32,440 nt of DNA, taken from contig VBKI01000047.1 of assembly GCA_005879535.1 (NCBI GenBank), forward strand, positions 265,749 through 298,188, read 5' to 3'. A program made the position numbers and the translations under genes. This document shows, one piece after another, positions 1-32,440 of the stretch. This DNA is from Deltaproteobacteria bacterium. Lineage in GTDB: Bacteria; Myxococcota; Myxococcia; Myxococcales; 40CM-4-68-19. How positions within the stretch are numbered: position 1 is the first letter of the stretch; each line of letters begins with the position of its first letter. The notes beneath the pieces are model-generated. The model was not told where the DNA came from. It searched no databases and saw only the letters and a list, made by a program, of their open reading frames with translations.

Positions 1-551
1 TCGTCGAGCGCGGCCCAGAGGCGCGCACGCGCTGGGACCCCGCCTCGGCCACCGAGGCCCGGCCTTTCGCCGCCGTGCTCGGCTGCTCCGACGCGCGCGC
101 GCCGGCGGAGTTCGTCTTCGACGTGGGACTCGGCGATCTCTTCGTCATCCGGGTGGCCGGCAACATCGTCGCGCCGTCGCAGGTGGGATCCATCGAATTC
201 GCCGTCGATGCGTTCCAGGTGCCCCTCGTCGTCGTGATGGGCCACACGCGCTGCGGGGCCATCTCGGCTGCGGCGCGGCATCTGCAGCGTGGAGAGCCGC
301 CGGCCACCGACAGCGTCCTGCGGATCACCGCGCGGATCCGGCCGATCATCGATCCGGTCCTGTCGACTCCCGGCCTGACCGACCCTCTCCGCGCAGCGAT
401 GCGCGCCAACGTGCTCGCCTCGGTCGCGCAGCTTCGGCATGGAAGCAGGCTGATCGAGGAGCTGGTGCAGAAGGATCGGCTCTGCGTCATCGGCGCCGAG
501 TACGAGCTCGAGACAGGACGCGTGCGCTTCTTCGAGCACGACGCCGATTGA
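1..551 (+). CDS. Beta-carbonic anhydrase, 5' end outside the window
   Basis: This zinc enzyme interconverts CO2 and bicarbonate, probably in the cytoplasm. The frame is open from base 3 with no stop, so the gene begins before the window. The GTG at 75 is an internal valine, not a start. The visible part carries the beta-class signatures: CSDAR near base 81, giving a zinc cysteine and the Asp-Arg dyad, and HTRCGA near base 241, giving the zinc histidine and second zinc cysteine. The C-terminus ([16 protein letters not shown]) is the usual final strand of the family. The stop lies 19 bases before the sigma-factor gene on the same strand, so co-transcription is possible. Family assignment is firm; the physiological role (CO2 supply or pH balance) is not shown by the sequence. 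Confidence 0.95.
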
Positions 552-570
552 AGGCATTAGAGTCCCCTCG

Positions 571-1521
571 ATGACGCCCACCGCGACACAGCTCGAGGAA
601 CAGCGCGTCGCGCTCACCGGCCACTGCTACCGGATGCTCGGCTCCGCCGCCGAGGCCGACGACGCGGTCCAGGAGACCGTCCTTCGCGCCTGGCGGAGCC
701 TCGAGCGCTTCGACGGCCGGGCCTCGCTGCGCACCTGGCTGTACCGGATCGCCACCAACGTCTGCCTGGACGCGCTCGCCGATCGCTCGCGACGCGCGCG
801 CCCGATGGAGCTGGGACCGGAAGGCTCGGCCGACGACCCGCTGAACGAGCTGCCCCGCACGCACTGGCTCGAGCCCATCCCGGACTCGAAGGCGCTGCCC
901 GCCGACGCCGACCCCTCCGAGCTTCTGGTGCTGCGCCAGAGCATCCGCCTCGCCTTCGTGGCCGCGCTGCAGCACCTCCCACCGCGCCAGCGCGCGGCGC
1001 TGCTCCTCACCGAAGTGCTCGGCTGGTCGGCGGCCGAAGTCGCCGAAACGCTGGAGACTTCGATCGCGGCGGTGAACAGCGCGCTGCAGCGCGCCCGTGC
1101 GACCCTCGCCACCCGCGACGTCAGCGCTGGCGGCGGTGCGCTTTCGGAATCGCAGTCGCGGCTGCTCAACCGCTACGTCGAGGCATTCCACCGCTACGAC
1201 GTCGATGCCCTCACCGCCCTGCTCCGCGAGGACGCGGCGTTCTCGATGCCGCCGTACGCGCTCTGGCTCCGTGGTCGTGAACCCGTCCGGAGCTGGCTGC
1301 TCGGCCGCGGCGCGGGCTGTCGAGGATCGCGTCTGCTTCCGATCGCTGCCTGCGCGTCGCCGGCCTTCGCCCACTACAAGCCCGCCGGACCGCAGGGCAC
1401 GCTTCGGCCGTGGGCGGCCGTCGTGCTCGAGCTGGCCGGAGATCAGATCGCCGGCTGGACCTCGTTTTTGGACACGGAGACGCTCTTCCCCCGATTCGGA
1501 CTGCCTGCAGAGCTGTCCTGA
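571..1521 (+). CDS. ECF sigma factor with C-terminal SnoaL-like domain
   Basis: A 316-residue extracytoplasmic-function sigma-70 factor. Region 2 covers about residues 11-72 ([34 protein letters not shown]). Region 4 covers about 120-180 ([17 protein letters not shown], then a helix-turn-helix ending [12 protein letters not shown]). The linker contains WLEPIPD, typical of the SigJ/TIGR02960-like group. Residues about 196-315 form a SnoaL/NTF2-like domain. In related ECF groups such a domain takes over the regulatory role of an anti-sigma factor, and no anti-sigma gene is seen nearby. The VOC, DoxX and MsrB genes that follow on the same strand are plausible targets or operon partners (inference). 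The ATG at 571 follows the carbonic anhydrase stop closely and gives a family-typical N-terminus. Confidence 0.93.
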
Positions 1522-1611
1522 AGGCTGCGCGACCCTCTCGTCCTGCGCGACCGATGATTTTCCGCGCGCCGCGGAGTCCATTGCGATGAAACCGTTTCCT
1601 GGAGGCCGCAC

Positions 1612-2028
1612 ATGGCTGAGAACCGTTCGCGCAAGCTCTTCGTCAACCTGGCCGTCCGCGACCTGAAGAGCTCGATGGAGTTCTTCCGCAAGCTCGGCTT
1701 CGGCTTCAACCCGCAGTTCACCGACGACAAGGCCGCCTGCATGGTGGTGAGCGAAGAAGCGTTCGTGATGCTCCTCACCGAGCCCTTCTTCAAGACGTTC
1801 ACCAGGAAGGAGATCTGCAACACGCAGGCGCAGTCGGAAGGGTTGTTCGCGCTCTCGTGCAGCAGCCGCGCCGAGGTCGACCAATTGGTCAAGACGGCGG
1901 TGGCGGCGGGCGGGGAACCCGCGATGGACCCGATGGACCACGGCTTCATGTACGGGTGGAGCTTCTACGATCCCGACGGCCACCACTGGGAGGTCCTGTG
2001 GATGGATCCCAAGGCGATCGAGCGATGA
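1612..2028 (+). CDS. VOC superfamily (glyoxalase/dioxygenase-fold) protein
   Basis: A 138-residue single-module vicinal-oxygen-chelate protein. The N-terminal strand KLFVNLAVRDLKSSMEFFRKLGF and the C-terminal FYDPDGHHWEVLWMD show two beta-alpha-beta-beta-beta halves. The glutamate in the last strand (HWE) is the usual metal-ligand position. Family members include lactoylglutathione lyases, fosfomycin/bleomycin resistance proteins and extradiol dioxygenases; the substrate here cannot be read from the sequence. GGAGG at 1601-1605 sits six bases before the ATG and supports this start. The stop overlaps an ATG of the next reading frame (ATGA at 2025-2028), so tight coupling with the DoxX-like gene is likely. 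Confidence 0.9.
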   Translation: MAENRSRKLFVNLAVRDLKSSMEFFRKLGFGFNPQFTDDKAACMVVSEEAFVMLLTEPFFKTFTRKEICNTQAQSEGLFALSCSSRAEVDQLVKTAVAAGGEPAMDPMDHGFMYGWSFYDPDGHHWEVLWMDPKAIER

Positions 2029-2045
2029 GCGCGGGAGGCATCGCC

Positions 2046-2435
2046 ATGGACGTCGGATCGAAGAGCCAGCAGTGGACAGGCCGGGTGCTGAGCACGCTCG
2101 CGGTGCTCTTTCTGCTGATGGACGGCGTGATGAAGGTGCTCCGGCTTCCCGTGGTGGTGGAAGCCACCGCACGGCTCGGATATCCGGACAGCAGCATTCA
2201 ATTGATCGGGTGGATCGTCCTCGTCTGCACCGCGCTGTATGTGATCCCGCCGACGGCCGCTCTCGGCGCCGTCCTGTTGACGGGCTTTCTCGGTGGCGCG
2301 GTGGCAACGAACCTCCGGATCGGGAACCCGCTGTTCAGCCACATCCTCTTTCCCGTGTATCTCGGCGCCGTCGTCTGGGCGGGGCTGCTGCTGCGGCGGC
2401 CTCAGCTGGTTCGCAGCATCCGGGGCGCCGGTTGA
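2046..2435 (+). CDS. DoxX-family small integral membrane protein
   Basis: A protein of about 129 residues with four hydrophobic helices (around LSTLAVLFLLMDGVMKVL, LIGWIVLVCTALYVIP, AALGAVLLTGFLGGAVATNL and ILFPVYLGAVVWAGLLL), the four-helix layout of DoxX-like proteins. The NLRIGNPLFSHILFPVYLG stretch is typical of the branch often found beside ECF sigma factors. GGGAGG at about 2032-2037 favours the ATG at 2046; an ATG at 2025 overlapping the upstream stop would add seven residues. DoxX relatives act in quinone or thiol redox chemistry, but many are uncharacterised. The neighbouring MsrB and VOC genes fit a redox or detoxification role (inference). Confidence 0.88.
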   Translation: MDVGSKSQQWTGRVLSTLAVLFLLMDGVMKVLRLPVVVEATARLGYPDSSIQLIGWIVLVCTALYVIPPTAALGAVLLTGFLGGAVATNLRIGNPLFSHILFPVYLGAVVWAGLLLRRPQLVRSIRGAG

Positions 2436-2465
2436 AACCGGCGACGCGCTAGAATCAGGGCCGCC

Positions 2466-2858
2466 ATGGACGACAAGGTGGAGAAGAGCGCAGAAGAGTG
2501 GCGTCGCACCCTGACGCCGGATCAGTACCGCGTGCTCCGCGAGAAGGGCACCGAACGCGCCTTCAGCGGCGCGCTCTGGGACGATCATCAGCCCGGCAGC
2601 TTCCTCTGCGCGGGCTGCGGATCGCAGCTCTTCCGCGCCGAGGACAAGTTCGAGAGCGGGACGGGCTGGCCGAGCTTCACACGCCCAGCCGACGCGCGCG
2701 CGGTCGCATCCGACCGCGACACGAGCCACGGCATGGAGCGCGTCGAGGTACACTGCCGCCGCTGCGGCGGGCACCTCGGACACGTCTTCCAGGACGGCCC
2801 GGCGCCGACGGGCGAGCGCTACTGCATCAACTCTGCGGCGCTCAGGAAGATCCGTTGA
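2466..2858 (+). CDS. msrB: Peptide-methionine (R)-S-oxide reductase
   Basis: A 130-residue MsrB enzyme, which reduces methionine-R-sulfoxide in oxidised proteins using thioredoxin. Two zinc CxxC pairs are visible (C48/C51 and C97/C100), with the substrate-pocket motif GTGWPSF (residues 65-71) and the catalytic RYCINSAAL with C120. There is no fused MsrA domain and no signal peptide, so a free cytoplasmic enzyme is expected. Length matches standalone MsrB. It lies 30 bases after the DoxX-like gene and may be co-transcribed. It ends two bases before the stop of the convergent isocitrate-lyase-family gene, with no obvious terminator between them. Confidence 0.96.
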   Translation: MDDKVEKSAEEWRRTLTPDQYRVLREKGTERAFSGALWDDHQPGSFLCAGCGSQLFRAEDKFESGTGWPSFTRPADARAVASDRDTSHGMERVEVHCRRCGGHLGHVFQDGPAPTGERYCINSAALRKIR

Positions 2859-2859
2859 A

Positions 2860-3735
2860 TCAGGCCTGGAACTTCTTCTCCACTTCCTGCCAGCGCTCGA
2901 GGCCGACGAGCTTCATGAACTCGTCCCTGTTCATCGCTTCCTTCGTGTCGAGGCGACGCCCGGCGCGGAGGTCCGCCACGGCGCGCTCCATCGCCCGGGC
3001 GGCGCGGAAGATGATGGTCGTCGGATAGAGAATCATCGAGTAGCCCATCTCTCCGAACTCCTGCGGCGAATGCCAAGGCGTCTCGCCGCCGCCCTCCATC
3101 ATCGTCGTCACCAGGGCGGCGCCCCCGAAGGCCTTGGCGATCTCCTCGAGCTCCTTGTCGTCCCGGGGGCCTTCGACGTAGAGCGCGTCAGCGCCGGCTT
3201 CCAGATACTTTTCGCCCCTCTTCAGCGCCTTGCGCATGCCCTCCGGTTCCAGCGCGTCGGTCCGGGCAATCAGATACATCGCCTGGCGGCTCGAGCGCGC
3301 CGCCGCCGCGGCGCGGACCTTCGCGACCATGTCCTCCGATGAGATCACGTGCTTGTCGTCCATCTGCCCGCACTTCTTCGGCGCTTGCTGGTCCTCGATG
3401 AAGACCGCCGAGACGCGCATCGCCTCCATGCAGCGCACCGCGAAGGTCACGTTCTTCACGTCGCCGTACCCGTCGTCGAGATCGACCAGCACCGGCAGGC
3501 TCGAGCCGGTCATGATGTCGCGGATGGAGGCGCGCCGCTCGCCGAGATGGATGAGGTCGATGTCGGGCTGCCCGTAGCGGGCTCCGACCAGGGCAAATCC
3601 GCCGATCTGATACGCCGGAAATCCGGCGCTCTCGATCAGACGGGCAGAGAGCGCATCATGCGCCGCCGGGAGCACGAGCGGGCGATGCTTCTGCAGAACC
3701 GCGTTCCAGGACTCGGGGCCGCTCACCTTTTCCAT
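2860..3735 (-). CDS. Isocitrate lyase / PEP mutase family protein
   Basis: A 291-residue (beta/alpha)8 enzyme of the isocitrate lyase/phosphoenolpyruvate mutase superfamily. Mg2+/substrate motifs are visible: DLDDGYGD at residues 85-92, IEDQ around 113-116, KKCGQ at 120-124 and ARTDA at 157-161. The family signature of C-C lyases (isocitrate, 2-methylisocitrate and dimethylmalate lyases) is KKCGH; here the last position is Gln. This favours a lyase over a phosphonate mutase but leaves the substrate open. The ATG at 3735 begins MEKVSGPESW, a natural family N-terminus; the frame stays open far upstream without homology. The acetyltransferase gene lies 44 bases upstream on the same strand. The C-terminal helix is complete. 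Confidence 0.9.
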   Translation of the reverse strand: MEKVSGPESWNAVLQKHRPLVLPAAHDALSARLIESAGFPAYQIGGFALVGARYGQPDIDLIHLGERRASIRDIMTGSSLPVLVDLDDGYGDVKNVTFAVRCMEAMRVSAVFIEDQQAPKKCGQMDDKHVISSEDMVAKVRAAAAARSSRQAMYLIARTDALEPEGMRKALKRGEKYLEAGADALYVEGPRDDKELEEIAKAFGGAALVTTMMEGGGETPWHSPQEFGEMGYSMILYPTTIIFRAARAMERAVADLRAGRRLDTKEAMNRDEFMKLVGLERWQEVEKKFQA

Positions 3736-3779
3736 GCTGCTCAAGCTGAGGCGGGAGCAGGCCGCGGGCAACCGCAACC

Positions 3780-4220
3780 CTACGCGCCGCGGAGCGCCTT
3801 CGAGAAGAGCAGCGCGCGCCTTTCGAACTGGCGTTGCTCGTAGAAGGCGTGCACTTCCTTGCGATGGAGGGCGGAGTCGAGCTCGAGATGGCGGCAGCCC
3901 ACCGCGAGCGCGAGGTCCTCGATCCTCTGCATCAAGAGGGTCGCGATGCCGTGGCAGCGATGGTTCCCGTCGACGACCAGCTCGTCGAGATGGCCAATCG
4001 TGCCTTCCTGCCGCAGGCTCATCTTCAGCGTCAGCGAGGCGAAGCCGACCACGCGCGATCTGAGCTCGGCGCAGACGTATCGCTGCCGCGGAGACAGAAG
4101 CCCTCGCCCGAAGACGCCTCGGAGAGTCGCTTCGTCGAAGACTTCGTTCGGCCAGTGCTGGCGCAACAGATCGAGAACGGCAGGAAAGTCCTGCGAACCA
4201 CAACTGCGTATCGTCGCCAC
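3780..4220 (-). CDS. GNAT-family N-acetyltransferase
   Basis: A 146-residue single-domain GNAT protein, which transfers an acetyl group from acetyl-CoA to an amine. The core strand-loop-helix reads LDELVVDGNHRCHGIATLLM (residues 78-97); RCHGIA at 88-93 fits the R/Q-x-x-G-x-G/A pyrophosphate-binding loop. The C-terminal HAFYEQRQFERRALLFSK is the usual closing strand. I chose the GTG at 4220 because a run of G followed by AAG lies about six bases upstream and the protein then starts at the first GNAT strand (VATIRSCGSQD). The frame stays open for many codons upstream, but that part has no homology. Substrate unknown. It is probably co-transcribed with the downstream lyase-family gene. Confidence 0.88.
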   Translation of the reverse strand: MATIRSCGSQDFPAVLDLLRQHWPNEVFDEATLRGVFGRGLLSPRQRYVCAELRSRVVGFASLTLKMSLRQEGTIGHLDELVVDGNHRCHGIATLLMQRIEDLALAVGCRHLELDSALHRKEVHAFYEQRQFERRALLFSKALRGA

Positions 4221-4309
4221 TCTGCTTCCCCCCAGGGCCCGCGGTGAGATGCGGGAGCAGCAAGACCGGTTCAGCGAGATCGACTCGCATACCGCGGTTG
4301 CAAGTCTGC

Positions 4310-4328
4310 CGCAATACTGTAAATTGCG
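4310..4328. promoter_or_regulatory. Inverted repeat in a divergent intergenic region
   Basis: CGCAAT and ATTGCG are separated by seven bases in a locally AT-richer patch between the divergent acetyltransferase (start 4220) and TolB-like/TPR (start 4398) genes. TTGCAA at 4299-4304 followed 16 bases later by TAAATT is a weak -35/-10 pair pointing to the TPR gene. It could be an operator overlapping that promoter; sequence evidence only. Confidence 0.25.
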
Positions 4329-4397
4329 CAGCGGACACGAGTCGTCCCGTCGGCCCGCACAGGGTGTTAGGCTCCGCCCCGTGGGAACGGAGGCCGG

Positions 4398-6131
4398 ATG
4401 TTCGTCCCGCTGATCGCGGAGCTGAAGCGAAGGCGCGTCTTCCGCGCCCTCGTGGGGTACGCGATCGTCTCGTTCGCCGTGCTCCAGGTCATCGAGCCAA
4501 TCATGCACGGGCTCCGGCTGCCCGACTGGACGCTTTCGTTCGTGGTGGTGGGCCTCGCCGTCGGATTTCCCGTCGTGGTCGTGCTCGCGTGGGTCTTCGA
4601 CGTGTCGGCGGGGAGGATCGAGCGGACGGTTCCGATCCGCCCGGAAGGTCCTGGAGGCCTGCGCGTCGCCTTGGCGCTGGGCGCCGTTGCCGCGCTCGCG
4701 GTCGTGCCTGCGGTCGCGTGGCACTTCACCCGGACGGCCCGGGCCCCGGCAGCGCCCGCCGTACCCGCGGCTCCGTCGGTCGCCGTGCTGCCTTTCGCGA
4801 ACTTCAGCCAGGCGAAGGACGAAGAATACTTCTCGGACGGCATCACCGAAGAGGTGATCAACGCGCTCGCCAACGTCGACGGACTGCGCGTCGTCTCGCG
4901 TACCTCGGCGTTCGCGTACAAGAACAAGAACCTGAGCGTGCGGCAGATCGGCGAGGAGCTCGCCGTCGCCACCGTGCTGGAGGGAAGCGTACGCCGCGAA
5001 GGCAACGCCCTGCGCATCACCGCGCAACTCATCAACGCAGTCGACGGATATCACCTCTGGTCGAAGACCTACGATCGGGAGCTGAAGAACGTCTTTGCCG
5101 TCGAGAACGAGCTTGCGACCGCCATCGCCGACGCGCTGCGACCCAAGTTCCTCAAGCAGTCGTCGCTGGTCCCCATGACGACCGGGAGCTCCCAGGCGCA
5201 CGACCTGTACCTGAAAGGCCGTCACTTCTGGACCAAGCGGACGACGGAAGATCTGAAGGAAGCGATGGCTCTGTTCGAAAAAGCCATCGCCCTCGATCCT
5301 GCGTACGCGCTCGCGCACGCCGGGCTCTCCGATTGCTACCTGCTGCTCGGCGAGTACACCTCCGCGCGTCCGGCGGAGATCCTTCCCAAGGCGAGGCCTC
5401 ATGCGTACCGGGCGCTGGAGCTCGACGGCGCCCTGGCCGAGGCGCACGCATCCCTCGGCCTCATCAGCATCTTCGACTACGACTGGGCGACCGCGGAGCG
5501 TGAGTTCAAGCGAGCCATCGAGCTGCGTTCCGGGTACGCGACGGCGCACCATTGGTACGCAATATTGCTGGTGACGCTGGGGCGGTTCGCTGAAGCGCGT
5601 GCGGAGGCGGAGCGTGCGCTGGAGCTCGATCCTGCGTCGGTCATCGTCAACAACATGCTGGGCGTGGTGTTCTTCGAGAGCCGCGATTACGAAAAGGCGA
5701 TCGCGGCCTTCCGCAAGACGCTCGAGCTCAACCCGGGATTCGCGGCGGCGCGCGAGATGCTCGCTTGTTCCTACGCCGCGGCCGGACGAAAGGCCGAGGC
5801 GCTTGCGGAGCTGGAACAGGTGAAAGCATCGGCGGTCGAGCACGTCGCCATGCGCGCGTGGATCCTGGGTGTGGCCGGAGATACCGCCGGCTCACGGCGG
5901 CTGATCCAGGAACTGCAGCAGCGATCGGACCCGCCGTACGGGAATCATCCGGCAGCGGTCGCCGCCCTGCATGGGATGCTCGGGGACAGCGATCGCGCCT
6001 TTGCGCTGCTCGACCAGGCCTATGCGGAGCGCGACTGGATGCTTCGCGACGTGAAGGTGAGTCCGCTCTGGGATTCGCTGCGCAAGGACCCGCGTTTTCC
6101 CAAGCTCCTCCAGCAGATGCATCTGGATTGA
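4398..6131 (+). CDS. TolB-like/TPR inner-membrane protein (COG5616-type)
   Basis: A 577-residue protein in three parts. Residues about 1-110 hold three hydrophobic segments, beginning with the typical LKRRRVFRALVGYAIVSF module and a second ending VVVVLAWVFDVSAG. A TolB N-terminal-like alpha/beta domain follows at about 126-255 (SVAVLPFANFS, DGITEEVINALANV, LRVVSRTSAFAYKNK, LEGSVRREGNALRITAQL). Tetratricopeptide repeats run from about 270 to 530 (for example EARAEAERALELDPASVIVN). Relatives often have a DNA-binding or adenylate-cyclase domain at the N-terminus; here a membrane anchor takes that place, so a scaffolding or sensing role is likely but unproven. GGAGG at 4389-4393 is well spaced for the ATG. 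The permease gene follows after about 100 bases. Confidence 0.88.
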   Translation: MFVPLIAELKRRRVFRALVGYAIVSFAVLQVIEPIMHGLRLPDWTLSFVVVGLAVGFPVVVVLAWVFDVSAGRIERTVPIRPEGPGGLRVALALGAVAALAVVPAVAWHFTRTARAPAAPAVPAAPSVAVLPFANFSQAKDEEYFSDGITEEVINALANVDGLRVVSRTSAFAYKNKNLSVRQIGEELAVATVLEGSVRREGNALRITAQLINAVDGYHLWSKTYDRELKNVFAVENELATAIADALRPKFLKQSSLVPMTTGSSQAHDLYLKGRHFWTKRTTEDLKEAMALFEKAIALDPAYALAHAGLSDCYLLLGEYTSARPAEILPKARPHAYRALELDGALAEAHASLGLISIFDYDWATAEREFKRAIELRSGYATAHHWYAILLVTLGRFAEARAEAERALELDPASVIVNNMLGVVFFESRDYEKAIAAFRKTLELNPGFAAAREMLACSYAAAGRKAEALAELEQVKASAVEHVAMRAWILGVAGDTAGSRRLIQELQQRSDPPYGNHPAAVAALHGMLGDSDRAFALLDQAYAERDWMLRDVKVSPLWDSLRKDPRFPKLLQQMHLD

Positions 6132-6230
6132 AATCCGTCCGGAGGCGGGACGGGGGATCCCATTTGCGGACGCACGCCCTGAAGGCCCCGTCGAGAGGGC
6201 GTGGCACGGATCTGGCTGCCGAACGGATCC

Positions 6231-8630
6231 ATGGTCGGTCTGCGTCAGGACGTTCGAGGCGCGTTGCGGTTGCCTTTGCGGAGCCCGGCTTTTGCGGCCG
6301 TCGTGGTGCTGACCCTGGGGATCGCCATCGGCGCGACCTCCAGCGTGTTCAGCGTCGTGCGCGGGCTGCTCCTCAAGCCGTTGCCGTATCGCGAGCCCGA
6401 ACAACTCGTGCGCTTCTACGGATCCTGGCGGCAGTTTCCGAGCGGGACGACCTCGCTGGCCGAGTACCGGCAGGATCACGAGCACCTGTCCACCATGAGC
6501 GGCGTGGCAGCGTGGGGGTACGGCAGCGGCAGCCTCGCCGGCGAGGGCGCGCCGGAGCACATCGGGCTCGGCCGCGCCACGAGCTCGCTGCTGCCGGTGC
6601 TGGGAGTGAAACCCGCGCTCGGGCGCTGGTTCAGCAAGGAGGAGGAAGAGCCCGGCCACGGAAACGTCGTCGTCCTCAGTCGAGCGCTATGGCGGCGTCG
6701 CTTCGGCGCGGACCGTGCGGTCGTGGGTCAGACGGTCCAGATCACCGGAGTGCCGTTCACGGTCGTCGGCGTCCTGGGCGAAGATCTCGAGCTTCCGGAA
6801 AGCTTCGACGCATGGAGACCCCTTCCCTTTCCGGCGGACCAGCTCACGTCGAGCGCCCGCCCCAGCCGCTTCCTGCGCGTGATCGGGCGGCTGGCCCGCA
6901 GCTCCACGCTCGCCGACGCGCGCGCCGAGCTTGCGCTGGTGTCGGCGCGATTGCGGTCGGAATTCCCCGCCGTCTATCCCGCCGACAGCGGCTTCGAGAT
7001 GACTCTCATTCCTCTCCTCGATCAGATGGTCGGCGGCGTCCGGCTCACGCTCTGGATGCTGTTCGGTGCCGTCGTGCTGGTCCTGCTGATCGCCTGCGCC
7101 AACGTCGGCAATCTCCTGCTCGCGCGCGGCAGCGCACGGGAGCGCGAGCTGGCGGTGCGGGCAGCGCTGGGAGCAGGCCGGTCGCGCCTGGTGCGACAGA
7201 TGCTGGTCGAGAGCCTCGTTCTCGCCCTTCTGGGCGGCGCGTTGGGAGCGTCGATCGCGATCTGGGGCGTGGATGCGCTCCTCGCCGCCGGCCCTGCCGA
7301 TCTGCCGCGGGCGCACCAGGTGCGCGTGGATGGAGCGGTGCTGGCGTTCGCGCTCGCTGCGTCGGTGGTGAGCGGCATTCTCTTCGGGCTCTTGCCCGCG
7401 CTCACCGCGACGCAGACGAGCCCCCAGGACGTGCTGCGGGGAGGCAGCGCGTCCGCCGCGCGCCATCCCCGGCGCCTGCGGCGCGCCCTGGTCGCCGCCG
7501 ACGTGGCGCTGGCGCTGGTGTTGCTCTCCGGCGCGGCGCTCCTCTTGCGAAGCTTCAGCCGCGTCGTGCACGTCGATCCGGGATTCCAGGCCGCGGGCGC
7601 GGTCACGCTCACCGTCGGGGTGCCGGGAAACAACGAGCACGTCCGCGCAGTCCTGGCGAATGCGCGGCAGCGCCTGCGGGAGCTTTCCGCGGTCACCGCG
7701 GTCGGCGGGGTCGACTACCAGCCCCTGAGCGGCGTCGCGAACGATCAGGCGTTCGAGATCGACGGCCGTCCCGTACCCGAGGGAGTGCAGCCGCCCGACG
7801 AGGAGATTCGCATCGTCACACCCGGGTGGTTCGAAGCCATGGGCATCCCGCTGGTGCGCGGGCGCATGCCGCAGGAGACCGACGCGGCCGACAAAGCGCC
7901 CGTGGCGGTGGTCAATAGATCGTTCGCCCGCAAGTACTGGTCCGCGGAGGATCCGGTCGGCCAGCGCCTGCGCCTGGCACGCGATCCGCGCTGGTGGACC
8001 GTTGCCGGCGTGGTCGGCGACGTGCGCGAGTTCGGCCTCGATGCGGATCTGCGCCCGACGATGTACTTCCCGCTGGACCAGCTTCCCAGCAACACCCTCA
8101 CGTTCGTCGTCCGCTCCCCAGCGCCGGCAGGAGAGGTGTTGCGCGTGGCGCAGCAGGAATTGCTGGCCATCGATCCGCGCGCGACCGCCTGGCAGGCGCG
8201 GCCGCTGAGCGACATGCTCTCGGCGTCGCTGGCGCAGCGCAGCTTCGCCCTGAAGCTCCTCCACGGGTTCGCCGCGCTGGCGCTGCTGCTCGCCGGCCTC
8301 GGTCTGTACGGGGTGCTCGCCTACACCGTCACGCAGCGCACGCGCGAGATCGGCGTGCGCATGGCCTTGGGTGCGCGGCCGGCGCAGGCGCTGGGACTCG
8401 TCGCCAGGGAGAGCGCGGCGGTGGTCGGCATTGGGTTGCTGCTTGGACTTGCGGGCGCGCTCGCCACGGCGCGGTTCTTCGCCCGGCTCCTCTTCGGAGT
8501 GGGACCGCTCGACCCGCTGGCGCTGCTCGCCGCCACGCTGCTGCTCTCCGCGGTGGCGCTGGTGGCAACGCTCGCCCCGGCGCGACGCGCAGCGCTGGTG
8601 GATCCCGCGGTGGCGCTCCGAGCCGAGTAA
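6231..8630 (+). CDS. ADOP-type ABC permease with duplicated MacB/FtsX modules
   Basis: About 799 residues with the layout of the acidobacterial duplicated orphan permeases: a first MacB periplasmic core after the opening helix (SPAFAAVVVLTLGIAIGATS), three FtsX helices (around LTLWMLFGAVVLVLLIACA, MLVESLVLALLGGALGASIA and VLAFALAASVVSGILFGLLP), then a second helix-periplasmic core-FtsX set ending LAPARRAALVDPAVALRAE. There are eight helices and two large periplasmic domains. MacB-like permeases act in efflux or lipoprotein handling with an ABC ATPase, but no ATPase gene is adjacent, as is usual for this family. The ATG at 6231 begins at the family-like LRQDVRGALRLPLRSP; an in-frame GTG at 6201 is the alternative. 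Substrate unknown. Confidence 0.9.
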   Translation: MVGLRQDVRGALRLPLRSPAFAAVVVLTLGIAIGATSSVFSVVRGLLLKPLPYREPEQLVRFYGSWRQFPSGTTSLAEYRQDHEHLSTMSGVAAWGYGSGSLAGEGAPEHIGLGRATSSLLPVLGVKPALGRWFSKEEEEPGHGNVVVLSRALWRRRFGADRAVVGQTVQITGVPFTVVGVLGEDLELPESFDAWRPLPFPADQLTSSARPSRFLRVIGRLARSSTLADARAELALVSARLRSEFPAVYPADSGFEMTLIPLLDQMVGGVRLTLWMLFGAVVLVLLIACANVGNLLLARGSARERELAVRAALGAGRSRLVRQMLVESLVLALLGGALGASIAIWGVDALLAAGPADLPRAHQVRVDGAVLAFALAASVVSGILFGLLPALTATQTSPQDVLRGGSASAARHPRRLRRALVAADVALALVLLSGAALLLRSFSRVVHVDPGFQAAGAVTLTVGVPGNNEHVRAVLANARQRLRELSAVTAVGGVDYQPLSGVANDQAFEIDGRPVPEGVQPPDEEIRIVTPGWFEAMGIPLVRGRMPQETDAADKAPVAVVNRSFARKYWSAEDPVGQRLRLARDPRWWTVAGVVGDVREFGLDADLRPTMYFPLDQLPSNTLTFVVRSPAPAGEVLRVAQQELLAIDPRATAWQARPLSDMLSASLAQRSFALKLLHGFAALALLLAGLGLYGVLAYTVTQRTREIGVRMALGARPAQALGLVARESAAVVGIGLLLGLAGALATARFFARLLFGVGPLDPLALLAATLLLSAVALVATLAPARRAALVDPAVALRAE

Positions 8631-8633
8631 GGG

Positions 8634-8681
8634 TTATTCGGCGCGCAGCGAGATGGCGGGGTCGACGCGGGTCGGATCCGC
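8634..8681 (-). pseudogene. Remnant of the 3' end of another ADOP permease gene
   Basis: Read on the minus strand, the last codons before the TAA at 8634-8636 give TRVDPAISLRAE, nearly the same as the closing VDPAVALRAE of the intact plus-strand permease that ends three bases away. The codons differ, so this is not a copy of the neighbouring tail but looks like the end of a diverged paralogue. Upstream of about 8681 the minus frame loses any family resemblance. I read it as what remains after deletion of a convergent ADOP gene. The matching stretch is short, so chance cannot be excluded. Confidence 0.45.
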
Positions 8682-8820
8682 ACGGGACCTTTGTCGGAGG
8701 CGAAGCACGTGCCTCCGGTATATCCAGCGAGCGCCGGGCTTGGCCCGCGGCATCCTCCGCTTGGTGCACGCTCGCATTGAGCGCCGAAGCAGATGGCCTC
8801 CCGGAAGCAGGGAGAAAATC

Positions 8821-9897
8821 ATGCGAACGCGTGTGTGGCTGCCGATCTCGATCGGTGCTCTCCTCTTCGCGCAATCCGTCGCTGCGCAATACTATCTTCA
8901 GACCGACCTCGTCTCCGATGAGAGGACGACCGCCAATCCCCCCGACCCGCATCTCGTGAACGCCTGGGGGCTGGTCTCCAGTGCAACGAGTCCGTGGTGG
9001 GTCGCGAACAATGGCACCTTGACGTCGACGCTCTACGACGCCACTGGAGCAAGGCGCACGCTCGTCGTGACCATTCCTGGGCCTCCGACCGGAGTCGTCT
9101 TCAACGGCGGGGCGGGGTTCGTCGTGCGCAGCGGAGCCTCGGCCGCTCCTGCCCGGTTCATCTTCGCCACGGAGGACGGGAAGGTCGCGGGCTGGGCGCC
9201 CACCGTGCCGGCCCCAGGGTCGACGCAGGCGACCGTTGCGGTCAACAACTCCGCAGCGGGCTCCGTCTACAAGGGGCTCGCGATCGCGAGCACCGCCGCC
9301 GGCGACTTCCTCTACGCCACCGACTTCCACAACGGCGCCGTGGATGTGTTCAACAGCGCCTTCGTCGCGGTGAACGTGCCGGGCGCGTTCACCGATCCCA
9401 ACCTTCCGGCAGGGTACGCGCCGTTCGGCATCCAGACGATCGGGGCGAGCGTGTTCGTGACGTATGCCCTGCAGGACGCCGACGCGCACGATGACGTCGC
9501 CGGAGTTGGCCACGGCTACGTCGACCAATACGACACCGTCGGAAAGCTGATCCGCCGCGTCGCTTCGAAGGCTCGCCTCAACTCTCCTTGGGGCCTCGCG
9601 CTCGCGCCGCCCACGTTTGGCGCTTTCGGCGGCGCGCTGCTGGTGGGTAACTTCGGCGACGGCAGGATCAACGCATTCGATCTCGCCAGCGCGCGCGGAA
9701 CGGGCGAGGCGGTGCAGCTCGGCCAGCTCCATTCCGCGACCGGACCGCCGCTGAAAATCGACGGGTTGTGGGCATTGCAGTTCGGCCACGGCAACACGAA
9801 CTCGGGATCGACCAACACGCTGTACTTCACCGCCGGGCCGGACGGCGAGAGCCACGGCCTGTTCGGCAACCTGGTGCCCGCGCCGGCGCCCAAATAA
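8821..9897 (+). CDS. Exported TIGR03118-like beta-propeller protein
   Basis: A 358-residue secreted protein. Residues 1-22 are a signal peptide (hydrophobic ISIGALLFAQSVAA, cleavage near AAQ). The mature part opens YYLQTDLVSDERTTANPPDP, then NAWGLVSSATSPWWVANNGT, and later LNSPWGLALAPPTFGAFGGALLVGNFGDGRINAFD. These are hallmarks of the TIGR03118 family, whose repeats suggest a six-bladed propeller. The C-terminus lacks the PEP-CTERM anchor found on some relatives and ends PAPAPK. GGGAG about six bases before the ATG supports the start. No enzymatic function is established for the family. It stands after the ADOP gene with about 190 bases between them, so its own promoter is likely. Confidence 0.85.
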   Translation: MRTRVWLPISIGALLFAQSVAAQYYLQTDLVSDERTTANPPDPHLVNAWGLVSSATSPWWVANNGTLTSTLYDATGARRTLVVTIPGPPTGVVFNGGAGFVVRSGASAAPARFIFATEDGKVAGWAPTVPAPGSTQATVAVNNSAAGSVYKGLAIASTAAGDFLYATDFHNGAVDVFNSAFVAVNVPGAFTDPNLPAGYAPFGIQTIGASVFVTYALQDADAHDDVAGVGHGYVDQYDTVGKLIRRVASKARLNSPWGLALAPPTFGAFGGALLVGNFGDGRINAFDLASARGTGEAVQLGQLHSATGPPLKIDGLWALQFGHGNTNSGSTNTLYFTAGPDGESHGLFGNLVPAPAPK

Positions 9898-9899
9898 AG

Positions 9900-9915
9900 C
9901 GGTGGATGACCACCG
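9900..9915. terminator. Possible hairpin after the TIGR03118-like gene
   Basis: CGGTGG and CCACCG form a 6-bp stem around an ATGA loop, starting three bases after the stop codon at 9897 and lying between convergent genes. There is no T-run, so this is at best a weak or Rho-assisted terminator. Confidence 0.35.
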
Positions 9916-10001
9916 TCGCAGCCTTCGCTACGACACGATGGTCGCGACGTTCATTGCCGTCCTCGCCGTCGGATCGTGCCCGAAGGCATCGGCCTCGACA
10001 T

Positions 10002-11309
10002 TCAGGCGTTAGGCGTGCGGCGGCTCCACCACCAGTTCAAGGTGGCTACCGCTCCCGTGACCAGGACGATGACGAGCTCGCTCCTCCCCATCCGGCTGGC
10101 CACGACTGCACAGAAGGCGATGCCGATCGCGGCGAACACCGTGCCGCCCGGCAGGTGAAAGCGGGCCTCTCCCGGCCGCGTGCGCCTCAGCATCGGCACC
10201 GCCGCGCACACCACTGCGTAAGTGAAAAGGCGCGCCACCGCCGAAAGCACCGCGTTCCAGCGAAATCCGCCGCCGACGGACAGCGCCCAGGTCAGCACGG
10301 CGAAGATGGCGATGGAGACGTGCGGGGTGCGGAAGCGAGGGTGCGCGATGCGAAAGAAGGCGGGGAATTCCCCCTTCTGGGCGAGCGCGAACGTCAGCCT
10401 CGGGACGTTCAGGATGTTCGCGGACAACAGGCCATACGTGGAGAAGAGGGCACCCAGGGTGACGAGGATCGCTCCGGGTGTCCCCATCGTGACTCGCGCC
10501 GCTGCGGCGAGAGGCCGCGGCACGCCCGCGGGGTTGGGGAGGGCGCCCATCACCGTCAGGTGGATCAGCATGTAGACGACGGAGCAGACCGCGAGGGCGG
10601 TGAACAGCGCAAACGGGGCGTCGCGTCGCGGATTGCGCGCCTCGCCCATGGGGATCATCGCCGATTCGAAGCCGCCGTACGCAAAGACGAGGAGCACCAT
10701 GGCTTCGATGGCCCCTCCCGGGCGGGTTTCGCCACCTCCCACCCGCCAGCCGGTGGTGAGGATGAAGATCCCGCCGGAGACGACCAGCACGAGGAGAGGC
10801 AACAGCTTGGCCACGGTGAAGAAGTTGCTCACCTGGGCACCGGCGCGGACGCCGCGCACGTTCACGACGAGGAGTACCCCGATGATCGCGGTCAGCAGGG
10901 CGATGCGCGGCGCTCCGGAGCTCGTCTGCGGCACGAACTCGCCGAGATAGTCGACGAACAGGTTCGCGCTGGCAGCGCTCGCTGCGAGTCGGACGAGCCA
11001 TGCGAGCCATCCGGTCTGGATGCCGACGAGGCTGCCGAACGCGGCGCGCGCGTAGAGGTATGGTCCACCGGCGTCGGTGAACCGCGAGGCCACTTCCGCG
11101 AAGCAGGCGACGATCACCGCCATTCCCGCGCCGGCGACGATGTACCCGAGCGGCGCCCATCGTCCCAGGTAGCCCGCGATCAGCGAAGGAAGGCCGAAGA
11201 TGCCGCTGCCGATGATGCAATTGATGACCAGCGCGACGAGGCTCCAGCGGCCGATCGCGCGCACGAGGTCGGATGGCGCAGTTGTCCCTGCGGCTGAATC
11301 GGCTGGCAT
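10002..11309 (-). CDS. APC-superfamily amino-acid permease
   Basis: A transporter of about 435 residues with some twelve hydrophobic helices. The first helix carries INCIIGSGIFGLPSLIAGYLG, the unwound helix-1 motif (GSGIF) that binds the amino-acid backbone in APC transporters. FAEVASRFTDAGGPYLYARAAFG is the conserved helix-2/3 region and VFAYGGFESA the helix-6 motif. It probably imports or exchanges an amino acid across the inner membrane; the substrate is undefined. The start is uncertain: ATG 11309 gives MPADSAAGTTAPSDLVRAIG, and ATG 11339 would add ten residues. A perfect AGGAGGT at 11327-11333 lies about 18 bases before ATG 11309, further than normal, and sits best in front of an out-of-frame ATG at 11322. 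The oxidase gene ends 67 bases upstream on the same strand. Confidence 0.9.
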   Translation of the reverse strand: MPADSAAGTTAPSDLVRAIGRWSLVALVINCIIGSGIFGLPSLIAGYLGRWAPLGYIVAGAGMAVIVACFAEVASRFTDAGGPYLYARAAFGSLVGIQTGWLAWLVRLAASAASANLFVDYLGEFVPQTSSGAPRIALLTAIIGVLLVVNVRGVRAGAQVSNFFTVAKLLPLLVLVVSGGIFILTTGWRVGGGETRPGGAIEAMVLLVFAYGGFESAMIPMGEARNPRRDAPFALFTALAVCSVVYMLIHLTVMGALPNPAGVPRPLAAAARVTMGTPGAILVTLGALFSTYGLLSANILNVPRLTFALAQKGEFPAFFRIAHPRFRTPHVSIAIFAVLTWALSVGGGFRWNAVLSAVARLFTYAVVCAAVPMLRRTRPGEARFHLPGGTVFAAIGIAFCAVVASRMGRSELVIVLVTGAVATLNWWWSRRTPNA

Positions 11310-11376
11310 CTGGCCGGCGCATATTACCTCCTCGCGCATCGACCCGATGATCGCATTGCGTGCCGAGTGACGGCGA

Positions 11377-13197
11377 TCAGCGCGTCGATCGGCACGAGCC
11401 GTCTTCAGACCATCCCTCGCTGCCCACGCAATGGTGGCAGAAGAACAGACCGTCAGGATCATACTTTCGCTTGATCTCCGACAGCCGCGCGTAATTCTCG
11501 CCCCAGAACTCCCGCTGCCAGTCGCTCTCGAAATAGTCCGTTTCGTTGAGGTAGCTGCCGGCGCCCGGCGTCGCCGCGCGGATGACCTTCATTGCGGCGC
11601 CGACTCGTGCCTTGGCGGATTCGCCTTCGGTCATGTCCGGCTCGTGGCCCGGTACGCCTGGATACGCGTTCGCCGCCGCGGCGATGATGATCAAGGCCGC
11701 GGCCTTGAAGACGGCAGGGTTCATCGAGATTTCCCGGCCGCGCTCCCTCGCCTCCGCAGAAGCGCCGGCCTGGCCCTTGTTGAAGTGCAGCGCGACTGAC
11801 CAGTGTCGCGACGCATCGAAGAGCGTGGCCGCAAACCCCGATGCGTTCGCGGGCTCGAACAGATCGAGCGGAACCCAGCGCGATTGATAGGCGTACCAGT
11901 ACGCCGATACCTGCCCGCCATCGCCGGCCCACCACCAGAAGCGGTCAGGAGGTTGATCGGGCCGAGGATCCGTCTCGATGGCGCCCGGAATGTTCTTGAG
12001 ATATGCGGCGTCCCACATCCGATTGCCCGGCATCTCGACGAGCTCGGCCTTCATCGTCAGGGTGTCGCGATTCGCATCGACCCATTCGCGAAACGGGCGC
12101 CACACCTCGCCCGCTTGCTTCGCGCTCATGCCCTCGAACACGAGCGAGAGATCGAGCGAGTTGCTCCGCCGGACCTTCACCTGCTCGCCCCAATGCTCGT
12201 TGCTCAACTCCTCGCGGTAGAAGAGGAGAAAGTGCTCGAGCAGATCCTTGAAGGCGGCATCGGTCTTCGCGACGATGCTGCCGTCGATTGCGCCGAAGTA
12301 GTCCGGGAGCGGATGCGTTCGCAGCGTCACCCGCGTGACGACTCCAAACGTACCGCCGCCCCCGCCGCGCAGAGCCCAGAAGAGATCCTGGTTCTGGCAA
12401 CCGTTTGCGACCAGCACCCTGCCGTCGGCGGTGACCACTTCCGCCTCGAGCATGCTCGCCGCAGCGATTCCATATTTCTTCGACCAGCTTCCGAACCCGC
12501 CGCCTTGCATGAATCCGCCAGCGGCTCCGACCGTGGTGCAGCCGCCTCCCTGGACGTAACGGCCGTGCTTGACGGTCACCTCCTGGTACGCCTCGAGCCA
12601 GCGCGTCCCCGCTTCGAGAGTCACCGCCGGTGCGGGCTCCGCCGCTCCGCAACCCTGGGGGATGAACGCGTCGCGGACGTCGACCTTGCGCATCTGGTGC
12701 GTCCACACCAGCAACGAATCGGGCGCGTTGGAGCGCCCGAGGTAGTCGTGTCCCGTCCCCTTGATCACCAGGCGCAGTCGAGATCGCCGGGCGAATTTCA
12801 CCGCCGCGACGACGTCCGACGCATCTTTCGCGACGACTGCATAAGCGCTGGAGGCGGCGGTCCACGCGCCGAGCCAGCCGGTGGACTCCGTGCCGCCCGG
12901 CTGATCCTGGAGATAGAACGGGTTCGTCGAATTGCGGATGGCCGTGGCGCAGGCCTCGCCAGCCGCGTCGCTCCTGCACGGCGCGAACGGCGACTGGGGT
13001 TGCTCGAGCTTGCCGCGGAGGCTCGCTCCGAATTTCTGCCAATCGTCCCGCGTCGGCCAGCATGGCTGTCCCGGCGCGCAGCGACAGAGGGGGGCGGCTT
13101 CGGGCTGAGGAGCAGGGCGGCTCGTGGCGCAGCCTGCAGCGAAGAGCGTCGCAACCAGCGCCCGTGTCACGCCGCCTGAGCCGGAGGTGCCGGGCAT
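11377..13197 (-). CDS. Exported FAD-linked oxidase, BBE-like, probable lipoprotein
   Basis: A 606-residue flavoprotein with the FAD-binding PCMH domain at about 110-290 and a C-terminal berberine-bridge-type segment (KYDPDGLF near the end). KGTGHDY places His150, and YVQGGGCTTVG places Cys220, at the positions that in berberine-bridge-type oxidases bind FAD through two covalent links; bicovalent FAD is therefore predicted. The N-terminus (ALVATLFAAGCATS) has a lipobox-like AAGC with Cys23 followed by a proline-rich linker, suggesting a lipid-anchored periplasmic protein, although it could instead be a plain signal peptide. Family members oxidise sugars, alkaloids or alcohols with O2; the substrate is unknown. 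The ATG at 13197 is kept because the in-frame GTG at 13170 would make the signal region very short. Confidence 0.88.
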   Translation of the reverse strand: MPGTSGSGGVTRALVATLFAAGCATSRPAPQPEAAPLCRCAPGQPCWPTRDDWQKFGASLRGKLEQPQSPFAPCRSDAAGEACATAIRNSTNPFYLQDQPGGTESTGWLGAWTAASSAYAVVAKDASDVVAAVKFARRSRLRLVIKGTGHDYLGRSNAPDSLLVWTHQMRKVDVRDAFIPQGCGAAEPAPAVTLEAGTRWLEAYQEVTVKHGRYVQGGGCTTVGAAGGFMQGGGFGSWSKKYGIAAASMLEAEVVTADGRVLVANGCQNQDLFWALRGGGGGTFGVVTRVTLRTHPLPDYFGAIDGSIVAKTDAAFKDLLEHFLLFYREELSNEHWGEQVKVRRSNSLDLSLVFEGMSAKQAGEVWRPFREWVDANRDTLTMKAELVEMPGNRMWDAAYLKNIPGAIETDPRPDQPPDRFWWWAGDGGQVSAYWYAYQSRWVPLDLFEPANASGFAATLFDASRHWSVALHFNKGQAGASAEARERGREISMNPAVFKAAALIIIAAAANAYPGVPGHEPDMTEGESAKARVGAAMKVIRAATPGAGSYLNETDYFESDWQREFWGENYARLSEIKRKYDPDGLFFCHHCVGSEGWSEDGSCRSTR

Positions 13198-13239
13198 CGC
13201 GGCACTATGTCACGGGAGGGCTACACACTTGGTTGGGAG

Positions 13240-14688
13240 TCAGAAGTCGTATGTCATTCCCAACGAGAAGGCCTGCGGGCTCGTTCCCGTGAAGCAGCCG
13301 GTCCCGTTGCCGATCAGGCCGATCCCGGGACCCGCGCTCGCCGTCGACGGGCCGCTGCCGTCCTTGCAGTCCCACGTCACGCCGTGCCCGCCCGGTCCAA
13401 GCGCGAAGTGCGCCGCGGAGCTGTTTCTCATGTGGGCGTAGCTCAGGATGATCGTCGTCTTCGGGTTGAACCAGTGCCGGACGCCGACCGTGAGCATATC
13501 GGCGGTGTTGTCCACGGGGCCCGCGCCCGGATCCCCGGGCGTGTTGGCGGCATGCGCCCATCCGCCCATCACGTCGTCGTTCGGGCCCACCTTCTGCAGG
13601 GCGGACAGGTAGTACCCGTCACGCTGGCGCTCGTTGAAGGCGGAAGCGTCGTTTCGGCGCATCTCCTCGAAAATGCCGGCAACCGTCGTTCCGGTCGGCT
13701 CGAACGTGTATTTCGCGCCGAACTTCCAGGCGTATTCGTTGGCGGTGCCGACGACCGACGTCCCGGCAGGCGTGGTTTGGCCCGCGTCTCCGGTCCGGTT
13801 CGTTGTCTTGTGCATCTCGTGGGCGAGGATCAGCTTGAGGCCGAACCCGTGCCACTCGGCGGAGAAGCCGTACGCATCGCCGAAGGCGCCGTCGTTGCAG
13901 GGCCCCGCGTTGCCGCCGGAGCAGGCGTTCTCGCCGATGGCGTACCCGATGTTGTCCTCGAAGCGGTTCTGGCCGGGCGACCAGATCGCGTTGAGGCGGA
14001 ATCCCATCAGGTCCGGGGACTCGTACCAGACGGCGTGCGGCAGGCGTGCATCGAACTCGGTGCGGTTGTCGCCGCCGGTATTCCCCATGATGCTGTTGTA
14101 GTCGCCTGGCGTGTCGGCGAGGAAGTCGAAGTCCGCGGTCACGGATTTGTACGGAGTGTCGTTCTTGCCGAGCTTCAGCGCGCCGAACGGTGTGCTGACG
14201 CCGACGAAGCTGTTTCGCGAGGCGAGCGCGCCCGTCACGGCGGTGTTGGCGGGATTGATGGTGTCGTTGCTCCCGTTCGGCTTGCTGCCAGGGGTTGCGG
14301 TCACGTCCACCTGTGCCTCGAGCTGGAAGACCGCCTGGAAATCCCTGCCAACCAGGTCGTGATAACCCCTGACGCCGAAGCGAGAGAGGTTGCTGGAGAG
14401 GTCGTGAAGCCAGCGCAAGTTGCCCGCGGGCGGCGTGCAGGGAGAGGCGGCGGTGATGCACGGCGCCGTGGTCAGTTCCTGGTTCCCGATGTCGTAGGAG
14501 ACGTTGACCCGCCCGTAGACGGTGAAGTCGAACGGCTTGTGCGGCGGAGGTGGCTGCTTCACGTCGGAAGGGACGGCCTCACCCGTGGGCGTGGGATTCT
14601 GCGGCTCATTCGCCGGCTGCGCCAAAGCAAGGCTCGCGACCGCGAACGGACAAAGCAGAGAGAAGGTCACGATTGCAAAACGACGCAT
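13240..14688 (-). CDS. Gram-negative general porin
   Basis: A 482-residue outer-membrane beta-barrel. Signal peptide: RRFAIVTFSLLCPFAVASLA with cleavage near ALA-QP, followed by a proline-rich linker. The barrel begins FDFTVYGRVNVSYDIGN and continues with classic trimeric-porin strands (SRFGVRGYHDLVGRDFQAVF, RNSFVGVSTPFGALKLGKND, YLSALQKVG, TVGVRHWFNPKTTIILSY). It ends on phenylalanine (LGMTYDF), as expected for recognition by the BAM machinery. GGGGGAAA lies just before the ATG at 14688. It is divergent from nirB, so a part in nitrite or nitrate entry is conceivable (inference only). It is more likely a general diffusion channel. Length is slightly above the usual 350-400 because of long loops. 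Confidence 0.92.
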   Translation of the reverse strand: MRRFAIVTFSLLCPFAVASLALAQPANEPQNPTPTGEAVPSDVKQPPPPHKPFDFTVYGRVNVSYDIGNQELTTAPCITAASPCTPPAGNLRWLHDLSSNLSRFGVRGYHDLVGRDFQAVFQLEAQVDVTATPGSKPNGSNDTINPANTAVTGALASRNSFVGVSTPFGALKLGKNDTPYKSVTADFDFLADTPGDYNSIMGNTGGDNRTEFDARLPHAVWYESPDLMGFRLNAIWSPGQNRFEDNIGYAIGENACSGGNAGPCNDGAFGDAYGFSAEWHGFGLKLILAHEMHKTTNRTGDAGQTTPAGTSVVGTANEYAWKFGAKYTFEPTGTTVAGIFEEMRRNDASAFNERQRDGYYLSALQKVGPNDDVMGGWAHAANTPGDPGAGPVDNTADMLTVGVRHWFNPKTTIILSYAHMRNSSAAHFALGPGGHGVTWDCKDGSGPSTASAGPGIGLIGNGTGCFTGTSPQAFSLGMTYDF

Positions 14689-14742
14689 TGGTTTCCCCCT
14701 TGCGTTACGGCAGGCGCGCACCTGCATGGGCGCAACGCGGCC

Positions 14743-14771
14743 ATTACAGGGATCGGGGGTATTCCTGTCAG
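14743..14771 (-). promoter_or_regulatory. Sigma-70-type promoter for the porin, with overlapping inverted repeat
   Basis: On the minus strand CTGACA (14766-14771) and TGTAAT (14743-14748) each match the sigma-70 consensus at five of six bases, with an optimal 17-base spacer. The start of transcription would fall near 14736, about 48 bases before the porin ATG. TTACAGG (14744-14750) and CCTGTCA (14764-14770) form an imperfect inverted repeat overlapping both promoter boxes, a good position for a repressor. Confidence 0.55.
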
Positions 14772-15128
14772 TTGGACCAGCGTCGGAACGACGACCGGCT
14801 GGGCGCCATCGAATCATTGGTGGCGCGAACATTATCGATTTCGTTTGCAGGGACCTGTCGTCGGTCCGATGGACGGCGGAGCCGCCACGAGGCAGAGCCA
14901 CCACGGCTCCTCCGTATTCGTCGGCTCGCGCCGGGAATCACACATCCTTGTCGCCTCCCGCCCCGCCCGCTTCGATTGGCGCGCGGTTCCACAGAGGAAC
15001 CGGAGCCCTCGAAAAGGCGCGCGGGGTCCAACGAAACCGAAGGTATCCGGGAAAGAAACGACAGGAATGTCGCGCGGCATGCATGCCGCGAACCCTCTTC
15101 TTCGAGTGCGAACGCGCTGCGTCAGCGC
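14772..15128. other. Non-coding leader/control region between porin and nirB
   Basis: I see no convincing gene here; the plus frame that runs into nirB stays open, but its translation has no family character. Structures present: a 7-bp stem pairing 14878-14884 with 14904-14910, and a tighter hairpin at 14984-15002 (CGGTTCC, loop ACAGA, GGAACCG). If transcription starts at the sigma-54 candidate, these lie upstream of the transcript and would be DNA sites. If an upstream promoter exists, they would be leader RNA. Confidence 0.4.
15073..15090. promoter_or_regulatory. 18-base perfect palindrome upstream of nirB
   Basis: CGCGGCATGCATGCCGCG reads the same on both strands. Its centre lies about 74 bases upstream of the start predicted from the sigma-54-like element at 15129-15144, close to where enhancer-binding activators bind. 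It does not match the NtrC consensus (TGCACC-N5-GGTGCA). It could be the site of a nitrite- or nitrogen-responsive regulator. Confidence 0.4.
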
Positions 15129-15144
15129 TGGCATCGCGCTTGCT
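15129..15144 (+). promoter_or_regulatory. Sigma-54-type -24/-12 promoter candidate for nirB
   Basis: TGGCA at 15129-15133 and TTGCT at 15140-15144 place GG and GC at exactly the required spacing. Against TGGCACG-N4-TTGCW the only mismatches are the sixth and seventh positions. The transcript would begin near 15155, leaving a 5' leader of about 36 bases before ATG 15191. Control by RpoN is common for nitrogen-assimilation genes, which agrees with the function of the operon. Confidence 0.5.
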
Positions 15145-15190
15145 CCGATCCGTCGTTCATGCGGATGCGGGTCTGGGGCGGATGGTGCCG

Positions 15191-17731
15191 ATGACGAAGA
15201 AGAGTCTCGTCGTGATCGGCAACGGGATGGTGGGGCACAAGTTTCTCGAGCTGCTGCTCGAGGACAGGCATCGCGATGATTGGCAGGTTGTCACCTTCTG
15301 CGAGGAGCCACGGTTCGCGTACGACCGAGTGAATCTCTCCAGCTTCTTCAGCGGAAAGACTGCGGCGGACCTTTCGCTCGTCGAGCCCGGCCTGTACGAC
15401 GACGCGGGGATCACCGTCCACCGGGCCGACCGCGCCGCAGCCATCGACCGCGAAGGCAAGGCGGTGACCTCCGAGCGCGGGAGGGCCGTACCCTACGACA
15501 AGCTGGTGCTGGCGACGGGCTCTTCACCGCTGGTTCCGCCCATACAGGGGCGCGAGACGCAAGGCTGCTTCGTCTACCGCACCATCGACGATCTGGAGGC
15601 GATCCGCGCCTACGCGGCGCAGGCCCGCGTCGGAGTGGTGATCGGTGGCGGACTCCTCGGTCTCGAGGCAGCCAACGCGCTCAACCACATGGGTCTCGAG
15701 ACGCACGTGGTCGAGTTCGCGCCGCGGCTGATGGCCATGCAGGTGGACGAGGGCGGCGGGCAGATCCTGCGCGCGAAGATCGAGTCGCTCGGGGTCTCGG
15801 TGCACACCGGCAAGCACACGACGGAGATCGTTTCGCTCGAAGGACGCGTTGCGGAGATCCGCTTCGCCGACGGTGGCGCGCTGGCTGCGGACATGGTGGT
15901 GTTCTCCGCGGGCATTCGTGCGCGAGACGAGATCGCGCGCGAATGCGGCCTTTCGATCGGCGAGCGCGGAGGAGTGGTCATCGACGATCGCTGCTGCACT
16001 TCGGATCCCGACATCCTCGCCATCGGCGAGTGCGCCTACTACCGGGGCCGCACGTACGGCCTGGTGGGGCCGGGCTACCAGATGGCCCGCACAGCGGTCT
16101 CGACGCTGACGGGCGGGGAGGAAAGGCTCGGCACCTTCGACATGAGCACCAAGCTCAAGCTCCTCGGCGTGGATGTCGGGAGCTTCGGCGACGCTCACGC
16201 GACGCGGCCGGGCAGCCGCGTCCTCTCCTTCACCGACTCGGTGGCCGGCATCTACAAGAAGCTGGTGGTGAGCGCCGATCGGCAGCGCCTCCTGGGCGGC
16301 GTCCTGGTGGGCGACGCCTCGTCCTACGGCCAGCTGCTGCAGCTGACGCAGAACCAGGTCCCTTTGCCGGCGCATCCCGAGCAGCTCATCCTGCCGCAGC
16401 CTTCCGGTGCCAGACTGGCAGGGCTCGGTGTCGATGCGTTGCCCGATGCCGCCACCATCTGCACTTGCCAGAACGTGCCCAAGGGGATCATCTGCCGTGC
16501 CATCTGCGAGCAGCAGCTCGGTTCGGTGGGAGCGGTCAAGTCGGCAACCCGGGCCGGCACTGGCTGCGGCTCCTGCACGCCGCTGCTTGGGGAGATCCTC
16601 GGCGCCGAGATGAAGAAGGCCGGCAAGGCGCTTTCGAATCATCTCTGCGAGCATTTCCCTCGCTCGCGGCAGGAGCTCTACCACCTCGTCCGGCTGCATC
16701 GGATTCGCGACTTCGACGAGCTGATCGCGAAGCACGGGCGAGGCAACGGATGCGAGATCTGCAAGCCCGCCATCGCGTCGATCCTCGCCTCGACCTGGAA
16801 CGAGCACGTGCTCGACAACAAGCGTCTTCCGCTGCAAGACACCAATGACCGCTTCCTCGCCAACATCCAGCGGGACGGAACCTACTCCGTCGTGCCTCGC
16901 GTTCCGGGCGGCGAGATCACTCCCGATCAGCTGATCGCCCTAGGCCGCGCCGCGAAAAAATTCGGGCTCTACTCGAAGATCACCGGCGCGCAGCGCGTGG
17001 ATCTCTTCGGTGCGCGCCTCGAGCAGCTGCCGGACATCTGGCGCGATCTGATCGCCGCCGGCTTCGAGTCCGGGCATGCCTACGGAAAAGCGCTGCGCAC
17101 GGTGAAGTCGTGCGTGGGCAACACCTGGTGCCGCTTCGGGGTGCAGGACTCCGTCTCGATGGCCATCCGCCTGGAGAACCGGTACAAGGGCCTGCGAGCG
17201 CCGCACAAGCTGAAGTCCGCCGTATCCGGCTGCGCGCGCGAGTGCGCCGAGGCGCAGGGCAAGGACTTCGGCGTCATCGCCACCGAGAAAGGCTACAACC
17301 TGTATCTCTGCGGCAACGGCGGCATGAAGCCGCAGCACGCCCAGCTCTTCGCCACGGATCTCGACGAAGACCAGGTCATCCGGTACCTGGATCGCTTCCT
17401 CATGTTCTACGTCCGCACCGCCGACCGGCTGCAGCGGACGGCGGGCTGGTTCAACAACCTCGAAGGTGGAATCGAGTACCTGCGCAAGGTGCTGATCGAG
17501 GATTCGCTCGGCATCTGCGCGGAGCTGGAAGCGGAGATGGCGCACATCGTCGCCACCTACCAATGCGAGTGGAAGAGCACCGTGGAGGATCCGGCGAAGC
17601 TGGCCCGGTTCCGCACCTTCGTGAACTCGCCGGCACCGGATCCGAGTCTAGTCTCCATCCGTTCCCGCGCGCAGCACCGGCCTGCGACGTGGGCGGAGAA
17701 GTCGCACCTCCTGCAGCAGGAGCTCGGATGA
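15191..17731 (+). CDS. nirB: Assimilatory NADH-nitrite reductase, large subunit
   Basis: An 846-residue cytoplasmic enzyme that reduces nitrite to ammonium with NAD(P)H. The N-terminal FAD site is LVVIGNGMVG and the second dinucleotide site is VVIGGGLLGLEAANAL. A BFD-like [2Fe-2S] domain has C424, C426, C459 and C462. The siroheme/[4Fe-4S] domain has C641 and C647 (CVGNTWC) with C681 and C685 (CARECAE), matching the Cys-x5-Cys and Cys-x3-Cys ligand pattern. Length equals E. coli NirB. The ATG at 15191 (MTKKSLVVIGNGM) is chosen over an in-frame ATG at 15182. The frame is open further upstream but without homology. The stop overlaps the nirD start (ATGA). Confidence 0.98.
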   Translation: MTKKSLVVIGNGMVGHKFLELLLEDRHRDDWQVVTFCEEPRFAYDRVNLSSFFSGKTAADLSLVEPGLYDDAGITVHRADRAAAIDREGKAVTSERGRAVPYDKLVLATGSSPLVPPIQGRETQGCFVYRTIDDLEAIRAYAAQARVGVVIGGGLLGLEAANALNHMGLETHVVEFAPRLMAMQVDEGGGQILRAKIESLGVSVHTGKHTTEIVSLEGRVAEIRFADGGALAADMVVFSAGIRARDEIARECGLSIGERGGVVIDDRCCTSDPDILAIGECAYYRGRTYGLVGPGYQMARTAVSTLTGGEERLGTFDMSTKLKLLGVDVGSFGDAHATRPGSRVLSFTDSVAGIYKKLVVSADRQRLLGGVLVGDASSYGQLLQLTQNQVPLPAHPEQLILPQPSGARLAGLGVDALPDAATICTCQNVPKGIICRAICEQQLGSVGAVKSATRAGTGCGSCTPLLGEILGAEMKKAGKALSNHLCEHFPRSRQELYHLVRLHRIRDFDELIAKHGRGNGCEICKPAIASILASTWNEHVLDNKRLPLQDTNDRFLANIQRDGTYSVVPRVPGGEITPDQLIALGRAAKKFGLYSKITGAQRVDLFGARLEQLPDIWRDLIAAGFESGHAYGKALRTVKSCVGNTWCRFGVQDSVSMAIRLENRYKGLRAPHKLKSAVSGCARECAEAQGKDFGVIATEKGYNLYLCGNGGMKPQHAQLFATDLDEDQVIRYLDRFLMFYVRTADRLQRTAGWFNNLEGGIEYLRKVLIEDSLGICAELEAEMAHIVATYQCEWKSTVEDPAKLARFRTFVNSPAPDPSLVSIRSRAQHRPATWAEKSHLLQQELG

Positions 17732-18108
17732 ACGCGGCCGCTCGCGTGGCTCGCGAGTGCGAGGCGTGGGAGGACGTCTGCCCCCTCGACGACGTCCTTC
17801 CGGGAACCGGTGTGTGCGCGATGGTCGCCCGCCAGCAGGTGGCGCTGGTGAGGACCGCTTCCCCCGACGCCCTCTACGCGATCGGCAACTTCGACCCCTT
17901 CAGCAAGGCGTTCGTCCTCTCGCGCGGGATCGTCGGGGACCGGGCCGGTGTCCCGAAGATTGCCTCGCCGATCTACAAGCAGAGCTTCGATCTGCGCACC
18001 GGCGAATGCCTCGACGACGCACAGGTGCGCGTCCCCACTTACGACGTCCGTGTCGAGCAGGGGCGGATTCTCGTCTACCGCGAGCCGCGCCGGATCGGAA
18101 CGCGCTGA
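17728..18108 (+). CDS. nirD: Nitrite reductase, small subunit
   Basis: A 126-residue partner of NirB with a Rieske-like fold. It contains NFDPFSKAFVLSRGIVGD and IASPIYKQSFDLRTGECLDD, the strands typical of assimilatory NirD. The Cys/His ligands of a true Rieske cluster are absent, as in E. coli NirD, so it should carry no iron-sulfur centre. Its ATG at 17728 overlaps the nirB stop by four bases, implying translational coupling and a matched supply of the two subunits. Confidence 0.96.
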   Translation: MNAAARVARECEAWEDVCPLDDVLPGTGVCAMVARQQVALVRTASPDALYAIGNFDPFSKAFVLSRGIVGDRAGVPKIASPIYKQSFDLRTGECLDDAQVRVPTYDVRVEQGRILVYREPRRIGTR

Positions 18109-18127
18109 CGGCTTCGAGGAGGAACGT

Positions 18128-18958
18128 GTGGAGCACGAAACCATCGCAGGGATCGCAGCGGCAGCGCGGGCCAAGGCGAGCCTTCTTCGCCACGGCCCAC
18201 GGCAGTACCTGATCCTCTCCGCGCTCGCCGGCGCGTACGTAGGACTGGGCATCGTGCTCATCTTCGCCATCGGGGCACCGTTGCAGGCGGCCGGCTCGGG
18301 AGCGACGAAGGCGGTGATGGGCGCGTCGTTCGGAGTTGCGCTGACCCTGGTCATCTTCGCCGGGTCGGAGCTGTTCACCGGCAACAACCTGGTGATGACG
18401 GTGGGAGCGCTGTCGCGCACCGTCGCGCCGGGGGCGCTCGGCAAGGTGTGGGCGGCAAGCTTCATCGGGAACTTGGCGGGGTCGATGCTGCTCGCCCTGG
18501 CGGTTGCCGTTTCCGGTGTGCTGAGCAAGGCGCCCGCGAAGGAGTTCGTGCTCGGCGTAGTGGCGGCGAAGATGGCTGCGCCCGCGGTGGAGCTCTTCTT
18601 CCGCGGCGTCCTCTGTAACGCGCTGGTGTGCCTCGCGGTCTGGATGGGGCTTCGCACCAAGGACGAAACGGCGCGGCTGGTGCTGATCTTCTGGTGCCTC
18701 TTCGCCTTCATCGGCGCCGGCTTCGAGCACAGCGTGGCGAACATGACGCTGCTCGCCATCGGGCTCTTCCTGCCGCACGACCCCAATCTCGTGTCCTGGG
18801 TGGGCTTCGCCAGGAACCTGGGCGTGGTGACTCTCGGGAACATCGTCGGCGGAGCGCTGCTGATCGGGCTGCCGTACTGGTACGTAGCGCAGGGGGAGCG
18901 GCGGATGTTGGCCGTCCGGCCGGTGGAGGAGGAAGCCCGCGCCGCGGTGGCGGGTTAG
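18128..18958 (+). CDS. nirC: Formate/nitrite transporter family channel (NirC-like)
   Basis: A 276-residue inner-membrane protein of the FNT family with six hydrophobic helices. It should admit nitrite (or export it) as a pentameric channel. The pore signature FEHSVANM, with the central conserved histidine, is present, as are GSELFTGNNLVM in the broken second helix and FRGVLCNALVCLAVWM in the fourth to fifth helix region. The GTG start at 18128 is preceded at five bases by GAGGAGG (18116-18122), a near-perfect ribosome site, and no ATG is better placed. Its place directly after nirD fixes nitrite as the likely substrate rather than formate. Confidence 0.93.
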   Translation: MEHETIAGIAAAARAKASLLRHGPRQYLILSALAGAYVGLGIVLIFAIGAPLQAAGSGATKAVMGASFGVALTLVIFAGSELFTGNNLVMTVGALSRTVAPGALGKVWAASFIGNLAGSMLLALAVAVSGVLSKAPAKEFVLGVVAAKMAAPAVELFFRGVLCNALVCLAVWMGLRTKDETARLVLIFWCLFAFIGAGFEHSVANMTLLAIGLFLPHDPNLVSWVGFARNLGVVTLGNIVGGALLIGLPYWYVAQGERRMLAVRPVEEEARAAVAG

Positions 18959-18960
18959 CC

Positions 18961-18972
18961 GCGGCATGCCGC
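18961..18972. promoter_or_regulatory. 12-base palindrome at the hemD-like start codon
   Basis: GCGGCATGCCGC is a perfect palindrome that contains the ATG at 18966. It shares both arms (GCGGCA and TGCCGC) with the 18-base palindrome upstream of nirB, where four extra bases separate them. As RNA it could fold over the start codon; as DNA it could be a second, shorter regulator site. This region is GC-rich, so chance is a real alternative. Confidence 0.25.
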
Positions 18973-19793
18973 AGAAGCTGAACGGACAGCGCATCGCGCT
19001 CTTCGAGTCCCGGCTCGCCGAGGAGATCTCCGCGCTCGTGCGTCGCTGCGGAGGCGTGCCGGTCTGCGTTCCGGCGGTGCGCGAGCATCGCCGCTCCGCG
19101 GGACGCGAGATGGCCGCGGTGCTCGACCGGGTACGGGCCGAGCCGTCCCCGGTATTCGTCTTTTCCACCGGAGTGGGAGCTTCCGCTCTGTTTGGCGAAG
19201 CGCGCGCGCTGGGACGGGAGGCGGAACTGCGCGATGCCATCCTGCGCGGTCTCGCGGTGTGCCGCGGGCCCAAGCCGGTCGCGGCGCTGCACAAGGAAGG
19301 CATCACAGCTTCGATCCGGGCGCGCTCTCCGTATACGACGGAGGAATTCATCGACGCTCTGGCGCAGGTGGACGTCCGGAGACGGATGGTGGTGCTCACC
19401 CACTACGGCGAGAAGAACCCACCACTCGTCGTCGCGCTCGTGTCTCGCGGGGCGCGACTCTTCGAACTGATGCTCTACGAGTGGGAGCTGCCAGAGGACA
19501 CGGGGCCGCTGGCCCGCGTCATCGAGGAGCTGGAAGGAGGAGCGTTCGCTGCCGCCGCATTCACCACGCAGATCCAGGCGCGGAATCTGATGGCGGTCGC
19601 GGGTGATGTTGGTCGCAAGGAGGGCCTGCTCGCTGCTCTGCGGTCGCGCGTCCTCGTCGCCGCCGTCGGTCCAACGTGCGCGCGGGTGCTCAAGGAGCTG
19701 GGCATTCCGCCACAGGTCATGCCCGAGTCTCCAAAGATGGCCGCCATGATCAGAGCGCTGGTCGGGCGTCTCGCCGAAGGAAGTCCCCAGTGA
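18966..19793 (+). CDS. hemD: Uroporphyrinogen-III synthase-like protein (HEM4 family)
   Basis: A 275-residue protein with the two-lobed HEM4 fold. It begins LNGQRIALFESRLAEEISALVRRCGGVP and contains VFVFSTGVGASALF, VVLTHYGEKNP and VAAVGPTCARVLKELG. This enzyme cyclises hydroxymethylbilane to uroporphyrinogen III, the branch point toward siroheme. Similar genes placed after nirBD in other bacteria are annotated as uroporphyrinogen-III synthase. Sequence conservation in this family is low, so catalytic identity rests on fold and context: it is followed by the two other enzymes needed to make siroheme. The ATG at 18966 lies seven bases after the nirC stop. The end overlaps the next start (GTGA). 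Confidence 0.85.
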   Translation: MPQKLNGQRIALFESRLAEEISALVRRCGGVPVCVPAVREHRRSAGREMAAVLDRVRAEPSPVFVFSTGVGASALFGEARALGREAELRDAILRGLAVCRGPKPVAALHKEGITASIRARSPYTTEEFIDALAQVDVRRRMVVLTHYGEKNPPLVVALVSRGARLFELMLYEWELPEDTGPLARVIEELEGGAFAAAAFTTQIQARNLMAVAGDVGRKEGLLAALRSRVLVAAVGPTCARVLKELGIPPQVMPESPKMAAMIRALVGRLAEGSPQ

Positions 19794-20368
19794 CGGAATC
19801 GGTAGTCGCATATCCAGCGTTCTTGAAACTCGCGAATCGCCCCGTGCTGCTCGTCGGCGGCGGAGGCGTGGCAGCGGGCAAGCTGACCGGACTCCTCGAA
19901 GCCGGCGCCCGGGTCACCGTAGTGGCGCCGCGGATCGGTACCGACCTCGAGCGGCCTCGCGTAACGCTCTTGCGGCGGCCCTTCGAGACGTCCGATCTGA
20001 ATGGCTGCTGGTTCGTGGTGGCGGCGGCTACGCCCCAAGTGAACCGGGAAGTCGCACAGGCAGCGGAGACGCGGCAGATCTTCGTCAACGCGGTCGACGA
20101 CGCGGACGCGGCCAGCGCCTGGCTGGGCGGCGTGGTGCGCAAGGGCGGAGTGACCGTGGCAGTCTCGACCGGCGGGTGCGCGCCCGCCTTGGCGGGTCTC
20201 TTGCGCGAGGCGCTCGAGGGCTTGCTGCCGGAGGATCTCGGCGAGTGGACCGTGGCTGCAGAGCGATTGCGCGCGCGTTGGCGAGCGGACGGGGTGCCGA
20301 TCGCCGCGCGCCGGCCGCTCCTCTTGCGCGCCCTCGATGAAATGTACGCGACGAAGGGCTTGCCATGA
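19790..20368 (+). CDS. Precorrin-2 dehydrogenase / sirohydrochlorin ferrochelatase
   Basis: A 192-residue protein equal to the N-terminal half of CysG and to yeast Met8p. It oxidises precorrin-2 with NAD+ and may insert iron to finish siroheme. The NAD-binding loop is VLLVGGGGVAAGKLTGLLEAGA, followed by VNREVAQAAETRQIFVNAVDD (with the catalytic Asp region) and VAVSTGGCAPALAGLLRE. The GTG start overlaps the preceding stop by four bases and AAGGAAG lies about six bases upstream. It is a standalone module, separate from the methyltransferase encoded next, rather than a fused CysG. Confidence 0.93.
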   Translation: MTESVVAYPAFLKLANRPVLLVGGGGVAAGKLTGLLEAGARVTVVAPRIGTDLERPRVTLLRRPFETSDLNGCWFVVAAATPQVNREVAQAAETRQIFVNAVDDADAASAWLGGVVRKGGVTVAVSTGGCAPALAGLLREALEGLLPEDLGEWTVAAERLRARWRADGVPIAARRPLLLRALDEMYATKGLP

Positions 20369-21279
20369 GAAGTCCGGGGTTGGTGTCGCTGGTCGGCGCA
20401 GGGCCGGGAGATCCGGAGTTGCTCACGGTCCGTGCGGTGGCGCGCCTTCAGGCGGCCGATCTGGTTCTCTACGACGCGCTGGTCGACCCGGCGACACTGC
20501 GCCACGCCGCGCATGCGCGCTGGGCCTATGTCGGCAAGCGCGCCGGGCGGCATTCCATTTCACAGGAGACGATCGAGCGAATCATGATTCGCCGTGCGCT
20601 GCGCGGCGAACGCGTGGTCCGCCTCAAGAGCGGCGACCCATTCGTATTCGGCCGCGGTGGCGAAGAAGCGCTGGCGCTGGCCGCGGCCGGCGTTCCTTGC
20701 GAGGTCGTTCCCGGCGTATCCGCGGCAGTGGCGGGGCCAGCACTCGCCGGCATTCCCGTCACTCATCGCGGTACCGTCTCCGCATTCCTGGTCGTTTCGG
20801 GTCACGCCGAGACGGCCTTCGCGCCGGCGTTGGGATCGCTTGCACCGGGAGCGGCGACCGTCGTGGTGCTGATGGGCATCGCGACCCGCGCCGCCATCGT
20901 CGCGCTCTTGCTCTCCCGAGGGTGGAATCCGCAGACGCGCGCCGCGGTGCTGCTCTCCGCCTCGACTGCCGAGGCGCGTTCCTGGCGTGGGACGCTGGCC
21001 ACGTTAGGCGCTTGCGAGCTGCCCGAGATGTATTCCGATTTACCCGGGCTGCTCGTGATCGGCGCGACGGTTGCGGTCGCCGAGCAGCTCGAGGCGCTCG
21101 CCATTGGGCAGGTCAGCTACCCGCGCGCGAGCCAGCCGCCGGCTCCACAACCCGTCAGTCGTCCTCGCCGTCGTCTTTTGCCCCCGCCGGACCGAATGAC
21201 GCCCACGTCCCTTTCGTCGGGCGGTAGTCGCCTGTCCGCTTCGACCAGTCGCAGACGCCGCTCGGGAAGATCGCATTGA
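20365..21279 (+). CDS. cobA: Uroporphyrinogen-III C-methyltransferase with C-terminal extension
   Basis: A SAM-dependent enzyme that methylates uroporphyrinogen III twice to give precorrin-2. The signatures are present: VSLVGAGPGDPELLTVRAV, VRLKSGDPFVFGRGGEE, VPGVSAAVAGPALAGIPVTHRG and TVVVLMG. The catalytic domain closes near residue 250 (LLVIGATVAVAEQLE). The final 50 or so residues are Pro/Arg/Ser-rich and unlike the family. They arise where the frame runs on, antisense, through the last 125 bases of the convergent DUF6351 gene. The extension is therefore likely a lost stop codon, or an assembly frameshift, rather than a functional domain. The ATG overlaps the previous stop (ATGA), with AAGGG six bases upstream. 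Confidence 0.93.
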   Translation: MRSPGLVSLVGAGPGDPELLTVRAVARLQAADLVLYDALVDPATLRHAAHARWAYVGKRAGRHSISQETIERIMIRRALRGERVVRLKSGDPFVFGRGGEEALALAAAGVPCEVVPGVSAAVAGPALAGIPVTHRGTVSAFLVVSGHAETAFAPALGSLAPGAATVVVLMGIATRAAIVALLLSRGWNPQTRAAVLLSASTAEARSWRGTLATLGACELPEMYSDLPGLLVIGATVAVAEQLEALAIGQVSYPRASQPPAPQPVSRPRRRLLPPPDRMTPTSLSSGGSRLSASTSRRRRSGRSH

Positions 21280-23425
21280 GCCGGGCGAGCTCCGCGGCCG
21301 TGAACGTGACGGTGTAGTCGGCAGGATCGATGGGCTTCAGGTGGCAGGTCATGATGTCCTGCACCAGCGGCGAACCCGCTACCATCCGGGGCGTAGCGAA
21401 TCGGGGATAGAGCGTGTAGCACGGACCCGTGCCCTGGTATTCCTGTGGCCCCGGGTAATAGTGGTGGCCATCCGGCGTTGATGGAGAGCCTGGGCCCCAG
21501 CACGCGTCCTCGAGGTCGGCCGGTTTGTTCCTCACGACCTTGACGGATTTCGGTGCGCCGGAGGTGTCGGCCTGGATCGCCGTCACCCAGCGGTCCAGCT
21601 GATCCCACGCCACGCCGAGATCAGGGCTGTCCGTGGTGAACCCGAAGCGACCGCCGATGAGGATGATGTGGTTGTCGTGGTGGCCGTTGCTCCGCACGAG
21701 CCGCGCGCGGGTCGTGAAGTTGTTGACGATCTGGTGGATGTCGCCATTGGGGATGGCGTCGTTGTACGCGCGGACGTCGACGATGGGTGTTTCCGCCAAC
21801 CCGAACATGCCCTGCAGGACGCGCCCCGATTCCCGCCCGGTGATGATGGCTCGGCGGTCGCCGACGTGGCGTTCGGGGATGGGATTGAGGTCGATGTCGA
21901 AGCCCCCGATCCGCTCGTTGAGATCGAGGAACTGCTCCTTGGTGATCTTGTTGTCGTTGAGGACCTTCAGCCCGTACTGGACTCCGACGTTGTCGAGCGG
22001 CCGTCGCGCGAATCCGGTCTCCGGATCCCTGCCGTATACGTTCACCGTGTGATCGTAGATGTCGCCGCGTGCGCCGTTCGGGTTGGTCACGGGATCGTAC
22101 CGGGCGCTCAAGGGCACCTCGGTCTTGAAGTCGCCGCGCGGATCGAGCCGCCGCGCGGACGTCCCACTGTTGCTGAGCGTCGCGATGCTCCCGAACTGGC
22201 CGAAGCCGGAGACCAGCCGCTGCTGCTCCTGGGTGAAGAATCCCGGCGCCTGGTTGAAATAGAGGTCGAGCAACCGCGCGTCGCCGACCGTGTAGGCGGT
22301 GACCGTGACGACGTCCGGGAAGGCGAGCTGGACGAGAATGCCGTCGAAGATTCCCGGATAGTTCTCCGCGGTCTGATGGCTCTGGTACGAGCCGCCGGAG
22401 GTGCCGGTGCCGAGCGTGAAGGTCGGCACGCCGTAGTGCTCGACGAACCGCTCCTTGGTCATCACCGTCGTCTCGGAAGCCAGAAGATCGCTGCAGTTCT
22501 GGTTGAAGACGTTGAGGCTGTTCGACGCGCGCGCATAACCGCGGCCGAGAAGGTTGACGTCGAGCACTCCTCCGGTGGTGGTGCCCTGCGTGTACCATCC
22601 GGCTTGGCAGCCAGCGCCGTGTTGATAGATCAGCTTGCCGGTCCAGCCTGCGGGCCGGTGGAAGGGATCCGGCGCGGGCTCGCGGTACGGATCGTGGTTG
22701 ATGGCGATCTGATAGATGCCGCGGTTCACCGTCCCGGTCTCGACGCGGACGATGAACCTGACGGTGCTGTTGGGGAGCAGCGCGATGTCGGAGGGCGGCG
22801 TGGCTGGCAGCACGCCGTTGACCGAAAGCGGCTTGAAGGCCTGGTTGGGCAGCGGCGTGGTCGAGCGGTACACGTAATCGATCCGCGTCACGATCGAACA
22901 GTACCTGTCGATCGGATCGCCCAGATTCCCGCCCGTCGTCGGCAGGATGAACGTCGTGGTAGTGCAGAAGAAGGGCGTCTCGTGCGGGCCGGAGAAGATG
23001 GGCCCGGTGATGGGGAAGTTCGTCACCGTGAGGCGTCCGGAGGGGCCTTTGCCTTTCTTTCCCTGCTCACTCGCGGCGAGGACGTTGTCGCCGTTCACGA
23101 GACCGGTGACGAGCCCCATCAGGGCGTGACTGCCAGGGACTTGCTGGAAGACGGACGTGGCGGCGGTGCCGTTGAGATCGACGCGGACATTGCCGAGCGC
23201 GATGGAGGGAGCGACATCGACGCGCACCAGGACGTCACCCCCGGTGACAACGTCGTTTCGGGTCGAGAGCGTGGTGATGGCGAAGTCGTGGTTGCCCTCT
23301 TGGTGGTGTTCCTTGAGCAAACGGAATTTCGGCTCGTCCGAGTCGGCCGCGGCTGGCGCGATCAGGCCAGCGAAGCTCGCCCCGACGGCGAACAGTACGG
23401 TGATGGATCGAACGCTGGTCCTCAT
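21155..23425 (-). CDS. Exported DUF6351-type protein, alpha/beta-hydrolase-like
   Basis: A 756-residue secreted protein. The signal peptide ends near AAAADSDEP (about residue 28). A beta-rich N-terminal part (to about 130, DVLVRVDVAPSIALGNVRVD) resembles an Ig-like fold. The large C-terminal part has GTGTSGGSYQSHQTAENYPG, where Ser343 in GTSGG looks like a hydrolase nucleophile, plus YQHGAGCQAGW and an aromatic/His stretch HHYYPGPQEYQG. I recognise this as the DUF6351 family, which has a tannase-like hydrolase appearance and no settled function. AGGGGGG precedes the ATG at 23425. It converges with and overlaps the end of the cobA-type gene; no functional link with nitrite reduction is evident. 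Confidence 0.82.
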   Translation of the reverse strand: MRTSVRSITVLFAVGASFAGLIAPAAADSDEPKFRLLKEHHQEGNHDFAITTLSTRNDVVTGGDVLVRVDVAPSIALGNVRVDLNGTAATSVFQQVPGSHALMGLVTGLVNGDNVLAASEQGKKGKGPSGRLTVTNFPITGPIFSGPHETPFFCTTTTFILPTTGGNLGDPIDRYCSIVTRIDYVYRSTTPLPNQAFKPLSVNGVLPATPPSDIALLPNSTVRFIVRVETGTVNRGIYQIAINHDPYREPAPDPFHRPAGWTGKLIYQHGAGCQAGWYTQGTTTGGVLDVNLLGRGYARASNSLNVFNQNCSDLLASETTVMTKERFVEHYGVPTFTLGTGTSGGSYQSHQTAENYPGIFDGILVQLAFPDVVTVTAYTVGDARLLDLYFNQAPGFFTQEQQRLVSGFGQFGSIATLSNSGTSARRLDPRGDFKTEVPLSARYDPVTNPNGARGDIYDHTVNVYGRDPETGFARRPLDNVGVQYGLKVLNDNKITKEQFLDLNERIGGFDIDLNPIPERHVGDRRAIITGRESGRVLQGMFGLAETPIVDVRAYNDAIPNGDIHQIVNNFTTRARLVRSNGHHDNHIILIGGRFGFTTDSPDLGVAWDQLDRWVTAIQADTSGAPKSVKVVRNKPADLEDACWGPGSPSTPDGHHYYPGPQEYQGTGPCYTLYPRFATPRMVAGSPLVQDIMTCHLKPIDPADYTVTFTAAELARLNAIFPSGVCDWSKRTGDYRPTKGTWASFGPAGAKDDGEDD

Positions 23426-23540
23426 ATGCCCCCCTTGTGTTGCGCGATCGAGATGTCGATGGCGAGGGACGGGGATCTGCGTGTCCCTCGTTCGCCGGTT
23501 TCAGCGCGCGCAGCCTAGCAAAGCGCAACGCAGTTGTGCC

Positions 23541-23573
23541 AGCACCGCCAGTGATCACTGAATCCCCGGTGCT
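23541..23573. promoter_or_regulatory. Nested inverted repeat upstream of the DUF6351 gene
   Basis: AGCACCG (23541-23547) pairs with CGGTGCT (23567-23573), and between them lies the 12-base perfect palindrome CAGTGATCACTG (23549-23560). The element sits about 120 bases upstream of the DUF6351 start. It could be an operator or a leader structure. Confidence 0.35.
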
Positions 23574-23605
23574 TCGGTAGCCGCGCTGGCAGGAAGCGAG
23601 GCCCC

Positions 23606-23624
23606 CGTTCGGATCTACCGAACG
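23606..23624 (-). terminator. Hairpin over the stop codon of the 84-residue gene
   Basis: CGTTCGG and CCGAACG form a 7-bp stem with a five-base loop. It spans the TAG stop of the small minus-strand gene. No T-run follows, so termination is only a possibility. Confidence 0.3.
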
Positions 23625-23869
23625 CGCAGGTCGAGTCGAATGGGGGCTTGAAGCTGGTACTGGGGACCCTTCGCCTCGTACTGGCAATACCAGCGCAGGA
23701 TGTGGCTTCCCGTGATGGTATCCCGACTGCAGGTCATGGCGTCTGCGCCGCTGCCGACCTTCACGCCGGTCATCGACTCGTAGTGCGTCGCGGAGATGCG
23801 AAACGCCCCACGAGCCTGCGGAACCGCGCATGCCGCGACGAGAGCGAGCGCCATGCTCCCGAACCTCAT
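23615..23869 (-). CDS. Small exported protein, unknown function
   Basis: An 84-residue protein I do not recognise. Residues 1-21 look like a signal peptide (SMALALVAACAVPQARG with a small-residue cleavage site). The mature part of about 60 residues has two cysteines some 16 residues apart (CSRDTITGSHILRWYC) that could form a periplasmic disulfide, and a beta-rich, polar C-terminus. No ribosome site stands out before the ATG at 23869, which lowers confidence. The signal peptide and sensible composition argue that it is real. It lies between the DUF6351 gene downstream and the divergent DUF2846-like gene. Confidence 0.55.
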   Translation of the reverse strand: MRFGSMALALVAACAVPQARGAFRISATHYESMTGVKVGSGADAMTCSRDTITGSHILRWYCQYEAKGPQYQLQAPIRLDLRVR

Positions 23870-24017
23870 CGGCAGACTCTAACCCAACGACTACGGCGCG
23901 TGTCGTTCAGACACCTCGCGCTGTCGCCCGCAACAGGCGAAAACCTGACGAGGCCCGGGCACCATGGCACGCTCTGTCCGGCCGCCATCTCGCGGCCTCC
24001 ACAGCGAAGGTGACGGA

Positions 24018-24467
24018 ATGATGTTTGGTCGTCGAGCCTCGGCCGCAGCCGTTCTCGCCATGCTCGCTGGCTGCGCCAGCGTCGAGATGGCAGGTCCCGA
24101 GCGCGACTATGCGGCGAAGGAGTTCGCCAGGCCCTCGAAGGGCAAGGCCGCCCTCTACGTGTTCCGGAACGGGTCCAACGGCGGCGCGGTCAAGATGAGC
24201 CTCGAGCTTGATGGAGCACCTCTCGGAGAAACCGCCGCGAAGACATTCCACTGGCTGAGCATCACGCCTGGCAAGCACAAGCTGATCGGCAAGGCGGACA
24301 ACGAGTCGGTGATCGAGTTCACCGCGGCATCCGGACGCAACGTATTCGTCAGGCAAGATGTCGGGACGGGCCTCTTGTCCGCCGTAAACCGCCTCGAGCT
24401 CGTGGACGAGCAGACCGGCCGCGCCGGAGTCGCGGAGTGCGAGATGGCGGAAGCGCCTCTGAACTGA
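24018..24467 (+). CDS. DUF2846-like lipoprotein
   Basis: A 149-residue predicted lipoprotein. The N-terminus RRASAAAVLAMLAGCASVEM has a clear lipobox (LAGC, Cys at about 19). The mature domain KGKAALYVFRNGSNGG, LELDGAPLGETAAKTFHWL, ITPGKHKLIGKADNES and RNVFVRQDVGTG matches the beta-sandwich pattern of DUF2846, a family with no established function. The start is the ATG at 24018, with GAAGG about eight bases upstream; an in-frame ATG at 23964 would bury the signal peptide. It converges with the tiny lipoprotein gene that follows. Confidence 0.82.
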   Translation: MMFGRRASAAAVLAMLAGCASVEMAGPERDYAAKEFARPSKGKAALYVFRNGSNGGAVKMSLELDGAPLGETAAKTFHWLSITPGKHKLIGKADNESVIEFTAASGRNVFVRQDVGTGLLSAVNRLELVDEQTGRAGVAECEMAEAPLN

Positions 24468-24494
24468 AGATCGGCCCCACGGTTTGCCTTTCCT

Positions 24495-24662
24495 TCAGCG
24501 ATGGTCGCCATCGCGGTCGCGGCGATCTTCGTCGCGGTGATGGTCGCCGTCGTGCTCCGCGTCTCCCGCGCTGCCTTCGTACCGCCTCCCCTGCACGTCG
24601 CCCTCATGGGCACAGGCCATTCCGAGGATCGATGCAGCGATGAGCAGCAAAGCGGTACGCAT
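24495..24662 (-). CDS. Tiny Asp/His/Arg-rich lipoprotein (55 residues)
   Basis: A 55-residue reading frame on the minus strand. The N-terminus MRTALLLIAASILGMACAHE is a compact lipoprotein signal with Cys17. The remainder is very hydrophilic, and its last 20 residues are almost only Asp, His, Arg, Glu and Gly (EHDGDHHRDEDRRDRDGDHR). AAGGGG lies about six bases before the ATG, a convincing ribosome site. The charged His/Asp tail could bind metal ions or simply act as a flexible surface brush (inference). I know no family for it. The gene is divergent from the barrel-protein gene and convergent with the DUF2846-like gene. Confidence 0.68.
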   Translation of the reverse strand: MRTALLLIAASILGMACAHEGDVQGRRYEGSAGDAEHDGDHHRDEDRRDRDGDHR

Positions 24663-24750
24663 GGTTGCCCCTTTGAACAGCGATTGCAGGCGGCACGATG
24701 ATCATCTCGCGCCGCACACGCATCAGACGTCCGGAGGCGTGGCGGCGCGC

Positions 24751-24774
24751 CTGAAACATGACGGTTCATTTCAG
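24751..24774. promoter_or_regulatory. Inverted repeat between divergent envelope genes
   Basis: CTGAAA and TTTCAG are separated by twelve bases, between the tiny lipoprotein (start 24662) and the barrel-protein gene (start 24807). The spacing of about one and a half helical turns would suit a dimeric regulator. No clear promoter boxes are seen with it. Confidence 0.25.
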
Positions 24775-24806
24775 CGGGTTGCGTCCGTGAATGGGCGCTG
24801 CGTGGG

Positions 24807-25496
24807 TTGCGTCGAATTCGCGTGACCACGACCAAAGTCGCCTCCACTGCCGTCGCAGTGCTGGCCGCGCTGCCGTTCGCAGCCCGCGCCGCCGACGGGC
24901 CGGCGCTCGACGGGTCGATGCTCGCTCGATCGGAATCGCAGCCCGACCTGATGCGCCATGGCTATTCACCCGGCTACGACCGCGGTTATGAGCCGCAGGC
25001 GCGCCAGGGACTGCTGCTGTCCTTCGGTCTGGGCGGCGGCTCTCTCTATCTCTCCAATGAAGGACCCTCGCGCCTTGGTGCCGCCGACGTGGACTTCCGG
25101 ATCGGCTACGGGTTCTCCGACCGCTTCCAGATGTTCATGGACTTCAACACGGACGTCGGCAGCACCTACTACGGCAACAGCGTGGGCTCGTGGACCTGGA
25201 CCCTGCGCGGGCAGACCGTGCTCGCCGGCGACCGCGCCGGCAACGGCCTCAACGTGAACTTCGGCGCTGGATTCGGCGGGATCACGTACGACACGGGCTA
25301 CGCCGATCGCGCATCGAGTCCCACCGGCTTCGCGCTTGCCGGGGGCCTATCGTACGACGCGCGCATCACGCCCTGGTTTGCGATCAGTCCGGAATTCTTC
25401 GTCACCTGGCACCAGATTCCCAACCCGCCGGGCACCCCCGATGATGTCTCCAGCATCTACGGCGTCCGGCTCAACCTGCTTTGGTATCTGCACTGA
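24807..25496 (+). CDS. Outer-membrane beta-barrel protein
   Basis: A protein of about 229 residues. The signal peptide has hydrophobic core ASTAVAVLAALPFAARA with cleavage before ADGP. After a polar linker the sequence alternates in barrel fashion: GLLLSFGLGGGSLYLSNEG, VDFRIGYGFSDRFQMFMDFN, NVNFGAGFGGITYDTGY, TGFALAGGLSYDARITPWFA and the closing YGVRLNLLWYLH. This suggests an eight-stranded OmpA/OmpW-like barrel. The start is uncertain: TTG 24807 gives a positively charged n-region (RRIR), while GTG 24822 is a shorter option; neither has a strong ribosome site. The aromatic-rich protein gene follows 14 bases after the stop, so the two are probably co-transcribed. Function unknown. Confidence 0.8.
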   Translation: MRRIRVTTTKVASTAVAVLAALPFAARAADGPALDGSMLARSESQPDLMRHGYSPGYDRGYEPQARQGLLLSFGLGGGSLYLSNEGPSRLGAADVDFRIGYGFSDRFQMFMDFNTDVGSTYYGNSVGSWTWTLRGQTVLAGDRAGNGLNVNFGAGFGGITYDTGYADRASSPTGFALAGGLSYDARITPWFAISPEFFVTWHQIPNPPGTPDDVSSIYGVRLNLLWYLH

Positions 25497-25510
25497 GACA
25501 AAGGCCCATC

Positions 25511-26176
25511 ATGCGGAAGCTCTCCGTTCTCATCCTCTCCCTGTTGCTCTTTCCGGCGATCGCGTCTGCGCAGTCCGAAGGGCCGCCGCCTCCTCCTGAT
25601 TCGCAAGACGTGAAGATGGCGCAGCCGCCGGACGCGGAGCCGGGCATGCAGCCCCCCGCGCCTCCTGCCGCCCCGCCGTCGCCTGCATCGGACAGCGATC
25701 AGGTGGGCATCCTGCAGCAGCCCGCACCCGCTTCGCCGCCGGCGACCGCGGCGCCGCAGCAGACGGGCCAATGGGTCTACACGAACCAGTACGGCTGGGT
25801 CTGGATGCCTTACGGCCAGCAGTACGTCGACGAGGGAACCTACGGCGCGTCTTCGCCGTATCAATACGTCTACTGCGTGGGCGTGGGCTGGTCGTGGGTT
25901 GCGGCGCCGTGGCTGTGGGGTTGGGGCGCCTATCCCTACTTCGGAGCGTGGGGGCCGTCTCACTTCGGCTGGTATCGCGGCCTGTATCGTGCCGGCTATG
26001 GCTGGGGACGTTATCGCGGCGGCAGCCGATCTTACGCCGGTGGATATCGCTCAACCCGCCCCGTCGGTGGCGGATACGTCAGCGGACGAACTAGCCGGTC
26101 GTTTGGCGCACCCACTCGCGGCCGCTCGTTCCCCGCCCGCACCCGCATCGCAGCGAGCGGCAGTCACCGGCGGTAA
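25511..26176 (+). CDS. Exported proline-rich and Trp/Tyr/Gly-rich protein
   Basis: A 221-residue secreted protein in three zones. Residues 1-20 are a signal peptide (LSVLILSLLLFPAIASA). Residues about 24-85 are proline/alanine-rich, likely an extended linker. Residues about 86-165 are full of aromatic residues and glycine (WVYTNQYGWVWMPYG, YQYVYCVGVGWSWVAAPW, WGWGAYPYFGAWGPSHFGWY). The tail is Arg/Gly/Ser-rich. Proteins with this layout recur in myxobacteria-like genomes as uncharacterised surface proteins; no catalytic motif is visible. It starts 14 bases after the barrel-protein gene and may associate with it in the envelope (inference). AAAGG is a weak ribosome site. Confidence 0.8.
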   Translation: MRKLSVLILSLLLFPAIASAQSEGPPPPPDSQDVKMAQPPDAEPGMQPPAPPAAPPSPASDSDQVGILQQPAPASPPATAAPQQTGQWVYTNQYGWVWMPYGQQYVDEGTYGASSPYQYVYCVGVGWSWVAAPWLWGWGAYPYFGAWGPSHFGWYRGLYRAGYGWGRYRGGSRSYAGGYRSTRPVGGGYVSGRTSRSFGAPTRGRSFPARTRIAASGSHRR

Positions 26177-26287
26177 TCGGGCCACGCGCGTCCAAGCTAG
26201 GGCTTGAACGTCTCTTGCAACCACTTCGCCTTTCACTAGGGTGCCGCCCGCGTCGCGGCCAAACCCTCTCAATCAAGGAGAACCCTC

Positions 26288-26509
26288 ATGGCGACAGGCG
26301 ACACCAACCGCGGACTGCAGAACATCAAGTTCGACAAGAACAACCACCAGATCAGCCTCGTCGACACCAATACGCGGATTCCGGTGCGGGATTTCTTCGA
26401 GTATCTGCGCGAGCAGGGCGTCGAGGAACGCGACGTGCTTCCGGTATGGCAATCGGGAGCGAACAAGAACCGGGGCGAGAGCACCGGGCGGAGTGGCTCC
26501 AACTTCTGA
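26288..26509 (+). CDS. Small 73-residue protein of unknown function
   Basis: A compact cytoplasmic protein with no signal peptide or membrane segment: GLQNIKFDKNNHQISLVDTN, then IPVRDFFEYLREQGVEERDV, then a Ser/Gly/Asn-rich tail. It reads as a short beta hairpin followed by an amphipathic helix. AAGGAG about eight bases before the ATG is strong, and an excellent intrinsic terminator follows 24 bases after the stop, so it is a well-defined single-gene unit. Its base composition looks less GC-rich than its neighbours. I do not recognise a family. Confidence 0.78.
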   Translation: MATGDTNRGLQNIKFDKNNHQISLVDTNTRIPVRDFFEYLREQGVEERDVLPVWQSGANKNRGESTGRSGSNF

Positions 26510-26533
26510 CGAGCATGTAAATGGTCCGACGCA

Positions 26534-26564
26534 GGGCGGCCGCATCGTGCGCCGCCCTTTTTTT
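26534..26564 (+). terminator. Intrinsic terminator after the 73-residue gene
   Basis: GGGCGGC (26534-26540) pairs with GCCGCCC (26551-26557), with an inner GCA/TGC pairing, followed by seven T at 26558-26564. It is oriented to stop plus-strand transcription before the convergent TPR gene. On the minus strand there is no T-run, so it works in one direction only. Confidence 0.88.
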
Positions 26565-26571
26565 GTGCGAG

Positions 26572-28203
26572 CTATTGCGCAGCTGTCTTCGCCGGCGTGA
26601 GGCGATCGGGCACCGACCCACCGCACAGCGCCACCAACCGATCGCGGAAGGCCTTCGCCTCCTGTTTCTTCCCGGCGCGTTCCGCCGCCCGCGCCGCGCC
26701 GTCATAGCTGTTGAGACGTCCCGGCGCCGCACGGAGCGAGGCCTCGTACTCGGCGAGCGCGGCCGCCGGCTGCCCAACCTCGGCGAGCAGGTCGGCGAGC
26801 TGCTCGCGCGCCGGAAGAATCGATCCGGGTGTAACGGGGTGCTTGTCGGTCGAGTCCTCCAGGTCGGCGGCCGATCGCATGAGGGCCAGCGCTTCCGCGT
26901 CCTTCTTCTCGGCCCGCGCCAGCCATCCCGCCGCTGCGCGCCGCTGGATTTCGACCTGGGTGGCCCAGTCGAAACCTTTCTGGCCCTTGAGCGAGGCCTG
27001 GATCTCGGTCAGCGTCGCGACGTCCGACCGCGCCGCGTTCGCGTCGCCCGCCCGCGCCGCCCCAACTGCGCGCGCGAAATGAACGATCGCCTTGGCATAG
27101 GGATACTTCGCCCATGGGAACGTCGCCGGCTTTGCGGTCACCGCTGCCGCCTCGCTCCAGGCGCGGCGCTCGAGCGCGTGTCGGGCTGGCACCGCAGCGA
27201 GGGCGTAGCCAGCGGCGAACTGCGCGATGTCGAAGCTCGTCACCTTGGCGACGTTGTCGGCCACTTCTCGCGCCTTCGCATCCTGGCCCGTCTGCAGGTA
27301 CGCGTACTCGAGGTAGTCCATGGCGTGCAGCGCGTCGAATGCCGTCGCCCCGGCGTGGGTCTTGGAGATCCACCTCTGCGCCGTCTGCGCCGACGTGATG
27401 TTCGAGTCGATCGACTCCTTCCACATTCCCAGGCGCGTAAAGATGTGCGACGGCATGTGCTGCGCGTGCGGGGCCGAGGGTGCGATCCTCGCATAGGCGC
27501 GCGCCGCCGGCAGCGCCAGCTCGGCGAGCTCGGGGTAGTCGAAGGAGTGGATCATATAGTGGGCGATCCCCGGATGATCCGGCTCGACGGTCAGCAGGCC
27601 ATTGAGGATCTTTGCCGCCTCCCTCTGTCTCGCGTACGTCTTGTCGGGCGGCGAGTTGTAGGCGACCCCGAGAATCGCGAGCGCGTGGAAGATCGCCGCC
27701 TCGTGGTCGCCGGGGCTGCGCTGCGCCACGCCGGCCATGGCCTTGTCGTAGGCTACGACGCGCGACGGGTGCGGCACTCCATCGCCCTCGTAGTAGGAGC
27801 CGATCGCGGCGATGTAGTCGCGCTCACGCGCGCTCGGCGCTCCCACGGCCGCCGCCTTCTGCGCTGCCGCTCGTCCGGCAGAGAATTCGTCGTCCGTGGG
27901 CGGCCCCCAGATGGTGTGGAAATAGGTCATCGCGAGCCCCCACTGCGCCATCCCGCAACCGGGATCCTTCGCCGAAACCTCCTCGAAGGTCTTCGCGGCC
28001 TTGACGTAAGCGAAGGAGTGCAACAGCGCCAGCCCGCGCTCGAACACCGGCTGAACCTTGGCGTCACACGACGTGGGAAACCGGACCTGCCCGAACTTCT
28101 CCGGCGCGGGGTGCGCGTGATCGTGCTCGTGTTGGGCGAGTGCCCATCCGGGCGCGAGCGCAAGGGCCACCGCGAGAGCGTGAGTGCCACGGAAAGACTG
28201 CAT
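26572..28203 (-). CDS. Exported TPR-repeat protein with His-rich N-terminus
   Basis: A 543-residue secreted or periplasmic protein. The signal peptide (ALAVALALAPGWALA) is followed directly by the His-rich HEHDHAHP. The rest is helical with TPR-like repeats: KVQPVFERGLALLHSFAYVKAA, TFEEVSAKDPGCGMAQWGLA, KILNGLLTVEPDHPGIAHYM and, near the end, LAEVGQPAAALAEYEASLRAAPG. The block IWGPPTDDEFSAGRAAAQKA and the HMPSHIFTRLGMWKESIDSN segment are features of a widespread uncharacterised TPR family. AGGGGGAAG before the ATG at 28203 supports this start over an upstream ATG at 28242. The His cluster could bind metal (inference). Confidence 0.88.
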   Translation of the reverse strand: MQSFRGTHALAVALALAPGWALAQHEHDHAHPAPEKFGQVRFPTSCDAKVQPVFERGLALLHSFAYVKAAKTFEEVSAKDPGCGMAQWGLAMTYFHTIWGPPTDDEFSAGRAAAQKAAAVGAPSARERDYIAAIGSYYEGDGVPHPSRVVAYDKAMAGVAQRSPGDHEAAIFHALAILGVAYNSPPDKTYARQREAAKILNGLLTVEPDHPGIAHYMIHSFDYPELAELALPAARAYARIAPSAPHAQHMPSHIFTRLGMWKESIDSNITSAQTAQRWISKTHAGATAFDALHAMDYLEYAYLQTGQDAKAREVADNVAKVTSFDIAQFAAGYALAAVPARHALERRAWSEAAAVTAKPATFPWAKYPYAKAIVHFARAVGAARAGDANAARSDVATLTEIQASLKGQKGFDWATQVEIQRRAAAGWLARAEKKDAEALALMRSAADLEDSTDKHPVTPGSILPAREQLADLLAEVGQPAAALAEYEASLRAAPGRLNSYDGAARAAERAGKKQEAKAFRDRLVALCGGSVPDRLTPAKTAAQ

Positions 28204-28280
28204 GGCTTCCCCCTGGATTTGGAAGGGCGGCGATTCTGTCACGATGCGCGGAACAGGTCCATGCGCACCCGGATGAAGGA

Positions 28281-28799
28281 TCAGCGCGCGCCGTAGAAGT
28301 CATAGTTCGCCGAATAATCCACGCGCGCCTCCGTGCCTTCATGTGCCGCATCGCAGCCCCCGGATGGCGCGACCCCACCGACGGTGTCGAGGCGCTGGAT
28401 GTACTTCACGCCCGAAAGCATGCCGCTGCCTTCGCTCGACTTCGCGCGCAGGAGCAACCACGGCACCGCGCCCGGCACCGCCGACCGCTGCATCACTTCG
28501 CCGACGACGCGACTTCCATCGGCGCTTTCCCAGGTAGGGCCCGCGTAGTGTCGGCCGATCCTGGCGCCACTCTGATCGAACAGCTCCGCTTCGGGCGCCT
28601 TGAGCGCCCACTCGAATGCCGCCGGATCCGCTGCCTTCACCCTGCACGCGTAGATCTGGGCGCCGCGCGCCGCCGCGCGCAGGAGGAGCGACTGGCCGTC
28701 TGGAACACGGAGATTTTGCGGAACGGCCGTTGGCTGCGACCGCGGAGTGGAGGCGCAAGAAGCGAGCACGAGCGCGATGGCAGATCCGAATCGAGGCAT
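28281..28799 (-). CDS. DUF3455-like lipoprotein
   Basis: A 172-residue predicted lipoprotein: FGSAIALVLASCASTPR with Cys at about 15. The mature domain carries the DUF3455 pattern: GAQIYACRVKAADPAAFEWA, LKAPEAELFDQSGARIGRHY, AGPTWESADGSRVVGEVM, VPWLLLRAKSSEGSGMLSGV and YIQRLDTVGGVAPSGGCD. The family is exported and has no known function. GGAGGAAAA immediately before the ATG at 28799 is a strong ribosome site and excludes an ATG 33 bases further upstream. It is followed, on the same strand, by the exported TPR gene after about 75 bases. Confidence 0.87.
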   Translation of the reverse strand: MPRFGSAIALVLASCASTPRSQPTAVPQNLRVPDGQSLLLRAAARGAQIYACRVKAADPAAFEWALKAPEAELFDQSGARIGRHYAGPTWESADGSRVVGEVMQRSAVPGAVPWLLLRAKSSEGSGMLSGVKYIQRLDTVGGVAPSGGCDAAHEGTEARVDYSANYDFYGAR

Positions 28800-28900
28800 T
28801 TTTCCTCCAGAGTTGCCTGCGGCCCTACGCATTGGAGATGAAGCGAACCTGCGAAACTATTCCGCCATCTCCGCAATGCGCGCCCGGATCAGCTTGCGGA

Positions 28901-30070
28901 CTAGTGAGTCCGATGAATGACCTTCCCCGCACGCACTGTATAGCGCGCCTTGGCCAGGGCGCGGATGTCCCGCGAGGGGTCGCCTTCGAAGATGGCAATG
29001 TCGGCACGGAGGCCGGGCGCGATCCGGCCGAGGCGTTGCGATACCCCAAACCGCTCCGCCGGCGCGGTCGTCAGCGAGGCCAGGATCTGGGTGAAGGTCA
29101 TTCCCGCTTCAGCCATCGACGCATATTCCGGTGACGGGTCTGGATCGACCGCGCCCAGGTCAGTTCCGAAGAGGACTGTGCCGCCGGCCCCGATCCACGC
29201 CCGCACCTGCCCCGCTGCAATGACGGCGATGCGTTCGCGCGCCGAGACACGGTCGTGACGAGCGAACTGCCTCCACAGCGCGAGCGTCGGCGTCAACGCC
29301 GCCCGCCGTTCCGCGATGGCGGCGAGCATCGGCGAATCCCATGCGCCGGAATCCGGCGTCGTGTGCGCGATGACGTCGACTCCGGCGCGCAGTGCGGCGA
29401 GCACGTCGGCGGCGCTGTTCGGGTGGACGAACGCGGGTCTGCCCGTATCGTGGGCGGCGTCGACCGCCGCGCGGATGGCGTTCTCCGGAAGGGAGCCGCT
29501 GCGCGGTGTAGACACGAACAGCTTGATGGCATCCACGCCATCCTCGAGAAGCTTTCGCGCGGCAGCGGTGGCCTGCGCGGCGTCCGCGATCTCCGGGGCC
29601 GGGAATTTCATGACGCCCATCATGGCGAGGACGATGTCCGGCGGCAGGCCGCCGGCCGGGAGCAGGCCTTCGCCGGTCGAGCGAATCCGCGGTCCCGGCA
29701 CCTCCCCGGACTCGATGCGATCCCGGATGCACCGCGTGTTCGCCCACATCGAACCGGTGTCGAACACGCTGGTGAACCCGTACGCGGTGAAGGCGTCCCG
29801 GAGCTGCCGGTCCAGCTCCGTTGGAGGGATCGCTTCCGCCCCCGCCCACATCCGCTCGAAGAAATGAACGTGGCTGTTCCAGAGGCCGGCGGTGACGGCG
29901 CAGCCCGAGCAGTCGATCCGCTGTACAGCGGATGGAACCGGAGGATGACCGACCGACTCGATGACGCCGTCTCGCACCAGCACCGTGCCGTCGCGGACGA
30001 CCTGGTCGCCAGGGCCGGGATGGATGGTCCCGCCCACCAGAGCCAGATCTCCCCCGGGCGCAGCCTTCAT
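28901..30070 (-). CDS. Amidohydrolase (imidazolonepropionase-like)
   Basis: A 389-residue metal-dependent hydrolase of the amidohydrolase superfamily. All metal-site positions are visible: H67 and H69 in NSHVHF, K183 in AIKLFVS (expected carbamylated lysine), H216 in FVHPNS, H236 in IAHTTPD and D304 in FGTDLGAVD. This suggests a two-metal site. The C-terminal GRIAPGLRADIAIFEGDPSRD is the usual strand that rejoins the small beta-sandwich. Relatives include prolidase-like and imidazolonepropionase-like enzymes; the substrate is not readable. No signal peptide is seen from the ATG at 30070, which has only a weak ribosome site. It is divergent from the SRPBCC gene 70 bases away. Confidence 0.9.
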   Translation of the reverse strand: MKAAPGGDLALVGGTIHPGPGDQVVRDGTVLVRDGVIESVGHPPVPSAVQRIDCSGCAVTAGLWNSHVHFFERMWAGAEAIPPTELDRQLRDAFTAYGFTSVFDTGSMWANTRCIRDRIESGEVPGPRIRSTGEGLLPAGGLPPDIVLAMMGVMKFPAPEIADAAQATAAARKLLEDGVDAIKLFVSTPRSGSLPENAIRAAVDAAHDTGRPAFVHPNSAADVLAALRAGVDVIAHTTPDSGAWDSPMLAAIAERRAALTPTLALWRQFARHDRVSARERIAVIAAGQVRAWIGAGGTVLFGTDLGAVDPDPSPEYASMAEAGMTFTQILASLTTAPAERFGVSQRLGRIAPGLRADIAIFEGDPSRDIRALAKARYTVRAGKVIHRTH

Positions 30071-30140
30071 CGCAGAGTACTCATGACCCGCCCGCGCGAG
30101 AACGCAAGCGCCACGCGACGATCCGGAATAGAGTCGCTGG

Positions 30141-30536
30141 ATGGCTTGCATCCGGAAAGAACTGCTGCTCGACGCGCGGCCGGAGGACGTCTGGTCGGCC
30201 GTGCGCGATTTCGGCGCGCCGCACGAGAAGCTCGTTCCGGGCGTGCTGGTGGACTCGCGGCTCGAACCGGGCGCGCGCGTCGTGACGTTTGCCAACGGGC
30301 TGGTCGTTCGCGAGTTGCTCGTCGAGCTGAACGACGAAACGCGCCGCCTTTGCTGGACGGCGCGCGGTGGCCGCGCCACGCATCACAACGCGTCGATGCA
30401 GGTGTACGCCGACGGCGCACGCACGCGGTTCGTCTGGGTCACCGACGTGCTCCCCGACGAGATTGTGCCGGCGATCTCCGCCCTCGTCGAAGCGGGCGCT
30501 GCGGCCATCCGGCGCAAGCTCGAACGCCCTCGCTGA
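30141..30536 (+). CDS. SRPBCC (START-like) family protein
   Basis: A 131-residue protein with the helix-grip fold of the polyketide cyclase/Bet v 1-like superfamily. It begins IRKELLLDARPEDVWSAVRD, continues FANGLVVRELLVELNDETRR and THHNASMQVYADGARTRFVW, and ends with the long helix IVPAISALVEAGAAAIRRKL. The fold forms a hydrophobic ligand pocket. Members act as small-molecule carriers or cyclases; the ligand is unknown here. The divergent amidohydrolase gene may share its promoter region. Confidence 0.87.
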   Translation: MACIRKELLLDARPEDVWSAVRDFGAPHEKLVPGVLVDSRLEPGARVVTFANGLVVRELLVELNDETRRLCWTARGGRATHHNASMQVYADGARTRFVWVTDVLPDEIVPAISALVEAGAAAIRRKLERPR

Positions 30537-30680
30537 AGCCGGATTGTGTTCGAAATCATTCGCCGCATCGCGCCGATGGGCCGACGCGAGGATTAGGCAA
30601 TCGGATTCACTCGCTTGCAGTGGACGGCGAGGATGACGAGATCAGGCGACGCGGGGGCACTCTGTGGCGAGAGTGAGATC

Positions 30681-31877
30681 ATGAAGCGGCGAATCCGCGT
30701 CGTTTCGCTCATCAATGAATTGCTCTTTGGCGGCGACGAGAGCCGGCTCCTTGCGTTCTCGCGGACGGTAAATGCGAAGGACTTCGATCATCGCGTGGTC
30801 TGCGTGAAGCGTCCGGACCGCGACTTCGACTCGCGCAACGGAACGATGCGCGCTCTGTACGCCCGCTCCGGCATCCCGGTCGCGGACCTGGGAGAAGGCT
30901 ACCCAAACCTGGGCCGCGATGCGCGCCCGATGATGGCACTGAATCGCAGCCTGATGCTCACCCGATCGGTTGCCCGGTTCTGTCGCTATCTCCGGGAGCA
31001 CGAGATCGACGTCATCGATGCGCACCTCGGCTCGGGCAGCCTGGTGGGAACGATCTGCGGCGCGTTGATGCGCGTTCCGGTGGCCATCACCACATATCAG
31101 GTCGAGCAATGGGACCCGCTCTGGCTGTGGCGCCGCGTACACCCGGCGGTGCTGCGCGGTGCCGATGCGGTCGTCACCGATTCCCAGGCTTGTGCGCAGG
31201 CGGTAAAGTCGTTCATGGGGCGCCCCGAAGCGGAGGTCAGGGTCATACCGAATGGCATAGAGCCGCCGTCGAGCGCGCGATCGCGCGCGGAGATGCGCGA
31301 AGTGCTCGGCCTGCCGGCGGACCCGCACGTCCGCGTCATCGGCCAGATTGCGACGTTGTTGCCAACCAAAGGGCAGGACGTGCTCCTCGAAGCCGCGAGT
31401 CGCGTCCTCGCCGAGGAACCCCACGTCGCCTTCCTGCTTCTCGGGTACCCGCGCGGCGGATCGTCGTACGCGGACGATTTGCGCCGGCAAGCGAAACGCC
31501 TCGGGGTCGACGGTCGCGTCTTCATTTGCGGCTATCCGGGAAACAACGGCGACGCGTGGAAGGTCATCGACATTCACGCCCACCCGACCGAGCTCGATTC
31601 CCTCCCGCAGGCCATCATGGAGGCGATGTCGCTCGGTATCCCCTCGGTGGTCACGCCTGTCGGCGGCATCCCGACGATGGTCGACCACGAGCAGACGGGA
31701 CTGATCGTGCCGCCGCGCGACGGGGCGGCGTTGGCGCAAGCCCTGCTTCGCCTCCTTCGCGAGCCGGAAACTGCTTCCCGCCTGGGGCGCGCCGCGCAAG
31801 AACGTTACCGGCAGCGATACACGACCGCGATCATGACCGGCGCTCTGGAAAATCTCTTTGCAGGCCTCGCCAACTGA
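30681..31877 (+). CDS. GT4-family glycosyltransferase
   Basis: A 398-residue GT-B glycosyltransferase. The N-terminal acceptor domain contains the glycine-rich loop LLFGGDESRLLAFSR and IDAHLGSGSLVGTICGALMR. The C-terminal nucleotide-sugar domain begins near VIGQIATLLPTKGQDVLLEA and carries HPTELDSLPQAIMEAMSLG with the E-x7-E-type donor motif, then PSVVTPVGGIPTMVDHEQTG. It probably transfers a sugar for polysaccharide or lipopolysaccharide synthesis at the inner membrane. The ATG at 30681 gives a natural first strand (RRIRVVSLINELL). A second, broken glycosyltransferase gene follows after two bases, so this is the start or end of a surface-polysaccharide locus. Confidence 0.93.
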   Translation: MKRRIRVVSLINELLFGGDESRLLAFSRTVNAKDFDHRVVCVKRPDRDFDSRNGTMRALYARSGIPVADLGEGYPNLGRDARPMMALNRSLMLTRSVARFCRYLREHEIDVIDAHLGSGSLVGTICGALMRVPVAITTYQVEQWDPLWLWRRVHPAVLRGADAVVTDSQACAQAVKSFMGRPEAEVRVIPNGIEPPSSARSRAEMREVLGLPADPHVRVIGQIATLLPTKGQDVLLEAASRVLAEEPHVAFLLLGYPRGGSSYADDLRRQAKRLGVDGRVFICGYPGNNGDAWKVIDIHAHPTELDSLPQAIMEAMSLGIPSVVTPVGGIPTMVDHEQTGLIVPPRDGAALAQALLRLLREPETASRLGRAAQERYRQRYTTAIMTGALENLFAGLAN

Positions 31878-31879
31878 CC

Positions 31880-32440
31880 GTGCGTCCCGACCAGCCGAGC
31901 ATCCTCTACTTGTTGCCAGCCGTGCCGCTTGTGGCCGACACCGGCGGCGCTCTCCGCGCTTTGAGCGTCCTGCGTGCGCTCGACAAGGCGTTCAGACTCA
32001 CCGTCGTGGCCCGGCGACACGAGAACGAGAAGGGCAGTGTGCTCGCGGGCGCTCGCCTCGAACGACGTGGCCATCGAGGGCGACGTCGCTTCTGTCAGGC
32101 TGTATCTCGACCGCGCCTTTGCCACCGCGATCCCGCTGCGCGTCGGCTCGGGGACCCGCATCAAAATCCTCGAGGCCTGGGCGGCCGGAGCTCCCGTGGT
32201 CGCCAGCCGCATCGCCGCCGAGGGCCTGCCTCATTCGGACGGAGTCGATCTGATCCTTGCCGAAGGACCGGCCGAGTTTGCACGCGCCCTGGTGCGGCTC
32301 TGGCGCGATCGCCGCCTCGCGGACCAGCTGGCGCGCCAGGGCGCCCGAACGGTGGAACCCTTCACGGTGGAAAAGATCGGCGAAGCGGTGGAGCGCGATT
32401 ACCGCGAGCTGCTCGCGATTCAGGGACGCCAGACGCAGCG
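31880..32440 (+). pseudogene. Broken GT4-type glycosyltransferase gene, continues past the window
   Basis: From the GTG at 31880 one frame reads the start of a GT-B protein (ILYLLPAVPLVADTGGALRA, then LSVLRALDKAFRLTVVARRH). After about 32030 it turns into Arg-rich nonsense. A different frame then opens and gives the C-terminal donor domain: NDVAIEGDVASVRLYLDRAF, IPLRVGSGTRIKILEAWAAG, PVVASRIAAEGLPHSDGVDL and on to the window edge. About 55 N-terminal residues are joined, out of frame, to the donor half. Given the usual 380-400 residue length, a large piece of the middle (of the order of 200 residues) is missing. It is probably inactive unless the C-terminal half is expressed alone. Confidence 0.8.

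Follow-up and report, generated by a model that had tools for sequence, protein, structure and literature searches.

A conserved inverted repeat beside a probable chance palindrome upstream of a myxococcal nirB may mark a nitrogen regulon of a NifA-like activator, a variant on the known activators

The classical nitrogen activators that work at sigma-54 promoters are NifA and NtrC. The motif of NifA is TGT-N10-ACA, and the typical targets of NtrC are amtB, urea uptake, nitrite reductase and glutamine synthetase. The regulator that we propose for the nirB locus described here is encoded on another contig (C98) of the same genome (G000). Like NifA (TIGR01817), it is a GAF-AAA+-HTH enhancer-binding protein, with Pfam matches to GAF, Sigma54_activat and HTH_8 together in one protein, and NifA is its closest NCBIfam model. 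Its best solved relative is 9qq6, a 'Nif-specific regulatory protein', over residues 73-565. Unlike NifA, it scored 520.8 bits, just under the cut-off of 528.85, and in none of the 22 genomes that carry the regulator, some of which are incomplete, was nifH found above its cut-off (best 222.5 of 394.35 bits, G076). Also, the motif associated with the regulator, GACR-N4-TGTC, appears to differ from that of NifA. With NtrC (NR(I), TIGR01818) the regulator would share the type of its predicted targets. However, it has a GAF domain instead of a receiver domain, for which Pfam gave no match in this protein, it reached 347.4 bits to the ntrC model (cut-off 558.6), and its DNA motif seems to be a different one. 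An earlier note on this DNA had suspected a regulator other than NtrC, and the score and the domain composition support this as probable.

The nearest published parallel that we found is DVU1949 of Desulfovibrio vulgaris, a single-component enhancer-binding protein with predicted control of nitrogen metabolism and transport operons (PMC4641369). Its gene is found together with DVU1952 and, in four of the genomes there, with iorAB (PMC4641369). As for the regulator here, a single-component activator is paired with predicted nitrogen targets. In contrast, the DVU1949 gene does not lie with amtB, and the likeness is one of description; the text consulted gives no motif (PMC4641369). In the open-licence literature searched, neither the present regulator nor its motif was found; the motif strings matched only works titled on other subjects.

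The window, the whole stretch of 32,440 nucleotides that was analysed, contains a nitrite reductase operon on the plus strand. It starts with nirB for the large subunit (15191-17731; TIGR02374, 1081 bits, cut-off 578.35) and continues with nirD for the small subunit (17728-18108; Rieske_2), a nirC-type formate/nitrite transporter gene (18128-18958), a hemD-like uroporphyrinogen-III synthase gene (18966-19793), a frame of the sirohaem dehydrogenase type corresponding to the N-terminal part of CysG (19676-20368, the true start probably being further in) and a tetrapyrrole methylase gene of the uroporphyrinogen methyltransferase type (20365-21279). On the other side, the regulatory region is bounded by a divergent porin gene on the minus strand (13240-14688), for which Pfam Porin_4 matched the open frame 13240-14904 and the ATG at 14688 was chosen by eye. 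A sigma-70 scan of positions 14700-15300 revealed no promoter. The same region has two short terminator-like hairpins on the minus strand, one of which is the inverted repeat described below. In the window, neither Rfam (at its gathering threshold) nor a tRNA search gave a hit. The distribution of close nirB relatives is patchy, with 2 of the 12 genomes of the family (E<=1e-100) and 8 of the 195 genomes of the phylum (E<=1e-150), suggesting that the operon has been gained or lost.

A sigma-54 promoter is predicted at 15129-15144 on the plus strand. The sequence TGGCATCGCGCTTGCT has the GG and GC elements of the -24/-12 type in the correct spacing (TGGCA-N6-TTGC). The pattern TGGCAYN5TTGCW was matched 7 times in the genome and 5 times in the reversed control, so that a match alone proves little. 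The promoter is kept, however, in all four close nirB orthologues: it reads TGGCACCGCGCTTGCT in G010, where NirB is 86% identical and 15 of the 16 promoter bases are the same, and TGGCACCGCACTTGCT and again TGGCATCGCGCTTGCT in G149 and G150, respectively, both with NirB 79% identical. For nirB, a sigma-54 promoter preceded by an activator site, as suggested in the earlier note, is supported by comparison of these sequences. In three Sorangium and one Polyangiaceae upstream regions (NirB 71% and 64% identical), drawn from 80 named nirB loci, neither a sigma-54 promoter by pattern nor a palindrome longer than 10 bases was detected.

Upstream of the promoter lies the inverted repeat ACGACAGGAATGTCGC at 15058-15073, which fits GACR-N4-TGTC and is the proximal candidate activator site (centre at about -89.5 relative to the predicted transcript start at 15155). 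A weaker distal copy, CCTCCGTATTCGTCGG, is located at 14909-14924 (centre at about -238.5); neither site is assigned to a strand. When the region was compared with G010, 13 of 16 bases were identical in the repeat, 14 of 16 in the distal copy and 15 of 16 in the promoter, compared with 139 of 252 across the region as a whole. The G010 counterpart of the proximal repeat is ACGACGAGATTGTCGG, and the distances between repeat and promoter are nearly equal in the two genomes (56 and 57 nt). The same motif was found before nirB as AGGACAAATTTGTCGC and AGGACAAAATTGTCGC in G149 and as CCGACGGAATTGTCGC and GCGACAGATTTGTCGT in G150. Among the orthologues the half-sites are kept and the middle is variable, as would be expected of the site of a dimer. 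Across the 12 family genomes, CGAC-N6-GTCG with the promoter after it was seen only before nirB in G000 and G010, which are the only two with a close NirB; in the reversed control there was one match too, in G010. The pattern did not detect the repeat in four genomes with a more distant NirB (38-56% identical), of which G187 has a sigma-54-like sequence.

The repeat touches a perfect palindrome of 18 bases, CGCGGCATGCATGCCGCG, that had drawn attention to the region and is present at exactly 15073-15090. Its distance was given as about 74 bases upstream of the nirB start. From the centre at 15081.5 this holds for the predicted transcript start, which is 73.5 bases away, and not for the probable nirB ATG at 15191, which is 109.5 bases away. 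It had also been said that chance would hardly produce such a palindrome in a region this large. The window contains three palindromes of 18 bases, at 11691, 15073 and 29916, and among 300 first-order Markov copies of the window, which had a mean of about 0.55 palindromes of at least 18 bases, 42% contained one or more, so that this is not upheld. For the intergenic region of about 500 bases alone, scaling of the Markov result gives about 0.01 expected palindromes, a value for a region that was chosen after the fact. A search of the 5.16 Mb genome for further exact copies found none beyond the one known; with up to two mismatches, two further places appeared, against one in the reversed control.

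The palindrome also failed in the alignment of the nirB upstream regions, the check by which the earlier note had proposed to refute it. In G010, the closest orthologue, 9 of 18 aligned bases are identical, against 139 of 252 in the surroundings, and 4 of the 9 pairs are still complementary. No palindrome of at least 10 bases exists in the 400 bases upstream of the G010 nirB. Within the stretches examined in G149 and G150 none is longer than 12 bases; the longest upstream of nirB has 12 bases in G149, where it is itself an activator site, and 10 bases in G150. As a conserved operator the palindrome was rejected, being neither kept upstream of the orthologues nor exactly repeated in the genome. 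It might still be an operator in its own right that is bound by a different regulator, is peculiar to this genome and gives nirB a second input. Such a local operator would not need to be conserved, and a perfect palindrome in an intergenic position between activator site and promoter would suit it, but the palindrome is compatible with chance in the window, lacks a second exact copy in the genome and is not kept in G010, G149 or G150, which makes this reading quite unlikely.

The role of a sigma-54 activator site, which the earlier note had proposed for the palindrome, was not supported; it is the conserved repeat directly upstream that is the candidate. We considered whether the palindrome could serve the same activator as a second site of variant sequence. 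Read side by side, CGGCA-N4-TGCCG and CGACA-N4-TGTCG differ at a single, symmetric position of each half, and the palindrome abuts the proximal site. However, the changed bases are those strongly kept in the collected sites, and with a matrix made from 19 such sites (see below) the palindrome scored -7.8 and ranked 261 of 32425 window positions. Its centre is 16 bp from that of the proximal site, compared with the 30-bp spacing seen elsewhere, and it is absent from G010. We regard a variant site as very improbable. Most likely, the palindrome is a chance feature and incidental to the regulation of nirB.

Sites of the conserved type were found beside the gene of the NifA-like regulator. Relatives of this regulator occur in 22 of the 195 phylum genomes (E<=1e-140), 20 of them being at least 66% identical, and all four genomes with a close NirB carry it. 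Five genomes (G001, G002, G004, G006 and G008) have the regulator without a close nirB, and it is therefore not specific to nirB. Around the 22 regulator genes the pattern [GT]ACA-N4-TGT[CA] was present in 32 copies at 15 loci, whereas 0.42 copies were expected from mononucleotide shuffles. Since 11 of these 15 loci come from one family, they are not independent. At the G006, G010 and G149 loci, where the frame starts at the end of the locus, 180 bases each were scanned, and in G150 no site was seen beside the regulator gene in the 680 bases examined.

The neighbours of the regulator gene are nitrogen genes. In G000 the site lies between amtB and the divergent regulator gene, and urease genes are found on the opposite side. 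In G001 and G008 amtB is likewise divergent from the regulator, and urease genes close to the regulator were recognised with Pfam in G149 and G150 and by eye in G001. At all ten large-genome loci examined (L227-L236) a glutamine-synthetase-like frame is divergent from the regulator, which Pfam confirmed for the two that were tested. The conserved repeat may instead be bound by another enhancer-binding protein, for example an NtrC-type response regulator. The genome offers candidates, with 24 enhancer-binding-protein matches above 100 bits, and six of those tested scored 427-471 bits to the ntrC model. Yet none of the 18 that were run against NCBIfam reached the ntrC cut-off of 558.6, and it is the NifA-like gene that the motif adjoins, in 15 of 22 loci. 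Another activator at this repeat is thus rather unlikely, and the NifA-like protein is the preferred candidate.

The motif was then scored at promoters that had no part in its definition. The held-out matrix was built from all 19 distinct regulator-adjacent sites, 16 of which had made up the first matrix; the nirB, urtA and cynS sites were excluded, and P values for the best site in each promoter region were obtained from 2000 Markov copies. The consensus, taken from the first matrix, is CCGACAAATTTGTCGG (16 bp). With the 19-site matrix, the proximal repeat ranked 3 and the distal copy 5 of 32425 window positions. The best site upstream of nirB had a P of 0.072 in the window, 0.009 in G010, 0.0015 in G149 and 0.002 in G150. 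For urtA the values were 0.0035 in G000 and 0.0005 in both G149 and G150, for amtB of G010 0.003 and for hemD-cynS of G150 0.0005. The amtB site of G000 is a member of the training set and does not count as held-out, and urtA of G008, which a peptide pattern failed to locate, was not scored.

The nirB site of the window is the weakest of these nine and scored below the threshold of 7 that was used for the others. With the first matrix, 89.7 kb taken from elsewhere in the genome contained 7 sites scoring as high, about one per 13 kb, and in the window itself TCGACCAATTGGTCAA at 1877-1892, inside open frames, scored 8.2 compared with 7.4 for the nirB site. The window's own site would not convince alone, and the case for it rests on the relatives.

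A fixed spacing was observed between the sites. At the regulator loci, 25 of 72 site pairs are exactly 30 bp apart (first matrix). At the held-out promoters 12 of 37 pairs are 29-31 bp apart, whereas 5000 random placements yielded 0.48 on average and never more than 4. A distance of 30 bases corresponds to about three helical turns, which would place two dimers on the same face of the DNA. At the nirB promoter of the window, no good partner was found at this distance; 30 bp upstream of the proximal site there is only the degenerate CCAACGAAACCGAAGG (15028-15043, no strand assigned), which scored -4.3 with the first matrix and is at most a half-site.

The extent of the putative regulon was explored with patterns. 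A looser pattern was matched 49 times in five genomes and 18 times in the reversed control, and 30 loci among these matches were inspected. Ten of the 49 precede nitrogen genes, namely nirB (G000, G010, G149, G150), amtB (G000, G010), urtA (G000, G149, G150) and hemD-cynS with its cyanate lyase (G150); the remaining matches we take to be mostly background. The strict pattern of motif plus promoter had 33 matches in 29 of the 195 phylum genomes and none in the reversed control. Only three of these are nitrogen promoters and most others stand before other kinds of genes, as judged by eye from predicted frames. The pattern alone therefore does not define the regulon.

What was observed is that the sequences are conserved, that the motif recurs both at nitrogen genes and next to the gene of the regulator, and that its sites are paired at 30 bp in relatives; from this we infer binding, activation and a nitrogen signal. 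Under nitrogen shortage, the GAF-domain protein encoded on C98 would become active and would bind the repeat at 15058-15073 and the weaker distal copy at 14909-14924. By looping of the DNA, its AAA+ domain would contact the sigma-54 polymerase and open the promoter at 15129-15144, leading to transcription of the nirBDC-sirohaem operon. Through this protein and motif, amtB, urtA and hemD-cynS would also be turned on, as would glutamine synthetase in relatives, the regulator perhaps acting in place of NtrC. That a NifA-like activator drives the operon through GACR-N4-TGTC and the sigma-54 promoter, with the palindrome being incidental, has in our estimate a probability of roughly 0.7.

We give even odds to the wider view that in this lineage an activator of the NifA family has left nitrogen fixation and become the general regulator of nitrogen shortage that replaces NtrC, with a changed DNA specificity (CCGACAAATTTGTCGG) and a fixed arrangement in which paired sites are exactly 30 bp, or about three helical turns, apart and many promoters have two such pairs. 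The neighbouring repeat would mark a nitrogen regulon that can be tested, in place of a chance palindrome. In it, a NifA-like protein would control how ammonium, urea, cyanate and nitrite are used and how glutamine is made in genomes with no recognisable nifH. This bears on how nitrogen control is divided between NifA-like and NtrC-like activators, and the 16-bp motif with its strict spacing rule could provide a means to recognise nitrogen promoters of this phylum.

Some other sigma-54-like arrangements were noticed during the searches. At L141-L148 and L150 (family f4, genus g22) a recurring layout was seen in which GACAnncATGTC stands 53-56 nt before TGGCAT/C-N5-TTGCT, with none in the reversed control. 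It often precedes short frames with the look of secreted proteins and possibly belongs to another activator with a related site. In G000, GACACGCTTGTC and the sigma-54-like TGGCACCGGGCTTGCT occur just after a frame that by eye resembles an RtcB-like RNA ligase (L218, about 4200-4330; C31:26203-26314), and downstream only a short frame is visible. Two further loci of this genome, L117 (C28:35725-35740) and L122 (C66:54618-54633), have similar sigma-54-like promoters with upstream repeats of the GTGACA/TTGTCAC type. Both precede similar frames, by eye GspC-like of type II secretion, and the one on C66 comes just after the gene of an enhancer-binding protein. At L123 (G000, C70:69327-69342), the sigma-54-like TGGCATCCCGCTTGCT is found before a frame that by eye resembles a heat-shock sigma factor.
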